Origin: Desulforhabdus amnigena
GTDB taxonomy: Bacteria; Desulfobacterota; Syntrophobacteria; Syntrophobacterales; Syntrophobacteraceae
Direction of reading: 5' to 3'
Assembly: GCF_027925305.1 (NCBI RefSeq)
Contig: NZ_BSDR01000001.1
Span: 3,065,001-3,129,000 of the forward strand
DNA length: 64,000 nt
Shown here in pieces: positions 1 through 64,000 of this stretch. The notes beneath the pieces are model-generated. The model saw nothing but the letters and a program-made list of their open reading frames with translations. It was not told where the DNA came from and did no database searches. Within the stretch, counting starts at the first letter, position 1. Each line of letters opens with the position of its first letter. A program made the position numbers and the translations under genes.

Positions 1-1109
1 AGAAAGATGGCACTATCCGGCGGGAGACACGCTTCCCGAAAGCCACCGACGAGTGGGTGCTCTCAGGCCCTCATTTTTTCGTGGGAAACCCATTTTACAA
101 GACGCCCCGCAGCCAGTGCAGGCTCAATTCCGATTATGACGTGCTTGACCTGACTGAACTTCCGGACGATTACCTGCCACGGACGAACTATGTTCCTGCG
201 TGCGGTGCCAATGAGTATCAGAGGCGAACACCGAAGGTGCCTTGGGGGGAAAAGAAACCGATTACTGAATTCTATCGGGTTAATGCCAGTCGGGCGTTGA
301 GCCAATCGGGAGAGCGAACCCTACAGGGTTCCATCATCCCACCAAAGGCTGGTCACATAGATAGTGTGTTCAGTATGACTCTCCAAGACATTACTCTTAT
401 TCCTTATATCTTAGGTCTGTGGATGTCATTACCGTTTGATTTTTTTGTAAAAACAACGGGTAAAAGCGATCTTCGGAATGATTTAGCAAAACAACTTCCC
501 TTGCCATCCACACAATCGCACTGGCAGCTGGTAGCCCGTACTCTGATGCTTACTTGCTTGGCCAAGCCCTTTGTAGACCTCTGGAAAGTTATCTTCAATC
601 AGGACTTTCGCTTAGACCAGTGGGCAAAATTGGACCCCCGCCTCGACAACGCCAAATTCGCCAAGCTCACGCCCGAGTGGTCCCGCCATTGCGCCCTGCG
701 AACCGACTACGAGCGCCGTCAAGCCCTCGTTGAAATCGATGTGCTTACGGCCATGGCGCTGGGCCTCACCCTGGAAGAACTGAAGACCATTTACCGGGTG
801 CAGTTCCCGGTTCTTCGCCAGTACGAGGCCGACACCTGGTACGACCGAAACGGCCGCATCGTGTTCACGGCAAGCAAGGGACTGCCCGGCGTCGGCTTTT
901 CCCGCCCCGAATGGGAGCCCATCAAAGCCATGAAGAGCGGGAGCGTCTCCCGGACCGTCATGGACGACACGCTCCCCGGCGGGCCACGGGAGCGAACCAT
1001 CGTCTACGAGGCTCCCTTCGACCGCTGCAACCGGGAGCGGGATTACGAGACCGCGTGGGCGGAGTTCGAACGACGGTTCGCTCGAATCGGCAAGGTCGAT
1101 ATGTTATAG
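1..1109 (+). CDS. Adenine-specific DNA methyltransferase, C-terminal part (5' end outside window)
   Basis: The reading frame is open from the first bases of the window to TAG at 1107-1109, so only the last ~368 residues are present. The stretch WVLSGPHFFVGNPFYKTPR followed by YDVLDLTELPDDYLPRTNYVP resembles the target-recognition half of Eco57I/PglX-type type IIG or defence-island N6-adenine methyltransferases. The catalytic NPPY-type motif would lie upstream and cannot be seen. The C-terminus is rich in charged residues. It is the first gene of a co-directional set (small TA-like genes, DUF1998 helicase, winged-helix, UvrD helicase), which suggests a role in self/non-self marking for a defence system. 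The family call rests on motif recall and neighbours; the exact system is not certain. Confidence 0.7.
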   Translation, partial: KDGTIRRETRFPKATDEWVLSGPHFFVGNPFYKTPRSQCRLNSDYDVLDLTELPDDYLPRTNYVPACGANEYQRRTPKVPWGEKKPITEFYRVNASRALSQSGERTLQGSIIPPKAGHIDSVFSMTLQDITLIPYILGLWMSLPFDFFVKTTGKSDLRNDLAKQLPLPSTQSHWQLVARTLMLTCLAKPFVDLWKVIFNQDFRLDQWAKLDPRLDNAKFAKLTPEWSRHCALRTDYERRQALVEIDVLTAMALGLTLEELKTIYRVQFPVLRQYEADTWYDRNGRIVFTASKGLPGVGFSRPEWEPIKAMKSGSVSRTVMDDTLPGGPRERTIVYEAPFDRCNRERDYETAWAEFERRFARIGKVDML

Positions 1110-1148
1110 TCAACCAAGCCAAACCAAAGCGAAAAAGGAGAAGACGGG

Positions 1149-1421
1149 ATGCCTGCAATCTCCATGTTTTATGGGATTCTCATCCGGATGTTTTACCGCG
1201 ATATCGAAAAACATCACGTCCCACACATACATGCCGATTACCAAGGGCAAGTTGCGGTGTACTCGATTCCCGACGGAACGCTCCTGGCTGGTGAATTGCC
1301 ACACAACAAGCACAAGCTGGTCGTTGCGTGGATCGAAATTCATCAAGAAGATTTGATGGCTGACTGGACGCTGGCTGTGAACGGCAAGAAACCATTTCCC
1401 ATCAGAGGACTTGACCAATGA
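1149..1421 (+). CDS. DUF4160 family protein
   Basis: This 90-residue protein starts at ATG 1149, with AAAAAGGAGAAGACGGG just upstream as ribosome binding site. It has the DUF4160 pattern MPAISMFYGILIRMFY followed by HHVPHIHADYQG and a C-terminal segment around residues 55-75 typical of the family. DUF4160 proteins are nearly always followed by a DUF2442 gene, as here, where the two overlap in an ATGA. The pair is often proposed as a toxin-antitoxin-like module, but its biochemistry is not established to my knowledge. It sits 39 bp after the methyltransferase and inside the defence operon. Confidence 0.85.
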   Translation: MPAISMFYGILIRMFYRDIEKHHVPHIHADYQGQVAVYSIPDGTLLAGELPHNKHKLVVAWIEIHQEDLMADWTLAVNGKKPFPIRGLDQ

Positions 1422-1684
1422 GAATAGCAAAGATCACACCACAACCTGGTTGGGTATTGTCCATCGTTGCGGACGATGGTCGCATGGGCGATTTTGATGT
1501 CAGTCCGTATTTGGAATACGAAGCGTTTGAACCCCTTAAGAATCATACAGAATTTCTGAAGATTTCCAACGGGGGATATTTCGTTGAATGGGATTGCGGC
1601 GCCGATCTATCAGCCGATACCATCGAGGCTCGATGGCGGCTAGTCGGCAAAGCTGAGCCGCAGGCAACGGCTCAAAACGGGTGA
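1418..1684 (+). CDS. DUF2442 family protein
   Basis: An 88-residue protein whose ATG overlaps the TGA of the DUF4160 gene (ATGA at 1418-1421), indicating translational coupling. It shows the DUF2442 hallmarks: an N-terminal beta-rich part (VLSIVADDGRMGDFDVSPYL) and the segment GGYFVEWDCGADLSADTIEA near residues 52-71. In the family the last helix often contacts DNA or the partner. It is likely the partner of DUF4160 in a small two-gene module lodged between the methyltransferase and the helicase. Confidence 0.85.
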   Translation: MRIAKITPQPGWVLSIVADDGRMGDFDVSPYLEYEAFEPLKNHTEFLKISNGGYFVEWDCGADLSADTIEARWRLVGKAEPQATAQNG

Positions 1685-1723
1685 TGAGCTCGAACGGGGA
1701 GAGCAGGCGAGGAGTCAAGAAGC

Positions 1724-1939
1724 ATGCACACCACCTACCGACTTCATGCGAATCAACTGGATGAGAAGTTCATCCAATCCTTGAAAGCCCTTTTCGGGGA
1801 CAAAGACATCGAAATCATGGTGAGCGAGGTTGATGAAACGGCCTACCTGCTTCGGTCGGAAGCGAATGAGGAGCGGCTCTTGAAAGCCATTGAGAATTTC
1901 GAGAAGAGAGAGAATCTGCATGAAATGCGGTGTGAGTAA
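1724..1939 (+). CDS. Small hypothetical protein, antitoxin-like
   Basis: A 71-residue acidic protein starting at ATG 1724 after a weak purine-rich site (GGAG near 1710). The sequence begins MHTTYRLHANQLDEKFIQSLK and ends in a charged helix. It resembles small proteins often annotated as antitoxins next to RelE/ParE toxins, but no partner toxin lies immediately beside it. The next gene starts 3 bp downstream, so it is co-transcribed with the helicase. A RelE-like domain does occur further down the operon, at the N-terminus of the UvrD-type helicase, which may be relevant. The function is not known. Confidence 0.6.
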   Translation: MHTTYRLHANQLDEKFIQSLKALFGDKDIEIMVSEVDETAYLLRSEANEERLLKAIENFEKRENLHEMRCE

Positions 1940-1942
1940 ACG

Positions 1943-4900
1943 ATGATTCCATCCGTCTTGTCCAGCCAGGTTCAACGAGGCATCGAGGACTTCCTCAAGA
2001 CCACTTTCCCTATCTCAAACCCGTTTTTCGAGGGGATTGTCGACCGACTCATCGATAGCCGGGATGATCTGTTCAAAGGCCCATACCTGTCCATGAAGCT
2101 CCCCTTCCGGCTAGGGAGCGCCGAGACCGAATTCTTTCAGGATATTCCTCTTGGTTTTACGCCCTATCTCCATCAGGAGACGGCTTTCCGGCGCCTCAGT
2201 GGAGAAGAAACGAAATCTACCCTGGTAGCCACAGGAACCGGGTCCGGCAAGACGGAGTGCTTCCTCTATCCAGTCCTCGACTACTGCTACCGTCATCGGG
2301 GAGAACCCGGCATCAAGGCCATCATCATCTATCCCATGAATGCCCTTGCGACGGACCAGGCAAAGCGTCTGGCAAAGCTGATTCATGGAAATGAAAATCT
2401 TCGAGACAAGATCCGTGCGGGACTTTTCATCGGCCAGATGGAAGAAAACGCCGCCACGGCAATGACGGCAGACCGGGTGATCACCAACAAGGATACCCTG
2501 CGACTGAATCCCCCCGACATTCTCCTGACCAACTACAAGATGCTCGATTATCTGCTGATCCGTCCAAGGGATTTCAGCTTGTGGCAAGCCAATGGGCCGG
2601 AAACCCTGAAGTACCTGGTCGTCGATGAACTGCATACCTTCGATGGGGCTCAAGGGACCGATCTTGCCTGCCTGATTCGGCGATTGAAGGAGCGGTTGAA
2701 GACTCCGGAAAAGTATCTCTGCTGTGTGGGAACCTCCGCCACTCTGGGCGGCAAGGAGAGCGCCAGGGACCTTCAAGACTACAGCGGTGAAGTTTTCGGA
2801 GAGGAATTCGATGCCGATTCGGTGATCGCGGAATCACTCCTTACCCCAGGGGAATTCTTCCAGGACTCCTTCATTACCCGGATTGCGGTTGTCCCTCAGG
2901 AAGAAGCCGAAAGGTTGAGGCCGGACTCGTTTTCCGATTTTGCATCCTACATTCAGACGCAGCATGAACTGTGGCTCGGAGAGCGGATCGAGAATCCAAC
3001 GGAAGAGCAATGGAAAATCGATCTATCGGAGAAGCTGAAGCAGCATGCCTTCTTTCGAAATCTCCTGATGATTCTTGAGAAAAGGAACGGCATCGTGCCA
3101 CTCCCGGAAATCATCCAGGAGCTGGACAGGGTGATTCCCGAGTTTCAAGGCGGCACTCAGGAATACAAACAGGATGTACTCGGAAGCCTCCTGGCCCTCA
3201 TCTCCTGTGCCAGGGTCAAACCAGCCGAGAGGCTTCTGCCGTTCCTCAATGTCAGGCTTCAGCTGTGGGCCAGGGAATTGAGGCGAATCGTTGCCGAGGT
3301 TGGCCCTGAGCCGAGGCTGAGATTCTCGGACGATCTCAATGATGAACAGTCACGAACTCACCTTCCGGTTGTTCACTGCCGGGAGTGCGGTGCCATGGGG
3401 TGGGCGGGGACAAAGAGAGAACAGGACACTTCCATGAACCCCGACCTTCAGCATTTTTACCTTTCGTTTTTTCATTACAGCCCGACCCTCACCTATCTTT
3501 TCCCCAAGGACAGGCGAGTGGTGCAGCTCGGCCAGCAGGAATTCGGGAAGTGGATCTGTGGCCACTGCCTTCATTTGACTCAGGGAGACCACATCGCGGC
3601 GTGCCCGGTTTGCGGCAAGAAGGATCGGATCGTCCCGGTCCTCATCGTCAACACCAGAATCAAGAAGAACGAAACGGTTCGAGGAACCCACAACTGCCCG
3701 TTCTGCGACAGTTTTGACAGCCTTACCATCATCGGCTCCAGGGCGGCAAGCCTCACCAGTGTTGCCATAAGCCAGATCTACTCCTCAACGTTCAACGATG
3801 ACAAGAAGCTCCTCACCTTTTCCGACTCCGTTCAGGATGCCTCTCACCGGGCTGCCTTTTTTGCCGCGAGAACCTATCGATTCAATTTCCGGAGCGCTCT
3901 GCAGAAGTTCATCGATCAGGAGCCCGGCGAGCTGTCTCTGGATCAGATCCCAGCCGGGTTTGCTGAATACTGGCTGAAGGAACGAGGTAAGAACAATTTC
4001 ATCAGTACATTCCTGGCGCCGGACATGGCCTGGTTCGAAGATTACGAGCTGTTGGTCAAGAACGGCAAGATACCGGATGGAAGCACCCTGCTCGATGAGG
4101 TTCTCCGACGGATCGATTGGGAGATCACCAGTGAGTACGGATTCAACTGCCGTATCGGAAGAACCCTGGAAAAGACAGGCTCCTCCATAGGCAGTATCAA
4201 GGTCGAGAAACTCAAGGAAGTATCCGATTCACTGCTCGAACCACTCCAAAATGAACTCGGTTGTCTCCGGGAACTGGACGAAAGGACGCTTCTTCGATTC
4301 CTGCTTGGATTCATAACCCAGCTCAGAGCAAAGGGCGGGGTGTTTCATCCTGCTCTGAAATCCTACGTGGACAATTGGGGCGGGTATTATTCCATCAACA
4401 TCATCCCTTACATGCCGAATTTTGGGAAACACTCCCGCACCCCAGCCTTCCTGACGACCAAGGGCGGCACCCGATTCGATACCCTCATCAGCAGAGGGAG
4501 GGGAAAGACCTGGTATGAAGACTGGGTCGCGAAAAACTTCTGCCATCTCTATCCCCTCGTGGGGATGTACTCGGAAAGAATCTATGAACTGGCCCTCCGA
4601 GCACTCTCCAAGCTTGAAATACTTGAAGAGGTAAAGATCCAGGGGCATGCCGTTTGGGGAATCAGCCGTTCTGCCGTTTTCGTCGGAAGGGAAGTGAAAC
4701 AGTACCGGTGTGATACCTGCGGCCATAGTGTCTCAGCAACTGCGGACGCCTCGGAATGGTGGAGGGGGTGCTCCTGCCTGAAATTCGAATGCCGGGGCCA
4801 CTATGAGGAGGAACCCTACACCGAAGACTATTACGGTAAGCTTTACTCCACGGGCGATGTTCAGAGGATCTTTGCGGAGGAGCATACGGGCTTATTGGAG

Positions 4901-7900
4901 AGGGGAACGAGGGAATTGCTGGAAAGACGTTTCATCAGCGGCGAAAACCCGTGGGACCCGAATCTTCTTTCCTGCACACCGACCCTTGAGATGGGTATCG
5001 ATATCGGCGATCTCTCATCGGTGATCCTTTGTTCGGTTCCACCCTCCCAATCGAACTACCTGCAAAGAATCGGGCGAGCAGGGAGACGGGATGGCAACTC
5101 CTTTGCCATGACCGTCGCCAATGCCAGGCCTCATGATCTGTACTTCTACGATCAGCCGGAGGAGATGATAGCTGGTCGAGTGGAGCCTCCAGGCTGTTTC
5201 CTCAATGCGCCCGCAGTCCTTGAAAGGCAATTCACGGCCTTTTGTTTCGACAGGTGGATTGAAACCGGAGCATCCGGTGTCGCTCTTCCATACAAGTTGG
5301 GCCAGGTGCTGACCAACCTCAGCAAGAAGGACAACAAGAATCTCTTCCCCTTCAACCTCCTCGACTTCATTGAAAACAATAGAACGGTCCTTTTCGAGCG
5401 GTTCGTACAGATCTTTCAGGGTTCCCTGACAGGAGAGTCCGTGGAAAATCTCAGGGCCTTTGTCGAGGGTGCCGAGGGAGAGCAGAATCTAAGATACCGG
5501 ATCTTGAACGGTCTAAACGAGATCGATAAGGAAAAACGCACCCTTCAAGACCGGGTGAAGAAGCTCAACTATCGAATCAAACAAAAGGAAAACGATCCGG
5601 TAAAGGACAAGAACTACGAGTCGGACCTCGACGATTTAAGGCTTGAGAAGACCGCCATCAATGGCATCATCCGTTCCATTGTCGAGAAGGACACGTTCAA
5701 TTTCTTCACCGACGAAGGATTGCTTCCAAACTATGCCTTCCCTCAGGCGGGGGTGATCCTTCGGTCTGTCATTTACCGAAGAAAGAAGAACACGGACGGG
5801 CCGGGCAAGTATCAAACCAAGGTCTTTGAGTACGAACGACCGGCTGTGAGCGCCATCCACGAACTGGCCCCCGCCAACAGGTTCTATGCGGAGGGTCGGA
5901 AGGTCACCGTTGATCAGATCAATATGGCCACATCTGAGGTGGAAGACTGGCGGTTTTGCAACAATTGCACATATCATGAACTGGTGGTTTCAGGGGAGGA
6001 AAAGGCAGCCTGCCCCAAATGCGGAAGCCCTCTTTGGGCTGATGACGGACAGAAACGCCGCATGATCCGCATGCGCCAGGTGATTGCCACAACTTCCGAC
6101 AAAGAGAGCCGCAACCAGGATGACAGTGATGATCGAGAGCCTGAGTTCTACAACAAGCACATGCTCTTTGATGCCGATGAGAAGTTCATCGAGAAAGCCT
6201 TCAAGATCGACCGGGAAGATTTCCCCTTCGGGTTTGAGTATCTGAACCGAGCGACCTTCCGAGAGGTGAACTTCGGGAACAAGGAGACCGTTGGGGAGAA
6301 CATCGATGTCGCCGGCCACCAGGTTCCGAAGAAGGGGTTTGCGATCTGTCGCGAATGCGGCAAGGTTCAGAGAAACGGGAAGAAGATAGAGCATGCGGTG
6401 ACCTGCAAGTACAAGCTTCGAAGCTCCGAGAAAAATGTTTTTGACTGTCTCTACATGTACCGGGAATTCACTTCGGAAGCCATCCGCATCCTGCTCCCCA
6501 TGACGAGTTTTGCCGGTTCAGACCAGAAGCTTCATTCCTTCATCGCCGCCCTGTTTCTTGGATTGAAGAAGGTCTTTCGAGGAAACATCGATCATCTTCA
6601 AACCACGGTTTATGACGATCCCGTGGCCGGAACGTCCCACAAGAGGAAATACCTCGTCCTCTATGACGTGGTTCCCGGAGGAACAGGGTACCTCAAGCAG
6701 TTGATCAGGACCGAAAAACCGCTCATGAATGTCTTCGAAGCCGCATTGGAGGTCTTGAGATCCTGTTCATGTCAGCAGAATCCGGAGAAGGATGGATGCT
6801 ACCGGTGTCTTTTTGCCTACCGGATGAGTTTCGACATGGCGGATATCTCGCGGAATACGGCCATTCAGGTTTTAACGGAGATCCTCAAGGGAAAGGATGC
6901 TCTTGTTGAAACGGAATCTCTGAGCAAGATATCGGTCAATGCGTTGTTTGACAGCGAGCTTGAGGCCCGTTTTGTCGAGGCCGTAAGGAGGGTCAAATTC
7001 CACGATGAGCCTGTTTCTTTTAAACAGGATATCGTGAATGGAAAGCCGGGATGGTATCTCAAGATCAACGGCAATGGATACTACATCGAGCCGCAGGTCA
7101 GTGTCGGACCTGAAAGCGGGGTCCTGATTCCAAGCAAGATCGATTTCGTCTTTCACCCTGAGAGGCAGAAAGATAGCAGGCCTTCTATTGCGGTTTTCAC
7201 CGATGGATTCTCATTTCATGCCGATGGAGCTGCCCTCAAGAACAGGATCGGTAAGGATCTAGCTCAGAGAATGGCCCTCGTCCGGAGCGGGAAGTATCTC
7301 GTCTTCTCCCTGTCGTGGAACGATATCGAAAACCAGTTCAAGCCGCAGCAAGCCTACTTCATCAACTTCACACAGCCCCACGGCTCCCGTTTCGGAAAGC
7401 TCCTTGATGCCTTCGATGCAACATTCGGCGTGAAGAAGCTTTCGGATATGCACCTGGCCACAGGTTTCGAGATGCTGATCCAGTTCCTGGCCATCCCGGA
7501 TTTTGAAATGTGGAGACTCTATTCTTTAATCCATGCCATGATCCATATTGATTCAAAGAAGCTGGGAACCTTCAATGCCATTGAGTCAGCACGAGAGGCC
7601 CTCAAGAGGGACGCACCGTGGCATGAAATTCAGCCGACTCTCGAACACGATCCGAACGGCACGTATTGTTTTGGCATCAATGAGAAGACTTACGAGGACA
7701 ATAAGCCGATGCTCAAAATGCTTGTCTGCATCGGCAAGGAAGACATGCAGGGCCGCAGGTTTCAGAAGCTCGAAGTGACATGCCGATTTTATGATGATGA
7801 CGATATCGCACTGAACCCCAACTTTAAGGTGGCATGGAACGGTTTTATCCGACTCTACAACGTTTACCAGTTTGCTCCACAGGCTCTATTCGTTACCTCG

Positions 7901-8269
7901 AAAGGTATCCTGGATGGTGAGTATTCCTCCTTTTTTGCTTCTCAGGAAGAACTTCGTCCAGAAGCAGTGGCGGGTTTCGAACAGGATGGTTTGCGAGACC
8001 TCAAATCCGTAACCGACCAACGAATTCATCCGTTCCTTTCTGTGGTCGCTGCGAATGGGATTGCCCTTCCGGAAGCGGGATTCGAACTGTCTGACGACAG
8101 AGGGGCAGTGATTGCATCGGCAGAGTTGGGCTGGCCGACGCTAAAGGTTGCTTTCCTCGTCGACGAGGAAATGGAACGGGCTCTTCTTTTCACCGAGAGG
8201 GGTTGGAAAGTTGCACACTTGGCAGAGGTAGTTTTGGAACCGGAGAAGTACCTCCAACTACTCCAGTAG
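1943..8269 (+). CDS. Very large DEAD/DEAH helicase with DUF1998 and C-terminal nuclease-like domain (DruE/DrmA-B-like)
   Basis: This 2108-residue superfamily 2 helicase has Walker A TGTGSGKT at residues 97-104, YPMNALA (motif Ia), DELH near 228, a GTSATLGG motif III, and a C-terminal helicase half around residues 1010-1055 (LEMGIDIGD, QRIGRAGRR). Several CxxC pairs (CREC, CGHC...CPVC, CPFC) suggest zinc ribbons. A DUF1998/MrfA-like cysteine cluster (CSCQQN...CYRCLFAYR) lies near 1585-1625. Residues ~1665-1800 show a PD-(D/E)XK or Vsr-like pattern (DSELEARF, SKIDFVF, AVFTDGFSFH, SLSWND). Size and domains resemble Druantia DruE and the DISARM DrmA/DrmB pair. It begins 3 bp after the preceding gene. 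It probably translocates on DNA for phage restriction; that role is inferred. Confidence 0.85.
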   Translation: MIPSVLSSQVQRGIEDFLKTTFPISNPFFEGIVDRLIDSRDDLFKGPYLSMKLPFRLGSAETEFFQDIPLGFTPYLHQETAFRRLSGEETKSTLVATGTGSGKTECFLYPVLDYCYRHRGEPGIKAIIIYPMNALATDQAKRLAKLIHGNENLRDKIRAGLFIGQMEENAATAMTADRVITNKDTLRLNPPDILLTNYKMLDYLLIRPRDFSLWQANGPETLKYLVVDELHTFDGAQGTDLACLIRRLKERLKTPEKYLCCVGTSATLGGKESARDLQDYSGEVFGEEFDADSVIAESLLTPGEFFQDSFITRIAVVPQEEAERLRPDSFSDFASYIQTQHELWLGERIENPTEEQWKIDLSEKLKQHAFFRNLLMILEKRNGIVPLPEIIQELDRVIPEFQGGTQEYKQDVLGSLLALISCARVKPAERLLPFLNVRLQLWARELRRIVAEVGPEPRLRFSDDLNDEQSRTHLPVVHCRECGAMGWAGTKREQDTSMNPDLQHFYLSFFHYSPTLTYLFPKDRRVVQLGQQEFGKWICGHCLHLTQGDHIAACPVCGKKDRIVPVLIVNTRIKKNETVRGTHNCPFCDSFDSLTIIGSRAASLTSVAISQIYSSTFNDDKKLLTFSDSVQDASHRAAFFAARTYRFNFRSALQKFIDQEPGELSLDQIPAGFAEYWLKERGKNNFISTFLAPDMAWFEDYELLVKNGKIPDGSTLLDEVLRRIDWEITSEYGFNCRIGRTLEKTGSSIGSIKVEKLKEVSDSLLEPLQNELGCLRELDERTLLRFLLGFITQLRAKGGVFHPALKSYVDNWGGYYSINIIPYMPNFGKHSRTPAFLTTKGGTRFDTLISRGRGKTWYEDWVAKNFCHLYPLVGMYSERIYELALRALSKLEILEEVKIQGHAVWGISRSAVFVGREVKQYRCDTCGHSVSATADASEWWRGCSCLKFECRGHYEEEPYTEDYYGKLYSTGDVQRIFAEEHTGLLERGTRELLERRFISGENPWDPNLLSCTPTLEMGIDIGDLSSVILCSVPPSQSNYLQRIGRAGRRDGNSFAMTVANARPHDLYFYDQPEEMIAGRVEPPGCFLNAPAVLERQFTAFCFDRWIETGASGVALPYKLGQVLTNLSKKDNKNLFPFNLLDFIENNRTVLFERFVQIFQGSLTGESVENLRAFVEGAEGEQNLRYRILNGLNEIDKEKRTLQDRVKKLNYRIKQKENDPVKDKNYESDLDDLRLEKTAINGIIRSIVEKDTFNFFTDEGLLPNYAFPQAGVILRSVIYRRKKNTDGPGKYQTKVFEYERPAVSAIHELAPANRFYAEGRKVTVDQINMATSEVEDWRFCNNCTYHELVVSGEEKAACPKCGSPLWADDGQKRRMIRMRQVIATTSDKESRNQDDSDDREPEFYNKHMLFDADEKFIEKAFKIDREDFPFGFEYLNRATFREVNFGNKETVGENIDVAGHQVPKKGFAICRECGKVQRNGKKIEHAVTCKYKLRSSEKNVFDCLYMYREFTSEAIRILLPMTSFAGSDQKLHSFIAALFLGLKKVFRGNIDHLQTTVYDDPVAGTSHKRKYLVLYDVVPGGTGYLKQLIRTEKPLMNVFEAALEVLRSCSCQQNPEKDGCYRCLFAYRMSFDMADISRNTAIQVLTEILKGKDALVETESLSKISVNALFDSELEARFVEAVRRVKFHDEPVSFKQDIVNGKPGWYLKINGNGYYIEPQVSVGPESGVLIPSKIDFVFHPERQKDSRPSIAVFTDGFSFHADGAALKNRIGKDLAQRMALVRSGKYLVFSLSWNDIENQFKPQQAYFINFTQPHGSRFGKLLDAFDATFGVKKLSDMHLATGFEMLIQFLAIPDFEMWRLYSLIHAMIHIDSKKLGTFNAIESAREALKRDAPWHEIQPTLEHDPNGTYCFGINEKTYEDNKPMLKMLVCIGKEDMQGRRFQKLEVTCRFYDDDDIALNPNFKVAWNGFIRLYNVYQFAPQALFVTSKGILDGEYSSFFASQEELRPEAVAGFEQDGLRDLKSVTDQRIHPFLSVVAANGIALPEAGFELSDDRGAVIASAELGWPTLKVAFLVDEEMERALLFTERGWKVAHLAEVVLEPEKYLQLLQ

Positions 8270-8320
8270 ATGAAACCAATTCTGAGATTCATTGCTTATT
8301 GATTTATAGGAGAATCCTTG

Positions 8321-8722
8321 ATGGCACAGAAGATTTTGGAATCTGTCAAAACTGAAACGATCAAGAAGAGATTTCAGATCATAGCAAGTATATTGGCCGG
8401 AAAACATGATATCTCAACCGGCAGACCGTCAGAGGACATGGTAGCCGATGTTGAGCTATCTGCTTCTGCAATCCGGAATTTCCTCAACAAGCTTCACGAA
8501 CTCGGCTTTGTCAGAAAGGAGTTCATCCCCGCCGGATGCCTGCCTGTTTGCTCAGGGATGGGCTGGCCCAATCATAATGAGTACCATCTCACGGAGGAAG
8601 GCATTCGTTATGTGATCGAGCAACTCTCGCTTTGGGAACCCACTCCGTCATATGAACGCATAACGGGTGAGATGATAAAGGGCCACATCCAGAAGATGGC
8701 ATCCGAGAAAAAGAAAAAGTAG
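8321..8722 (+). CDS. Winged-helix DNA-binding-like hypothetical protein
   Basis: A 133-residue basic protein. ATG 8321 is preceded by AGGAGA with 7-bp spacing; an upstream TTG at 8318 is less likely. Residues ~15-100 look like a winged-helix fold: SEDMVADVELSASAIRNFLN as recognition helix region, then HELGFVRKEF and EYHLTEEGIRYVIEQL as the wing and following helix. The C-terminus is lysine-rich. It lies between the large helicase and the UvrD-like helicase, on the same strand with short gaps. It could be a small regulator of the operon or a DNA-binding subunit of the defence complex. No named family was recognised. Confidence 0.7.
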   Translation: MAQKILESVKTETIKKRFQIIASILAGKHDISTGRPSEDMVADVELSASAIRNFLNKLHELGFVRKEFIPAGCLPVCSGMGWPNHNEYHLTEEGIRYVIEQLSLWEPTPSYERITGEMIKGHIQKMASEKKKK

Positions 8723-8785
8723 AGAGACGTAAAATGTCGCTGAGCAAATGCGGATATTTTGCCCAGTGTACGCAGAGGAGAGGAT

Positions 8786-10912
8786 ATGCAGCCGTTGGCA
8801 AACGAGATAAAAGTCGCCATTTCATCGGACTTTTTGAAGGCCTTCTCCATGATCCCCCATAAGCAGCAGTCGAAGGTGCGGGAATTCTTGGAGAAGTTCC
8901 GGATGAACCCAGCTGCAGCTGTTATCAATTATGAAAAGATCCAGCAGTGCAAAGACCCAAATCTCCGGAGTGTCCGAATAGACAATACCTACCGTGGAAT
9001 TGTACTGAAGCCTGAAGTCGGTAACGTATTCCTGCTCCTGTGGGTGGATCATCACGACAAAGCCTACCAATGGGCCGAAAACAAAGTCTTCAGTATTCAT
9101 CCCGAAACCGGGGGCCTTCAGGTTGTAGATGTTCAGCAGGCAGCCCCCCCCTCTACCGCAGATACTGAAGATCAGCAGAAAGGCCTTTTTCATGATCTCA
9201 AGGATAAGCACCTTCTCCAGCTTGGCGTTCCCGAGGCATTTCTGCCACTCGTTCGCGGCATCAAGAACGAGGATGACCTGGACCGGCATGAGGCAGTGTT
9301 ACCTCAAGAAGCCTACGAAGCGCTTTTTCTCTATGCCGCCGGTTATTCCATTGAGGATGTTCTGAGGGAAGTGGAAAAGCAGGAAGTAGAAAAAGAAGTC
9401 GATACAGGTGACTTCATCAAAGCCCTTGAGAATCCTGACACGATGAGGCGTTTTCATGTCGTTGAAGATGCACTGGAATTGGCCGAAATCCTAAATGCTC
9501 CTCTGGAACAATGGCGAGTTTTCCTCCATCCGTCTCAAAGAAAGATTGTCGAAAAGCACGCCAATGGCCCGGTTCGTGTGCTGGGTGGCGCCGGGACCGG
9601 CAAGACCGTTTGCGCCATGCACAGGGCCAGGCACCTGGCTCAGAATGTCTTCAAGGCCGAAGGTGATCGGATTCTTTTCACGACTTTCACCAGAAATCTC
9701 GCCGCCGATATCCGTGAAAATCTGAGGAAGATCTGCCCCGTTGATGTTCTCAAGCGAATCGAAGTGGTGAACCTCGATGCATGGGTCTCTCAGTTTCTCA
9801 AGAAAAACGGATATGAGCATACCATCGTCTACGAGGACGACACCAGGGATTGCTGGACGAATGCTCTGAACGTTGCGCCTAAAGGCCTTGATTTGCCGGA
9901 GGCTTTCTACCGGGACGAGTGGGAGCAGATCATCCAGACTCAGGGGATCTCGTCTGGCGACGATTACATGAAAGCATCCAGGCTCGGCCGGGGGAGGAAG
10001 CTCAATCGTGTCGAGCGAAAAGCCATATGGCCCGTCTTCGAAGAGTACCGGGCGCAGCTCAATGAAAAAGGATATAAAGAAGCCATCGACGCTATTCGGG
10101 ATGCTCGGGTGATCCTGCAGAGCAAGGGCTCAGTCCTCCCTTACAAAGCCGTCATTGTCGATGAAGGCCAGGATATGGGTGCCGAAGCCTTCAAGCTGAT
10201 CCGACAGATGATTCCTGCCGATGGGAGCATGAACGATATCTTCATCGTGGGTGATGGCCATCAAAGGATTTACAGGCACAAGGTGGTATTGGGTCAGTGT
10301 GGGATCAACATCAAGGGCCGCAGCCACAAATTGAGGATCAACTACCGCACCACGGATGAGACAAGAAAGTGGGCCGTCAAGCTTCTTGAGGGTCGGAAAA
10401 TCGATGATCTGGATGCCGGCGTGGACGACCAAAAGGGATACAAAGCACTCCTTCACGGGAATCCTCCTCAGGTGGTGAACCTGCCATCCATGGCGGAGGA
10501 GACCGATTTCATTGTGAAGCATTTGAAGCAGCTGGAATCGGAGGGCGTTCCGATCAATTCAGTTTGCCTGGTCTGCCGAACACACGGTCTCCTGGTGCAA
10601 TATGAGGCAGCTTTACAATCTGCAGGGTTTACTACCTACCTCATCAAGAGAAGTGCGGCCGAGAACCGCAGTACACCGGGACTTCGGCTTGCTACCATGC
10701 ACCGAGTCAAGGGGCTCGAATTCGATCACCTCATTATCGCGGGAGTCAACGAAGGGATCGTGCCTCTGCAAATGGTCCTGGAGGGTCAGGACAATCCCTT
10801 GGCCGTCGAGGAGAACGAACTGAGGGAAAGGGCTCTGCTTTATGTTGCTGCAACAAGAGCGAAGAAGAATGTCTTGGTAACCAGCTTTGGGAAGAAGAGT
10901 CGGTTAATATGA
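8786..10912 (+). CDS. UvrD/Rep-family helicase with N-terminal RelE/ParE-like domain
   Basis: ATG 8786 follows a GAGGAGAGG ribosome binding site, giving 708 residues. Residues ~1-100 (FLKAFSMIPHKQQSKVREFLEK ... RGIVLKPEVGNVFLLLWVDHHDKAYQWA) match the RelE/ParE toxin fold. A linker follows, then a superfamily 1A helicase: Walker A GGAGTGKT near 267, motif II DEGQDM near 459, GDGHQRIY motif III, MHRVKGLEFD near 637, and VAATRAKKNV near 686. It is the last gene of the left-hand operon. The RelE-like fold in such helicases may act as a nucleic-acid-binding or nuclease module; here it could function together with the DUF1998 helicase in defence. Whether RNase residues are retained is not decided from sequence alone. 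Confidence 0.85.
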   Translation: MQPLANEIKVAISSDFLKAFSMIPHKQQSKVREFLEKFRMNPAAAVINYEKIQQCKDPNLRSVRIDNTYRGIVLKPEVGNVFLLLWVDHHDKAYQWAENKVFSIHPETGGLQVVDVQQAAPPSTADTEDQQKGLFHDLKDKHLLQLGVPEAFLPLVRGIKNEDDLDRHEAVLPQEAYEALFLYAAGYSIEDVLREVEKQEVEKEVDTGDFIKALENPDTMRRFHVVEDALELAEILNAPLEQWRVFLHPSQRKIVEKHANGPVRVLGGAGTGKTVCAMHRARHLAQNVFKAEGDRILFTTFTRNLAADIRENLRKICPVDVLKRIEVVNLDAWVSQFLKKNGYEHTIVYEDDTRDCWTNALNVAPKGLDLPEAFYRDEWEQIIQTQGISSGDDYMKASRLGRGRKLNRVERKAIWPVFEEYRAQLNEKGYKEAIDAIRDARVILQSKGSVLPYKAVIVDEGQDMGAEAFKLIRQMIPADGSMNDIFIVGDGHQRIYRHKVVLGQCGINIKGRSHKLRINYRTTDETRKWAVKLLEGRKIDDLDAGVDDQKGYKALLHGNPPQVVNLPSMAEETDFIVKHLKQLESEGVPINSVCLVCRTHGLLVQYEAALQSAGFTTYLIKRSAAENRSTPGLRLATMHRVKGLEFDHLIIAGVNEGIVPLQMVLEGQDNPLAVEENELRERALLYVAATRAKKNVLVTSFGKKSRLI

Positions 10913-11064
10913 TTTGTTTCAGCCCCTTCTATAATGCCGATGCTAACGAGGATCAAGCAGAAATGCCGAATCTTACAAGTCTTCATGAGTAGAGACATGG
11001 GCAAACACTGAACGCTTTGACCTACGACTTCCACCTAATCCTTTTTCATTTGCGTATCGAGGCA

Positions 11065-11314
11065 TCACATCGACGTTATGCCAAAAATCATTTGCCGGCT
11101 CAGCTTGATAAGTTCGCGAACCAATTTCCTTGCCTCTATAGCCTCGCGGGAATACCGACCATGCTTGAAAGCATTTTTGTTACCCTTCGGCGCCCCTGTG
11201 CTTTTCCCTCCGTGGAGGCGGCAACGCCCGTTCTTCATCGCCGGATTCCGACAACTCCAGCCGCTCCGGGGTTTCGCACCACACTTTTTGGCCTTCTGGA
11301 AGCTCCAATGTAAC
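11065..11314 (-). pseudogene. HGGxSTG-type small protein, 5' end lost to IS4 remnant
   Basis: On the minus strand the frame encodes CGAKPRSGWSCRNPAMKNG then CRLHGGKSTGAPKGNKNAFK and a helical tail ending at 11065. This is the conserved core of a widespread small protein with paired cysteines and an HGGxSTG(x)PKGNKNA motif, often found near phage or mobile genes. There is no start codon in frame before the break at about 11314, where IS4-family sequence begins, so the 5' end was cut off. It is a relic of unknown function. Confidence 0.6.
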
Positions 11315-11884
11315 CTACGGAGAGACTGCCGGTTAGACTCGTAGCCTCCCCTGTGCCTGCAAACATTGCCCAGATAGGGCGAAGAAAGCTCCTCAAGAAG
11401 GACAGAAGGTCCAATCCTACGAAAGAGCAACTCGAACTCCTTGGATGGGATATATTCCTCAGCAATGTTGGGGAGGATATCTGGGATAGCCTGACTGCAT
11501 GCAGAATCTATGGCATCCGTTGGAGAATAGAGATTCTCTTTAAAGCATGGAAGAGTCACTTCTACTTCAACTCTTTCCCCCAGAAGGGGAGCAAGAGCTA
11601 TATCGAGCTTCTTGTCTACTCAAGGATTATCTTCATCACTCTCTTTCAGTCTTTCTTTGCAGAATTCGGCGCATATGCTTATGCCACTGAGGGCAAACAT
11701 CTCAGTCTTTTGAAATTTGCTCAGTTTATCCAAGAACATATCTGGGCTTTTATCCTTTTATTCCACTCATCTCAGATGCCAAATCTTTTCCTTGAACAGC
11801 TACTCAGGCATTGTGCCTATGAATCACGTCATGAAAGGAAAAACTACCATGAAAAACTCTCTAATTTCTTAACCTGACGCCAAT
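11315..11884 (+). mobile_element. IS4-family element remnant (right half only)
   Basis: These 570 bp are almost identical to 51297-51866 of the complete element. Homology starts abruptly at 11315 and runs through the right terminal repeat (CTTAACCTGACGCCAAT at 11868-11884). The left half is missing. The element ends against CCCCTCGAGGGG (11885-11896), the palindromic core of the local MITE, the same type of target used by the intact copy. Confidence 0.92.
11353..11877 (+). pseudogene. IS4-family transposase, C-terminal fragment
   Basis: The frame encodes the last ~174 residues of the IS4-type transposase, nearly identical to the complete protein at 50543-51859. It keeps the catalytic YREK-like segment (YGIRWRIEILFKAWKSHF) with the third acidic residue of the DDE triad, but lacks the region with the first two aspartates. 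A handful of substitutions (for example YFNSFP for HLNSLP) separate the two copies, so they diverged slightly. It cannot be active. Confidence 0.9.
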
Positions 11885-11944
11885 CCCCTCGAGGGGGACC
11901 AAGGGGGGTGTCGCAAAGTCCACAGGGGGTTTTCGGATAGGCTT
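11885..11944 (+). repeat. MITE right half (GAGCCTATCC family)
   Basis: Starts with the core CCCCTCGAGGGG, runs through GTGTCGCAAAGTCCACAG and ends GGATAGGCTT, followed by TAA as expected for this family's TNA target. The left half was removed together with the left half of the IS4 remnant. Confidence 0.85.
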
Positions 11945-12801
11945 TAAGTCTTGAACTGCCGAGATATCGGGAAAAATTCCCACAATATCGCGAGAAATTC
12001 CGCATCTCTTCCGCTTCTACTTTAGCCATCCAAGCAGATGCCCTGCAATAAAAGATAGTTAAATCCATGACTGCTCGCTTGTTTTCTCTGGTACTACTCT
12101 TGCCCTTGCTGCTGGTGGATCCTTCATCTCTTGTCCACCCTGTTGGTGCTGACTCGCCTGTTGGGTTGAAGGACTGAACGGATCTGCATGGCTACAGTAG
12201 TCCAATGGGGGGAACACACAATGGAAGTGCAGGGAAAGGCAGCATCTGGAATCATGAAAAGACTCAACAGTGACAAGGATAAGTGAGATCTTTTCCGCCC
12301 TCAATCCAGAGTTCATGCTGCGCTGTGGCAAAGATATGCCCCAGGAGCATGAAGAGGTCCTCGACGCCCTATTGAGGTGTGGCGCCCGCCGGACTCATCC
12401 GCAAACTCTGTGAAGTCGGCGCTCTCGTGAGCGGTTGCCATGGAAAAGACGGTTTTCGCTCCCGCTTGCAAAGAATCGGGATAGAAATACCCTTGACTCA
12501 ACCCACCATGCCTGTTACACAAAGAATCCTCGAAAATGGATTTTTCGTCGCTTCACTCGCACAACTCGTTCTTATCACTTCACTTATTTCACATCGGGGA
12601 ACGGACGCGGCATCTGAGGGAATATGAGCTTACTCGTGAAATTTGCGATACCTCTTGCGGAGCCGTCGCCGAAGCTATCATGGGTGAGAAGTTACTCTGC
12701 TCGAAGCGGACATGTCAAAACGAACTGCACACCAACGGGCATGAGAACTTCAAGATCATACTTCCGCTGGAAAGATACAAATCAAGGGTGGACATTAAAA
12801 G
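11945..12801. other. Gene-poor stretch with possible transposase relics
   Basis: No convincing intact gene. On the plus strand 12270-12390 encodes ISEIFSALNPEFMLRCGKDM followed by PQEHEEVLDALLRCGA, faintly like the N-terminus of IS91-type transposases, then hits a stop. A frame from 12536 to 12820 (94 codons) encodes a Cys-containing segment (EICDTSCGAVAEAIMGEKLL) of unknown identity that overlaps the start of the response regulator. Both readings are weak. Confidence 0.3.
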
Positions 12802-13443
12802 GTGGTTTCTATTCGCGTAGTTTTGGCTGATGATCACCCCTACATTCTCAGGGGCCTCGAGGACATTCTCAGAATGGAAGGGGACTTTGAAGTTTTGGCC
12901 TCGTGCACGAACGGCGAAGAAGCTTGTGAAGCCGTTCAGAAACATATTCCCGATATTCTTGTCCTCGATATCCGCATGCCCGGAAAGGACGGGATGACTG
13001 TTCTCAAGGAGATCCATGATCTTTGCATCCCGGTGAAGGTGGTGTTCTTGACGGCGGAGATCAGTGAAGAGGAAGTTCTCGAAAGTTTCCGCTTGGGGCT
13101 CAAGGCCATTGTATTGAAAGAAATGGCTCCTAAACTCCTGGTCCAGTGTCTGCGCAAAGTATACGCAGGGGAGGTGTGGATCGAGAGGCATTCATTCAGT
13201 AAGGCAATGGACAAATTGCTGCACTGTAAAGAACGCGCGAAGGAGGTGCAAGATCTCCTCACCGACCGGGAGATTGAAGTGGTTAAAATGATCGCACAGG
13301 GAGCCCGGAATACCGAGATTGCGGAGAGACTGTTTATTTCCGAAAGTACTGTCAAGAGACATTTATACAATATTTTTAAAAAGCTGAATATCGAGAGCCG
13401 CACTCAGTTAGCCCTCTATGCCAAGGATAAGTGTTTGAAATAA
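12802..13443 (+). CDS. NarL/FixJ-type response regulator
   Basis: 213 residues. It begins with an acidic pocket (LADDHP, residues 8-13), with phospho-acceptor Asp56 in LVLDIRMPGKDG, Thr near 87 (FLTAE) and Lys near 110 (VLKE). The C-terminal LuxR-type helix-turn-helix spans ~150-205 (LTDREIEVVKMIAQGARNTE, then ISESTVKRHLYNIFKKLNI). GTG 12802 is the likely start, with AAGGGTGG about 10 bp upstream. The HisKA_3 kinase at 17770-19479 is the nearest candidate partner, 4.3 kb away on the other strand. Signal and targets are unknown; the secreted subtilase and SdrD-like genes between them are possible targets. Confidence 0.92.
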   Translation: MVSIRVVLADDHPYILRGLEDILRMEGDFEVLASCTNGEEACEAVQKHIPDILVLDIRMPGKDGMTVLKEIHDLCIPVKVVFLTAEISEEEVLESFRLGLKAIVLKEMAPKLLVQCLRKVYAGEVWIERHSFSKAMDKLLHCKERAKEVQDLLTDREIEVVKMIAQGARNTEIAERLFISESTVKRHLYNIFKKLNIESRTQLALYAKDKCLK

Positions 13444-13557
13444 TTTTAATATTTTAAGTTAAGAATACAGAGGTAATTGCGTTTGATACGGTGGATCAGT
13501 GCAAAATTGAAAGCGCGCTTTCACCAGTGAGTATATCCTCATTCCGTATGTTTCCAG

Positions 13558-13588
13558 CCCGAATCCAGGCGAACCGCCTGGATTCGGG
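13558..13588. repeat. Extragenic palindrome, 14-bp stem
   Basis: CCCGAATCCAGGCG and its exact complement CGCCTGGATTCGGG are separated by 3 bases. Related GGATTCC/GGAATCC hairpins occur near 21960-21990 and 30825-30900, so this is a dispersed palindromic repeat, lying downstream of the response regulator and possibly acting as an RNA 3'-end stabiliser. Confidence 0.6.
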
Positions 13589-13699
13589 CTTCCGCCGGTA
13601 TGACGAAAAGCCATTCGGACACCCATCCATGTGGGGCGGTACAAAGGGAAAGGGAAATATGACAGTGTCGGACTAAAATTTCCCGAACACAGGGCCTCT

Positions 13700-15481
13700 C
13701 TATTTGTAAACGGTTATTCTTGCCTCGCCGGTATTCCCTGACGGATCTTTGGCCACAGTCCTGATCTCATGCGCCCCGGCCGCCGTTTTGTTGGTGTTCC
13801 AATTCCATGTCACAGAATTTTGGTTCGATACAGACTTCATGAGACTTCCATCTATATATACGCTGAGCTGCTCAACCGAGGCATCGTCCGAGGCGGTGGC
13901 CGTAATGGTCACCTTCATGGCAAGGGTTGCGCCGTTGGAGGGTGAAGAAATGACTACGGACGGCGGCGTCGTATCCAGCGCATTGTCTACATAAACCGAT
14001 ACCTCGTTCGATGATCCCACATTTCCTGAAGGATCATAGGCCAGGGCTTTGATGACGGCTATGCCGCCCGGATGCGTGGTCGAGTCCCAGCTGAAGCTGT
14101 ACGGGTTGCTCGTATCGGTCGCAAACAGGATCCCATCGATGTAAAGGTCCACTTTCGATACCCCGACATTGTCCGATGCGTTCACGTTGACTGGAACGGC
14201 ACCTTTCACCGTGGACCCGTTCGATGGTGAGGCGACGGAGACTGTCGGAGATGCCAGATCCTGCTGTGGAATCGAACCTCCCGCCGCAAGAACGCTCCGG
14301 TACGCATTGACTCTACCATAGCCGAAGTACGCGTCGAAACCGGCCGCACCGAGGTCGTCGGTGTTCTCTTCAAGTATTTTTACCACATCCGCGTTCGTCA
14401 ATGAGGGGTTCTGGGAGAAAATAAGAGCGATTACCCCCGCTGTAATGGGCGAGGAAAAAGAAGTGCCGCTTTTTCCACCATAGCCTCCCCCGTTTAAGGT
14501 GGTGTATATCCCCCATCCCGGCGCCGACACGTCCACCCAGTTGCCATAGTTGGAAAAACTTGCAAAGGCATCGGAGGAATCCGTTGCCGAGACTGCGACG
14601 ACGTTCGAACACGCCGCCGGATAACAGGGGGTACTGCTCGAGTAGTTGCACGCGGCCGCCACAACCACAGCTCCCTTGTTCCATGCATAGTTCACCGCGC
14701 TTTGCAGGGTGGAGGAACTGCTGGTCCCACCTATGCTTATATTGATCACCTTTATGCCCTTGTCTGCGGCATAGGTGACAGCCTGAGCGATGTTGCTGTA
14801 AGTCGCCGAGCCGGTAGAATCGGCCACCAAGAGCGGCATGATCGGATTTTGCCAGGCGACTCCGGCCACACCTGCCAGGTTGTTTGACATGGCCGCAGCC
14901 GAACCTGCAACGGCCGTCCCGTGTCCCTGGACGTCGTGGGTATCCGTATTCTTCCCCAAGAAATTGTAGCCGGGAAGGAGCTTACCGGAAAGGTCAGGGT
15001 GAGTCGGGTCCACGCCCGAGTCGACCACCGCAATGGGTACAGCTTCCGAACCAAAGGTGAGGTCCCACGCCTTGGGGGCGGAAATCTTCGCCAGGTGCCA
15101 CTGTGAAGCGTAGTATTGGTCGTTCGGCACTAGGGATAGCTGAGCCAGAAAGTTGTATTCGGCGAACTGGATGAGGGGATTGTTGGCGAGGGCCGTCCTG
15201 ACCTTTTCGACGGCCTGCGAAGGGACCTTTATTCTCAAAACCCCCAGTTGCTTGATCTCCTCCAGGGGGGACGCATCGCAATCGGCGAAGAGTTGGTCCA
15301 GTCTTCCCTTGGCAACCCCTGCGCGCGGTTGAATGAGCAGTTCATCCGCTACGAAACTTTCGCTTGCTCCAGTGAGATGACCAACGCCGGCAAACGCCGC
15401 GCCTTTCCAGAACAGGCAAAGTAAGCCAACCAGTAAGATCGTTTGAAGAGTTATTCCGCTCGCACACCGCTCCTTGCTCAT
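13700..15481 (-). CDS. Secreted subtilisin-like serine protease (S8) with Ig-like C-terminal repeats
   Basis: ATG at 15479-15481 is preceded by CGGAGG with 7-bp spacing, giving 593 residues. A signal peptide (residues ~1-31, TILLVGLLCLFWKGAAFA) is followed by an inhibitor-I9-like propeptide (~40-115). The catalytic domain has Asp154 (AVVDSGVD), His187 (GHGTAVAG), oxyanion Asn279 and Ser341 (GTSFSSP). The C-terminus carries two Big/Ig-like beta-sandwich repeats, each opening with PTVSVASPSNGSTV or PSVVISSPSNGAT and ending in DPSGNxG. It should be exported and may act on extracellular protein. The next gene upstream encodes another secreted protein in the same direction, but a terminator separates them. 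Confidence 0.93.
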   Translation of the reverse strand: MSKERCASGITLQTILLVGLLCLFWKGAAFAGVGHLTGASESFVADELLIQPRAGVAKGRLDQLFADCDASPLEEIKQLGVLRIKVPSQAVEKVRTALANNPLIQFAEYNFLAQLSLVPNDQYYASQWHLAKISAPKAWDLTFGSEAVPIAVVDSGVDPTHPDLSGKLLPGYNFLGKNTDTHDVQGHGTAVAGSAAAMSNNLAGVAGVAWQNPIMPLLVADSTGSATYSNIAQAVTYAADKGIKVINISIGGTSSSSTLQSAVNYAWNKGAVVVAAACNYSSSTPCYPAACSNVVAVSATDSSDAFASFSNYGNWVDVSAPGWGIYTTLNGGGYGGKSGTSFSSPITAGVIALIFSQNPSLTNADVVKILEENTDDLGAAGFDAYFGYGRVNAYRSVLAAGGSIPQQDLASPTVSVASPSNGSTVKGAVPVNVNASDNVGVSKVDLYIDGILFATDTSNPYSFSWDSTTHPGGIAVIKALAYDPSGNVGSSNEVSVYVDNALDTTPPSVVISSPSNGATLAMKVTITATASDDASVEQLSVYIDGSLMKSVSNQNSVTWNWNTNKTAAGAHEIRTVAKDPSGNTGEARITVYK

Positions 15482-15779
15482 GACTGCACCTCCGTTGCGT
15501 GTTTGTGATTTCAGAAACAGGCAATCCGAGCATGAGGCGATACCTGTTTCTTCGGCAACCCGGCCGTCCCGGAGTTCATGCCCGGGCCCTGTGGTTTTGC
15601 GTCCCCCGGTTGCCCGGGGTTTGCCCTTTCGGAAACTTTCCCTGGTTATCGGAAAAAAGGACGGAAAGGAAGAATAAAAGATGAGAGGAGAGTCCAAACA
15701 AAGTGCATTTTTTTGAGAGGGGGCAATCGGGTTCTTTTTCTTTTATCGGAAGGCCGACTCTGAGGTCCAATACAAAAGA

Positions 15780-15809
15780 AAGGGGCTTCCAAGCACCTGG
15801 AAGCCCCTT
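15780..15809 (-). terminator. Rho-independent terminator of the secreted SdrD-like gene
   Basis: The stem AAGGGGCTTCCA / TGGAAGCCCCTT has a 6-base loop, and on the minus strand is followed by TTTCTTTTG. It lies 60 bp past the stop of the gene at 15869-17146. Confidence 0.85.
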
Positions 15810-15868
15810 GCGTTGCGGTGTTAATGTGAAACTATCCTGCGAAATGTTGCCGTCTATTGCCCTTCTTG

Positions 15869-17146
15869 TTATTCAGAAAAAGTGAACGGACAAGGTTCCG
15901 ACTGCACGAAGTTCAAATTGTTGTTCGCTTTGTCGAGGGCCCTTTTCAAAGCCTCCTGATAATCCCGGTACGGAGAACCGGAGAGTGTAAGACCGTGGAG
16001 TCCCAGTTCCTCATTTGCTTCATTCATTACTTTCCCGACCTTTGCGAAGCCAAGGGCGTTGGCGCTGTTCGTGCCGGGAGCGTAAATCAAAGCACTGGCG
16101 CTGACAAATCCATTAAGAACGTTGAGTTCCATGGCGGCCAGTTGAGCCGAAAGCATATACGCCATGTTTGTTGCGGTCGCACTCAGGAGCCACGAACGGA
16201 AGGCCGCATAACTTGCCGGGTCGAAATCGGTGCCGTCCGCATTGCGAAGGTTTAAGCCGACCATAAGGGCCAGATCGTCAGCTCCGAAGAGAGCCTGACC
16301 ATTCCTGTTGGACCAGAATCCCAGTGTGCGTCCTCCCCCGGCGCCAAGGCAAAGGTTGCCGAATTCGACCGTCTTGTCGTCCCCATCGCTCAAAGAGACC
16401 GCAAACGATGTCGCCGTCGTAGACATCCATCCCGACTCAACAGGCATATACTCGCTCACGGTGTAATCATCCGGCTCAACCACAACATGCACCGGGGTAT
16501 AGCGATCGATGTCGATTCCATCTGTGATGCGGACTTTCCAGCCGTCCAAATAGACCTCATCGTCGTCTTTGGATCCATCAGCGTTCGCGTCATAGAATTT
16601 CAGGACATTCAAAGTGGCCTCTTCCTGCACGCCTCCACCACCGCTCTTGACCTTGAAATTGTCCGTCTTTGTCGAATCGTTGTCAAAAGTGGCCACAGTG
16701 CTGACCCAGACCTTGTACTCGCCCCCCGGGTTCGGTGTATCGTCATAGCCGCCGGTACCGTTCGATGCTTTGATGAGAATTGCCCACAACTGGTAACACG
16801 CATCGAATTCACCGTCGGTCACATGTACCGGAGTGTCGTTACCACTGCCTACGCTAGTCCCAAGGAGGGTGCCGTCAGGAGCTGTCACCTTGACGTAATA
16901 AAAGTCGTCGGGAAGCCCGGCAGCCCCGGGATACGAAGGTCCGCCATTCAGGTAAACATCCTCTTTGTCAGCATAAATGTTGAGATCAACCCCACTGCAC
17001 GTGCTGTCGGTCGTAAAAATCGCTCCCGGCAGGGGCGGCGCAGCATGAAGAACCCCGCCCGCCATGAGGAGCCATCCAACGGCCAACATTACGGAGACAA
17101 AAAGGGGCTTCCAAGAGCGGATTTTGAATAAACTTTGTGTGTTCAT
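15869..17146 (-). CDS. Secreted protein with SdrD/Cna-B-like domain
   Basis: 425 residues with an N-terminal signal peptide (basic start, then VMLAVGWLLMAGGVLHAAPP, cleavage near residue 36). Residues ~37-165 form a beta-rich region. Residues ~180-265 resemble an SdrD/Cna-B prealbumin-like repeat (TLNVLKFYDANADGSKDDDE and later WKVRIT, YTVSEYMP). After a glycine-rich linker comes the segment GGGRTLGFWSNRNGQALFG, a pattern that recurs in secreted proteins of Deltaproteobacteria. No sortase or autotransporter signal is visible, so its surface anchoring is unclear. The gene ends at a clear terminator. Function is not known; a structural or adhesive role is inferred. Confidence 0.75.
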   Translation of the reverse strand: MNTQSLFKIRSWKPLFVSVMLAVGWLLMAGGVLHAAPPLPGAIFTTDSTCSGVDLNIYADKEDVYLNGGPSYPGAAGLPDDFYYVKVTAPDGTLLGTSVGSGNDTPVHVTDGEFDACYQLWAILIKASNGTGGYDDTPNPGGEYKVWVSTVATFDNDSTKTDNFKVKSGGGGVQEEATLNVLKFYDANADGSKDDDEVYLDGWKVRITDGIDIDRYTPVHVVVEPDDYTVSEYMPVESGWMSTTATSFAVSLSDGDDKTVEFGNLCLGAGGGRTLGFWSNRNGQALFGADDLALMVGLNLRNADGTDFDPASYAAFRSWLLSATATNMAYMLSAQLAAMELNVLNGFVSASALIYAPGTNSANALGFAKVGKVMNEANEELGLHGLTLSGSPYRDYQEALKRALDKANNNLNFVQSEPCPFTFSE

Positions 17147-17769
17147 TGCTGTCCTCCTTCCTGACAGATCGGCCTAAAGTAAACGTTCATGCTCTCTTGC
17201 CTCTTTACAGATTGCGCAGAAATTCAAAAATGGCTGCCTATTACGAGGTCTCTTTGTTCTCTGCGCCCTTTGAACTCTGCCGTGAACACCTACCGGCCTT
17301 CTATACGAAGAACCCTTACAAAGCGGCATCGGAACTCCGAGGTTAATGGGAGCTCCACGCACGCAAAAAGGTCTTTTGTTTGAAATCACTACATTTCCCT
17401 GGTTAGACTAATTCTAAGGTGGTGGATTCAAGGAGTGAATACAACGAAGAGGCACTTTTTCTATCACTCAAGGGAGTAGAATTCTACGACTTTAGTCGTA
17501 ATTCATGGAACTAATAGCGCTATGCAGCAAAAACGGGTTTAGGAGCAAACCTCCTAAGAGCCGGGCGTGGTGGGGTTTTGCTGGTGCGGCAGGCTGTTTT
17601 CGAGTGCGAAGCTTTAAATATGCTCTTGAACGGGCTTCAAAGCTTCTTCCCGGTTGTACAAGATGCCGCGATTTCGAAACCTTCTTCCCTGCGGAAGAAG
17701 CTCTCAAGACCGCTGAGAATGAGTGGGTGCCCTTCAGTCAGTAGCAGTCGAATGACAGTTTTTTTGCCC
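17147..17769. other. Intergenic region with small palindrome
   Basis: No gene recognised in 620 bp between the 3' end of the kinase and the 5' end of the secreted protein. TACGACT-TT-AGTCGTA at 17485-17500 is a perfect 7-bp inverted repeat. The stretch 17505-17744 is open on both strands (KQPAAPAKPHHARLLGGLLL on the minus strand), which looks like a dispersed repeat rather than a gene, but I could not confirm a second copy in the window. Confidence 0.35.
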
Positions 17770-19479
17770 TTACTCTTTCAGAGGAAGTACGATCGTCAGG
17801 CACGCTCCTGATTCCCTGGAATCAAGTGTCAACGTTCCGCCCAGCCCCGCGACTCTCTCACGAATTGTCACCGGACCAAGGTGCAGGGAGCACAACGTCT
17901 CATGATCATAATGGCCGAAATACGGAAAACCATGTCCATTGTCCGCGACAACCATGGTCACGTGATGGTTCTCTACCCCCATTTCCACAGATACGGTTGA
18001 GGCATCGGCATGCTTTGCGGCATTGACCAATGCCTCTCGAAGGATGAAGTAGATATCCTGTTTGATCGTGGTGGAGATAAACCGGTCTTCGGCAGACCGC
18101 ATCTTGAATTGAACCTGAATTCTCCAGTGATTCTTGATCAGGTCTATGAGCTCGCTCAATCGAACATACAAGGAAGCATCCGGGTTTCGCAGTATCGCCT
18201 GCTCGGGTTTCAGCTCCTGGATCAAGCAACGCAAATCACGTTGCTCGTAGGAGAGTAACTTCTGAATCTGGATCAATTCCTCGTGAGCCATTACAGGGTC
18301 TCGATCCATGAGACGGTCCGCTGTATGGGCTTTGATTCCAATGCTGGCAAGGGACTGAAGCAGACCGTCATGCAGATCCCGAGCGAGGCGGATGCGCTCT
18401 TCCGCAATAGCCATCCGGTGGAGCTGTTCAAAAAGATAATGCTGGTTGAGGATCATTGTGATGCGATAGGCCACTATCTTGCCCAGTACCAAATCATCGC
18501 AAGTCATTTTCCGTTTATCCAGGACAAACAACCTACCTTGAAAGTGCTTCTCTTGCAGCTTGAAGGAGAGAGCCGCCCCAATGACATATTGCGCCTGCAA
18601 CGCGGCATCGAGAACCTCCCCCTCTTCATCACAGCCGAAACAATCTCCTGACTCATAGAGCACAACTGATTTCGACAAGTTTCCATCGAGACAGAGAAAA
18701 TCTTTGTCAGCCAAATTTTTGGAGACAATTTCGCCAAAAATATCCGGACGTTCACGAGTCAGCTTAAATTCATTTCGAGACCAGTAGGCAACATTGAGCC
18801 AGGGCTCTTCGGATTCTTCCCATACCATAAGGGCGCGTGGAGCTCGCAGGACAGCAGACGCGCGGTCAAGCAGCAAGCTCACGAGGAGAGGGGCATCGTG
18901 TGGGAGATCATGGGACCATTCTGCTAATAAACTGATATCGTCTAACATTTTTTGCAGATAATCTCCCGCGTAACTGAGGAGCATTGCGATCACAATAAGA
19001 TAGACGCTGCGGATAATGAACTTGTTGAGTTCGAAAGAGGGATCATGAATAATGTGTTCGGAATAAAAACCCAATCCGAGAAACGCTGCCAGGGCGATCA
19101 TCGTGGTGTATGCTGATCCGCGCCATTGCCAGCGTATTGCCGCGCACACGACCGAAAAAACGAAGTACACGAAGAAAGGACTCGTAGCGCCTTCAGTGAA
19201 AAACATGAAGACCGTGAAGATCATCAGGTCCAATCCATGTGTGATCAGTCCGAAGTGTTTGATTGGAGAAGGGATATGCCAGACTGTTACTATCACGGCC
19301 AGTGAATAGACAACGTAGCCTACCATCATGGAATAAGCCAACGCGGCGTAGCGGGCTGGCTCTGAAGGATCGAGCCAGATAGCCAAGAGTGAAAAAGAGG
19401 CAAGAATGCACCGCGAAGCAGCAATCAACAGTTCTGCGCGCATATGCGGAAAGTACCGCCAACCTATGGTATGCGCCAT
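17770..19479 (-). CDS. NarX/DegS-type membrane sensor histidine kinase
   Basis: 569 residues. The N-terminus has about six hydrophobic segments (residues ~15-185, for example LMIFTVFMFF and SVYLIVIAMLLSYAGDYL). A GAF-like region covers ~205-345 and contains CFGCDEEGE. The HisKA_3 box has phospho-accepting His near 370 (IRLARDLHDGLLQSLASIG), and the ATPase domain has EALVNAAKHADAS (N box) and VADNGHGF (G1), ending with GGTLTLDSRESGACLTIVLP. This architecture phosphorylates LuxR-type regulators; the NarL-type protein at 12802 is the obvious candidate. The cysteine pair in the GAF region could be redox- or ligand-sensing, which is inference. About 190 bp separate its start from the decayed citrate synthase. 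Confidence 0.9.
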   Translation of the reverse strand: MAHTIGWRYFPHMRAELLIAASRCILASFSLLAIWLDPSEPARYAALAYSMMVGYVVYSLAVIVTVWHIPSPIKHFGLITHGLDLMIFTVFMFFTEGATSPFFVYFVFSVVCAAIRWQWRGSAYTTMIALAAFLGLGFYSEHIIHDPSFELNKFIIRSVYLIVIAMLLSYAGDYLQKMLDDISLLAEWSHDLPHDAPLLVSLLLDRASAVLRAPRALMVWEESEEPWLNVAYWSRNEFKLTRERPDIFGEIVSKNLADKDFLCLDGNLSKSVVLYESGDCFGCDEEGEVLDAALQAQYVIGAALSFKLQEKHFQGRLFVLDKRKMTCDDLVLGKIVAYRITMILNQHYLFEQLHRMAIAEERIRLARDLHDGLLQSLASIGIKAHTADRLMDRDPVMAHEELIQIQKLLSYEQRDLRCLIQELKPEQAILRNPDASLYVRLSELIDLIKNHWRIQVQFKMRSAEDRFISTTIKQDIYFILREALVNAAKHADASTVSVEMGVENHHVTMVVADNGHGFPYFGHYDHETLCSLHLGPVTIRERVAGLGGTLTLDSRESGACLTIVLPLKE

Positions 19480-19673
19480 AGAAATCTACCTTTCCCATGC
19501 CGGGTGCCTCTCGGTTCGGCATTAAAGGTGATCCGAACACGGGGGCTGCCACAGTCGATGAGTTGAGAGCAATTACAATAAAAGTAAGGTGCTGAGTGAT
19601 ATAGTGGTCAGCCCGGATCATCTCTTCTCCAGAGGCCGGTATTGACAACCGATGGGACCACGGTAGCACCCCA

Positions 19674-20270
19674 TTATTCTGCCTCAGGCCGGTAAAGAAT
19701 GGGCTTCGGCTCGGCTTCGGCAAATTTTTTCATCGATGATGTAGGTACCCATCCCATGGCAATGGAAATGGCAAACATCGCCATCATGGCGTCTGCTGGA
19801 ATCCCCATGAGGGAATAGAGCAGACCGCTGTAAAAATCTACGTTTGATTTGATCAATGGAGAATTCAAGAGCCCGAGCCATCTCTGGTGTCGGCTGGTTG
19901 GCGCTGAGCTGCCAGAGGAAATTACCGGCATGCGATAGGCCTCTATCGGGCGGAAGCAGTTCCAAGTCGCAGGATATGCGGCATCGCACGGCAACGACGG
20001 CCGCCATGCGAGAGATGGCACGTCTCTGGATTCTTTCAACCGCTGGGAAAACGAAAGAAGATTGTCTGCGCCAGGCAGGTCTCCATTGAGCAGTAGATAT
20101 AAGGTTTCCTCGAAACTGGACTGTGCAGCAAGGTCTTCTATGGCATAACCTCGGTAGATCAGGATGCCCTGCTCACCGTCGATGTAATCGATCTTGCTGT
20201 CGGCAACCGCTACTCCCCTCAGTCCCACGTTTTTCAAGAGCAACTCGGCTTCCATGGGCTCCTCCCGCAA
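19674..20270 (-). pseudogene. Citrate synthase, decayed (internal deletion and frameshifts)
   Basis: The 5' part encodes a good citrate synthase N-terminus ([51 protein letters not shown]). The middle continues in another frame (19684-20007) as [20 protein letters not shown] followed by ARALEFSI, matching the family's NFLYML..KEPTPEEARALD segment. The 3' part returns as [20 protein letters not shown] and PILYRPEAE, matching the C-terminus. About 200 residues with the catalytic His/Asp region are missing. Several shifts and the deletion mean no functional enzyme. Confidence 0.85.
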
Positions 20271-20371
20271 CCCGGCGTCGATCTTGATGGCTGCCAGCCC
20301 GACTCCAATGGTTCTGCAGCCCCCACTTACCAGGGAGGCTGTGAGTTCATAGCGCCTAAGAAGGGCCTTAA

Positions 20372-20480
20372 GAACCTATCCAGAAACCACCTGTGGACTT
20401 TGCGACACCCCCCTTGGTCCCCCCTTGAGGGGGGAATTAAAGGGGGTGTCCGCTGCCGAGGTAGGTTTTTGGATAGGCTC
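20372..20480. repeat. MITE copy (GAGCCTATCC family), TAA target duplication
   Basis: 109 bp from GAACCTATCC to GGATAGGCTC, flanked on both sides by TAA (20369-20371 and 20481-20483). It contains the core CCCCTTGAGGGG, with GTGGACTTTGCGACACC on one side and GGTGTCCGCTGCCGAGG on the other. Confidence 0.9.
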
Positions 20481-20689
20481 TAAATACCGCGAACCATTAT
20501 GTCATTCACATAACTATCTTCCAGGTTATTGACAAGCATATGAGCAGCCGAAATCGCGCTCTCATCTGATTTTGATTACAAGCTGCGATCTCGATGATCA
20601 TCGCATGAGGTTCATCTGGAGACAGATCGGACGCGTTTCTCTCGCTTCTCCGACCCATTAGGGATACCATCGGCCACGGTCAATGAGCG

Positions 20690-20955
20690 GATATCGGGCG
20701 GGCAGGGGCCTGATATGGAAGAGATGCTGAGCCAGGAAACATGTAGAGGTGATCCTGCCCGTGGTTGGTAAGACGCTGAGCCGTGGAGGTGTCGTGCTTT
20801 GAGAGGTGGATGCGTTGGCCGTGACCCAAAGAGCGGGACTGGTGGGAGCACTGTTGGTGGGCTTGAGTGTAGGCAAGGCCATGGCGCATGCTTTGAAAAA
20901 GCCGCTCATTGCCGTCAGCCACCTGGAAGGTCACATGAAGGAGCAAGGCTCACAT
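20690..20955 (+). pseudogene. tsaD/gcp (tRNA threonylcarbamoyladenosine synthase) fragment
   Basis: The plus-strand frame reads ARKHVEVILPVVGKTLSRGG, VVL, then an in-frame [49 protein letters not shown]. This is the TsaD segment around the conserved TxGPGL-GALLVG and the iron-binding HxxxH (HLEGH). The rest of the gene is absent and a truncated MITE lies just downstream. The TGA falls at a non-conserved position with no hairpin after it, so it is decay, not recoding. Confidence 0.8.
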
Positions 20956-20981
20956 AGAAAACATGCTTCATCTGAAATTAA

Positions 20982-21050
20982 GAACCTATCCAGAAACCAC
21001 CTGTGGACTTTGCGACACCCCCCTGCCCCCCCTCGAGGGGGGAATTTTTA
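20982..21050. repeat. MITE copy, truncated or rearranged
   Basis: Begins after TAA with GAACCTATCC and follows the family through GTGGACTTTGCGACACC and CCCCTCGAGGGGGG, then diverges after GAATTTTT. The GGATAGG end is missing. Confidence 0.75.
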
Positions 21051-21233
21051 GGATAAAATCCTCTTTTGAAGGGGGGATCGGGGGGAATGTCGGAAATGCC
21101 AATATCATGAGATGCATCCAAAATGAGAATTGCTGGTTGTGCTGTGGATATTATTGACCGAAGCATCATTCACAGTTATGGTTTGAAGTTTGAAGAACCA
21201 TAAAACAGGGTTTTCAAAACATGGGCGGATCAA

Positions 21234-21359
21234 ATGAAGGTCGTCTGCTTACTTGGAAACCCACGGGAGAATGGAAACAGTTCAGCCCTTGCCAACCATT
21301 TCTGCAACACCGCTGAAAGGCTTGGCGCACAGGTCCAAACTTTTGTTCTAAACAAACTT
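21234..21359 (+). pseudogene. NADPH-dependent FMN reductase (flavodoxin fold), N-terminal fragment
   Basis: ATG 21234 opens a typical flavodoxin-like FMN-reductase start: MKVVCLLGNPRENGNSSALA with the phosphate-binding GxPRxxGNSS loop, then LGAQVQTFVLNKLN. Homology ends where an inverted repeat (TAACCCATGTTTAC) marks the edge of an inserted element at 21359. The missing C-terminal two thirds could once have continued past 21928, where GTTTGCAAAAAGG could encode a VCKK-like segment, but this is weak. Confidence 0.75.
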
Positions 21360-21555
21360 AACCCATGTTTACCATTTTGTTGCCCCCTGACGGAGGGCGA
21401 AATCTATCAATTTTTGGGTTAAAATCGCATCAAATCGCACAGTTTTTTTAACTAGCTGAATTTATTGGATCGCATTTTTTAAATTTCTGCTCGTAGTGCC
21501 CCAAAACGCATGGATCATATTGACGCCATATTGATCTCGTGCTGTCTGCCGGGGC

Positions 21556-21684
21556 ATGTTCATACGAGAAATCAAAAAGAAGGATAAGGATCCTGTATCC
21601 CAAAATTTCTATGTCTACCATCGCCTGATGGAGTCGGTGCGCACTGCCAGAGGACTGCGCCAAAGGGTTGTGCTCAATCTAGGT
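21556..21684 (+). pseudogene. IS1634-family transposase, N-terminal fragment
   Basis: ATG 21556 encodes MFIREIKKKDKDPVSQNFYV followed by YHRLMESVRTARGLRQRVVL and NLG, the characteristic start of IS1634/IS1549 transposases. The frame is broken at LNLG by a MITE. If the MITE and one CTAG copy are removed in thought, the frame continues NLGRLKPPCER before a stop, so the gene was already only a stub. Confidence 0.7.
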
Positions 21685-21816
21685 TCTGTTGATATTTGCT
21701 GAAAGTTCCATATTCTCAGATAGATGCTTGATCTGCCTCGAAGCGGTCCTTTCCGGTGCAATGCCTTATGGATTCGGTCTCTACGAGAACGTTCCAATCT
21801 GAAATGTCAACAGAAC
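21683..21816. repeat. Small MITE with CTAG target duplication
   Basis: 134 bp with terminal inverted repeats GTTCTGTTGATATTT and AAATGTCAACAGAAC (one mismatch), flanked by CTAG on both sides (21679-21682, 21817-21820). It differs in sequence and target from the common GAGCCTATCC family. No coding capacity. Confidence 0.75.
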
Positions 21817-22067
21817 CTAGGAAGACTGAAGCCACCCTGTGAAAGATGAAGTGACGAAAAATTTCGCTCGAAACACATAACATCTTAATATGCCAATATT
21901 TTATTTTATAGGTAGTAAACATGGGTTAGGGTTTGCAAAAAGGACTATTCCCCGCTTTTTCCTGGATTCCGACTTTCGCAGGAATCCAGTCTTCTTTGAA
22001 GAAATATGGAGTTTGTTTCTTTACAGCCCCTTGGAGTCAGCGATTTTCGATGATGGAGTTCCGATAA

Positions 22068-23204
22068 ATGATTGGAATATTGAAAATTGCATTCAAGTTA
22101 CTGGTAAATGACCGAGCCAAATTTGCGGCGCTCATCGTGGGAATAAGCTTTGCGGTGTTTCTCATGGTCCAGATGACGTCCATATTTGCCGGCATCCTGG
22201 CCAAGTCATCATCTACAGTGACCAATATCGGCGCCAGAATCTGGGTAATGGACCCTTCGGTCAAGAACCCTCTCAACAGCATCCCCATGCCTGACTATGT
22301 GCTGGATGCGGTTCGGAGTATCAACGGCGTAAAATATGCGGTGCCCCTCTATTCCGGTACGGCCCTCGTCAGACTCGGTAGCGGCATCTACCAACCGGCG
22401 ACCGTCCTCGGGCTGGACGACACGAGTCTCGTTGGCAGGCCCGAACTGATCGAAGGGAAAATCGAAGACATTTATGGAGAAAACGCGTTCATCGCCGTCC
22501 GTGACCAGGAGTTCGCCAAATTGGGGAACCCCACCATCGGAACGACCTTCGAGATAAATGACAACCGGGGGCTCATTGTCGGCATCGCCCGGGTGGCCGC
22601 GAGCGGTCTGTTCGGAATTCCGACGCTTTACACTACCTACAAGCGGGCCATTCAATACATACCCTCCACCCGCTTCACTATTGCGTATATTCTGGTAGAG
22701 CCCAAGACCGACAATGACATTTCCTACATAAAGGATGAAGTTGCGGCAATCGGATATCTCGGATTGACCGATATCGAACTGAAGAAGAGAGTTGCCGATT
22801 ATTACAAATACCAAACTGGACTTGGCACCAACATCCTCATGATGACCGTGATAAGCTTCCTAGTGGGCTTATCCATTTCGGGACAGACTTTCTATACATT
22901 CGTTTTGGAAAATATGGAAAAATTTGGAGCTCTCAAGGCCATCGGCGCCAAGAGCTACGAACTTATCTATATGATCCTTTTTCAGGCGATGTTCACGGGA
23001 TTTACGGGATATGGCCTGGGTGTCGGCTTGTGCTCTCTGTTGATAGGTGTTGCAAAACACAAAGTGCCTGATTATACTGCAGATATCAATTACTCCAACT
23101 TGGGTCTGGCTTTCGCCATGGTGCTCATCATCATCGCTGTTTCAAGCTATATCGCCGTTCGAAAAGTTATTAGTGTGGAACCCTTTGATATTTTTAGAGG
23201 TTGA
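22068..23204 (+). CDS. ABC transporter permease (FtsX/MacB-like, DevC type)
   Basis: 378 residues. ATG 22068 lies 9 bp after a GGAG site. An N-terminal transmembrane helix (residues ~18-42) is followed by a periplasmic MacB-PCD-like domain to ~255, then three further helices (near 265-290, 310-335 and 350-370) with the FtsX signature ENMEKFGALKAIGAKSYELI. It ends in VRKVISVEPFDIFRG. It is the inner-membrane part of a tripartite exporter with the ATPase, HlyD-like and outer-membrane genes that follow. The ATPase gene starts 1 bp after its stop. Substrate unknown; the closest well-known relative is the heterocyst DevBCA type. Confidence 0.9.
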   Translation: MIGILKIAFKLLVNDRAKFAALIVGISFAVFLMVQMTSIFAGILAKSSSTVTNIGARIWVMDPSVKNPLNSIPMPDYVLDAVRSINGVKYAVPLYSGTALVRLGSGIYQPATVLGLDDTSLVGRPELIEGKIEDIYGENAFIAVRDQEFAKLGNPTIGTTFEINDNRGLIVGIARVAASGLFGIPTLYTTYKRAIQYIPSTRFTIAYILVEPKTDNDISYIKDEVAAIGYLGLTDIELKKRVADYYKYQTGLGTNILMMTVISFLVGLSISGQTFYTFVLENMEKFGALKAIGAKSYELIYMILFQAMFTGFTGYGLGVGLCSLLIGVAKHKVPDYTADINYSNLGLAFAMVLIIIAVSSYIAVRKVISVEPFDIFRG

Positions 23205-23205
23205 T

Positions 23206-23910
23206 ATGTCCGAAAGGGCTGTGAAAGCGATTGAACTGGTGAAATGGTTTGGCGAAGGAGCAGCCAAAACCTATGCCGTCAAAGGCATCAGTTTTGAAGC
23301 AAATTTTGGGGAAATGCTTTACATCGTCGGCCCTTCAGGCAGCGGCAAGACGACTCTGTTGAGCATGATCTCGGGAATTTTAAGGCCCAACTCCGGTACC
23401 GTCGTGATACATGGTCAAGAAATCTGGAAACTCGGTAACAACGCAATCGCCGATTTCAGACTGAACACCATCGGTTTCGTATTCCAGGATTACCACCTCT
23501 TCCCGAAACTGACCACCCTGGAAAACGTGGCGATTCCCTTGATTCTCAAGAAGCAGGACTGGAAAAAGGCAATGGATACCGCCATGGAGTTCCTGGAGGT
23601 GGTGGAGCTCAAGGAGAGGGCTTCGCTTCCTCCCCTCAAGTTGAGCGGAGGCGAGCAGCAGCGTGTGGCCATAGCCAGGGCTATCGTCAGTCGTCCGGAT
23701 ATTTTGATTCTGGACGAACCCACCGCTTCGCTGGACGGCAACACAGGTAAAAAGATCCTGGGCTTCGTGAAAGAAAACGTTTTGAACGAACATCGGTGCA
23801 TTCTGATTGTCACCCACGACAGCAGGATATTCGAATATGCCGACCGTATGATCAAGATGGAAGATGGAAAAATCGTAGAGGTTTTGAGCGGAGGATTTGA
23901 TGAGGAATAA
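23206..23910 (+). CDS. ABC transporter ATP-binding protein (LolD/MacB family)
   Basis: ATG 23206 directly follows the permease stop; 234 residues. Walker A GPSGSGKT (~residues 42-49), Q-loop (FVFQDYHLFPKL), ABC signature LSGGEQQRVAIARAI, Walker B ILILDEPTASLD, and switch His in IVTHD are all intact. This size and sequence fit the class that powers FtsX-type permeases in lipoprotein release or drug/glycolipid export. The next gene overlaps its 3' end, so the trio is translationally coupled. Confidence 0.95.
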   Translation: MSERAVKAIELVKWFGEGAAKTYAVKGISFEANFGEMLYIVGPSGSGKTTLLSMISGILRPNSGTVVIHGQEIWKLGNNAIADFRLNTIGFVFQDYHLFPKLTTLENVAIPLILKKQDWKKAMDTAMEFLEVVELKERASLPPLKLSGGEQQRVAIARAIVSRPDILILDEPTASLDGNTGKKILGFVKENVLNEHRCILIVTHDSRIFEYADRMIKMEDGKIVEVLSGGFDEE

Positions 23911-24985
23911 GCTGCTGTTTGCTTTGGCGATCCTAGGCATTGTGGCAGGCTTTGTCAGCGCCTATATCTACAGCACTCAGAAGAAAGCGTTGCCTCCAGT
24001 CTTCAATCCCGCACCCAACCCCTATGTAAAAGGCATTTATACAAATGGCATCGTTGAAAGCTACCAGTCGAATGGAGAAAACATCAATATATTCCCCGAA
24101 GTATCGGGAACAGTCGCGCAGATCCCTGTAGTCGAAGGCGCAAAGGTGCGCCGGGGCGATCCGTTGCTCGTCATGGACGATTCCATCCAGCGAGCGCTCG
24201 TCGAGCAGCAGAAGGCCCAGGCTGATGCCGCGCAGGCTCTGCTGCAGCAGCTCAAGGCTCAACCGAGAAAAGAAACTCTCGAAGTATCGAAAGCACAGGT
24301 AGATTTTGCGGCGGCAAGCTACAAGACTTCTCTGGCCCAATATGAAAAGCAGAAGAAATCTTATGAATTGAACCCCAAGTCGGTGAGCCCGGATCAACTG
24401 GATAATGCAGAGAATGCAGCCAAAGCGGCCCAGGCGAACCTCCTGGTAGCACAGAAACAGTATGAACTGACCAAGGCGGGAGCCTGGATTTATGATATAC
24501 GAAACCAGCAGTATCAATATGAAGCCTTGTCAAAAGCCCTGGCGAGTTCAAAAGCGCTCTTGGAAAAATACACTCTGCGTGCTCCTGTCGATGGAGTGAT
24601 TCTCGCGGTCAACACCGCTGTCGGCAGTTTCATATCTCCTCAGGGTGCTTATGGAACCTATACGCAAGGTTTCAACCCTATCATCGTCATGGCGACTTCC
24701 GCGCCCTATTGCGGGGTGAGGTGCTACATCGATGAGATTCTCATCGCAAGGCTTCCTCCGCCGGACCAGATGAATGCCCGAATGTTTTTCAGGGGAACGA
24801 ACATCAGTGTACCCCTGGAATACGAACGAGTGCAGCCATACGTCATCCCCAAGATCGAGCTTTCGAATCAGAGGACCGAGAGAGTCGACGTCAGAGTGCT
24901 GCCGATTTTGTTTCGGTTCAAACCTCTGAAGGACATGGCTGTCTATCCCGGCCAACTGGTGGATGTCTATGTGGAATCGAAATGA
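23900..24985 (+). CDS. HlyD-family periplasmic adaptor
   Basis: 361 residues, starting at ATG 23900 (GGAGG 5 bp upstream), overlapping the ATPase gene by 11 bp. A single N-terminal membrane anchor (residues ~4-22) precedes a biotinyl-lipoyl-like half (NINIFPEVSGTVAQIPVVEG), a long alpha-helical hairpin (~85-215, rich in Ala/Gln/Lys), the second lipoyl half (LRAPVDGVILAVNTAVGS) and a beta-barrel domain. This architecture bridges an inner-membrane transporter to an outer-membrane channel. The outer-membrane partner follows at 25151. Confidence 0.93.
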   Translation: MRNKLLFALAILGIVAGFVSAYIYSTQKKALPPVFNPAPNPYVKGIYTNGIVESYQSNGENINIFPEVSGTVAQIPVVEGAKVRRGDPLLVMDDSIQRALVEQQKAQADAAQALLQQLKAQPRKETLEVSKAQVDFAAASYKTSLAQYEKQKKSYELNPKSVSPDQLDNAENAAKAAQANLLVAQKQYELTKAGAWIYDIRNQQYQYEALSKALASSKALLEKYTLRAPVDGVILAVNTAVGSFISPQGAYGTYTQGFNPIIVMATSAPYCGVRCYIDEILIARLPPPDQMNARMFFRGTNISVPLEYERVQPYVIPKIELSNQRTERVDVRVLPILFRFKPLKDMAVYPGQLVDVYVESK

Positions 24986-25150
24986 ATCTCAGAAAAGTAA
25001 AGGCCTGAAACTATAGGAAGCGGGATGGACCTCACACATCAAGCATTCAGTGGTTTTCTGCCCGACGGCAACGGTACCTGTCAAACGGACCGGCAGTCCC
25101 TCCATTCGCAAAGGAAGTCGCGACGTATGCCACTGCCGCCTGGAAGTGCG

Positions 25151-26632
25151 ATGAAAGGCGGACGAAGGGTTCTTTGGTTTCACTTGTGGATTTTTTGTGC
25201 ATGGATTTCGATGCTTGCCTACGGATGTGCGGTGGGCCCCGATTTCGTGCGCCCCAAACCTCCTGCAGTGTCCCGGTATACCCAGGGGAAACAACCTACC
25301 GAAACGGTATCGGCTGATGGCCAGGCACAAGTTTTTGAATATGGCGCAAATATTACCGAAGACTACTGGCGGATGTTCAAATCTCCTCCGCTGAATGCAA
25401 TGATCAGGGAAGCCATAGAGGAAAACCCCGGACTTCAGTCGGCACAGGCACGCCTTCGCCAAAGCCAAGAAAATCTTCGAGCCGGTTACGGCGTATTTTT
25501 TCCACAGATTGGTGGAAGCTTCGACGCCACCAGGCAGAAATTCTCACCCCAGAAGTTCGGCAGTTCTTCACCCAGCAATATCTTTAACCTCTTTACCGCC
25601 TCGGCTACCATATCCTATGTCCTGGATGTGTTCGGCGGACAGCGCCGCACCATCGAGAGCCTTTCGGCCCAGGTGGATCAACAGAATTATACCACCCAGG
25701 CCGCCTATCTCACTCTTACGGGCAATATCGTCAATGCGGCCATCGCACAAGCCGCCTATCGCGCCGAAATAGAGGCCTCGGAGCAAATCATCTCCTTTGA
25801 AAAGGAACTGGTCGAACTTACTGAAACTCAGGCACAAGCGGGAACCGTGCCGTACGTCAATGTCCTCAGCCTCAAGTCACAGCTTCTAGCCACTGAGGCC
25901 ACTCTTCCTACGCTCAAAAAAAACCTCGATCAGAGTCTGCATCTCCTGGCGGCGCTGCTGGGGCGCGCCTCTGGAGAGTGGCTTCCTCCGCCTCTCACTT
26001 TGGAGGACTTCGCTCTTCCTGCCAACCTTCCCATAACTCTCCCATCCGAGCTTGTGCGCCGCCGCCCCGATATTCTGGCATCAGAAGCTCAAGTCCACAC
26101 CGCCAGCGCCAACGTCGGAGTCGCAACCGCCGCCATGTTTCCGAGTTTCACTTTGAGTGGAGAGCTGGGGCAGAACAGTTCCGACATCACCAGGCTTTTT
26201 GACAGCGCCGGGACCATATGGACAGTGGGTACCAACATGGCATCTCCGCTCTTTCAAGGGGGAACTTTGTGGTTTCAGAGGCGTGCCGCCATTGAGGCCT
26301 ATCAGGCATCGCTCTCAGATTACCGGCAGGTTGTCATCAACGCCCTTCAGCAGGTGGCCGATACCCTTCGCGGAGTAGAACACGATGCCGAAACGCTCCG
26401 TGCACAGTCCGAAGCGCTTGTTATTGCCGAGGAAAATTTGAACCTGGTGAAGGCGAACTACGAGGCCGGTTTGGTCAACTATCTCCAAATGCTTACGGCA
26501 GACAACCAATACCAGCAGGCAAAGCTCGGCTACATCCAGGCAAAAGCGCTCCGTCTGCAGGATACCGCCGCGCTCTTTGTCGCCTTGGGCGGAGGTTGGT
26601 GGAACGCTGAAGCCAAACCTGCAGGGGAATGA
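25151..26632 (+). CDS. Outer-membrane efflux lipoprotein (NodT/OprM family)
   Basis: 493 residues from ATG 25151. The signal sequence ends in a lipobox (LAYG-C, Cys near 25) followed by AVGPDFVRPKPP, the usual start of NodT-type factors. Two OEP repeats follow: helices near ENPGLQSAQARLRQSQENLR and LVRRRPDILASEAQVHTASA. The C-terminal half includes LVIAEENLNLVKANYEAGLV. The protein would trimerise into an outer-membrane channel for the ABC/HlyD exporter encoded just upstream. An in-frame GTG or ATG further upstream (from 25025) would put a hydrophilic stretch before the signal peptide, so 25151 is preferred. Confidence 0.93.
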   Translation: MKGGRRVLWFHLWIFCAWISMLAYGCAVGPDFVRPKPPAVSRYTQGKQPTETVSADGQAQVFEYGANITEDYWRMFKSPPLNAMIREAIEENPGLQSAQARLRQSQENLRAGYGVFFPQIGGSFDATRQKFSPQKFGSSSPSNIFNLFTASATISYVLDVFGGQRRTIESLSAQVDQQNYTTQAAYLTLTGNIVNAAIAQAAYRAEIEASEQIISFEKELVELTETQAQAGTVPYVNVLSLKSQLLATEATLPTLKKNLDQSLHLLAALLGRASGEWLPPPLTLEDFALPANLPITLPSELVRRRPDILASEAQVHTASANVGVATAAMFPSFTLSGELGQNSSDITRLFDSAGTIWTVGTNMASPLFQGGTLWFQRRAAIEAYQASLSDYRQVVINALQQVADTLRGVEHDAETLRAQSEALVIAEENLNLVKANYEAGLVNYLQMLTADNQYQQAKLGYIQAKALRLQDTAALFVALGGGWWNAEAKPAGE

Positions 26633-26657
26633 TGTGAACCCATTCCTGTTGAAATTT

Positions 26658-26674
26658 CAGGCAGGTGCTGCCTG
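26658..26674. other. Small hairpin after the efflux operon
   Basis: CAGGCAG-GTG-CTGCCTG forms a perfect 7-bp stem 26 bp past the stop of the efflux operon. There is no T-run, so a terminator role is only possible, not shown. Confidence 0.4.
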
Positions 26675-26766
26675 CAGGAAATGGGATTGGCATCGGGATT
26701 TAGATGCTTCTAGGGGTCTAATCTCGAAATTGAGTAAACAATTTAGCAGTAACAGGAGGATTTCCC

Positions 26767-27180
26767 ATGAAGATTCTGGTGGCAACAGATGGTTCCAAGC
26801 AATCCATGAAAGCTGTGCACAGGGCATTGAAAATGGCCGAGCAAGAGGGTGCGCAGGTTACCCTGATAACGGTGGCTTCTTATCTTGCAGCAGATTTCGC
26901 TGAATTGCCATTGGATATCAGGGAAAGGTTTAAAGCAATGTCGATGAAGGTTTTAGATGATGCCAAAGCTCTTTTTGATGCAAAGGGCATTTCTGCCGAA
27001 ACAGTGCTGTCGGAAGGCGTTGTGGCCGCCAACAGCATCTTGAGACTGGCGGAGGAAGGCGGTTTTGATGAGATTATTCTTGGGAGCACTGGAACAACCG
27101 GTCTCGTCAGGGCTCTCATCGGAAGCACCGCCTCAAAAGTAGTATCGCATGCTCCCTGCACCGTTACCGTGGTCAGATAG
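26767..27180 (+). CDS. Universal stress protein (UspA family)
   Basis: 137 residues; ATG 26767 follows AGGAGGA. N-terminal MKILVATDGSKQSMKAVHRA and C-terminal LGSTGTTGLVRALIGSTASK, VVSHAPCTVTVVR carry the ATP-binding G-2x-G-9x-G-S/T pattern. Single-domain cytoplasmic Usp, probably a nucleotide-binding stress modulator. It stands alone between the efflux operon and the convergent cfa gene. Confidence 0.95.
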   Translation: MKILVATDGSKQSMKAVHRALKMAEQEGAQVTLITVASYLAADFAELPLDIRERFKAMSMKVLDDAKALFDAKGISAETVLSEGVVAANSILRLAEEGGFDEIILGSTGTTGLVRALIGSTASKVVSHAPCTVTVVR

Positions 27181-27237
27181 AATCATAAAATAAAATTGGT
27201 CGGGTAGTCCGCGTCGGCTATCTCGGAATACCCGGCC

Positions 27238-28389
27238 TCATGTCCCTGAAGTTCTTTCGGGGAAGGGAATATAACGCTCCGGTTTATAACCTCCAAGAAC
27301 TCCCTTGGGGGAGAGGACCACTTGCCACAACTGGTTCATTCTCGCCCTGAAGGACGCGGCGCAGGAGAGCAGATAGTATTTCCACATGCGGTAGAATCGT
27401 TCGTCATAATCTTTTTTGAGGATCTCCCAGCTCTCATGGAAGTTCCGGAACCAGTGCATGAGCGTCTTGTCATAATCGGCGCCAAAGCTGTGCCAATCTT
27501 CCAGTACAAATATCCCTTCTACGGCCGAGCATATCTGCTTTGCAGAGGGCAGCATGGAATGGGGGAAAATATAACGGTCTATCCAGGGGTCGGTATTCGT
27601 GACAGATTCGTTTCCGCCGATCGTATGGAGTAAAAAGAGCCCATCTTCTTTCAAACATTTTCTGGCGACATGCATCAAAGTAGGATAGTTCTTGTATCCG
27701 ACATGTTCAAACATGCCGATGGATACAATGCGGTCGAAGGTACCGTCAATGCTTCGATAATCCTGCAAACGGATATCGACGGGAAGGCTACGACACAATT
27801 CTTTTGCATATTCCGCCTGCTGCTTCGAAACAGTGATGCCCACAACTTTGACATGGTATTTTTCAGCGGCAAATTTTGCGGTGCCACCCCAGCCACAACC
27901 GATATCCAGCACCTCCATTCCCGGTTGCAGATCCAGCTTCCGGCACACAAGATCCAACTTGGATATCTGCGCTTCCTCAAGAGTGGATGCCGTCTCCCAA
28001 TAGCCGCAGCTGTAGATCATGAGATCGTCGAGCATGCACCGGTAAAGGTTGTTGCCAATGTCGTAATGGTGTTGAACGTCCCTGCAGTTGCGTGACGGCT
28101 TCTGGAGGTTCAACAAGCGGGCTTTCAGCATGTCTGCATAATAGGTTTTGAGCTTGACTTTCTTGTCCAATTCAGACCGCAGAATCCTGAAAAAGAATTC
28201 ATCGAGCCTGGAGCAATCCCACCAGCCGTCCATATAGGATTCTCCCAGAGCCAGCGACCCTCCCTGAAACAACCTCGGATAGAATTCATCATTGTGGATC
28301 TGTATGTCCCAAGGCCGGTTCCCCCCGATTTCAATATCGACTGAGGTTAACAGTTCTTGAATCTTTTTGCGGAAATTCTCCCGAAACAT
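27238..28389 (-). CDS. cfa: Cyclopropane-fatty-acyl-phospholipid synthase
   Basis: 383 residues. ATG at 28387-28389 has GGAGGAG 8 bp upstream, so longer readings to 28473 are not needed. The C-terminal two thirds form the SAM-dependent enzyme: HHYDIGNNLYRCMLDDLMIY, SCGYW, SAM loop VLDIGCGWGG (~residue 160), and GMFEHVGYKNY with the catalytic glutamate. It adds a methylene bridge to unsaturated acyl chains of membrane phospholipids, typically in stationary phase or under acid stress. The N-terminal ~90 residues are the usual helical domain. It is convergent with usp. Confidence 0.95.
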   Translation of the reverse strand: MFRENFRKKIQELLTSVDIEIGGNRPWDIQIHNDEFYPRLFQGGSLALGESYMDGWWDCSRLDEFFFRILRSELDKKVKLKTYYADMLKARLLNLQKPSRNCRDVQHHYDIGNNLYRCMLDDLMIYSCGYWETASTLEEAQISKLDLVCRKLDLQPGMEVLDIGCGWGGTAKFAAEKYHVKVVGITVSKQQAEYAKELCRSLPVDIRLQDYRSIDGTFDRIVSIGMFEHVGYKNYPTLMHVARKCLKEDGLFLLHTIGGNESVTNTDPWIDRYIFPHSMLPSAKQICSAVEGIFVLEDWHSFGADYDKTLMHWFRNFHESWEILKKDYDERFYRMWKYYLLSCAASFRARMNQLWQVVLSPKGVLGGYKPERYIPFPERTSGT

Positions 28390-28650
28390 GGTCTCTACTC
28401 CTCCACAGAAAAAACCGACGATTCCGATAAACCTTGAAATCATGAGGCGGCAGGAGCAGCGATGATATGTCATTTAAAGGTAAAAACCTTCGCGAATAAT
28501 CTTCCATGGCATGCTGAACTTCATTCCGCTCCACCAGCCTCGAAATCATCTGGTGCATCAGACGGGGCACTCAAACATTCACGCCCATGAAATGGCCCTG
28601 GCCGTGTCTGCCGCTCGATCTTCTTCCCGGCCGGATTTCCGTTGGATCTG

Positions 28651-29436
28651 TCATTCTTTCTCCGGAACCGGCCCTTCGGGTGGGGTATAAGGAATTCCCT
28701 CCTCCAGGGATTCGAACACATCCTCACTGTAGTCACGGCCTACGGATGCCGGAGGCTCCGCCTCAAGGGGGGGCGGCACCACCTTACCGGGTGTTCGGTC
28801 CTCTCGCTCCCAGGCTATTTCGTCTGTCCCGATGAGATCGACAACCGACGTGAGGCCCATAACGTCGGTCAGAATCTGCAACAGGATCTGGTGTTCGACT
28901 TCGTCGGGGAGAAGCCCTTCCAGATAGACCATTCCCCGCCGACATGAAATTTCCAACTCGTCCAGTTCGACTCTTCCATCGTTGCGGAGATGTTCTATGA
29001 TGAGCAATTCCAGTTCTTCATCGCTCATGTTCCGGTATTCCTCGGGTAAGGCTGCGCAGGGTATGAGTTCGTGAGGGCGACGCAGTCTCTTTTGCTTTTT
29101 CTCGAACCGTCGGGCGCATGCAACGCACAAACGCGTCTCGGGAATCGCCTTCAGGCGTCCATAAGAGATGAGCGCTTCACATTCCTCGCATATGCCGTAG
29201 GAACCCGCAGCCATCTTGCAAAGCGCCAGATCGATGGCTTCGATTTCCTCCTTTGTCCGTTCGTCCAGGCGATCATACAGGGTGGTGATGTCAGTTTTTT
29301 GAGCTTCTTCCTCGAGTTCGATGTCGCGCTCGCCCAAGGCCTGCCAGTCCGCTTCAAACTGATGAAGTCGCGTGAAAACCTCTCTTCGACGCTGGAGAAG
29401 TAGGGTCCGGAGGTGTGTCAAATCTTGTTCCGTCAT
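28651..29436 (-). CDS. DksA/TraR-type zinc-finger protein with C-terminal BON domain
   Basis: 261 residues. Residues 1-125 look like DksA/TraR: a coiled-coil start (DLTHLRTLLLQRRREVFTRL) and a C4 zinc finger (CEEC near 75, CVAC near 98) with RLKAIPETRLC. Residues ~135-205 form a BON-like lipid/membrane-associated fold (NDGRVELDELEISCRRGMVY, LEGLLPDEVEHQILLQIL). The last 50 residues are proline- and acid-rich. A DksA finger joined to a BON domain is unusual; the coiled-coil tip lacks an obvious DxxDxA, so it may not bind RNA polymerase like DksA. Role unknown, perhaps stress-related given its neighbours. Confidence 0.8.
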   Translation of the reverse strand: MTEQDLTHLRTLLLQRRREVFTRLHQFEADWQALGERDIELEEEAQKTDITTLYDRLDERTKEEIEAIDLALCKMAAGSYGICEECEALISYGRLKAIPETRLCVACARRFEKKQKRLRRPHELIPCAALPEEYRNMSDEELELLIIEHLRNDGRVELDELEISCRRGMVYLEGLLPDEVEHQILLQILTDVMGLTSVVDLIGTDEIAWEREDRTPGKVVPPPLEAEPPASVGRDYSEDVFESLEEGIPYTPPEGPVPEKE

Positions 29437-29833
29437 GATGGCTCTCCCCCCATGAGAATAAGTTCAGCTGCTCGCTCACAGGACAGCTTTTCCCATATTT
29501 TCAAGGATCTTTATTATCCACAATCCTGCGCGCTGTTTCCTCCGGTAACTCTCTTCACCCCCCATAGCTAGTTCCCGCCGCAGCGCAACGCTCCCTCCTT
29601 CCCTCAGGTACCGGATCTTCAAAGCGCCCTGCCCGGGCAAATCTCACGAAAGGGATGAGATCGGATTCCTCATCCCTTCTTATCCAGCACGGTTGATGGG
29701 GTCAGCACTTACAACCTATCCGGCCCCCCTGTGGACTTTGCCCCCCTTGGTCCCCCCTCGAGGGGGGAATTGAAGGGGGGTGTCCGCTGCCGAGGAAGGT
29801 TTTCGGATAGGCTTTTACAACAAGTCAGGATCC
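29437..29833. other. Intergenic region containing one MITE
   Basis: Apart from the MITE at 29712-29814, I see only the 5' leader of the DksA-BON gene and low-information sequence. Confidence 0.5.
29712..29814. repeat. MITE copy (GAGCCTATCC family), TTA target duplication
   Basis: Flanked by TTA at 29709-29711 and 29815-29817. Ends CAACCTATCC and GGATAGGCTT, core CCCCTCGAGGGG. It ends 20 bp from the stop codon of the Hsp20 gene and so lies in its 3' flank. Confidence 0.85.
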
Positions 29834-30280
29834 TCATTTGACCGTGATTTTGATCTCCTTCGACTTGGCCTCTTCCGTTTTGGGCAACACTACGGTCAGT
29901 ATTCCCTTCTCGAAAGTTGCCTCGATTTTTTCCATTTGAACGGTGGACGGCAGTCGGAAAGAACGTTGAAAGGATCCGGAATACCTCTCGATGGAATGGA
30001 AATGCTCGCCCTTTTTCTCCGCCTCCTTTGTCTTCTCCCCTTTTATGGTGAGACGATCCCCCACGAGGCTGACGTCGATATCCTTGGCCTCAAGACCAGG
30101 CAGCTCGGCTTTCACGTAAATGCATTCGTCCGTTTCGGATATATCGACCGCGGGACTCCATTCCTGAGAAAAAAGAGAGGGGAACCGGCTCTCACCGAAG
30201 AACCTGTTCAAAAGATTGTCCATTTCCTTGCGCAACGAAGTCAATTCTTTTTGAGGGCTCCAAGGTATAAGGTCCATCAT
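29834..30280 (-). CDS. Small heat-shock protein (Hsp20 family)
   Basis: 148 residues. ATG at 30278-30280 has GAGGAG 5 bp upstream. The alpha-crystallin domain covers ~45-135: PAVDISETDECIYVKAELPG, LTIKGEKTKEAEKKG, ERYSGSFQRSFRLPSTV and the hallmark EATFEKGILTVVLPK. The short N-terminal arm (MDLIPWSPQKELTSLRKEMD) fits class A bacterial Hsp20. It is an ATP-independent holdase chaperone in the cytoplasm. Longer readings to 30427 run into sequence next to a MITE-like repeat and lack a ribosome site. Confidence 0.95.
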   Translation of the reverse strand: MMDLIPWSPQKELTSLRKEMDNLLNRFFGESRFPSLFSQEWSPAVDISETDECIYVKAELPGLEAKDIDVSLVGDRLTIKGEKTKEAEKKGEHFHSIERYSGSFQRSFRLPSTVQMEKIEATFEKGILTVVLPKTEEAKSKEIKITVK

Positions 30281-30362
30281 GTGATCTCCTCTTTTTGCTC
30301 TTTTCCGTGGAAAAGGCCTCCATAGATTCTTCCTTTTCTGGTGGATGCAGGAATGCTCCTCA

Positions 30363-30470
30363 GAGCCTATCCACCGACGCAGGCTCCGTTCGTGCTGAGC
30401 GAAAGTGTGAACGGGATTCGTCCGCACTTCGATATCTCAGGGCGAACGGAGAAAATTTTGGGATAGGCTT
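30363..30470. repeat. MITE-like repeat with the same ends but a different interior
   Basis: Starts GAGCCTATCC and ends GGATAGGCTT like the common family. The middle differs: TTCGTGCTGAGCGAAAGTG and CGATATCTCAGGGCGAACGG form an imperfect inverted structure instead of the C/G-tract core. Flanks are TCA and TTA, so the target duplication is imperfect. Confidence 0.6.
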
Positions 30471-30907
30471 TTAGAACCTGCTCTACGCGCCCTCACCTCA
30501 ACCCTATCCCCAATGGGGCTGGGAAGATTTTTTTTACGGGCGGACCAGATGGATGGGAACCTTCCCGGGGAAAAGAGCTGGTGGATTGATTTGATGCAGC
30601 AAATTGCATCGGTCCTCTTGACGACGATCAAAATACTATTATGCCCCATAAAGCCATAACTCTCCCGAGGCCAAAAGGATGCTTTAAGTCAGTACGATCT
30701 ATAAGGAACAAATGACGATTGTATTTATTTTCTTGTGATTATACTAAATATTTAAGCTTTGTGAGTCAATAAGCTATCATTCGCCATACGTGAAGATGTC
30801 AATCCATAACCTATGGTTTTCTGGATTCCCGCCCAAAACATGTGGGGATGACGAAAGGCAGCCCGCAACGTCATTCCCTCGAAGGCTGGAATCCAGACCT
30901 TGAGCCT
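30471..30907. other. Intergenic region, no gene seen
   Basis: AT-rich between 30600 and 30790. A GGATTCC...GGAATCC type imperfect palindrome spans about 30825-30900, next to the 3' end of the SMI1-DUF1269 gene. Nothing else recognised. Confidence 0.45.
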
Positions 30908-31840
30908 TCACTGTTTCTTCTCGATGCCTTCCGCCGTTCCATCGAGATATGCCTGTATGAGAGCCTCCCTTTCCCTGCTCACCGAGTTCATCAGCACCTT
31001 GCCTCCGAAGCCGAAGCACTCCTCTGCCACCCGCTCCGGGTCGGCCCTTCTCACCAGAGTGAACAGGGCAGAGCTTCCGGGCTTGAATTCTTCAGAAAGA
31101 TCTTTCATGAACTGGTCGTCGACTCCCACATCCGTTAGAGAAGCGGACACCGCCCCTGTGACTGCACCCAAAACAGCCCCGATCAAAGGGCTGAGAAGGA
31201 TGCTGCCAACGATGAGCCCCGTGATACTCCCCGCAAATCCTCCCTTCCTTGCCGGCCTGTGCATCTGATGGTACCTGACCCTACCGTCAGCTTCCTTGAC
31301 AACAACTACAGCATCCTCCAGATCGATGAATCCGCTGCGCTGGAGCTTCAGGAGCTTGAGACGCGCTTCCTCGGCTTTCAGTTCGTCATCGAAAACGATG
31401 ACGGTAAGGTTGCTCGTATATTTCTCCCTGAGCCTCGCCCTGAAAAGTTCCGGTCCGACCCACTCCTCAAAGCTTGCTGCAAGCCTGTTTGTCGCACCGA
31501 AAGAATCCACCGCGAGGATGCTTCCGTCTCGCGTGTTCAGCATGAGGTATTCGTCGATTTCTTCATAGGCCTTATTGACGATGATGGTCTTGACGCCGAC
31601 ATAGCCGATCACCACGTTCTCCATTGAGAATTTGGGTATCGATGAGCGAAAAGCGAGAGTGGTCCCAATCACGAAATCAGGGGAACCCAATCCGCCAAGC
31701 CAGCTCTTTTTGTGGATGGGATCTTCCGACAGCCTTTTTCCATAGTTTTCCATGAAGCCGGCATACTCTTCAGGAAGCCTGACCCCCAACCTCTTTGAAG
31801 CATAGTCCGCAAAATGTCCCATTTCAATAATCCTTTCCAT
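30908..31840 (-). CDS. SMI1/KNR4-like domain fused to DUF1269 membrane domain
   Basis: 310 residues, start at 31840 or at the in-frame ATG 31822, which has a better AAAGG site. Residues ~8-130 fit the SMI1/KNR4 (SUKH) fold: RLGVRLPEEYAGFMENYGKR and later DEYLMLNTRDGSILAVDSFG. Residues ~145-295 match DUF1269: LTVIVFDDELKAEEARLKLL, DAVVVVKEADGRVRYHQ, and a Gly-rich hydrophobic stretch GGFAGSITGLIVGSILLSPL typical of one membrane hairpin. SUKH folds often serve as immunity proteins in polymorphic toxin systems, so an immunity-like membrane protein is one reading. No toxin lies nearby. Function unknown. Confidence 0.75.
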   Translation of the reverse strand: MERIIEMGHFADYASKRLGVRLPEEYAGFMENYGKRLSEDPIHKKSWLGGLGSPDFVIGTTLAFRSSIPKFSMENVVIGYVGVKTIIVNKAYEEIDEYLMLNTRDGSILAVDSFGATNRLAASFEEWVGPELFRARLREKYTSNLTVIVFDDELKAEEARLKLLKLQRSGFIDLEDAVVVVKEADGRVRYHQMHRPARKGGFAGSITGLIVGSILLSPLIGAVLGAVTGAVSASLTDVGVDDQFMKDLSEEFKPGSSALFTLVRRADPERVAEECFGFGGKVLMNSVSREREALIQAYLDGTAEGIEKKQ

Positions 31841-32315
31841 TGGCTGGACTCGGTTTCATGGTGAGTGAGAGCCGGAATCGCTCCAGCATCACCATCCCTG
31901 AGAGAGTTGAGGCACTCCCACCTATCTTCCATCTCCATGTCTCGACTTCAAGGAAATATTTGTTTGTCGGAGCGGTACGCGGACACCGGCATCAAAGCAG
32001 CCACTTCACTGTTGAGGATTTCTTTTTCAAAAAACCTGAAGAAGAATGCTATCGTATCGAGGATTTGAAAATTTTTTATAACAATAGCCCATTCACGGGT
32101 TGTATTTCAACCGAGTTTTCATCATAACGACTCCAAAAATTTTTCAGTTTTCCTCAGTGAACACGATGCCCTGGGGTAATCGCCCATAGATTCTTGACAA
32201 GTTTTCTCCGAGATTTTAGTTTTTATTCAGCTTGTTCTATCCATAAGTTACAGTAAAAGAAGCAAAAGCAGGTATAAAAACAATATGAGAGGCACTCGAT
32301 TATCTGTATGACGAG
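31841..32315. other. Divergent intergenic region before the acsA-pdh operon
   Basis: No gene seen. It carries the likely promoter of the rightward operon (32194-32222) and AT-rich sequence upstream of it. Confidence 0.5.
32194..32222 (+). promoter_or_regulatory. Candidate sigma70 promoter of the acsA-pdh operon
   Basis: TTGACA, 17-bp spacer, TAGTTT. The -35 box is perfect and the -10 box is weak. Transcription would begin near 32230, leaving a leader of about 85 bases. Confidence 0.5.
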
Positions 32316-34172
32316 ATGCTTCCGTGGACAAGCCGATTATTCCACGATCCCGCAGGAACGACGAACGAGAACCACCCAACATTTCTTTCCAACAGCCTTG
32401 TGCGAGGTGCAAACTTGCTTTGGACGCCCATTCAAAAGCAGCCTGAATCATGGACCGTACTTCCGAACCTCCTGGATTATTCCAGCACCATGGCTCATTT
32501 CTCATGGGAGGATATCCGCCGTGAATTGGAAGGCCTTCCCGGAGGCAAAGGGCTCAATATCGCTCACGAAGCGGTCGACCGCCATGCCGATGGGCCGCTC
32601 CGCGACCACGTGGCTCTGCGATGGCTCGGGAGCGAAGGCGCGACCCGTGACTTCACCTATGGTGAACTGAAAGGGCAGAGCAACCGCTTTGCCAATGTTC
32701 TCAGAGGGCTGGGAATAGGAAAGGGAGACACGGTCTCCGTTTTGGCAGACCGCATTCCAGAGCTGTACATCGCCGCTCTGGGGACTCTCAAAAACACGAG
32801 CGTCTTCTGCCCCCTCTTCTCCGCCTTCGGTCCGGAGCCCATCTATCAGCGGCTGAGCAAAGGAGACGCAAAAGTCCTGGTGACTTCACAGCGTCGATAC
32901 AGCCAGAAGGTGAGCCACCTGATGGACACTCTGCCCAAGCTGCAGCACGTGCTCCTGGTGGATGCGGAAGACCATTTGGGGAAAGGCCTACTGTCGCTTC
33001 CCCGGCTCTTGGCGGAGTCATCCGAGGTATTTTCCATCCCACCGACCGATCCCGAGGACAGTGCGTTTCTGCATTTTACGAGCGGCACTACGGGGATGCC
33101 CAAGGGTGCGATCCATGTACACAATGCCGTCCTCACCCATTACGTGACCGGCAAATATGTCATGGATTTTCACCCGGGAGACATCTTCTGGTGCACGGCC
33201 GACCCGGGATGGATCACAGGCACTTCCTATGGGATTGTTGCGCCCCTGCTCCACGGGATCACCAACATCATTGATGAAGCGGATTTCGACGCAATGCGAT
33301 GGTGTCACATCCTGGAGTCCGAGAAGGTAAGCATCTGGTACACGGCGCCCACGGCCATCCGCAGATTCATGCGGCTGAGCCTTGAACCGAGCCGGCATTA
33401 CGATCTCCGTCACCTGCGCGTCATTCACAGCGTCGGCGAACCGCTCAACCCCGAGGCGGTCGTCTGGGGCCAGAAGGCCATGGGGCTCCCCATCCATGAC
33501 AACTGGTGGCAGACCGAAACGGGCGGCATCATGATCGCCAACTTCCCCGCCATGGAAATCCGGCCCGGTTCCATGGGACGCCCCATTCCCGGCGTCGAGG
33601 CCGCCATCGTCCGGCGCATCGACAAGGATACCGTGGAAGTGATCGAAGAGCCTGAAATACAGGGAGACCTTGCACTCCGGCCGGGCTGGCCTTCCATGTT
33701 CCGGGGGTATCTGCACGACGAGGAGCGCTACAGGAAGTGCTTCGTCGGCGGATGGTATCTGACGGGAGACCTGGCGAAGCGCGACGCAGACGGCTACTTT
33801 TGGTTCGTCGGTCGCGCCGACGACATCATCAAGACATCCGGCCACATGGTGGGTCCCTTCGAAGTGGAGAGCACCCTCATGGAGCACCCCGCTGTAGCTG
33901 AAGCGGGAGTCATAGGAAAACCGGACCCTCTCATTGGAGAAATAGTAAAAGCGTTCGTCGCCCTCAAGCCAGGAATAAATCCAAGTGAGGAGCTTCGCCT
34001 GGAGCTCATCGGTTTTGCCCGCAAGAAGCTGGGTTCGGCGGTGGCGCCCAAGGAGATCGATTTTCAGCCCAACCTTCCCAAAAACAAGGCCGGCAAGATC
34101 ATGCGGCGGCTGCTCAAGGCCCGCGAACTGGGTCTGCCCGAAGGCGATCTGTCTACCCTGGAGAACAACTAA
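32316..34172 (+). CDS. acsA: Acetyl-CoA synthetase-like acyl-CoA ligase (AMP-forming)
   Basis: About 600 residues of an ANL-family ligase with the P-loop [18 protein letters not shown] (A5), [32 protein letters not shown] and the C-terminal catalytic lysine motif [11 protein letters not shown]. The closest type is the Bacillus-like AcsA (PNLLDY...[13 protein letters not shown] near the start). The start is uncertain: 32316 (ATG), GTG 32400 and ATG 32490 are all in frame; family conservation begins around PNLLDY, favouring one of the first two. It activates acetate (or a related acid) to acyl-CoA. Its stop overlaps the next ATG by one base, so it is coupled to the PDH-like genes. Confidence 0.88.
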
Positions 34173-35179
34173 TGAAAACGAAAACCACCAAAAAAACAAA
34201 GGCCGCAGTTGTGGACCGTGACCATGCATTGCACCTGCTGCGCTCTATGATTCGCATCCGGCGCCTGGAGGAGAAGTGCGCCGAACTCTACAGCGCCATG
34301 AAGATACGGGGTTTTTTACACCTTTATGACGGTGAGGAGGCAGTGGCCGTCGGGGTCCTGGAAGCACTGACTCTGGACGATGCCGTTGTGGCCACCTACC
34401 GGGAGCACGGCCATGCGCTGATAAGAGGCCTTTCGGCGGGCTGTATTCTGGCGGAGATGTACGGAAAACAGGAAGGCTGCAGCCGCGGTCGAGGCGGTTC
34501 CATGCATCTTTTCGACGCCAAGACTCGGCTTTACGGAGGCAATGCCATCGTTGGCGGCGGTCTTCCCATCGCCGTCGGGCTGGCACTGGCGGACAAGATG
34601 CAGAAAAGGCCGCACGTCACGTGCTGCTTTTTCGGAGACGGAGCCGTCGCCGAAGGGGAATTCCATGAAAGCATGAACCTGGCCTCCCTGTGGAAACTGC
34701 CGGTCCTTTTTATCTGCGAAAACAACCTTTACGCCATGGGGACAGCGCTGAAATACACACAGGCCGTCAGGGATCTCGCCCGCAAGGCTGCAAGCTATGA
34801 CGTGGCTTCCGCCGCTGTAGACGGGATGGATGTTCTGGCGGTCGAGGCGGCTGCAAAAAAAGCGGTGGAGGCCGTTCGCTCCGGCGAGGGACCTCATTTC
34901 CTGGAATGTCTCACCTATCGTTTTCGGGCTCATTCCATGTTCGACCCGGAGCTCTATCGGTCCAAAGCGGAGGTTGAAGAGTGGAAAAAGCGCTGCCCCA
35001 TCGAGACGTTCATTCAGAGGCTCAAAAGTGAAGGGCTCATGAGCGATGCGGACCTGGAGGAAATCGAGCGCGACATCGCTCGGGAAATCAACGAAGCAGT
35101 CGCCTTCGCCGAGGCTTGCACCTGGGAGCCCCTCGAAGACCTGACCCGCTTCGTCTATTCGGAACGGAGGATACCATGA
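34172..35179 (+). CDS. pdhA: Pyruvate/acetoin dehydrogenase E1 component, alpha subunit
   Basis: 335 residues; the ATG overlaps the TAA of the ligase gene. Thiamine-diphosphate-dependent E1 alpha: [20 protein letters not shown], the catalytic HGHALIRG loop, [10 protein letters not shown], the ThDP/Mg motif [20 protein letters not shown] (GDG...N) and [13 protein letters not shown] with the phosphorylation-loop-like region. It decarboxylates a 2-oxo acid (pyruvate or acetoin) and passes the acetyl/hydroxyethyl unit to lipoyl-E2. The ATGA overlap with the beta subunit gene indicates coupled translation. Confidence 0.93.
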
Positions 35180-36180
35180 GCAACGGCGTTGAGAGCATGC
35201 AGAAGCTCACTTACCGGGAGGCTGTGCGCGAAGCCATCCGGGAGGCCATGCGAAAAGACGAGAGGGTTTTCCTCATGGGGGAGGATGTCGGCCGATACGG
35301 GGGGTGCTTCGCCGTGAGCAAGGGGTTGCTCGAGGAGTTCGGTCCGGAGAGGATCATCGATACCCCTCTTTCGGAATCCGGGTTCACGGGAGCGGGCATC
35401 GGCGCCGCCCTCGGCGGGATGCGGCCCATCGTGGAGATCATGACGGTCAACTTCAGCCTTCTGGCTGCCGATCAGATTGTCAACAACGCCGCCGTTTATC
35501 TCCACATGTCCGGAGGGCTCTTCAATGTGCCCATCGTCATCCGGATGGCGACGGGAGGCGGCCGGCAGGTGGCGGCTCAGCACTCCCGCAGCCTTGAAGG
35601 CTGGTATGCCCACATCCCCGGAATAAAAGTGCTGAGTCCCGCAACGGTCGAGGACGCACGGGGCATGCTCTGGACCGCCCTGGAAGATCCGGACCCGGTG
35701 CTCATCTTCGAGAACAGCGGACTTTACAACATGGAAGGCATGCTTCCCGCCGATGCCGGTCCAGTCGATATCGACAAGGCCCGTATCCGAAGAGAGGGCA
35801 AAGACATCACCATCATCAGCTACTCGGCAAGTCTCATCAAGTCCCTGGATGCTGCGGAAATCCTCTCGAAGGAAGGGATTGAAGCGGAGGTGATCGACCT
35901 GCGAACGCTGCGCCCCCTCGATGAAAAGACCTTCCTGGATTCGGTGGCCAGGACGCATCGTGCACTCATCGTGGATGAGGGATGGCGCACCGGGAGCATC
36001 TCCGCAGAGATCAGCGCACGAATCATGGAGGGCGCCTTTTACGAACTTGATGCTCCCGTGGAGCGCCTTTGTACCGTAGAAGTGCCCTTGCCGTATGCCA
36101 AGCACCTCGAGGACGCGGCCCTGCCTCAGGTGGACAAGATCGTAGACATCGTCAGGAAAATGGTGGAGACCAATGGCTGA
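35176..36180 (+). CDS. pdhB: Pyruvate/acetoin dehydrogenase E1 component, beta subunit
   Basis: 334 residues, starting at ATG 35176 (GGAGG 5 bp upstream), overlapping the alpha stop. Typical E1 beta features: [69 protein letters not shown], and the C-terminal transketolase-like [13 protein letters not shown]. It pairs with the alpha subunit at 34172 to form the ThDP site. Its last codons overlap the E2 gene (36173). Confidence 0.93.
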
Positions 36181-37423
36181 ATTTCGCATGCCCAGCCTGG
36201 GCTCGGATATGAAGGAGGGGACACTTCTCGAGTGGCGAGTGAAGCCCGGAGACCGTGTCAAACGAAGGGATATCATTGCCGTCGTGGAGACGGATAAGGC
36301 CGCCATCGAGGTCGAAGTGTTCGAGGACGGCGTCGTTGAGGAACTTCTCGTCCAGCCGGGCCAGAAGGTTCCGGTAGGGACTGTTATGGCCATCATTCGA
36401 ACGGAAGCGGCCCCGCTCGTTGCCGCACCGGAGAAAGCCCCTATCGAGGGTGCTCCCCATGTGCCGTCCGGACTCGAAGGAGTGCTTCCGGTGAAGGAGG
36501 CCATACCCTTTCAACCGGCTCCAGCGGCCGGAGCAGAACGTATCAAAGCTTCCCCCTATGCACGCAAGCTGGCAGCCGAACGCTCCATCGACCTGAGCCT
36601 TCTGCGGGGAACAGGCCCCGAAGGTGCCATAAGTGCGGCGGATGTCGAGAGAGCTACGGTGTCAGTGAAGGCGGAGATTCCGAGAGGAGCCCCTCCAGCG
36701 CCAAGAGAAGAGGCCCCACCCGCTCCACCCACCGCGGAAAAGCCTGCTGCCAGGGATTATCAGACCACCATGCGCCGGGCCATCGCGGCGGCCATGGCCC
36801 GCTCCAACCGGGAAATTCCCCACTATTACCTCCAAACACGCATCGATATGAGCCGGACCTTGCATTGGCTGGAATCGGAAAATCTGAAGCGCTCCATCAA
36901 GGAACGGATATTGCCCGTTGTTCCCCTCATCAAAGCCGTCACGCTGGCCCTGGGGGATGTGCCGGAACTCAACGGCTACTGGCTGGATGATCGCCATCAA
37001 CCTCAGGAGGCGATCCATGTCGGTTTTGCCATTTCCTTGAGACAGGGCGGCCTGATCACACCCGCCATTCTCAATGCGGATTTGAAGAACCTGGACGAAC
37101 TCATGGAAGCGCTGCGAGACCTCATCACGCGAACTCGATCAGGACGGTTGCGCAGTTCGGAGGTTACGGACGCCACCATAAGCATTACCAGCCTGGGAGA
37201 TCTCGGAGTTGAGACGGTCTACGGGGTTATATACCCGCCCCAGGTGGCTCTGATCGGTTTTGGAAAAATCATGGAGCAACCCTGGGCAGAAAACGGGATG
37301 CTCGGGGTCCGGCCTGTTTTGACGGCCACACTCGCAGCAGACCACCGTGCAACGGACGGCCTTCGCGGCGCCCAGTTCCTCGATGCCCTCAACCGTTACC
37401 TTCAGGAACCCTCAAAACTATGA
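36173..37423 (+). CDS. pdhC: Dihydrolipoamide acyltransferase E2 component
   Basis: 416 residues. The lipoyl domain (1-80) has lipoylated Lys42 in [18 protein letters not shown] Pro/Ala-rich linker follows, then a peripheral subunit-binding domain (~125-160, [20 protein letters not shown]), a second linker, and the catalytic CAT-like domain (~195-416). The active-site motif is ADHRATDG near 388-395 (family HxxxDG). It transfers the acyl unit to CoA. The E3 (lipoamide dehydrogenase) partner is not in this window. Its stop overlaps the acyl carrier protein start by four bases. Confidence 0.93.
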
Positions 37424-37668
37424 ACGAAGAACAAATCAAACAGGCCATATTCAGGATTCTCAGGCAGATCGCTCCCGAGTCCGACCCGAGCACTCTGGGA
37501 CCGGATGAAAACATACGGAGAACGCTCGATATCGACTCCTTCGATGCCCTGAATTTCTTCATCCGCCTCCATGAGGAGTTCGGAGTGAGCGTTCCCGAAT
37601 CGGACTATGGAAAGCTCAATACCCTGTCTGAGATCCTCCATTACCTCTCCTCCCGTGTGAAGGAGTGA
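37420..37668 (+). CDS. Acyl carrier protein
   Basis: 82 residues, with ATGA overlap to the E2 gene. The phosphopantetheine site is Ser40 in [13 protein letters not shown], followed by helix III-type [20 protein letters not shown]. Close in length to standard ACPs, but the DSxD motif (DSFD rather than DSLD) points to a specialised rather than housekeeping fatty-acid ACP. Placement at the end of an AMP-ligase/PDH-like operon suggests it carries a product made by these enzymes, which is inference. Confidence 0.88.
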
Positions 37669-37686
37669 GTCGCTCTTGAAATCCCC

Positions 37687-37763
37687 ATTTACCACGGAGA
37701 TCCCAAAGGAATTCCATAAGAATTCCAAAATTTCTCCGTGCCCTCCGTGTCTCCGTGGTAAAT
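37687..37763. repeat. 77-bp inverted-repeat element
   Basis: ATTTACCACGGAGA at 37687-37700 and TCTCCGTGGTAAAT at 37750-37763 are perfect inverted copies, with TCTCCGTGCCCTCCGTGTC inside. It looks like the widespread CCGTGG-type intergenic repeat of Deltaproteobacteria. It follows the operon's last gene and may fold in RNA. Confidence 0.6.
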
Positions 37764-37943
37764 AACGGGATATTGGAATCCGCCAACCCCCTAAATTGAT
37801 CTACAATGTCGATTCAAAATCGTGAAAACTTCCCGAAAGCATGGACGCCTCCAACCGTCGCGTTGAATGCAATGAAACGCGACATGAAGACCGGATGAAG
37901 CCGGAAGATCTTTCTCGGGCCGCGGCCCCAAAGGAGATGCAAG

Positions 37944-38321
37944 ATGCGTGACGACTACCCCCGGTATTATGAACGTTTGCAAAAGTTATCCGCCAAACTG
38001 GCAAAAGAACTGCGCGGCCCCATGTCGGCATTTGTCCAACTCAATGGCGCGGCAACGGCGGAGGGCGCTCTCAGCACCAAAATCAAACAACTCATCGCGC
38101 TGGGAATCGGCATCACCGTCCGGTGTGATGGATGCATCGCCTATCACGTGCACGACGCCATCCGGGCTGGAGCCACGAAACAGGAGATCCTGGAGACCAT
38201 CGGCATCGCCATTCTCATGGGCGGAGGGCCTGCTGTGGTTTATGGATGCGAGGCGCTGGAAGCGCTGGACCAGTTTGAATCCAGCGGGCTGCTTTCTTCC
38301 AACCCGGAAAAGGCCGGCTGA
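37944..38321 (+). CDS. AhpD/carboxymuconolactone-decarboxylase-like protein
   Basis: 125 residues; ATG 37944 follows AAGGAGATGCAAG. The conserved CxxC (Cys61, Cys64) and histidines His68 and His70 lie in CDGCIAYHVHDAIRAGATKQ, the AhpD alkylhydroperoxidase signature. The family acts as a thiol-based reductase or peroxidase partner. It is probably a cytoplasmic redox protein, standing alone between the PDH-like operon and the ALDH gene on the other strand. Confidence 0.9.
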   Translation: MRDDYPRYYERLQKLSAKLAKELRGPMSAFVQLNGAATAEGALSTKIKQLIALGIGITVRCDGCIAYHVHDAIRAGATKQEILETIGIAILMGGGPAVVYGCEALEALDQFESSGLLSSNPEKAG

Positions 38322-38377
38322 GGCCATAAAAAACTTAGAGAAATATCTGAAAGCCTTGATTTATCGTACTCCTGTGG

Positions 38378-39559
38378 TCATTCATACCTGACCAACTCTT
38401 TACTGTAGACGAATGCTCCGTCACGGTTGACCCATCGGTCGCGCGTTCGCTCCAGGATCCAACCACTCTCTTTTTTCCCTCCGAATGGAAGACGCAGCGG
38501 TCTAAAGAAAAAATCCGGATTGGCATCCACCATGCCAAAATTGGAATCGAAAAGAGTGGATGCCCCTTCGGGAGGCGTTCCGAAATACGCAAGGTAAAAA
38601 CCATAGCGGGTTTCGGTGACTTCCTGAACCGCCTGTTCCGGATTGTCAAAGGACTTCAGAGCCAGAAAAGGACCGAAGAGTTCAAGATCCGGAATATCTT
38701 GCATCTCAAGCACGAGTGGGTAGATCCACTCCCCATCGATTCCACCGGTGAGCAGGCGGGAGTCTTTGCATTGTGCCAGTGCATTCTCGACAATCAGTCT
38801 TGTTCTTTCAACGAGGATAGGACCTATGTCCGTATCGGAATCGAGGGGGGACCCCACCTTGAGCTTTTCAACATGCTTCAGGATCTTGCTTCGGACGCTA
38901 TCGTAAATGCTGCTGTGAATGAGAGCTTTCTTGAGTGTGGTGCAGTACTGGCCGCCGTTCATAAATGCACGCCTGGCAATGAAACGGCTGGCCGCTTCCG
39001 GATCCGCATCCGGGAAAACAAGGGCGGCAGGCATTCCGCCGGGGCCGGCAAAAAAGAGTTTATCGAAAGCCTGGTGGTGGCGTCGGTAGGCCTGACCCAC
39101 GGCAGATGATCCGGAAATGAAAAGGAGCCGCACAGATTCATCGTCAACACAATTTTGACCAAATATGCGGTTATCCTGGCCGACTACAGGTTCAAAGCAG
39201 TCGAAAGGTCGAGAAATTTCAGCCACAAGCCGTGCCGATTCGGGATTCCATGAAGAGAAACTGAACCGGAATCGGTTGCCCGTCAGCATGCATCCGCCTC
39301 CCGTTCGAGCCAACACGATCACTGAAGCATCGTATGGAAAGATGGCTGCAATTGTCCCGAAAGGATGTCCTTTGCAAACGCATTCCATTTCCTCCTGAAG
39401 GGTCTTCAGATATTGAACCGCAAGGTCCACTTCAGTGGAAGTGACCTTCACGGGAAAACCGGCATCCCGCGCACCCGCCTCCATGAGGTCCAATCTCCTT
39501 CGCTCAATTTCTTCGGCCAATCTATTGATCTCTTCAAGGCGAGCCTCAAAACCTTTCAT
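38378..39559 (-). CDS. Aldehyde-dehydrogenase superfamily protein (short)
   Basis: 393 residues, shorter than usual (~480). It has the NAD-pocket-like FISGSSAVGQAY (~148-158) and the catalytic Cys206 in NGGQYCTTLKK. The segment where most members carry the general-base glutamate (LELGGKSP) reads FFAGPGGMPAALVF, with no Glu. A CoA-acylating or non-hydrolytic role is therefore possible. GPFLALKSFDNPEQAVQEVT is the usual E-x-F-G-P-region homolog. It is the second gene after an MFS transporter on the minus strand (93-bp gap) and likely shares the sigma54 promoter at 41039. Substrate unknown. Confidence 0.85.
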   Translation of the reverse strand: MKGFEARLEEINRLAEEIERRRLDLMEAGARDAGFPVKVTSTEVDLAVQYLKTLQEEMECVCKGHPFGTIAAIFPYDASVIVLARTGGGCMLTGNRFRFSFSSWNPESARLVAEISRPFDCFEPVVGQDNRIFGQNCVDDESVRLLFISGSSAVGQAYRRHHQAFDKLFFAGPGGMPAALVFPDADPEAASRFIARRAFMNGGQYCTTLKKALIHSSIYDSVRSKILKHVEKLKVGSPLDSDTDIGPILVERTRLIVENALAQCKDSRLLTGGIDGEWIYPLVLEMQDIPDLELFGPFLALKSFDNPEQAVQEVTETRYGFYLAYFGTPPEGASTLFDSNFGMVDANPDFFFRPLRLPFGGKKESGWILERTRDRWVNRDGAFVYSKELVRYE

Positions 39560-39652
39560 TGTTCATTTTCTCCCTTCCTGAACGAAAATGCACTCCCTGA
39601 TTCAAGAGAGCACTCAATGTTCAAACGGTGCGGCACCTCGATTCAAATGCTC

Positions 39653-40876
39653 TCACCGCCCGATTTTCGCCAATATTGTTTTGCACGCATACGAGTTACT
39701 GAACACTATGTGAAAGAGTCCAGCGGTTACAAGATTAATCATCCCCACGATAAGAAAACCATTTGCAAATCCGATCTCCCGGATCACCGCTCCCATCACA
39801 AGAGAGCTCAGCATCATGCCAATATAAATAGCGCTGTTGTAGCCCCCCATGGCCAGACCTCGCGCATCCGGGCTCACCACCTCGGAGATGAGTGCCCCGA
39901 GAGCCGTGAAAGCCAGCCCCATGCTCATGCCAACGCCTGCGGCAAAGACCATGAAAGTGATGAGGTTATAGGCCATTCCGAGTCCGCCAACCGAGAGGGC
40001 AAAGCTGATGAGACCTGCAACGACCAGGTTGCTCCGCCTGCCGACTCTGTCGCTCAGCCGCCCGAAGGGGATACGCGAAAGCGCATTGGCAACCCCCTGA
40101 ACGGCAAAGATGAAGCCGATTTGCCCGATGTGTACTCCTTGGTCCTGGGCGTACAGGGGCACAAATGTAATGAACATCCCAAGCCCCAGGCACCCGCCCA
40201 GAGTGGCGAGCCAGCAGGCCAGAAGAGGTATATTTTTCAAAAGGTCTCTTGCCACATCCCGGGTGGGACGTCTGGAAGGTCTTTGGATCAGGACATGTCG
40301 GGCCCGGGGCATGAAGAAAAAGACCATCACAAAGAGAGCGAAGATAATGATGCCGGAGGCCATGAAGACCGGTTGAAACCCCAGCCGGGCAGCCATTAAG
40401 CCGCCTGCGGCGGGGCCAAGGCTCATGCCTCCGTATATGGCAAGAGTATACCAGCCATAGGAGCGGCCAAGGTGTGTTGCCGGCGAAAAATCTGCTACAA
40501 ATGACATCATCGTGGGTGCAAATGAGGCGAGGCCCACTCCGAACAGGAGATAGATTCCCATCATCTGGACTGCGGATGTGCTGAAGCAAAGCAGAAAAGA
40601 GGAAAGTGAGAGGATCATCAAGCCGCACAGGATGAGTAGCTTTCGGCCCAGGCGGTCGGACAGGATCCCAAGAGGCAAGGACAGAACGCTTGCAGTCAAC
40701 ATAAAAGATGAATTGATCATTCCAACTTGGAGCGTATCGGCCCCAAGGGCTCGGGCAAAAAGCGGCACCACTGGAAACCGCATATAAGAACCCATGTAGC
40801 AAGTGAATGTAAATGTACAGCACATCAGGAGCAGGAGTTCGTAAGAGGGAACCCTGATTTTTCTTGGGGAATCCAT
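39653..40876 (-). CDS. Major facilitator superfamily transporter
   Basis: 407 residues from the ATG at 40874-40876 (AAAGGA upstream), with about 12 membrane helices. The MFS loop 2-3 motif appears as GILSDRLGRKLLIL and again in the second half as GRLSDRVGRRSNLV; motif C-like GGMSLGPAAGGLMAARLG is present. The drug/organic-acid type is most likely, substrate unknown. It is the first gene of the leftward transporter-dehydrogenase pair. The upstream 150 bases hold a near-consensus -24/-12 promoter. Confidence 0.92.
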   Translation of the reverse strand: MDSPRKIRVPSYELLLLMCCTFTFTCYMGSYMRFPVVPLFARALGADTLQVGMINSSFMLTASVLSLPLGILSDRLGRKLLILCGLMILSLSSFLLCFSTSAVQMMGIYLLFGVGLASFAPTMMSFVADFSPATHLGRSYGWYTLAIYGGMSLGPAAGGLMAARLGFQPVFMASGIIIFALFVMVFFFMPRARHVLIQRPSRRPTRDVARDLLKNIPLLACWLATLGGCLGLGMFITFVPLYAQDQGVHIGQIGFIFAVQGVANALSRIPFGRLSDRVGRRSNLVVAGLISFALSVGGLGMAYNLITFMVFAAGVGMSMGLAFTALGALISEVVSPDARGLAMGGYNSAIYIGMMLSSLVMGAVIREIGFANGFLIVGMINLVTAGLFHIVFSNSYACKTILAKIGR

Positions 40877-41038
40877 GGCGAGTATTCCTTTCACGCTTTG
40901 GTTTGGGATCAGGCCCAGGAGAGATGCCCTCACGCTCTGTTCCGGCGGCATTCTCCATCTAGAAAATCATTCCGCTGACCGCACGCCGAACTTTCTTTGG
41001 AAGAGGCAAAGCGAGGATGCGGTGTGCCCGCGACAATT

Positions 41039-41054
41039 TACAAAGTATGTGCCA
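41039..41054 (-). promoter_or_regulatory. Sigma54 (-24/-12) promoter for the MFS-ALDH operon
   Basis: On the minus strand, TGGCAC-ATACT-TTGTA matches the consensus TGGCACNNNNNTTGCW except one base. Transcription should start near 41027, about 150 bases before the transporter ATG. Confidence 0.75.
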
Positions 41055-41122
41055 TTTAGATTATATTTGTAAAATAAATAAGTTAAATAATATAAATCCT
41101 ATTTCTTGCGGCATATTGTCGA

Positions 41123-41174
41123 AAAATTGCTACAGAAAGAAGCCCTTCGTCTTGTAGCAATTTTCTACATGTAG
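41123..41174. promoter_or_regulatory. Palindromic activator sites between MFS and sigma54 activator genes
   Basis: AAAATTGCTACA at 41123-41134 is an exact inverse of TGTAGCAATTTT at 41153-41164, and CTACATGTAG at 41165-41174 is a separate perfect palindrome. All share CTACA/TGTAG half-sites. They sit 70-120 bp upstream of the -24 box, the usual distance for an enhancer-binding protein such as the one encoded at 41238. Confidence 0.65.
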
Positions 41175-41237
41175 TATCTTTCATACACAGGCGGAAAGAT
41201 GCCTTGCCTGTGAAATGAAAGAAAGAAGGGAACAACC

Positions 41238-42632
41238 ATGGAAAAAGGTTCACACAGCAGCGGCGGGATCTCGCCCGAACTGCTTCAGGCCGTGTTGGAC
41301 AACCCGTATGAAGGGATGGTGATTATTGATGAAAATGGCTTCATCCGCCACTTCAGCAAGGCCAATGAAACCATCTACGGAATAGCCGCTCATGATGCCA
41401 TTGGACGCCATATCCTGGAGGTGATCCCCAACAGCCGGCTGCATATCGTAGTGCGCACCGGCCGGCCCGATATCGGCGAGCCCTTCAACGTCCGCGGAAA
41501 ACAGGTCATCGTCAGTCGATATCCCCTCAAACAGGGCCAGAAAATAATCGGAGCGGTGGGGAAGGCCCTCTTTCACAACCAGAAAGCCCTGGCAGCTCTC
41601 AGAGAAAAAATCAGGGAACTTGAGAGCACCGTCAAGAAATTCCGGCAGGGAATCAAAGATCTCTATCCGGCAAGGTACACCTTCGATGATATCATCGGGA
41701 GGGGAGTCCGCACGAGCAGGGCAAAAGAAGTGGCACGACAACTGGGCCGGGCGGAAAGCCCTGTCCTGCTCATCGGTGAGAGCGGCACAGGAAAGGAGCT
41801 CTACGCCCATGCTATCCATCAGGCAAGCCCCCGCAGGAACCATCCGTTTGTTCGGGTCAATTGTGCATCTATCCCAACCGAACTCTTCGAAGCCGAACTT
41901 TTCGGCTATGAAGCCGGCGCCTTCACAGGAGCCGCCCGGTCGGGAAAACCAGGCAAGTTTGAGCTTGCCGAAAAGGGCACCATTTTTTTGGATGAAATCG
42001 GGGAACTCCCTCTTGGACTGCAGGCCAAGCTCCTGCGCGTCCTTCAGGAAAAGGAAGTTGAACGGCTGGGGTCAAGGATGCCGACTGTGGTGGATTTCCG
42101 AGTCATTGCAGCCACAAACAAGGACTTGGAACAGCGCATGAAAGAGGGCTATTTCAGGGCCGACCTCTTCTATCGGCTCAACGTCAATTCGCTGCGCCTC
42201 CCTCCTTTAAGAGATATGAGGGAAGATATCCCACTCCTGGTGCAGCATTTCCTTTACAAGGTTCAGGACAATACGGCTTCCTTCATATCGGAGATTGACC
42301 CTGAAGTGATGGAAATCCTCACCGCCTATGATTGGCCGGGAAACATTCGGGAGCTTGAAAATGTCATCGAAAGGGCGCTCAACCTGTGCACCGGAAACCG
42401 CCTGACCATCGAGCACCTGCCCGAAAGCCTTCTCAAGCACAAATCACTGGATAGAGATGAAACGGACCGCCTCCCCGCTCTTTATCGTACGGCAAAGGAT
42501 GCCGAAAGAGAGCAAACGGCTGAGGCGTTGAGGCTGGCAAATGGAAACAAGAGTGAGGCCGCGCGGCTTCTCAATATCCATCGGACCACTCTCTACTACC
42601 GGTTGAGGAAGCATCACATGGCGGATGCTTGA
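41238..42632 (+). CDS. Sigma54-dependent transcriptional activator with PAS domain
   Basis: 464 residues. The PAS sensor covers ~12-115 (YEGMVIIDENGFIRHFSKAN). The AAA+ domain has Walker A GESGTGKE near 178, the GAFTGA loop near 228, Walker B-type GTIFLDEIGEL and DFRVIAATNKDLEQRM, then the DYDWPGNIREL region. The Fis-type C-terminal helix-turn-helix spans ~425-460 (GNKSEAARLLNIHRTTLYYR). It should bind the palindromes 41123-41174 and activate RNA polymerase-sigma54 at the promoter facing the MFS and ALDH genes. PAS suggests small-ligand or redox control. Confidence 0.93.
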   Translation: MEKGSHSSGGISPELLQAVLDNPYEGMVIIDENGFIRHFSKANETIYGIAAHDAIGRHILEVIPNSRLHIVVRTGRPDIGEPFNVRGKQVIVSRYPLKQGQKIIGAVGKALFHNQKALAALREKIRELESTVKKFRQGIKDLYPARYTFDDIIGRGVRTSRAKEVARQLGRAESPVLLIGESGTGKELYAHAIHQASPRRNHPFVRVNCASIPTELFEAELFGYEAGAFTGAARSGKPGKFELAEKGTIFLDEIGELPLGLQAKLLRVLQEKEVERLGSRMPTVVDFRVIAATNKDLEQRMKEGYFRADLFYRLNVNSLRLPPLRDMREDIPLLVQHFLYKVQDNTASFISEIDPEVMEILTAYDWPGNIRELENVIERALNLCTGNRLTIEHLPESLLKHKSLDRDETDRLPALYRTAKDAEREQTAEALRLANGNKSEAARLLNIHRTTLYYRLRKHHMADA

Positions 42633-42683
42633 ACCCCGCGTTCCCCAAGGCCTGCATGAACGCTCCCGCACTCCACACACTAA

Positions 42684-42794
42684 GAGCCTATCCGAAAACC
42701 TGCCTCGGCAGCGGACACCCCCCTTGGTTCCCCCATCGAGGGGGGAATTGAAGGGGGGTGTCGCAAAGTCCACAGAGGGGTTCCGGATAGGTTC
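42684..42794. repeat. MITE copy (GAGCCTATCC family), TAA target duplication
   Basis: Flanked by TAA at 42681-42683 and 42795-42797. 111 bp, ends GAGCCTATCC and GGATAGGTTC, core CCATCGAGGGG (one change from the family core). It is inverted relative to the copies at 20372 and 61571, lying just upstream of the J-domain gene. Confidence 0.88.
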
Positions 42795-42817
42795 TAAGGA
42801 AAGCGATTCGTTTGAAG

Positions 42818-43135
42818 ATGAACAGATATCAAGAAATCACGGCGGCAAGAAAACTTTTGGAGATCCCGGAAACAGCAACCATGGCGTCGATTAAATCGAG
42901 CTACAAGAGGCTGCTGACCAAATGGCATCCGGATAAATGCGGCGAAGACCGGGAAAAATGCAACGAAATGACCCGCAAGATCGTTTCGGCTTATCAAACG
43001 ATCTTGGAATACTGCCGGCAATATCAATATTCCTTCTCCGAAGAGGCGGTAAAAAGGCATCTCTCGCCTGAACAGTGGTGGTTGGAACACTTCGGCGACG
43101 ATCCTCTGTGGGGAAATGACATGAAGCGCAAATAA
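42818..43135 (+). CDS. J-domain protein (DnaJ-like, short)
   Basis: 105 residues from ATG 42818; TTG 42812, two codons upstream, is an alternative start. The J domain has His37-Pro38-Asp39 in LTKWHPDKCGEDREKCNEMT, followed by a C-terminal part rich in Trp (QWWLEHFGDD). It would stimulate the ATPase of a DnaK partner elsewhere. It contains only the J domain, without Gly/Phe or zinc-finger regions. The nearest neighbour downstream is the DsrE-like selenoprotein gene. Confidence 0.88.
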   Translation: MNRYQEITAARKLLEIPETATMASIKSSYKRLLTKWHPDKCGEDREKCNEMTRKIVSAYQTILEYCRQYQYSFSEEAVKRHLSPEQWWLEHFGDDPLWGNDMKRK

Positions 43136-43373
43136 CGGTTCACCCGGTAGAATCGCGATGATGCGGTTTCCGGTTTTGTATCCCCGGGCTCCACTCCAAG
43201 CAACGATTGATTTCAGAAAATGCAAAAGATTAGATTATTTAGCATTCTATCCTCTACTCTGCGGCAGAGGTCCTTACCACATTATTGAACGGTTTCATTT
43301 CTCCTTGAAAGGGGGCGATGCGCTTTGTGGAAGGAAATCCTTTTGTCTCAAAAACTATAAGGGGAAAATACAA

Positions 43374-43685
43374 ATGAAAATCTTGTTTGTCATTACCACC
43401 GATGATGGCGAAACCATTTATAATGCAATGCGGCTCGCAAATGTGGGCGTGAAGAAGGGGGACGAAGTCAGCGTGTTCATGCTCGGAAAGGGCGTCCTTT
43501 TTGAACAGGCAGGGAACGAGCAATTCAATGTCATGGAGCAAATCAACCAGTTCGAGGGCGATTTTTATGTCTGAGGGGTCTGCATGAAATCCCACGGTTT
43601 GGTGGGATCAAGCACGTGCCCGATTGGTTGGATGGACGATTTATATGAAATCGCCATGGAAGCCGACAAGATTTTCACTTTTTGA
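43374..43685 (+). CDS. DsrE-family selenoprotein (UGA at codon 67 read as selenocysteine)
   Basis: ATG 43374 is preceded by AAGGGG. 103 codons if UGA 43572-43574 is read through. Residues 1-66 are a DsrE/DsrF-like start (MKILFVITTDDGETIYNAMR, GDEVSVFMLGKGVLFEQ). After UGA67 the same frame continues GVCMKSHGLVGSSTCPIGWM and ends DDLYEIAMEADKIFTF with a normal TGA at 43683-43685. That continuation is the family's C-terminal half, where a Cys usually sits at the UGA position, giving a UxxC motif. A bacterial SECIS hairpin lies 15 bases past the UGA (43589-43608). This strongly suggests Sec67. Role probably in sulfur/selenium transfer or thiol redox; inference. Confidence 0.82.
43589..43608 (+). 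promoter_or_regulatory. Candidate bacterial SECIS hairpin
   Basis: ATCCCAC-GGTTTG-GTGGGAT forms a perfect 7-bp stem with a 6-base loop that begins GG. The loop starts 21 bases after the UGA codon, in the range usual for bacterial selenocysteine insertion elements, and contains the expected G near the loop start (compare GGUCU in fdhF). Confidence 0.75.
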
Positions 43686-43753
43686 AAAAGGTTCGTCCGA
43701 TTTTGAAGGGCGATGTTTTTTGAGTAGGCACCCGGTGCACCTCCAAAAAAAAG

Positions 43754-43786
43754 AAACCCCGAAGGAATTGCCCCTCCGGGGTTTTT
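43754..43786. terminator. Bidirectional terminator between selenoprotein and acetate transporter
   Basis: AAACCCCG and CGGGGTTT pair, with an inner AGG/CCT extension, A-rich before and TTTTT after, so it can end transcripts from both sides. Confidence 0.8.
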
Positions 43787-43815
43787 CAAGATCACTTTTA
43801 TGATTTCAATAAAGA

Positions 43816-44391
43816 TTATTTAATCCAGGGTGCGCCTACGGGAAGAACGGGCCTGCCAAAAAGACCGTTCAGTATGACTGCGGCCATCATGTACCAGGCA
43901 AGCAATGCACAGACAACCAGGTCCCAAGCCACTGCTTTCAGGATGCCTTTCATATCTGCGAGAAAAACGAGGTCAAGACCGACAAAGCCGATGACCAGAG
44001 TAGTGAAAGTCCATGCCATGGCTCCATGGATTTTCATGGCTCCGACCCACAAAATGAGGGTGTACAAGGTGTAACCAACGAGGAAGAAGCCGATATCATT
44101 GGCTGTTATGCCCAAATGCTTACCGATATTCAGATCGGCAAGGAGCCAGATGAGTGCAAGTGCGATCCAGAATGCACCATAGGATACGAAGGCGCTGTAA
44201 CCAAAATTATTGCCGCATTTGAATTCCTGGAAGCCTGCGATCAGCTGCGCGCCACCGCCGAATGCCAACGCTGTACAGAAAATAATGCCGGTGCCACACC
44301 ATCCAAGGTTATGAAACTGGAGAAGCAACGTGGTCATACCGAAACCTGCCAAACCGACTACTGCTGGATTCCCTTGTCCTGGAGCTGACAT
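43816..44391 (-). CDS. satP: Acetate/succinate transporter (SatP/GPR1-FUN34-YaaH family)
   Basis: 191 residues with six membrane helices. The family signature NPAVVGLAGFGMTTLLLQFHN (NPAPLGLxGF type) is near the start, and AFGGGAQLIAGFQEF plus SYGAFWIALALIW are further family hallmarks. It is an inner-membrane acetate channel/transporter. In this window it matches the presence of an acetyl-CoA synthetase and PDH-like operon. Its 5' leader is AT-rich and includes a possible small membrane gene at 44503-44748. Confidence 0.93.
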   Translation of the reverse strand: MSAPGQGNPAVVGLAGFGMTTLLLQFHNLGWCGTGIIFCTALAFGGGAQLIAGFQEFKCGNNFGYSAFVSYGAFWIALALIWLLADLNIGKHLGITANDIGFFLVGYTLYTLILWVGAMKIHGAMAWTFTTLVIGFVGLDLVFLADMKGILKAVAWDLVVCALLAWYMMAAVILNGLFGRPVLPVGAPWIK

Positions 44392-44938
44392 AGATAAATT
44401 CCCTCTTTTCTTCAGTTAAGATTGAATTAAAATAATCAAAACATACTCCAATCAACACATAATAATCCCTTTACCAGCCTTACCCCTTTTCCACCTCCTT
44501 CCTTAAAGAGATAAACCATATATCCTCAAGACAGCAAGATATAAGAGCAAGCAATAGGGAATAAGCAACCAGAGTACAGAATCAAGAACACACAACACGA
44601 ACAGAAGAGGTTCAGCAGGGAATATGAACAATAAATAGCCGATAAAATTTATAAATAAACAGAAGAAAATAAGCAACAAAAGAATCGGTAAGCCTTGCAC
44701 AGCGAGGAATAAAGAACTATAGCAAAAAGAAGAAGCATTACTTACCAATGGACCTCCTCAGATAGCAGATTTGAGAAGATACGTCAAGAGTGGACTTAAC
44801 ATCTTTTTCAAATTTATGACAAACATCAGAAAATACCTATTAACTTAGTGGCTTTTTTATAATTGCACCCCTGTTTGTTCTAATGCAGAAAGGTTGATTT
44901 CTGGAAAATATTTTAAAAAGGAACACACCTCCCCGAAC
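44392..44938. other. AT-rich region before satP, interrupted by an ISAs1 element
   Basis: Long AT-rich leader on the minus strand of satP. Apart from the possible small membrane gene 44503-44748, I see no gene. The ISAs1 element abuts at 44939. Confidence 0.5.
44503..44748 (-). CDS. Possible small membrane protein
   Basis: 81 codons from TTG (44746-44748), with a strong GAGGAGGT ribosome site a few bases upstream. The product has three or so strongly hydrophobic stretches (LPILLLLIFFCLFINFIGYL, PLLFVLCVLDSVLWLLIPYC), with almost no charges. It lies upstream of satP in the same direction. Small membrane partners are known for acetate carriers such as ActP (DUF485), but I do not recognise homology. 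A real gene is plausible, not proven. Confidence 0.4.
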   Translation of the reverse strand: MVSNASSFCYSSLFLAVQGLPILLLLIFFCLFINFIGYLLFIFPAEPLLFVLCVLDSVLWLLIPYCLLLYLAVLRIYGLSL

Positions 44939-46194
44939 CAGGGCAATCGCATGACTTTTATTTTCCGAGCAAGACCTTAGCCAGATAGCGGTTATCCCAG
45001 CCCGCTTTGAGGCGTTTGTTTTTCACCCCGACTTTAGCTGTCTTTTCTTCACGGAGGAGATTCAAAGCAATATGGCGCAAGAGGGCAAGGTTTTCTGGAG
45101 CATGATCTTTCCTGACCCTCGACTCGTCTTCTCGAAACGCTACGTCGAGAACCCAGTGGCAGGAGTTCTCGATTCCCCAGTGAGAGCGCACGGCATTGGC
45201 AAAGAGCTTGGCGTTGTTTTCGATGCTCGCGATGTAGTATCTGCACTCGATTGTGGTTTTCTCATTTCGGGTCACCTCGGAGAGGACGGCTCCAATGGTT
45301 TGAAGCCCTTTCCATTCCTCAGGATTGGGGAGCTGATTCAGAAGGGAAGTTGTGAAATAGGAGCGAACCTCATGGCGACCGTGACCGCTCTCCTCCGTCT
45401 GGAGGAAATCAAAGTCCGGGCCATCCAGGTCCTCTTGCTTGGCCTCGGAGAAGGTCTTTTCCACCGCATCGAGCAGAGTGCCCTGGTTTCCTTTCAGCCC
45501 CAGCACGTAATCGCCTCCCTGCTCGACGATCTGTCCGGCGATCTTCTTCTGGCAACCCATGGCATCGATGGTCACGATGCACCCATGGACATCGAGGACC
45601 TTGAGAAGCTCCGGGATGGCAGTGATCTCATTGGATTTCTTCTCCGTTTTTACCTGCCCCAACACCAGTCGGTTCCTATTGGCCCAGGCACTGACCATGT
45701 GGATGGCCGCAGTGTTGGACTTGGAGTCGTGGGAGCGGCGCAGCGTCTTTCCGTCAATGGGTACAATCTCTCCCTCACAGATCTGGACAACCGATTGGAT
45801 CCAGCTTACGAAACATTCTTGGAATTTCTCGGGGCGGATCAGGGAAAACACCCGGCCAAAAGTATCATGAGAGGGAATCCCATTGGGGAGATCAAGGAAA
45901 GTGCGCAGCCATTTGAACTTGGCTTTTCCAAAATCAGAGATCCCCATCCAGTCGTCGGCCCCGCAGATAGTACCGCAGATGGCGATAACGAGGATGTCGA
46001 TCAGCTTGTGGCGAATCTTTTTAGTGTGTTTCCTTGGGTCTTCCAGCTCGGAGAAATGTTCCATGATAGTCCCTGCTCTCATCGTTCCTCTCAAATCTTT
46101 TCTGATTAATGTCAAGGACTATCTCTATACAACAACGAAGCGGAGAATGCAGCTATTAATTTGATTTCACAACGAAAGTCATGCGATTGCCCTG
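44939..46194 (-). mobile_element. ISAs1-family insertion sequence, intact
   Basis: 1256 bp with terminal inverted repeat CAGGGCAATCGCATGACTTT at both ends (20 bp, perfect) and a 10-bp target duplication, CTCCCCGAAC, at 44929-44938 and 46195-46204. It carries one transposase gene. Perfect repeats and duplication indicate recent insertion, in the region between satP and the metallophosphatase gene. Confidence 0.95.
44958..46082 (-). CDS. ISAs1-family transposase
   Basis: 374 residues, start at ATG 46080-46082 with GAGAGG 5 bp upstream. It has the ISAs1 pattern: N-terminal [20 protein letters not shown], first Asp in [13 protein letters not shown], the second in [13 protein letters not shown], the third acidic residue in the [20 protein letters not shown] segment (E in IEN), and [10 protein letters not shown] at the end. 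This DDE enzyme would recognise the repeat ends at 44939 and 46194. The frame is intact, so it may be active. Confidence 0.95.
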
Positions 46195-46284
46195 CTCCCC
46201 GAACCCATCTCAATCACTTATAATAATTTTAAAAACAATATCGCTTTCTGATCTCAAGGTCTCCATCAGAGGATTTTATAAGGT

Positions 46285-46902
46285 ATGAGAAGGACACTCG
46301 CCATCGGCGACATTCATGGAATGATAGAAAAGCTGGAGGAACTTCTGGAAAAGATTCGAATCACCAAAGATGACACGATCATTTTGCTCGGGGATTACAT
46401 TGACAGAGGTGCGCGCTCCAGGAGCGTGATAGAAAAAATCATGGAACTTCAAGCGTCGGGATATGATCTCGTCCCGTTGAAAGGAAATCATGAAGAAATG
46501 CTGCTCAAGGCCCTGGCTCACAGAAATTCTTTCGAGGAAGCCTTCTGGCTGGAAAACGGCGGCCGCGCTACTTTGGCAAGTTATGGCATGGGGATCCCCA
46601 AAAAACATATCGATTTCATCAAGAACTTACCCCTTTACCACGAAACGGCCTCTCACTTTTTCGTTCACGCCGGTGTCCTGCCGGGATTCCCTCCCAGCGA
46701 ATCCGATGAAGAAGTCATGTTGTGGATTCGAGGAGAATTCGTTCACTCGTCTTATGACTGGGGCAAAAAAATCGTTTTCGGCCATACCCCCTTCGCGGCT
46801 CCCGCTCTCAGCCATAACAAAATCGGAATCGATACGGGCTGTGTCTACGGAGGCAAGCTGACTTGCCTCATCCTCCCGGAAGAGACTTTTATTTCCGTCT
46901 GA
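46285..46902 (+). CDS. PPP-family metallophosphatase (Ap4A/phosphoprotein phosphatase-like)
   Basis: 205 residues. Metal-binding motifs GDIHG (~8-12), GDYIDRG (~36-42), GNHEEML (~65) and the histidine HAG (~128) and FGHTP are all present, as in PrpE/ApaH-like serine/threonine or diadenosine-tetraphosphate phosphatases. A cytoplasmic hydrolase with two metals. It begins 90 bp past the ISAs1 element, and its 3' end converges with the gene at 46914 (11-bp gap). Confidence 0.9.
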   Translation: MRRTLAIGDIHGMIEKLEELLEKIRITKDDTIILLGDYIDRGARSRSVIEKIMELQASGYDLVPLKGNHEEMLLKALAHRNSFEEAFWLENGGRATLASYGMGIPKKHIDFIKNLPLYHETASHFFVHAGVLPGFPPSESDEEVMLWIRGEFVHSSYDWGKKIVFGHTPFAAPALSHNKIGIDTGCVYGGKLTCLILPEETFISV

Positions 46903-46913
46903 ACCCCGTCCGA

Positions 46914-47438
46914 TCACAGATCGGGGTAGACCCTCTTTTCAGGCTTGACATTCAACAGGCGCTCGACCTCTCCCTCCATGCCCTTTTTCACTATCCAGCC
47001 GATAAAATGGCCTCCGCTGAGCACTTCGTCGTTTTCCGTGCTGTCCACTTCGACCATATGGGAAGCAATCTTTTTCCAGCTTGCCTTGTCTATGCGTGCA
47101 CTGAGAGTATATCCATCGATTGTCAGCCGGTTTCCTTGAGAATAGACTTTCACCAGATGAATGTTTTCCAGATTGTCTTTTCCCCGAAGATCCTCTCTGG
47201 CAAAGAGCATCTTTTGCCAGTCCTCTTTAGGGACTTCCAATATGCCGCCAAAGATGATGATTCCCTCCTTGAACCCTTCGCCACTTTTTCTCACTCCCCA
47301 ACCATTGCAGAGATACCGTTTTTCCTCCGCCTCACCGGCTTGTCTGAAGTGAGCATAGATCTGAGGAACACCATATTTGTCCCGTTCCACGGTCAGCCGA
47401 ACAGGTATACCGGACTTTGTTTGAACAGAGAGATGCAT
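46914..47438 (-). CDS. Conserved hypothetical protein
   Basis: 174 residues from ATG near 47436-47438, with GGAGG 5 bp upstream. No known domain recognised. It has a beta-rich start (MHLSVQTKSGIPVRLTVERD), a segment CNGWGVRKSGEGFKEGIIIF and a charged C-terminus (GEVERLLNVKPEKRVYPDL). Convergent with the metallophosphatase gene. Probably cytoplasmic. Function not known. Confidence 0.65.
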   Translation of the reverse strand: MHLSVQTKSGIPVRLTVERDKYGVPQIYAHFRQAGEAEEKRYLCNGWGVRKSGEGFKEGIIIFGGILEVPKEDWQKMLFAREDLRGKDNLENIHLVKVYSQGNRLTIDGYTLSARIDKASWKKIASHMVEVDSTENDEVLSGGHFIGWIVKKGMEGEVERLLNVKPEKRVYPDL

Positions 47439-47723
47439 GAATGCCTCCAGGAATATGGTTGAATTCGTTGATCGATCTTTAGCTGACAAAACTTTACAAT
47501 AGTAACAGATTCCGTTTAGAGATATTTTTACAAAGTATGCTTCCAATGCCTGGAAGCTGAACGTTGGACTTTTTCAAACCGTCTTTCATATGCAAGCGCG
47601 GATGCCCGGAAACATTCTTGAGCCCTTTCCATCCCCAAGACATTCAGGGCTTCCAAGGAAATCAATCGTTTGCCAAGGGCCCGGATCGATTTACGCTATC
47701 AACCATTGGGAAAGGAGATAAAG

Positions 47724-48011
47724 GTGGCCGAACAGGAAAAAACAGCAGCGGTGCGCGAATATTTGCAAGCGGAATTTTCAGGTTTTTCAATAGAAGACCA
47801 ACACGACCCCAAACGGCAAATGCATGTTTTCAAGGTCGGCAGTCAAGACAGGCTGCATAATGTTCTCATTGCGGACGATTTTCTGAACAAACACGACACC
47901 TGGGAAATACCGGATTTATTGAGAAAATTCCTTCTGGCGGAACATATGAGGGAGATGAGCTCAACTCCCCTCATCGTCACCAATAACGGTCTCGAGCTTG
48001 AATACGAATAG
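47724..48011 (+). CDS. Small conserved hypothetical protein
   Basis: 95 residues; GTG 47724 is preceded by AAAGGAG at 6-bp spacing, a better start than codons further upstream. Mixed alpha/beta: MAEQEKTAAVREYLQAEFSG, then QMHVFKVGSQDRLHNVLIAD and SSTPLIVTNNGLELEYE. No family recognised. A clear terminator follows at 48113. Confidence 0.65.
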   Translation: MAEQEKTAAVREYLQAEFSGFSIEDQHDPKRQMHVFKVGSQDRLHNVLIADDFLNKHDTWEIPDLLRKFLLAEHMREMSSTPLIVTNNGLELEYE

Positions 48012-48112
48012 ATAATAAAAATTCTGACATACTCCCTCCCCAGCTTCAGCTTTGGCGGTTATAATGATTGAGCCATGAGGTCGATTCACCTCTATAGGCA
48101 AATTTCTCTTGA

Positions 48113-48148
48113 AAAGAGCCAGGTTCACCCTTTTATTCCTGGCTCTTT
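48113..48148 (+). terminator. Strong Rho-independent terminator
   Basis: AAAGAGCCAGG / CCTGGCTCTTT stem of 11 bp, 14-base loop, followed by TTTTTT on the plus strand. It ends the transcript of the 47724 gene. Confidence 0.9.
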
Positions 48149-48175
48149 TTTTGTACCGCACGAAAGTCATAGAAG

Positions 48176-48706
48176 TTAAGCCGACCTGGATGCCAGTTCG
48201 ATGATCGCCCGGCAAAACAGGGGCAGATCATCCGGACGGCGGCTGGAAATCATATTTCTGTCCACCACTACGGGTGCATCCGTCCACAGTGCACCGGCAT
48301 TGACGAGATCATCTTTTATGCCTGGAGTGGACGTGCACTTATAACCCTTCATGATACCCGCAGAAATAGGAATCCAGCCCGCATGGCAGATGTGAGCCAC
48401 CACTTTACCCGCTTGATGCATCTCCCGGGTCAGTTCGAGCACTTTCCGATTCCGCCTCAGCCGGTCGGGAGCAAAGCCGCCGCAAATGACGAGAATGTCG
48501 AAATCGTCGGATTTCAAGCCATCCAGATGAGCGTCCGCTTTGCACGGATAGCCGTGCTTTCCCATATAGGTTTTGGTTTTATCCGGTGCCGCCACCACCA
48601 CTTCGGCCCCCTCCTCCATGAGGCGCAGCCTTGGATACCAAAGCTCCAGATCTTCATACATGTCTTCAACAAACATCAGGACCCTTTTTCCCGTTAACCT
48701 CGCCAT
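48176..48706 (-). CDS. DJ-1/PfpI-family protein
   Basis: 176 residues from ATG 48704-48706 (GAGGG 5 bp upstream). The nucleophile-elbow Cys107 sits in AHICHAGW and the acidic partner in EDMYEDLELWYP (~14-25). PfpI-type members act as glyoxalase III/deglycase or protease-like enzymes against reactive carbonyls. The gene is the outermost of a run of leftward stress genes with Tpx and a ferritin-like protein upstream. Confidence 0.9.
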   Translation of the reverse strand: MARLTGKRVLMFVEDMYEDLELWYPRLRLMEEGAEVVVAAPDKTKTYMGKHGYPCKADAHLDGLKSDDFDILVICGGFAPDRLRRNRKVLELTREMHQAGKVVAHICHAGWIPISAGIMKGYKCTSTPGIKDDLVNAGALWTDAPVVVDRNMISSRRPDDLPLFCRAIIELASRSA

Positions 48707-48892
48707 AGATTCCCTCCGCGGCCGGTTTCCGGCTCCAAACGACGACCGGGAATCGCATCGACGATTCCCGGCCATTTATTTGCCTCTCACTCCCAACAGG
48801 ACTCGCTCAAATCATTCATCGGAACGAGCCCCCCTTCGGAGATAAAAGATTTGAACCTCTCCACTCAGAAAACTAAAAAGTGCGTACACCCG

Positions 48893-49411
48893 CTAAACGA
48901 GGCATCCGGCGACAGCCTTCAAGGTTGCCTCATAATCTGGCTCATGAGTGAGTTCTTTGACCAGTTCAGCGTATTGAATAACGCCCTTCTTATCCACCAC
49001 GTATACCGCCCTGGCCAATAAACGCAGCTCCTTGATCAGAACGCCGAAAGCCTGACCGAAAGCCGCGTCACGATGGTCGCTCAGCGTTATGACGTTTTCC
49101 ACTCCCGCAGCTCCACACCACCTCTTCTGAGCAAAGGGAAGATCCATACTGATGGTCAACACCACCACATCTTTGCCCAGTTTGCCCGCTTCATCGTTAA
49201 AATGGCGCGTTTCTATATCGCAAACGGGCGTATCGAGAGAAGGAACGGATGAAATGACCACAACCTTTCCCAAATAAGAAGAAAGTTTGACAGGGGACAA
49301 ACCCGTATCCAACGCCTCGAATTCCGGAGCTTTATCTCCCACCTTTACTTCGTTGCCGGTCAATGTAAGAGGGGACCCCTGCATCGTTACGGCACCTGCT
49401 CGATCTGCCAT
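48893..49411 (-). CDS. tpx: Thiol peroxidase
   Basis: 172 residues, ATG 49409-49411 with AGGAGG 4 bp upstream. Atypical 2-Cys peroxiredoxin of the Tpx type: N-terminal GSPLTLTGNEVKVGDKAPEF, peroxidatic Cys64 in SSVPSLDTPVCDIETRHF and resolving Cys99 in KRWCGAAG. It reduces H2O2 and alkyl hydroperoxides using thioredoxin. Neighbours (PfpI, ferritin-like) fit an oxidative stress group in an anaerobe. Confidence 0.95.
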   Translation of the reverse strand: MADRAGAVTMQGSPLTLTGNEVKVGDKAPEFEALDTGLSPVKLSSYLGKVVVISSVPSLDTPVCDIETRHFNDEAGKLGKDVVVLTISMDLPFAQKRWCGAAGVENVITLSDHRDAAFGQAFGVLIKELRLLARAVYVVDKKGVIQYAELVKELTHEPDYEATLKAVAGCLV

Positions 49412-49587
49412 TTTTCCTCCTTTTCGGGTAGATGATTCGCGCTTCATGAAATATTTGAATTTTACTTTTCAACTGCATCATACATCAGCCATTCAAGCCG
49501 GTTGACAAGTCACGCAACGAAAATAGGCATGGGCTCACAGAGTGTCAATGCGCCCTTTTCATTTGTAGTCCAAACAAGGTTTGCTCT

Positions 49588-50097
49588 TCAGCCTCCCCAA
49601 GGCATACGGGAATAGACTTCCGATATTTTGTCCCGATATTCCCGGAAGAATTTTTCATGGCCTTTTTCCCATTTGGAAAGCATCGAGAGAGCCTCCCTCG
49701 CCTCTCCCTCCGTCTGGGCAGCCATTTTTTCATAAAACTCGCTCAGGTCCTTCTCAATGAGCCACGCCGTGTTGAAAACCGTAACGTCAGGCACCATGGA
49801 ACCTTCCACACACTGCTGAAGGAACTCGGACCGAGCCCGTTCATCGAAGTAGTTGGTAGGTTCCAGGACTTCCGGTTTGAGCTCCGAAGCATTGAATGGT
49901 TGCTGGTTTTTCAGATTTTCCAGGATCTTCGAAATGAAAAGAATATGCTTCTCCTCTTCCTCGATCAAACGCTTGAAGGCGTTCACCGCCGCACCGTACC
50001 CCATGCGCTGCAGGGAATATTCAAAGAAACCCTTCCCTGTCTTTTCCTGGTTGAGAGCATATTCGAAAATTTTGATCAAATCCTCATTGGTCGCCAT
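49588..50097 (-). CDS. Ferritin-like/rubrerythrin-type diiron protein
   Basis: 169 residues. Four-helix bundle with the diiron Glu/His pattern: EYALNQEKTGKGFFEYSLQR, EEEEKHILFISKILENL (ExxH), and the second half AAQTEGEAREALSMLSKWEK, GHEKFF (ExxxxGHEKFF). It lacks the C-terminal rubredoxin domain of classical rubrerythrin. Probably an iron-dependent oxygen or peroxide scavenger in the cytoplasm. A GGGGAAG site precedes the ATG at 50095-50097. A MITE copy sits 55 bp upstream of its start. Confidence 0.85.
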   Translation of the reverse strand: MATNEDLIKIFEYALNQEKTGKGFFEYSLQRMGYGAAVNAFKRLIEEEEKHILFISKILENLKNQQPFNASELKPEVLEPTNYFDERARSEFLQQCVEGSMVPDVTVFNTAWLIEKDLSEFYEKMAAQTEGEAREALSMLSKWEKGHEKFFREYRDKISEVYSRMPWGG

Positions 50098-50151
50098 AAT
50101 CTTCCCCTTCTGTCCGTGGTTCCACTCAATGCAAACACCCCACCGGCCTAA

Positions 50152-50260
50152 GAGCCTATCCGAAAACCTACCTCGGCAGCGGACACTCCCCTTTAATTCC
50201 CCCCTCGAGGGGGGACCAAGGGGGTGTCGCAAAGTCCACAAGTGGTTTCTGGATAGGTCC
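50152..50260. repeat. MITE copy (GAGCCTATCC family), TAA target duplication
   Basis: Flanked by TAA at 50149-50151 and 50261-50263; ends GAGCCTATCC and GGATAGGTCC; core CCCCTCGAGGGG. Located immediately upstream of the ferritin-like gene's 5' end. Confidence 0.9.
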
Positions 50261-50445
50261 TAAATACAAGGGAGACAAAAATCAATGGTTCCAGCAGCAG
50301 CTTTCCCTTAGCTTTTTAAAATAAGCCCATGACCACGAAATGCCAACACTTTGGTTTGAAGACTCCGCCGCCCCTCCGCATTTAGAGCCTATCCAAAAAC
50401 CTACCTCGGCAGCGGACACCCCCCTTTAATTCCCCCCTTGAGGGG

Positions 50446-51866
50446 ATTGGCGTCAGGTTAAGAATGTTTTCCTTCCATTCTGAAGACTTACATTTAAATG
50501 TGTCCATCAGTTAAATGAGGTCTTCAGAAGGAGGAAAAACAAATGAAGGACAGCCAATTGATTCCTGTTGAAAACATGGACATTAAACTCGATGACGCAA
50601 CTCTTTTGCTCAAAGCCAAAGAAACTGGCTTCATGAAGCGCATCAGAAAGTTTAATCCATTCGATTTCATAAAGGCTCTCTGCCTTATGACTCTCTACAG
50701 CACAGTCAGTCTTGAAGTATTTGCCACAATTCTGGGGTTTGTTGCAGGCTCTTGCATCTCAAAGCAATCCCTCTGGGAGAGGATAACCCCCAAATGTGTT
50801 GCTTTTGTGCGCTCAGTGCTCATGTCACTCATGTTTAGAGCATCCAGCCTGGAACCTCTCACAGCCAAAGGGGCATTCAGTCGTTTCAAGAGGGTTCTCC
50901 TCCAGGACAGCACTACCATTAACCTGCCCGAGAGTCTGGTTCGTTTCTTCCCCGGCTCAGGTAATCAGACGGGAAAGGTGCAAGCAATCATGAAAATTCA
51001 AGTCATCCATGATTTGCTCTCGCAGACTTGCCTTCATTTTGGGTTAAGTGGTTTTAGAAGAAACGATCAGAAAGCCTCTGCCGATATTCTTAACTTTGCC
51101 AGGCCAGGGGATCTTGTCATCCGAGATCTTGGCTATTTCGTTCTCAACATATTTAGATTATTTACCCGTCAAGGAATCTACTTCCTTACTCCCTATCAGC
51201 ATAATGTTAATTATTATACAGAAGATGGAGAAAGACTCGATCTCCTTAAACTTCTCAAAAAACATCCTATTGTGGATACCATGATTGTAGCAGGAGCTAC
51301 GGAGAGACTGCCGGTTAGACTCGTAGCCTCCCCTGTGCCTGCAAACATTGCCCAGATAAGGCGAAGAAAGCTCCTCAAGAAGGACAGAAGGTCCAATCCT
51401 ACGAAAGAGCAACTCGAACTCCTTGGATGGGATATATTCCTCAGCAATGTTGGGGAGGATATCTGGGATAGCCTGACTGCATGCAGAATCTATGGCATCC
51501 GTTGGAGAATAGAGATTCTCTTTAAAGCATGGAAGAGTCACTTCCACCTCAACTCTTTGCCCCAGAAGGGGAGCAAGAGCTATATCGAGCTTCTTGTCTA
51601 CTCAAGGCTTGTCTTCATCACTCTCTTTCAGTCTTTCTTTGCAGAATTCAGCGCATATGCTTATGCCACTGAGGGCAAACATCTCAGTCTTTTGAAATTT
51701 GCTCAGTTTATCCAAGAACATATCTGGGCTCTTATCCTTTTATTCCACTCATCTCAGATGCCAAATCTTTTCCTTGAACAGCTACTCAGGCATTGTGCCT
51801 ATGAATCACGTCATGAAAGGAAAAACTACCATGAAAAACTCTCTAATTTCTTAACCTGACGCCAAT
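50446..51866 (+). mobile_element. IS4-family insertion sequence, intact
   Basis: 1421 bp with 19-bp perfect terminal inverted repeats (ATTGGCGTCAGGTTAAGAA and its complement). Direct 12-bp duplication CCCCTTGAGGGG at 50434-50445 and 51867-51878. One transposase gene. A right-half copy of the same element is at 11315-11884, with its end against the equivalent palindrome of another MITE. Confidence 0.95.
50543..51859 (+). CDS. IS4-family transposase
   Basis: 438 residues, ATG 50543 after AGGAGG. First catalytic Asp in VLLQDSTTINLP, second in PGDLVIRDLGYFVL, and the YREK-like third acidic residue in YGIRWRIEILFKAWKSHF. It belongs to the IS4 family group with a DDE fold and an inserted beta-strand region. 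The stop codon lies inside the right terminal repeat. The frame is intact, so this copy may be active. Confidence 0.95.
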   Translation: MKDSQLIPVENMDIKLDDATLLLKAKETGFMKRIRKFNPFDFIKALCLMTLYSTVSLEVFATILGFVAGSCISKQSLWERITPKCVAFVRSVLMSLMFRASSLEPLTAKGAFSRFKRVLLQDSTTINLPESLVRFFPGSGNQTGKVQAIMKIQVIHDLLSQTCLHFGLSGFRRNDQKASADILNFARPGDLVIRDLGYFVLNIFRLFTRQGIYFLTPYQHNVNYYTEDGERLDLLKLLKKHPIVDTMIVAGATERLPVRLVASPVPANIAQIRRRKLLKKDRRSNPTKEQLELLGWDIFLSNVGEDIWDSLTACRIYGIRWRIEILFKAWKSHFHLNSLPQKGSKSYIELLVYSRLVFITLFQSFFAEFSAYAYATEGKHLSLLKFAQFIQEHIWALILLFHSSQMPNLFLEQLLRHCAYESRHERKNYHEKLSNFLT

Positions 51867-51927
51867 CCCCTTGAGGGGGGACCAAGGGGGGTGTCGCAAA
51901 GTCCACAGGTGGTTTCTGGATAGGTTC

Positions 51928-52992
51928 TTATTCCTCATCCTCGACAATACCTTCCTTGAGTGCATGAAGGGTCGGAACGGGCAGCGGCATGCAGCAGTTC
52001 CGGGCGGGATCGTACATCACTCGATAGGAATATCCCCGATTGCCCTGCCTGCTCATGGATTCCCAGCCACGCAGGAGATACCCGCATTCGTCGTTGAAAC
52101 AGATATAAGCGAATTCTATATCCCAGGTGCTGAAGGGGGAAACGGGGACCCTCCATTTTTTCATTTTTTCTCCGCAATAGGGACAGAGCAAAGTGTGCTT
52201 TACATTTTGCATCCGCTGCTTCAGTTCCTCGTCGGACCATTCGTGTTCCGAATAAACACGCACTTCGGGCCGCGGCTTCTTGTGGGCGGGAGCTCCTTTC
52301 TTGTCGGCATAAACGGCATAAACGGGATCGCTCGGGATTCCAAGATGCGCATACTTGTCATCTTTGGGACGGGGCCTGCCTTTTGAAACGAAGGTACGAG
52401 GTTTTTCAAATCCTTCCGTCAGGTTGAAAAACTGTTCCACCATCACCACCCTCTCCTGTTCACTCGATTCCTGCCAGACCCGGGTGGCCTTTTGCGGAAA
52501 CATGCGGTTTGAAAAGATCACGAGGAACAACCCTCCCGGCTTCAAAATGCGTTTCACTTCGCTGAAAACTTCAAAAGGCCGGGTCATATAATCTACAGAT
52601 ACGGTATTGATGACGGCATCGAAGGTATTGTCGGGAAAAGGCAGGGCGGTCTCCTCGTTGAGATCATGAATGACAAAATCCGAAAGAGCTTTGTTTTGGG
52701 TAAGTTCGTTCCGGTTCAGGCCGAGCCCGACCACCCTGGAAGGGCTGAGAGTGTTCGGGATATGCGAATCCCAGCCGGCCATCAGATCCAGTATCACCGG
52801 CTTTTCCTCGTTGATCAGTTCCCCCACCAGTTTTTCCACGGTCGAAAGGGCCAACCGGTCGAGATGCTGCACAAACCGGTCCCGGGCATAAAACGATTTG
52901 TCATCGGTCTCGTCCATTCGGGAAAAAGCCCCTGGAGCAAAAAGGTCGTATGGCGAGGAATGGGTTGCATGTTTCTCTGCAATTGCGCTCAT
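51928..52992 (-). CDS. SAM-dependent methyltransferase with C-terminal zinc-ribbon-like domain
   Basis: 354 residues. Class I methyltransferase core (~60-190) with VILDLMAGWDSHIP (SAM loop), DLNEETALPFPDNTFDAVIN and LKPGGLFLVIFSN. The C-terminal ~100 residues have CPYCGEKM and CFNDECG, a C4 zinc-ribbon, then YLLRGWESMSRQGNRGYSYR, VMYDPARNCCMPLPV. The second domain recalls Ogr/Delta-like phage zinc fingers, but the pairing with a methyltransferase is not one I recognise. AAGGAGGA precedes the ATG, and a strong terminator hairpin lies between that site and the promoter. Substrate unknown. Confidence 0.8.
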   Translation of the reverse strand: MSAIAEKHATHSSPYDLFAPGAFSRMDETDDKSFYARDRFVQHLDRLALSTVEKLVGELINEEKPVILDLMAGWDSHIPNTLSPSRVVGLGLNRNELTQNKALSDFVIHDLNEETALPFPDNTFDAVINTVSVDYMTRPFEVFSEVKRILKPGGLFLVIFSNRMFPQKATRVWQESSEQERVVMVEQFFNLTEGFEKPRTFVSKGRPRPKDDKYAHLGIPSDPVYAVYADKKGAPAHKKPRPEVRVYSEHEWSDEELKQRMQNVKHTLLCPYCGEKMKKWRVPVSPFSTWDIEFAYICFNDECGYLLRGWESMSRQGNRGYSYRVMYDPARNCCMPLPVPTLHALKEGIVEDEE

Positions 52993-53016
52993 GGGAATCC
53001 TCCTTGAAATAAAAAA

Positions 53017-53046
53017 AGCCGGGTTACATTGAATGTAAACCCGGCT
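53017..53046 (-). terminator. Hairpin with T-run just before the ribosome site of the methyltransferase (possible attenuator)
   Basis: On the minus strand the stem AGCCGGGT-TACAT / ATGT-ACCCGGCT is followed by TTTTTTT, 11 bases before AAGGAGGA and the ATG at 52992. If transcription from the candidate promoter (53107-53134) reads through, it must pass this hairpin. It may instead only end the upstream gene at 53187. Confidence 0.75.
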
Positions 53047-53106
53047 CGTCGCCCCATCTACTGGGCAGGTTTAACGAAATTTATTTTTATCCAACTTTTA
53101 GGAGAG

Positions 53107-53134
53107 AAGTTAATCTCACGGGAGGATTTGTCAA
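53107..53134 (-). promoter_or_regulatory. Candidate promoter of the methyltransferase gene
   Basis: Minus strand TTGACA, 16-bp spacer, TAACTT. The resulting leader of about 100 bases would contain a small GCCCA...TGGGGC hairpin and then the terminator-like stem at 53017. Confidence 0.45.
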
Positions 53135-53186
53135 CAGAGTGCAATGAGAGGATTTCCGTTTTCAAAACGGATCGGAGGTCGGAAGA

Positions 53187-53621
53187 TCAGGAAACCCTTT
53201 CAAAATGCGCATCCAGAGCCCCTTCCAGCAAGAGGAAAGACTCGATTCGAATACAGAGCACTTCCGCTCGCGGATCATTCACCAGTTGAGCCAGATGAGA
53301 ATGCTTTTGGGAGATCTTCGACAAGATCGACTTTTTTTCTTGCGGGTCCATCGGAGGGAAATAAGATCCCGAAACAGTCAGAGCACAGGTTCGATCTCGG
53401 GAAATATCCATTCTCTCCCGATTGTCGATCAAAAGGCTCACTTGAGGATTTTCCTTAAGATTCATGTATTTTTGAGTATCCTTGAGCGTCGTCATGTACA
53501 CCACTTCACCCGCATCATCCGTAACGTAGGCCATGAGGGAACAATGGGGCTTGCCGCCCAAACAGGTCGCCAGCACGCACATATCTTTTTCCTTGAGAAA
53601 AGCCTTCATCTTATGGAGCAT
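53187..53621 (-). CDS. Pyridoxamine 5'-phosphate oxidase-like (FMN-binding split barrel) protein
   Basis: 144 residues of the PPOX family: MCVLATCLGGKPHCSLMAYV, VVYMTTLKDTQKYMNLKENP and VSLLIDNRERMD, the usual start of the split-barrel fold. Often an F420- or FMN-dependent reductase, sometimes inactive. It reads leftward, upstream of the methyltransferase gene with an intervening ~195-bp gap that holds the candidate promoter. Confidence 0.85.
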   Translation of the reverse strand: MLHKMKAFLKEKDMCVLATCLGGKPHCSLMAYVTDDAGEVVYMTTLKDTQKYMNLKENPQVSLLIDNRERMDISRDRTCALTVSGSYFPPMDPQEKKSILSKISQKHSHLAQLVNDPRAEVLCIRIESFLLLEGALDAHFERVS

Positions 53622-53691
53622 CGTCTTGTCCTTCTCATTGGATCAATGTCTCACCCTGGAGGAACAGGGAGACCGAAGACTCTTTGAAACC

Positions 53692-54282
53692 CTACTCTGA
53701 TACATCATAAAGCCCAATGGAATTGAGCTGATACGCATTCAGTTCCGCTTCGGTCCCGCTGAGCGTATCCACCATGGAATAAATGGATTTTCCCTGCTCG
53801 TAGCGTCCTTTGGAAAGTTCCATGGTGGTCGCTCCGATATACTTGGCTTGAACCACAAAGAGCCTTTCCAAGAGAGCCGTGCGGCGCGCTTCCAGGATGC
53901 TGCACCGGTCCACCAGGCCGATATACTCTGAAAAGAGGCTTTTCCATGGCGAATTCCACTTCCGAGTCCATTGCGCCACTGCGGGAAGGGACGCAAAATC
54001 CACCGGTTCCCCCCCGTCAACGTATGCCCGAATGGCCGGAGTCTCCCGAATCACTTCTGCCATATCGGTCCAGCCCGGCTTTTCATGGAGCTGCTTGACC
54101 TGCTGCATGGCCGCCTCGGCATCGAGGTAAAACTGAGCGACATCCACATTCAGTTGGTCCAAAGCCTGGTTTGCCTCAACCACCTTGGCCTCCGCCAGGG
54201 GGTTCCGGGCCGGAACCGTCGCGCATCCCAGAGAATTGACCAGCATCCATATAAGAACAACGACGGCAAACAAACGGCGCAT
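53692..54282 (-). CDS. Outer-membrane or periplasmic lipoprotein of unknown function
   Basis: 196 residues from ATG 54280-54282 with GGAGGG 8 bp upstream. The signal peptide ends in lipobox NSLG-C (Cys ~20). The mature part is mainly alpha-helical (NQALDQLNVDVAQFYLDAEA, AMQQVKQLHEKPGWTDMAEV) without a recognised domain. Stand-alone gene. The Sec/lipoprotein signal is clear; function is not. Confidence 0.8.
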   Translation of the reverse strand: MRRLFAVVVLIWMLVNSLGCATVPARNPLAEAKVVEANQALDQLNVDVAQFYLDAEAAMQQVKQLHEKPGWTDMAEVIRETPAIRAYVDGGEPVDFASLPAVAQWTRKWNSPWKSLFSEYIGLVDRCSILEARRTALLERLFVVQAKYIGATTMELSKGRYEQGKSIYSMVDTLSGTEAELNAYQLNSIGLYDVSE

Positions 54283-54445
54283 GCACACGCCCTCCGTTGA
54301 AAAAGTGCAACTGTTCACCGCAGAGGACACAGAGAGTGCAGGAAATAAGGAAAGTTCAAAAAAATGTTTTTTCCCTTTCTGCGGCAGCAGTATAACCGGC
54401 GGTAAACGGTTACGAGATAGCTCTTTCGTCCCACATGGAGCAGAA

Positions 54446-55330
54446 TCACTCCATCCGGGCTTTGAGCCAGTTCAGGATTCCCGGAGTCTTATTCCATACG
54501 ACATGGTTGTCATAAACATACATTATGGCTTCGTTCCGGTCACCGAAGCTGAAGTGCTGCGGAAGGTTGTGGGGCATTGCTTTTCGGCCGAGCAGATATT
54601 CCGGTACGAACGGATTCTGCTCCAGGGCCTTCTCGAGGAACTCCCCGGCCGACGGAGAATCGCCGTTTTTTCGGAACTCCAGCACAACCCTGGAATACTT
54701 CCAGACAGCCATCTCATCCAGTTCGTACCGCTTGAAGAGAGCGTATGCATCCTCGTCTCTCCCCAACTCGATCAGGCAGGGCATCAGCAAATTCCGGATC
54801 CCCTGGTTGTCCGTCGGATTGAGCCTCAACAAATCCTGGTAATGCTCCACCGCTTCTTCACGATGCCCCGCCCCCCAGAGGAACTCCGCAAGTCCCTGCC
54901 GGGCTCTCATATAGGGCCGGGTTTCCACTATCTCCCAGAAGCGCCCTGCATCCCGTTCGAAAGCTTCCTTGCCGATGGCCCGCTCGCCTGCTTCCACGCC
55001 CAGGCGGTAGAGGGCAATGGCATCCGCAATAGAGGTGGAAATCTCCCGGCCGAGCAAAACGTAGGCGTCGGCACAGTCCGATGACAGTTCCAAGGCTTTC
55101 TGAGCAAGGGCCACCCTCGTGAGCGGGTCCGTCGTTTGCCAGGCTTTATACATGAGTTGCTGCGCCTCTTCCAGAGCGGTAAGGCGCTTTGCGGCATCGC
55201 CCCCTTCCGCATTTGCCCGTTTGCTCCGGGCTACGTGACCCGAAGAAGGCTCAACCCTTTCGTCATCCCGTATCGAGACTCTTCCAGTCTTTTCTTCACT
55301 CCGGGCATCTTTTTTCCTGCTGCTCATCAT
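54446..55330 (-). CDS. Tetratricopeptide-repeat protein (ST7-like)
   Basis: 294 residues from ATG 55328-55330, or ATG 55325-55327 just after it (GAGAGGGG beside it). Residues ~65-275 hold TPR-like helices: ALAQKALELSSDCADAYVLL, RARQGLAEFLWGAGHREEAV, EHYQDLLRLNPTDNQGIRNL. The C-terminus (YLLGRKAMPHNLPQHFSFGD) is like bacterial ST7/SEC-C related proteins. A protein-binding role is likely. The N-terminal 60 residues are charged and disordered-looking. Confidence 0.8.
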   Translation of the reverse strand: MMSSRKKDARSEEKTGRVSIRDDERVEPSSGHVARSKRANAEGGDAAKRLTALEEAQQLMYKAWQTTDPLTRVALAQKALELSSDCADAYVLLGREISTSIADAIALYRLGVEAGERAIGKEAFERDAGRFWEIVETRPYMRARQGLAEFLWGAGHREEAVEHYQDLLRLNPTDNQGIRNLLMPCLIELGRDEDAYALFKRYELDEMAVWKYSRVVLEFRKNGDSPSAGEFLEKALEQNPFVPEYLLGRKAMPHNLPQHFSFGDRNEAIMYVYDNHVVWNKTPGILNWLKARME

Positions 55331-55769
55331 CCCCCTCTCGTCGAAACGCTTTTGAACTCCATCATTTGGCCAATCAACATCCCCCGACTTCGCATCCGCT
55401 CGATTCTCGTACATCGAGGCATGGTCGATAGAAAGTACAGACGGCCACTGTTTAACCCGACCCCATCCAAGCTCCTGCATGGGAATCAAACAATAGGACA
55501 AGAACAGAATAAGCTCAAGTCATTCCTCACCTGCGTCCGCTCATTGCGCTTGCCCCATTTTCGTTTCAGTCCTTATAATTCATTTATTTTATTGATTTTC
55601 CTAACAGTCCCCCCGGCCACCTCCATAAGGGCGGTCAACATCCGATCATTTTTTGATTCCTATGCAAAAAAATCTTTATTTTTTTGTGACCATTCTCCGA
55701 TGCGATTTGTACCAGAAAGTAACAGGCGTGTTGGCAAAAGCAAAACAAACTGTCAATGGAGGACAATGT
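55331..55769. other. Divergent intergenic region before the tandem-repeat protein
   Basis: No gene recognised in this 440-bp stretch; AT-rich around 55560-55700 with promoter-like sequence. The next gene starts at 55770. Confidence 0.5.
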
Positions 55770-56183
55770 ATGCGGAAGGTTCGATGGTCAGGATTGATTT
55801 TATTATTGGTATTGGTTTTTGGTGTTGGGACCGTATTTGCTGGAGACCGCGATCAAAAAAGAGACAAAAAACGTGACGGCTCCTGCCAAAATTTCATCTC
55901 TGTTCAGGATGGTTCCATGAATCTGGCTGCAAAACGCGATAGAACTCGCACCAGAGATAAAGATCGCTCCTGCTTGCAGCTCGCCGCAGACCGCGATCAA
56001 AAAAGAGACAAAAAACGTGACGGCTCCTGCCAAAATTTCATCTCTGTTCAGGATGATTCCATGAATCTGGCTGCAAAACGCGATAGAATTCGCACCAGAG
56101 ATAAAGATCGCTCCTGCTTGCAGCTCGCCGCAGACCGCGATCAAAAAAGAGACAAAAAACGTGACGGCTCCTGCCGAAGCTAG
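55770..56183 (+). CDS. Secreted highly charged protein built of 48-residue tandem repeats
   Basis: 137 residues from ATG 55770 (GGAGGA upstream). A Sec signal (LILLLVLVFGVGTVFA, cleavage near residue 25) is followed by two and a partial third copy of a 48-residue repeat starting GDRDQKRDKKRDGSCQNF or ADRDQKRDKKRDGSC, each with NLAAKRDR...DKDRSCLQLA. Asp, Lys and Arg dominate, with two conserved Cys per repeat. The DNA repeats are 144 bp (55845, 55989, 56133) and nearly identical, differing in a few bases, so the copy number may vary among strains. Function unknown; a cell-surface or metal-binding role is only speculation. Confidence 0.75.
   Translation: MRKVRWSGLILLLVLVFGVGTVFAGDRDQKRDKKRDGSCQNFISVQDGSMNLAAKRDRTRTRDKDRSCLQLAADRDQKRDKKRDGSCQNFISVQDDSMNLAAKRDRIRTRDKDRSCLQLAADRDQKRDKKRDGSCRS
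55845..56180. repeat. 144-bp tandem repeat, about 2.3 copies
   Basis: Units begin GACCGCGATCAAAAAAGAGA at 55845, 55989 and 56133; the third is cut short by the stop codon. Differences between the first two units are limited to a few bases (GGTTCC/GATTCC, ACTCGC/ATTCGC), consistent with recent duplication or gene conversion. Confidence 0.9.
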
Positions 56184-56295
56184 GCGGATAAACGGATATT
56201 CCTACATGTTTGAGCATTTCGCTGGAAAAGGAGCGTTTTCTGAAGCCTTTTTCATGATTTAAATCGATTACTTTGTGACACGCCATATCGACCGG

Positions 56296-56333
56296 ACAGC
56301 AGCGGTGGAAAATCCAACGCTGCTGTTTTTTTT
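56296..56333 (+). terminator. Rho-independent terminator of the tandem-repeat gene
   Basis: ACAGCAGCG / CGCTGCTGT 9-bp stem, 13-base loop, followed by TTTTTTTT. It also abuts the stop codon of the convergent NifU-like gene. Confidence 0.85.
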
Positions 56334-56824
56334 CAATCCTCTTTTTTGGCCGAACAACAAGGACCACTGCGAGCAGTAGAGGTTTTGCCCTTTTGGGCTT
56401 GCTTGACCAAATAATCGTTTGCTGCTGCCTGCAGGGTCTCGGCGGCCAAAAAAGCGCAATGTCGATGGTCTTCGGGGAGCCCCCCAAGGACGGAAAGAAT
56501 GGTTTCACCCGATATTTCGAAAAGTTCTTCGGGAACCTTTCCGTGAGCCATTTCGGCCGCAAAGGAACCGCACACCACACTGGGACCGCATCCATCCGTT
56601 TGAAAGGACGCCTCGACAACCCTTTCTCCGTCAAACTTCAGATAGATCTGCATTTGATCCCCGCAGGTCCCCCTCAAAGTCGCCTCACCATCCGCACCGT
56701 ACATCTTCCCCATATAAAGTGGATTTTTCCATCGTTCATAGACTTTCTCACCCCAGTCTCTCCTGGTTTCCTCAAAGATGCTCAGTTGGAGCTGCTGCGC
56801 AAATGCATCCAAATCTTCTTTCAT
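56333..56824 (-). CDS. NifU/IscU-like iron-sulfur scaffold protein
   Basis: 163 residues with the three scaffold cysteines: Cys54 (RGTCGDQM), Cys79 (TDGCGPSVVCGS) and Cys123 (HRHCAFLAAETLQ). The N-terminal helix (FEETRRDWGEKVYERWKNPL) and the variable tail differ from IscU, closer to stand-alone NifU-N proteins of anaerobes. It probably assembles or transfers Fe-S clusters. An extra Cys85 is present. It reads leftward after the CGGC protein gene. Confidence 0.88.
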   Translation of the reverse strand: MKEDLDAFAQQLQLSIFEETRRDWGEKVYERWKNPLYMGKMYGADGEATLRGTCGDQMQIYLKFDGERVVEASFQTDGCGPSVVCGSFAAEMAHGKVPEELFEISGETILSVLGGLPEDHRHCAFLAAETLQAAANDYLVKQAQKGKTSTARSGPCCSAKKED

Positions 56825-56845
56825 TACCTTGACCTCGAATAAGAT

Positions 56846-57223
56846 TCACTCAAACACTTCAGGCCGATACCCTTGGGGTAGGTGGGCCGTACCCTTTACA
56901 CATGGAATTTGCACCTCTCTGGAGACACGTTCAAGGATTGCATCCAAATGATCACAAAACCCTCCGCCCAGGACCCATTTTCCATCTTCCCGACGGGCGA
57001 AGGCACAGGTGCACCAGTGGATCACCTCGGCACCCTTGCTTTTCAAGATCTTCGCCAGATCGACAGCGTCCTCTCCCGGGCACCTGCAGGTGAAAACACC
57101 CACGAGTTCAGCATCTTCATAACGATCGAACCCCTGTTCGACATTTTTCAGACTGTTGAGACATCCGGTCAAAGGGCAGCGCACCTCGTTTTTTTCGCAA
57201 CGCATCAATCCGATTTTCGCCAT
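56846..57223 (-). CDS. CGGC-domain protein
   Basis: 125 residues from ATG 57221-57223 (AAGGAG 6 bp upstream). Multiple Cys: MRCEKNEVRCPLTGCLNSLK, VGVFTCRCPGEDAVDLAKIL, WCTCAFAR, GGGFCDHLD. The pattern matches the CGGC family of anaerobe redox/metal-binding proteins, though the family's C-terminal GCG-type motif is not clear here. Probably metal- or cofactor-binding in the cytoplasm. It precedes the NifU-like gene (21-bp gap), suggesting joint work on Fe-S or metal handling. Confidence 0.8.
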   Translation of the reverse strand: MAKIGLMRCEKNEVRCPLTGCLNSLKNVEQGFDRYEDAELVGVFTCRCPGEDAVDLAKILKSKGAEVIHWCTCAFARREDGKWVLGGGFCDHLDAILERVSREVQIPCVKGTAHLPQGYRPEVFE

Positions 57224-57302
57224 CCGAATCTCCTTCTCGATCCCCAAATAATCCCCCGCGTTCCACCAATTGAAGAACGCCCTCTTTTGCCGCATCCGAT
57301 GA

Positions 57303-57479
57303 TCACTTTTCTTCAACCCATGCAAACAGAGCAAAGGGCGCGCCAAGGATGAAAGCCAGGACACATAAAGAGATATCCAATTGAAATATAAAATAATATT
57401 CTTCAAGAAAAGGCAAAAAGGGGAGCCAAAGCGGTAGCGTTTCAGCTACTATAATACCCAAATATAGATGCTTTATCAC
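57303..57479 (-). CDS. Possible small two-helix membrane protein
   Basis: 58 codons from GTG at about 57477-57479. Hydrophobic segments LYLGIIVAETLPLWLPFLPF and DISLCVLAFILGAPFALFAW are separated by EEYYFIFQ and end with VEEK. No good ribosome site is seen. The region is otherwise the 5' flank of the CGGC gene and the divergent YedE gene. A real small membrane protein is possible. Confidence 0.3.
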   Translation of the reverse strand: MIKHLYLGIIVAETLPLWLPFLPFLEEYYFIFQLDISLCVLAFILGAPFALFAWVEEK

Positions 57480-57689
57480 TACTGTAGGCGAGACGGTGCG
57501 GCTCTCCCGGAGTGACGAGTGACACAAGGAGCATACCGAAGGAGATCGTTTTGCATTGATATCGACAAAACCAATATTTCTCAAGCAATTCATCATTTTT
57601 TTGAATTTTACCGCATACTAAGCTTCATGCTATTCACAAAAGCCAAAGATGAATCAGGGCAGACTCTTAAAATCAGGAGAAAAGGAAAA

Positions 57690-58784
57690 ATGGATTCGAT
57701 CAAGCGCTTTTTTGCCAGCCGGTGGGGAATCATCAGCGTGGGTGCATTCATCGGGGTATTCGCTTCCTTGCTCCAAAAATGGGGGAACCCGGGGAACATG
57801 GGCATCTGCGTGGCATGTTTCGAACGCGATATGGCCGGCGCGCTGGGGCTTCACCGTGCGGAGGTAGTGCAATATCTGAGGCCTGAAATCATTGGCTTCG
57901 TTTTGGGATCGCTGATTGCTGCCTATCTTTTCAAAGAGTTTCGCCCGCGCGCCGGTTCCGCCCCTATCGTGCGCTTTATTCTCGGCGCCTTTGCCATGAT
58001 CGGTGCGCTGGTTTTCCTGGGCTGCCCCTGGCGGGCCGTGCTGCGCCTGGCCGGAGGGGACGGCAACGCCATATTCGGACTGGCAGGTCTTGTCTGCGGT
58101 ATCTGGATCGGGGCACTCTTTCTGAAAAACGGATACAACCTGGGACGCACCCAGGCCACCTATACGTCGGTGGGCTGGCTGCTGCCGCTGACAATGGTGG
58201 GATTTCTCGTATTGATGCTGCTCTATCCTCAAGTTGAGGGAGAGGCCAAAAGCGGGGTTCTCTTCTACAGCCTGAAAGGACCCGGTGCCATGCACGCTCC
58301 GCTGGCCGTATCGTTGGGGGTCGGGCTGGCGATCGGTTTTCTGGCCCAACGCAGCCGTTTTTGCACCATGGGAGCCTTGCGTGACCTCATTTTATTCCGC
58401 CAGACCCATCTGTTGAGCGGCTTTTTGGCTCTGCTGACATTCGCCTTCGTCACCAACCTGATCGTCGGTCAATTCAAACCCGGATTCGAGGGGCAACCCG
58501 TGGCCCACACCCAAGAGCTATGGAACTTCGCGGGCATGGCGCTTGCTGGACTCGCCTTCGCTCTTGCCGGCGGATGCCCGGGCCGCCAGCTCTTTCTGGC
58601 GGGAGAAGGCGACGGCGATTCGGCCGTGTTTGTTTTCGGCATGATCGTTGGCGCCGCTTTCGCGCATAATTTCGGACTGGCCAGCTCGCCCTCGGGCGTT
58701 GGACCGCATGGCATCGCTGCGGTGATAGTGGGCCTGGCCGTATGCCTTTTCATTGGCTTTACGATGCGCAAAACAGCGAAATAA
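57690..58784 (+). CDS. yedE: YedE-type inner-membrane transporter (selenium/sulfur-compound uptake)
   Basis: 364 residues, ATG 57690 after AGGAGAAAAGGA. About ten membrane helices. The family hallmarks include GNPGNMGICVACFERDMAGA, LGCPWRAVLRLAGGDGNAIF, RSRFCTMGALRDLILFR and GGCPGRQLFLAGEGDGDS, with conserved cysteines in each half (a duplicated YeeE/YedE fold). Members genomically linked to TusA-like genes are assigned as putative selenium- or thiosulfate-related transporters. TusA and DUF3343 genes follow at once, so this protein likely brings in a selenium or sulfur compound for them. Confidence 0.92.
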   Translation: MDSIKRFFASRWGIISVGAFIGVFASLLQKWGNPGNMGICVACFERDMAGALGLHRAEVVQYLRPEIIGFVLGSLIAAYLFKEFRPRAGSAPIVRFILGAFAMIGALVFLGCPWRAVLRLAGGDGNAIFGLAGLVCGIWIGALFLKNGYNLGRTQATYTSVGWLLPLTMVGFLVLMLLYPQVEGEAKSGVLFYSLKGPGAMHAPLAVSLGVGLAIGFLAQRSRFCTMGALRDLILFRQTHLLSGFLALLTFAFVTNLIVGQFKPGFEGQPVAHTQELWNFAGMALAGLAFALAGGCPGRQLFLAGEGDGDSAVFVFGMIVGAAFAHNFGLASSPSGVGPHGIAAVIVGLAVCLFIGFTMRKTAK

Positions 58785-58795
58785 GGAGCGGTAAA

Positions 58796-59014
58796 ATGGC
58801 ACTTACAGTTGATGCCAGAGGGCTTTCATGTCCGCAACCGGTGCTGATGACCCTGGATGCAATCAAATCCGGATCGGATACGGAAATCATCGTTCTGGTG
58901 GACACCGATACCTCGAAGGAAAACGTCACCCGGGCCGCCAACAGCAAGGGCTGGAGCGTTACGGGCATTCAGCCCGACGGTGAGGGCTACAAGCTGACCC
59001 TCAAAAAGGAATAA
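58796..59014 (+). CDS. TusA/SirA-family sulfur (selenium) carrier
   Basis: 72 residues, ATG 58796 after AAGGAG (7-bp spacing). The CPxP motif (LSCPQPVLMTLDAIKSG, Cys ~12) binds persulfide or perselenide; the rest (ENVTRAANSKGWSVTGIQPD) is the small alpha-beta fold. Its position directly after yedE and before a DUF3343 gene is the typical partnership of a membrane importer with a cytosolic chalcogen carrier. Confidence 0.93.
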   Translation: MALTVDARGLSCPQPVLMTLDAIKSGSDTEIIVLVDTDTSKENVTRAANSKGWSVTGIQPDGEGYKLTLKKE

Positions 59015-59016
59015 CG

Positions 59017-59589
59017 GTGGCGCTCTTTTCACGCTTCAAGAAAAAATCGAAACCCGCACCGCTGGTTGCGGCCGAGGCAGATCGACAGCAGGCAGATCGC
59101 GGGATCCTTATTTTTGAGAACACCAGCGAAGTGATCCAGGCTGAAAAGCTCCTCAAATCGGCAGGCTGGCAGGTTCGGGTCATGGGCCCGCCGGCCGAAA
59201 TTCAGCGCGGCTGCGACCTTGTCATCGAGTTTCCCCTGATGGAGAAGCTCAATATCAAACGCATGCTTGAATCAGCCGGTATTCCCCCTCTGGAAACAGT
59301 CCCGGTGACCGGGCCGTTGCTGCAACCGGTGGACATCTTCCAGACCACCGATTACGGCGCCTATTTGATGGTGCGTGCTGCAAACATGAAGATCAGCATT
59401 GAAAAGGCTTCACTCACCATCGTCAATATCTCGGGAGGCGGTTGCCCGGATGTGCCCTATCTGGCTGCCATGATGGTCGGCAAACCCTTGGCGGACGCTC
59501 CCAAACCCCGGGATATCGGCCATACCCTCTGCGGCTACGCCCTGCAGCTGGCGTACGAAGAGATCGTAAAACAATGCTCGTCGTCGTAG
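59017..59589 (+). CDS. DUF3343-type putative Se/S carrier with extra C-terminal domain
   Basis: 190 residues, GTG 59017 two bases after the TusA stop. Residues ~28-80 match DUF3343: GILIFENTSEVIQAEKLLKS, AGWQVRVMGPPAEIQRGCDL, VIEFP, a fold proposed to carry selenium or sulfur on a Cys (here in RGCDL). The C-terminal ~100 residues (TVPVTGPLLQPVDIFQTTDY, SLTIVNISGGGCPDVPYLAA, DIGHTLCGYALQLAYEEIVK) contain further cysteines and are not a domain I recognise. It overlaps the next gene by 16 bases. Confidence 0.8.
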   Translation: MALFSRFKKKSKPAPLVAAEADRQQADRGILIFENTSEVIQAEKLLKSAGWQVRVMGPPAEIQRGCDLVIEFPLMEKLNIKRMLESAGIPPLETVPVTGPLLQPVDIFQTTDYGAYLMVRAANMKISIEKASLTIVNISGGGCPDVPYLAAMMVGKPLADAPKPRDIGHTLCGYALQLAYEEIVKQCSSS

Positions 59590-60431
59590 GGACCGTGCCT
59601 GATCCGGGCATTCCGATCCTGGTTGGAGAGGTGGGTACCTCAGAGGGGCAGATCACTGTTACGGATCGATCGTTTCCGGTCAACCGTGGTACACCGGCTC
59701 TTCTGGCGGCTGCGCTCCAGGTCTCCCGCACATTGGGTCAACCGCCGCCTTCGGCCTGTCTTGTCGGAGACATCGGCCTGGGAGACGGCAGCCGCCGTCT
59801 GTACCGTTTTCTATGCGAAAACACGGAGCAGATGGAGTGCGATGTCATCGTTTTTCATTACCTCCAACCCGATGTGGACTGGCACAACCGGGTCCTTTTC
59901 GCCCTCCAGGAGATGGCCCGAACACCCATTCTCATCGCCGACGCGGGTTTCATGTACGCCGCTAAAATGAGCGGGGAGGCCGAGGCCTACGACCTCTTCA
60001 CCCCCGATATCGGGGAGCTTTCCTTTCTGGCCGACGAAAAGGCGCCCCACCCCTTCTATACCCGTGGCTTCATTCTCCATATGGAGGAGCGGGTACCGGA
60101 GATGATCGCCAGAGCCTACCGGTTCCAAAACGCCGCACGCTGCCTCCTGGTCAAAGGCAACCGCGATTATGTCGCCGACCGTGAAGGAATCCGGGCAATC
60201 ATCGATTCGCCCAGTGTGGCCACCCTTGAGCCCATCGGCGGCACCGGAGATACCCTCACCGGGATTGCAGCCGCCCTGATAGATTCGGGCATGCCGCTGC
60301 AGGACGCCGCACAGATGGCTGCCGGAATCAACCGGCTGGCCGGACACTACGCAAAGCCTACACCCGCCACCCAGGTCTCGGAAATCATCGACCATATTCC
60401 CCGGGCCCTGAGGGAGTTGATTCACGCATGA
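59574..60431 (+). CDS. NAD(P)H-hydrate dehydratase/sugar-kinase-like protein
   Basis: 285 residues from ATG 59574, overlapping the DUF3343 gene. Ribokinase-like or NAD(P)HX-dehydratase (CARKD) fold: TPDIGELSFLADEKAPHPFY, LLVKGNRDYVADREGIRAII and the anion-hole GGTGDTLTGIAAALIDSGMP with catalytic Asp. Relatives occur in YedE-linked clusters. The substrate is uncertain; it may act on a nucleotide-like or chalcogen-linked metabolite. An ATGA joins it to the DUF1858 gene. Confidence 0.82.
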   Translation: MLVVVGTVPDPGIPILVGEVGTSEGQITVTDRSFPVNRGTPALLAAALQVSRTLGQPPPSACLVGDIGLGDGSRRLYRFLCENTEQMECDVIVFHYLQPDVDWHNRVLFALQEMARTPILIADAGFMYAAKMSGEAEAYDLFTPDIGELSFLADEKAPHPFYTRGFILHMEERVPEMIARAYRFQNAARCLLVKGNRDYVADREGIRAIIDSPSVATLEPIGGTGDTLTGIAAALIDSGMPLQDAAQMAAGINRLAGHYAKPTPATQVSEIIDHIPRALRELIHA

Positions 60432-60661
60432 AAACGCCTCCCCAGGATATCCCCAACCCCATCACACCCGAAATGACGGTGCTGGATATTGTCAGCCGTT
60501 ATCGCGAAACCGAGGCGGTATTCAAAAATTATGACACGTATGCCGGAGAATGTATCTGCTGCAAGGCCTTGTTCGATTCATTGCAGGATGTGGCGGATAG
60601 ATATGCACTGAACCTGCCGGAACTGCTGGATGCTCTGAACGAAGCCATCCGGCAAGAGTGA
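60428..60661 (+). CDS. DUF1858-like small Cys-containing protein
   Basis: 77 residues from ATG 60428 (ATGA overlap). DUF1858 pattern: ITPEMTVLDIVSRYRETEAV, then FKNYDTYAGECICCKALFDS with a CxCC motif and LNLPELLDALNEAI. Such domains sit next to hybrid-cluster, DsrE-type and TusA-type proteins in anaerobes and probably act in sulfur/selenium relay. It closes the five-gene yedE operon. Role not established. Confidence 0.85.
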   Translation: MKTPPQDIPNPITPEMTVLDIVSRYRETEAVFKNYDTYAGECICCKALFDSLQDVADRYALNLPELLDALNEAIRQE

Positions 60662-61296
60662 TGCGACGACAGACACCGGCTTCTTCAATCTCCTCAAGTC
60701 CATATGCCGGAACATCAAACCTCGTCAAGCATTCCAGGCCGCTTTATCCCATCAGGGGTTGAGCGTGGGCTGCGCGAGACACAGAAAATGTCCCCACGGT
60801 TTCAACTATGATTTCCTTGGTCGAAGCGGTAGTCTTCAGGCAAATTGAACGAATGCGCGTTCACCGGAAGAAGCGCTCCCGCCTAGCACTGGATCGTTCC
60901 TCCTCCACAAGGATGATCTTGAACTTCTTGCCTTCCTTATCCGCTCCGAGACTTCTTTCAGGAATAAGAACGCCGTCCTTGAATGAAATGAAACGCAACA
61001 AACAATAATGACATGTCGCGTTTCGAAACTCAACGCGACCTACGTGCCGGGATGCATATTGGGACTCCCAATTCCAACATGCAGATTGAATCCAATCACT
61101 TTGGATCGCACCCTTTTCATTATCATGTCATTTCTTCGAAGCTAAGATAAGAAGTGAGATGGTACGTCATTTGCCTGGAATTCATCAGGAGAGCGTTTAC
61201 ACCGTTCACAGCGACAAATCGAACAGCATGAAAGGTGGAGGATATTTCAAAAGATGAAGATATCCCTCACCCCACACAAATCATGGAGTTATAAGA
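60662..61296. other. Gene-poor region with a possible antitoxin relic
   Basis: The only hint of coding is on the minus strand at 60861-61001. The remainder shows no domain or RNA signature. Confidence 0.5.
60861..61001 (-). CDS. Possible AF2212-type antitoxin-like peptide
   Basis: From a TTG at 60999-61001 a 46-codon frame encodes SFKDGVLIPERSLGADKEGK followed by KFKIILVEEERSSARRERFF. This resembles the beta-strand start of AF2212/VapB-type antitoxins (FKDGVLIPE..L.EG..). No ribosome site or toxin partner is evident. It may be a relic. Confidence 0.35.
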   Translation of the reverse strand: MLRFISFKDGVLIPERSLGADKEGKKFKIILVEEERSSARRERFFR

Positions 61297-61512
61297 GTGG
61301 GAAACGGCAAGCCTTTTGGGGAGATTTTGGAAGATGCTGATAAGCTCACCCTGGAAGAACAGGAAGAGTTGATAGATGTTTTGTCTCGTCGCATTGCCGA
61401 GCGTCGTCGGAACCTGCTGGCTCGAGATGTGCGGAGCGCTCGAGATGAGTTGCGCAAAGGTCGTTGTAGGCCGGTCACCACCGATGAGATCATGACGGAA
61501 ATATTATCATGA
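61297..61512 (+). CDS. Addiction-module antitoxin
   Basis: 71 residues from GTG 61297 (GGAG about 9 bp upstream). Helical and charged: FGEILEDADKLTLEEQEELI, DVLSRRIAERRRNLLARDVR, GRCRPVTTDEIMTEIL, the pattern of RelB/StbD-like or HigA-type antitoxins paired with a RelE-type toxin. Its stop overlaps the toxin ATG by ATGA (61509-61512). The toxin is broken, so the antitoxin may be an orphan. Confidence 0.85.
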   Translation: MGNGKPFGEILEDADKLTLEEQEELIDVLSRRIAERRRNLLARDVRSARDELRKGRCRPVTTDEIMTEILS

Positions 61513-61901
61513 AGCGTCTCTTGCTCCGGTCCAATGCTTTCATTCGGGCAGCACGCCGGATCGTGAATAAGAACCTATCCAGAAACCACCTGTGGACTTT
61601 GCGACACCCCCCTTTAATTCCCCCCTCGAGGGGGGAATTAAAGGGGGGTGTCCGCTGCCGAGGTAGGTTTTTGGATAGGCTCTAAGAACCCTCAACTCAC
61701 CGAAGATATCTGGCACTGGAACTCCTGGCTGAAGATGCTTTCCACCCCCTGTTAAGAACCCATAAATTGAAGGGAAAGCTGGAAGGATCATGGGCATGCA
61801 GTGCGGGATATGATCTCAGAATCATTTTTGAATTTACCCAATACGAAGGATCAGAAACCATTCTCCTGGAATCCATCGGAACACACCAAGAAGTTTACTG
61901 A
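61509..61901 (+). pseudogene. RelE/mRNA-interferase-type toxin, broken by a MITE and a frameshift
   Basis: ATG 61509 encodes MKRLLLRSNAFIRAARRIVN followed by KN, then a MITE (61571-61682) interrupts. The coding sequence resumes with NPQLTEDIW; a second shift near 61712 is then needed to restore LALELLAEDAFHPLLRTHKL, KGKLEGSWACSAGYDLRIIF, EFTQYEGSETILLESIGTHQ, EVY and stop at 61899-61901. The restored protein matches the RelE/YafQ-like family including the C-terminal GSWACSAGYDLRIIFEF block. Two independent lesions make it inactive. Confidence 0.85.
61571..61682. repeat. MITE copy (GAGCCTATCC family) inside toxin gene, TAA target duplication
   Basis: 112 bp, ends GAACCTATCC and GGATAGGCTC, flanked by TAA at 61568-61570 and 61683-61685. 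The core CCCCTCGAGGGG is present. Because the host reading frame on each side is known, this copy fixes the exact element ends and the 3-bp target duplication. Confidence 0.93.
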
Positions 61902-61968
61902 TGGTTCTATCTTTCGAATACCCCATCTCGAGATGGGCCAAAATGTATTGCAAGGAGATGAACCGTCC

Positions 61969-64000
61969 TCAAGTCCTTGCCACCTTTATCATCCTCTCAA
62001 GGCGGCTGAGGACCTCGTCGGTCAGGAGTTCGGATTTTTTGGCCCGCATGGCGTCGGCTTCGCGGCATGCCGCTTCTATGGCGGCTTTCAGGAATACTTT
62101 TGGTGTGTCGATGTACGTGTCCTCTCCAGCGTGCGTGATGCTCACATCCAACAAGAGTCCGGAGAGCTTTCTCGCAACGCCTGAGGGGATATGCCGGATT
62201 CTCAAGGATTCCCGGTCCTTGTAATCCTCTTCGATGCTTTCGATCTCCCGCCAGAAGAGGGTCTGTCCTTTCCCGAGCATTTTGCGATCCATCATCAAGC
62301 CTCGGATGATCAAATAGTTCAAGACGATCTGCGAACGGGCGGCGCGTTCGTTTTCCTTTTCGATTTGGGGCATGGAAATATGAACCTTGAGGTCCTCCTC
62401 CGTGAGTTTCCGCAAGCTTTGAAGGGACGCGGCGGTATCCGCCTCAGTGATTACCCCGTCTTCCTTTATAGATATATCCCCGGACTCAGAGCAGGAAGTG
62501 ACCAAGCGGCAAATTGTCTTCCCCTCTTCATCGAGCGTGGCCGCCGCATAGCCGGCCCCCTCGAAAGAAAGCTCGGGAATTTCACATTGAAGTCTCTTGA
62601 GGCATGGCGGCAAGTCATAGCTTGTCAAATGATCCAGGAGCGCTTCAAAAACAGGGTCCCCATAGGTGCAGAAGTGAAGGCTCCCCTTGAATTCGGCGGC
62701 ATCCTTCTCGAAAGTCTCCCGGGAAGTCGTCACAAAAGTATTTTCGGGCACGCCAGGGATGTTGGAAAGCTTCAGAATCTTTTTTTCAGGTCCTCCCTCC
62801 ACGGTACAGCCAAGACCCTGCAGGTAATGCGACCGTGAGAGCACCTGCCAGATGTCCTCGAGCGTCGCGGGAGCTTTGCGTGATGCGTCACTCCCGATCA
62901 TCCGGGTATAAATTTCATGCAGGTCTTGTGGGGGGATCTCTCTTGAAGCGGTCCGCTTCCGGAACAAGAGAGCCCTTTCCTTCGCCAGCTTCTCCAACTT
63001 CTCGGCAAAGGACGGATTTTCAGCCAGCTCCTGAAATTCGTCTCTTGTAACGGGCAGAAGAGAAATCTGCTGCGTCCCCACGATGGCGCCCGCCTCGATG
63101 AGGCGCTGCCACAGTCTGCCGTACACCACTTCTTCGGCGGACCCCACGTAGCAAAGATTCGCCACAAAAATGACGGGATTCTTCTGACCGATGCGGTCGA
63201 TGCGCCCGATGCGCTGCTCCACCTTCATGGGATTCCACGGCAGGTCGAAGTTCACCAGGAAGTCCGCACTCTGCAGGTTGAGCCCTTCCGCCGCGGCATC
63301 GGTGCACACGAGCACATCGATTTCTCCGCGCAAAAACCGGTGCTTGATGATCTCCCGCTCGACGCCGACCCATTTCAAATCCTTCGGACGGACATACTGC
63401 CCTCCCTGCCCCGAATAGGTCCCGATGAGCATCCTCGGGCCGGCACGCTGCAGTCTTTGCACTATGTCCGTCAGCGTATCGAAAAAGCGCGTGAAGATGA
63501 CGGTCTGGCGTATGCGGTCGGTCCCCTTCACCCGCCGTGCATCCAGGATCCGAAGGAGCTCGGCCATTTTGGAGGAGGTCCCCGTCAGGTCCCTAAGATT
63601 TCGCAGCATCCCCCCGAGATGATCCTTTTCCCACTGGAGGTCTTGGGGACTGCGCCCTTTGAGGAGCGTATCGACCGCTTTTGAGTCGTCATCCCCATCT
63701 TCCAGGAGGTCTTCCATATCCAGCAGGCAGGTCTCTTCAGCCTCTCTGCCCTCGAAAGCGTTCAGAGTAGCCTCGATCCTTTCCAGCCTGCGGCGGACCG
63801 TCTCCCGGATGGCAAAGAGGCTGGAGGCGAATCTCAGTCGCAGAAAGCTCAGATAAAAGCCTATGGCGCTCCTGCCCCGCGCGTCTCTCTTCCCCGCCAT
63901 GCGGCCTGCCAGTTCCCGGCAGTAGTCTTCGAGCCGTTCGTAAACCTCACGCTCCTGTTCCGTGAAATAAACGGCTGCCAGGGGAAGAACGACACGGGAG
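61969..64000 (-). CDS. SNF2/HepA-type helicase, C-terminal part (N-terminus beyond window)
   Basis: At least 677 residues on the minus strand, open to the right edge, stop at 61969. The C-terminal RecA-like half carries TVIFTRFFDTLTDIVQRL (motif IV), VLVCTDAAAEGLNLQSADFL (motif V) and DLPWNPMKVEQRIGRIDRIG (motif VI), the SNF2 pattern of bacterial HepA/RapA-like or DISARM DrmD-like helicases. A long helical C-terminal region follows. The ATPase half (Walker A and DEAH) lies outside the window. In defence islands such proteins accompany methyltransferases. It reads leftward toward the broken TA pair. Confidence 0.88.
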   Translation of the reverse strand, partial: SRVVLPLAAVYFTEQEREVYERLEDYCRELAGRMAGKRDARGRSAIGFYLSFLRLRFASSLFAIRETVRRRLERIEATLNAFEGREAEETCLLDMEDLLEDGDDDSKAVDTLLKGRSPQDLQWEKDHLGGMLRNLRDLTGTSSKMAELLRILDARRVKGTDRIRQTVIFTRFFDTLTDIVQRLQRAGPRMLIGTYSGQGGQYVRPKDLKWVGVEREIIKHRFLRGEIDVLVCTDAAAEGLNLQSADFLVNFDLPWNPMKVEQRIGRIDRIGQKNPVIFVANLCYVGSAEEVVYGRLWQRLIEAGAIVGTQQISLLPVTRDEFQELAENPSFAEKLEKLAKERALLFRKRTASREIPPQDLHEIYTRMIGSDASRKAPATLEDIWQVLSRSHYLQGLGCTVEGGPEKKILKLSNIPGVPENTFVTTSRETFEKDAAEFKGSLHFCTYGDPVFEALLDHLTSYDLPPCLKRLQCEIPELSFEGAGYAAATLDEEGKTICRLVTSCSESGDISIKEDGVITEADTAASLQSLRKLTEEDLKVHISMPQIEKENERAARSQIVLNYLIIRGLMMDRKMLGKGQTLFWREIESIEEDYKDRESLRIRHIPSGVARKLSGLLLDVSITHAGEDTYIDTPKVFLKAAIEAACREADAMRAKKSELLTDEVLSRLERMIKVART

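Follow-up and report, generated by a model that had tools for sequence, protein, structure and literature searches.

A DsrE-family gene of Desulforhabdus amnigena with an in-frame UGA very probably encodes a selenoprotein of a known family

The window, a stretch of 64,000 nucleotides of Desulforhabdus amnigena DNA (contig NZ_BSDR01000001.1), contains a DsrE-family gene whose reading frame is interrupted by a UGA codon (Table 1). An initial annotation, made from the sequence alone, had described this in-frame UGA as followed by 36 codons and an ordinary stop. This was borne out: from the ATG at 43374 the UGA is codon 67, and 36 sense codons lead to a terminal stop at 43683-43685, which is itself UGA. 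Among the best 80 of 94 relatives from named species the last stop varied (TGA in 38, TAA in 26, and TAG in 16), and the terminal UGA is therefore most likely a true stop. In the list of open reading frames made with translation table 11, a 138-codon frame (43158-43574) ends at the internal UGA, so that residues 67-103 would be lost to a standard gene caller, as had been anticipated. Only the read-through version passed the gathering cutoff of Pfam DsrE (PF02635; 22.7 bits), with 38.7 bits for the whole 103-residue frame and 20.8 bits for residues 1-66; residues 68-103 alone had no Pfam match.

Table 1. Features of the dsrE locus, in window positions
Feature	Position	Strand	Remarks
Small J-domain (DnaJ N-terminal type) gene, upstream of dsrE	42812..43135	+	Pfam DnaJ 42.6 bits
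AGGGG, Shine-Dalgarno-like, 9 nt before ATG	43360..43364	+	Read from sequence
DsrE-family gene, very probable selenoprotein	43374..43685	+	103 aa with Sec67; Pfam DsrE match; relatives 103-106 aa
Probable Sec UGA, codon 67, motif U67-G-V-C70	43572..43574	+	TGA column in relatives
Cys70 codon, UxxC partner of Sec	43581..43583	+	Matches the second Cys in the CKTC of YchN
Extended hairpin: lower stem UGC/GCA + UGA/UCA, AA bulge, upper stem	43581..43614	+	MFE fold
bSECIS upper hairpin ATCCCAC-GGTTTG-GTGGGAT	43589..43608	+	7 Watson-Crick pairs, 6-nt loop opening GG
Cys82 codon, then Pro83; third invariant Cys of group A	43617..43619	+	Alignments A1, A3
Inverted repeat with T-rich tail, between dsrE and the convergent gene	43754..43784	-	
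Gpr1/Fun34/YaaH-family gene, convergent to dsrE	43816-44391	-	

Relatives of the gene were collected from several sets of genomes. A match was present in 36 of 117 relative genomes (D. amnigena included) and absent from 81, among them the only genome of the same genus; 21 of the matches, again with its own included, were full length, 62-99% identical, and carried one TGA each. The TGA stood at the same column in 30 of 30 loci read out. The best 80 of 94 named-species relatives all had TGA at this column and the motif UGxC, with Cys in none, and their titles were mostly deltaproteobacterial (Thermodesulfobacteriota), three being labeled Nitrospirae/Nitrospiraceae (L126, L128, and L130). When 395 genomes of the phylum were searched with a profile, 99 had matches at E 1e-4. 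Leaving 22 identical copies out of 176 matches yielded 154 distinct ones, the window gene included, a sample picked by likeness to the Sec genes whose counts are not population frequencies; the Sec column held TGA in 133 and Cys in 17 (12 TGC and 5 TGT), and 4 were fragments without the column; for three of these (L042, L047, and L060), another piece of the locus is in the count. Locus L042 has a frame change and further stops, L060 has an internal TAG, and L047 also looks broken; either decay or assembly error may account for this.

We divided the matches into three groups: group A, in which TGA is combined with Cys at column 82 (106 genes, including the window gene); group B, the other TGA genes, defined by the absence of Cys82 (27, including the degraded L042); and group C, the 17 Cys genes. 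A Cys three residues after the Sec column, in the place of Cys70, was present in 106 of 106 group A, 22 of 27 group B, and 16 of 17 group C genes, the group B genes without it being L097, L167, L187, L172, and L181 (UGKL, UGKS, or UKKA). Cys82 was invariant in alignments A1 (21 sequences) and A3 (34 sequences), and a Cys at column 82 also occurred in 13 of the 17 Cys homologs. A tree was built for 72 of the 146 sequences on an alignment of only 105 columns, with many forks unresolved. One branch (SH-aLRT 99) separated the 30 group A rows from the rest, all Cys genes included, and the Sec and Cys labels needed at least 6 changes overall, or 3 when only starred branches were counted. By these alignments and this tree, group A appears as a clade that is Sec-only in the sample, with a third invariant Cys. 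At locus L174 a Sec copy and a Cys copy of the DsrE gene stand side by side, and in L172 and L181 a Cys copy adjoins the Sec copy with UKKA.

Presence of selA, selB, selC, and selD was a check set beforehand, and all four were found in the genome, a single contig of 4.54 Mb. The tRNA-Sec, with anticodon UCA, scored 72.9 bits (cutoff, 47), and ARAGORN agreed, calling tRNA-SeC(tca); a second tRNA-Sec match over the cutoff (L002) was rejected as tRNA-Trp. SelB (383.2 bits), SelA (620.4 bits), and SelD (403.9 bits) were all over their cutoffs. The SelD gene carries an in-frame TGA in the context GUAAK, in agreement with UxxK, the selenophosphate synthetase motif according to an excerpt of PMC13188914, and YedF adjoins selD (L193). 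SelA was detected in all 10 genomes tested among the 80 named loci, three of them Nitrospirota-labeled metagenome-assembled genomes. In the 395-genome phylum sample, SelA was present in 65 of 65 genomes with a TGA-type match at E <1e-16, against 355 of 395 overall (Fisher P 5e-4, from two genome lists compared by eye).

On the two sides of the UGA, dN/dS was computed for 400 random pairs from 84 full-length group A genes of the 106. The median was 0.063 before the UGA and 0.081 after it, with dS mostly saturated and usable in 67 (before) and 283 (after) of the 400 pairs. Relatives did not stop at residue 66, a possibility that the initial annotation had raised, and the sequence past the UGA was conserved (dN/dS about 0.08). 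It is extremely improbable that the UGA arose by nonsense mutation or as an error of sequencing, or that the functional product is the 66-residue fragment: the copies of some relatives look broken (L042 and L060), but 133 distinct genes have the UGA at one and the same column, flanked on either side by sequence under purifying selection, and the fragment lies under the Pfam DsrE cutoff. We found no point in favor of a reassigned code in which UGA would stand for Trp or some other ordinary amino acid, and we consider this hardly credible, as the non-TGA genes have a Cys codon at the column in 17 of 17 cases, tRNA-Sec(UCA) and SelB are present, and UGA also serves as terminal stop here and in 38 of the 80 named relatives. 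All of these readings were rejected on the evidence of census, selection, Pfam, and machinery.

The initial annotation had further placed a hairpin with a 7-bp stem and a 6-base loop opening GG 21 bases past the UGA. Stem and loop are as described, but the spacing differs: the stem begins after 14 bases, and it is the loop that lies 21 bases past the UGA. The criteria for bSECIS elements given in an excerpt of PMC13188914 are a loop of 3-9 nt, a stem of 4-16 bp, G in the first two loop bases, a spacing of 16-37 nt, and an MFE of at most -7.5 kcal/mol; the window hairpin has values within these ranges (loop, 6 nt; stem, 7 bp; GG; spacing, 21 nt; MFE, -14.9). The fold of 43572-43614 gave -14.9 kcal/mol with z -2.06, 9 of 200 shuffles being as stable, and that of 43569-43620 gave z -1.53 (14 of 200 shuffles). 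On both strands of the window, 27 of 2364 TGA trinucleotides (1.1%) are followed at 15-37 nt by a hairpin with at least 7 Watson-Crick pairs and G in the first two loop bases, and the hairpin alone is therefore modest evidence. An Rfam search over 43100-43850 at a permissive threshold returned five matches, all below gathering scores. By homology, namely, the Pfam score and the UGA and downstream sequence conserved in relatives, the pairing of UGA and hairpin nevertheless appears to be nonrandom.

Comparison of 104 distinct group A regions revealed a strong codon preference at the hairpin. Ser codon 73 was TCC in 83 of 84 cases, against 15% of Ser codons elsewhere in these genes; Gly codon 75 was GGT in 91 of 103, codon 78 was GGA in 84 regions, and codon 77 was GAG in 54 or GTG in 40. 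Mean codon bias was 1.08 bits per codon in the hairpin versus 0.20 elsewhere (p 8e-4, uncorrected for relatedness), and the five most biased of 95 columns all fell within codons 73-79. The stem pairs were formed in 93-103 of the 104 regions, except for pair 20:29 (44 of 104), where an A.A mismatch occurs in roughly half of the group. Pairs 16:33, 18:31, 20:29, and 21:28 exceeded all 500 shuffles, which ignore relatedness; pair 16:33 (TA in 81, GC in 9, and GT in 4) is the clear case of covariation, at 95 versus 73.7 in shuffles, and the other three hardly vary. The lower stem (7:40 to 13:34) had no covariation beyond shuffles in the group A regions. The loop was GGTCTG in 64 of 104 regions and GGTTTG, the form in the window, in 3.

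Group B has a loop of three bases, GGN in 25 of 27 regions. The seven pairs 15:31 to 21:25 were formed in 23-27 of the 27 regions and were reached by 0-23 of 500 shuffles; six of eight pairs were retained in no fewer than 25 of the 27, each of the six exceeding almost every shuffle. Among the 17 Cys genes, each of the six upper pairs of group A was formed in 2-7, and the group B pairs in 3-7, with one in 15. Folding energy relative to synonymous recodings had a mean z of -0.66 in group A, -1.65 in group B, and -0.09 in the Cys genes; the group A value was below zero in 76 of 106 genes, a weak energy signal from single-sequence folds that allow no mismatches. The hairpin of relative L051 was no better than shuffles (z 0.31). 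From these alignments, the hairpin appears to be conserved with Sec, with a stem that covaries in part in Sec genes, and it was not seen in the Cys relatives. That it is a by-product of protein conservation was rejected, as codon choice itself is fixed and the Cys homologs do not show the hairpin. We conclude that UGA67 very probably encodes selenocysteine and that the gene is that of a selenoprotein.

Alignment of the translation past the UGA with the DsrE family placed Cys or Sec in the column of residue 67, and the earlier claim that DsrE-like proteins carry Cys at this position held for YchN and the 17 Cys homologs. A PDB profile search with groups A and B together (mixed alignment A2) matched Escherichia coli YchN at E 2.8e-6, with its CKTC opposite U67-G-V-C70; no DsrE chain came up when the query was alignment A3, made of group A only. 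Columns 67 and 70 were invariant Cys/Sec when the window protein was aligned with two further Cys-homolog types and three other DsrE proteins of the genome. In one of the latter (L190), the same Cys aligns with Cys78 of Allochromatium vinosum DsrE (2HY5, E 0.0072). Through these successive alignments, of which the last is weak, U67 would correspond to the DsrE active-site column (Cys78). Sulfur or persulfide is bound at DsrE-Cys78, a residue needed in vivo and postulated as the active site of the superfamily, according to an excerpt of PMC3397948.

An AlphaFold2 model, made with the TGA read as Cys and an alignment of 34 sequences (33 of the 80 named loci and the window), had a pLDDT of 91.7 and a pTM of 0.84. 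In the model, residue 67 is the last of strand 63-67 and precedes helix 68-73, and residues 71-90 are the least certain (block pLDDT 75 and 77). The six best VIA rows, with Z of 12.6-15.6, were 3mc3 (15.6), 1jx7 (YchN; 14.6), 3pnx, 2qs7, 2d1p (TusBCD; 12.9 for 2d1p_B), and 2hy5 (DsrEFH; 12.6 for 2hy5_A); the nearest solved structures are titled YchN, DsrE, DsrE/DsrF-like, TusBCD, and DsrEFH. The window protein is thus predicted to be a single-domain DsrE fold.

Publications on DsrE-like UxxC selenoproteins go back to 2005. Excerpts of the sources describe two sequences from the Sargasso Sea in 2005 (PMC1088965), one from Desulfovibrio vulgaris in 2006 (PMC1794560), and DsrE 1 and 2 selenoproteins (PMC2398784), and list DsrE-like selenoproteins as predicted with high confidence (PMC9312934 and PMC13188914). 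The initial annotation had mentioned such proteins from deltaproteobacteria and proposed a UxxC motif with Sec67; excerpts of PMC1088965, PMC1794560, PMC9312934, and PMC13188914 agree on the occurrence in a deltaproteobacterium and on UxxC, which is present here as U67-G-V-C70. A literature search for DsrE with selenoprotein or selenocysteine, with subscription journals mostly outside its scope, returned no title of an experimental study of a DsrE-like selenoprotein. It is well supported that the window gene adds a member to a known family; added here are the Sec-only clade with Cys82, the TsoR/TsoA genes near relatives, and a second Sec gene with CxxU.

This second DsrE-family Sec gene of the genome (C1:3415273-3415614, minus strand; locus L191) has the mirror motif CxxU, as CKAU. 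CxxU together with a CCCCCG...CGGGGG hairpin was present in four further genomes (L198-L201), making five in all, at 75-99% identity, and nine other homologs read had CKAC. In the parts of PMC1088965, PMC1794560, PMC2398784, PMC9312934, and PMC13188914 cited here, DsrE-like selenoproteins are given as UxxC only.

Compared by description, the published DsrE-like selenoprotein (PF02635; representative WP_014524487.1) shares with the window protein the Pfam family, UxxC, bSECIS, and deltaproteobacterial occurrence, whereas the third invariant Cys82 is a feature of group A. E. coli YchN (1JX7) has the same fold, and the Cys columns of its CxxC match U67 and C70, but it has Cys rather than Sec and is 22-23% identical. 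DsrE of DsrEFH and TusD of TusBCD (2HY5 and 2D1P) share the common fold, with Cys78 in the same column via the alignment chain; unlike the window protein, DsrEFH and TusBCD are complexes for sulfur oxidation or tRNA thiolation. Against the DsrE/TusD equivalog TIGR03012 (cutoff, 89.25 bits), the window protein had no match at E up to 1, and none of four DsrE family members tested reached NCBIfam cutoffs.

We read 150 neighborhoods of DsrE-family genes. The flanks had a median length of about 3 kb and were often shorter, which makes the counts lower bounds. In 9 of the 150, the window included, a near-full-length homolog of the J-domain gene lay close to the DsrE gene, that of L184 being distant (34% identity); matches in L062 and L097 were short fragments (23 and 35 residues). 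J-domain genes lie up- or downstream of the DsrE selenoprotein gene in the window, L052, L053, L060, L072, L108, L111, and L128. Separately, a 20-base sequence occurs six times in the window with at most one mismatch (20446, 29780, 42699, 50167, 50400, and 61648), against 0 copies expected by shuffles, and is a dispersed genome repeat.

An ArsR-type regulator and a small protein were encoded near the DsrE gene, on the same strand, in 25 of 150 neighborhoods (22 distinct loci), 14 of them with group A, 8 with group B, and 3 with group C genes. One regulator tested scored 155.9 bits against NCBIfam TsoR (cutoff, 115), and one small protein scored 134.7 bits over its last 83 residues against TsoA (cutoff, 170). 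When the TsoA-type genes were read further upstream, all 25 had an in-frame TGA in an (L/Y)U(L/I)AxC motif. TsoR- and TsoA-type genes thus lie within 2 kb of a DsrE-family gene, on the same strand, at 22 distinct loci covering all three groups (among them L043, L049, L052, L062, L069, L073, L102, L114, L133, L135, L144, L166, L169, and L187), with the full order ArsR/TsoR-TsoA-J-domain-DsrE in L052 only. In the 395 phylum genomes, TsoA was over its cutoff in 33 and present at E 1e-8 in 46; 21 of these 46 also had a DsrE match of groups A to C at <1e-16 (73 genomes), against 8.5 expected (hypergeometric P 5e-6, uncorrected for kinship). The window gene, unlike these relatives, has no adjacent tsoR or tsoA, and its own genome has no match to the TsoA model that matches 46 of 395 phylum genomes. 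An excerpt of PMC13188914 describes Tso as a three-selenoprotein operon and lists the DsrE-like protein apart from it. Our data give moderate support for a link between the DsrE family and the Tso system. At L043, L049, and L133, a methyltransferase gene (Pfam methyltransferase domains), which we take to be ArsM-like, overlaps or directly follows the group B DsrE gene.

In the mechanism that we propose, SelB with Sec-tRNA(Sec) would recognize the bSECIS hairpin just downstream of UGA67. The Sec67 selenolate would then take up a sulfane-sulfur (or selenium) atom as an Se-S adduct and hand it on, while Cys70, and in group A also Cys82, would resolve the adduct via an Se-S bond that a thiol reductase would reopen. 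The +3 Cys is missing from 5 of the 27 genes of group B, so an Se-S bond with that residue would not be general. The role in these anaerobes would be sulfane-sulfur or selenium trafficking or detoxification rather than sulfur oxidation of the DsrEFH type. We infer sulfur or selenium transfer at Sec67 with the chances about evenly balanced.

The same residues could serve a thiol-disulfide (or peroxide/metalloid) reductase, in which U67 attacks an oxidized substrate and C70/C82 resolve, with no onward carriage of sulfur or selenium. This is possible, if somewhat unlikely. UxxC is a redox motif, excerpts of the cited surveys place the family among homologs of thiol-based oxidoreductases, group A has three invariant residues that are redox candidates, and some loci adjoin ArsR-type regulators, in group B also the presumed ArsM-like methyltransferase; however, the fold is that of DsrE, of which a studied member carries a persulfide on the same residue (PMC3397948, in excerpt), and some relatives have no partner Cys. 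We think it doubtful that the protein belongs to selenium handling, delivering selenium to SelD or removing excess selenide, as a stand-alone cousin of the YedF DsrE domain. YedF (TIGR03527) has a DsrE domain with CGxC and a link to selenium metabolism (PMC5322559, in excerpt), the window protein matches it weakly, and selD and yedF lie next door to the DsrE gene in 3 of 150 neighborhoods. Yet YedF also has a TusA-type domain, the match (16.6 bits) is far under the YedF cutoff of 110 bits, and the genome already has a YedF beside selD; linkage to selD is rare, and only 65 of 355 SelA-bearing genomes have a TGA-type match at E <1e-16.

Returning to transfer at Sec67, the DsrE fold predicts carriage of sulfur or selenium at a known active site, and the relatives with Cys in the column provide natural controls. 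The DsrE selenoprotein family is probably under-annotated in anaerobes, since the catalytic part past the UGA would be cut off by a standard gene caller and the four members tested reached no NCBIfam cutoff. As a tentative hypothesis, group A might be a distinct Sec-obligate DsrE subfamily (U67, C70, and C82) and a further selenoprotein component of the TsoR/TsoA system with the J-domain protein, forming a regulated pathway, based on selenium, by which anaerobes deal with reactive species of sulfur, selenium, or metalloids; the D. amnigena genome would keep the J-domain/DsrE pair of this pathway. The TsoR/TsoA link of many relatives offers a route to the function of both the DsrE family and Tso.
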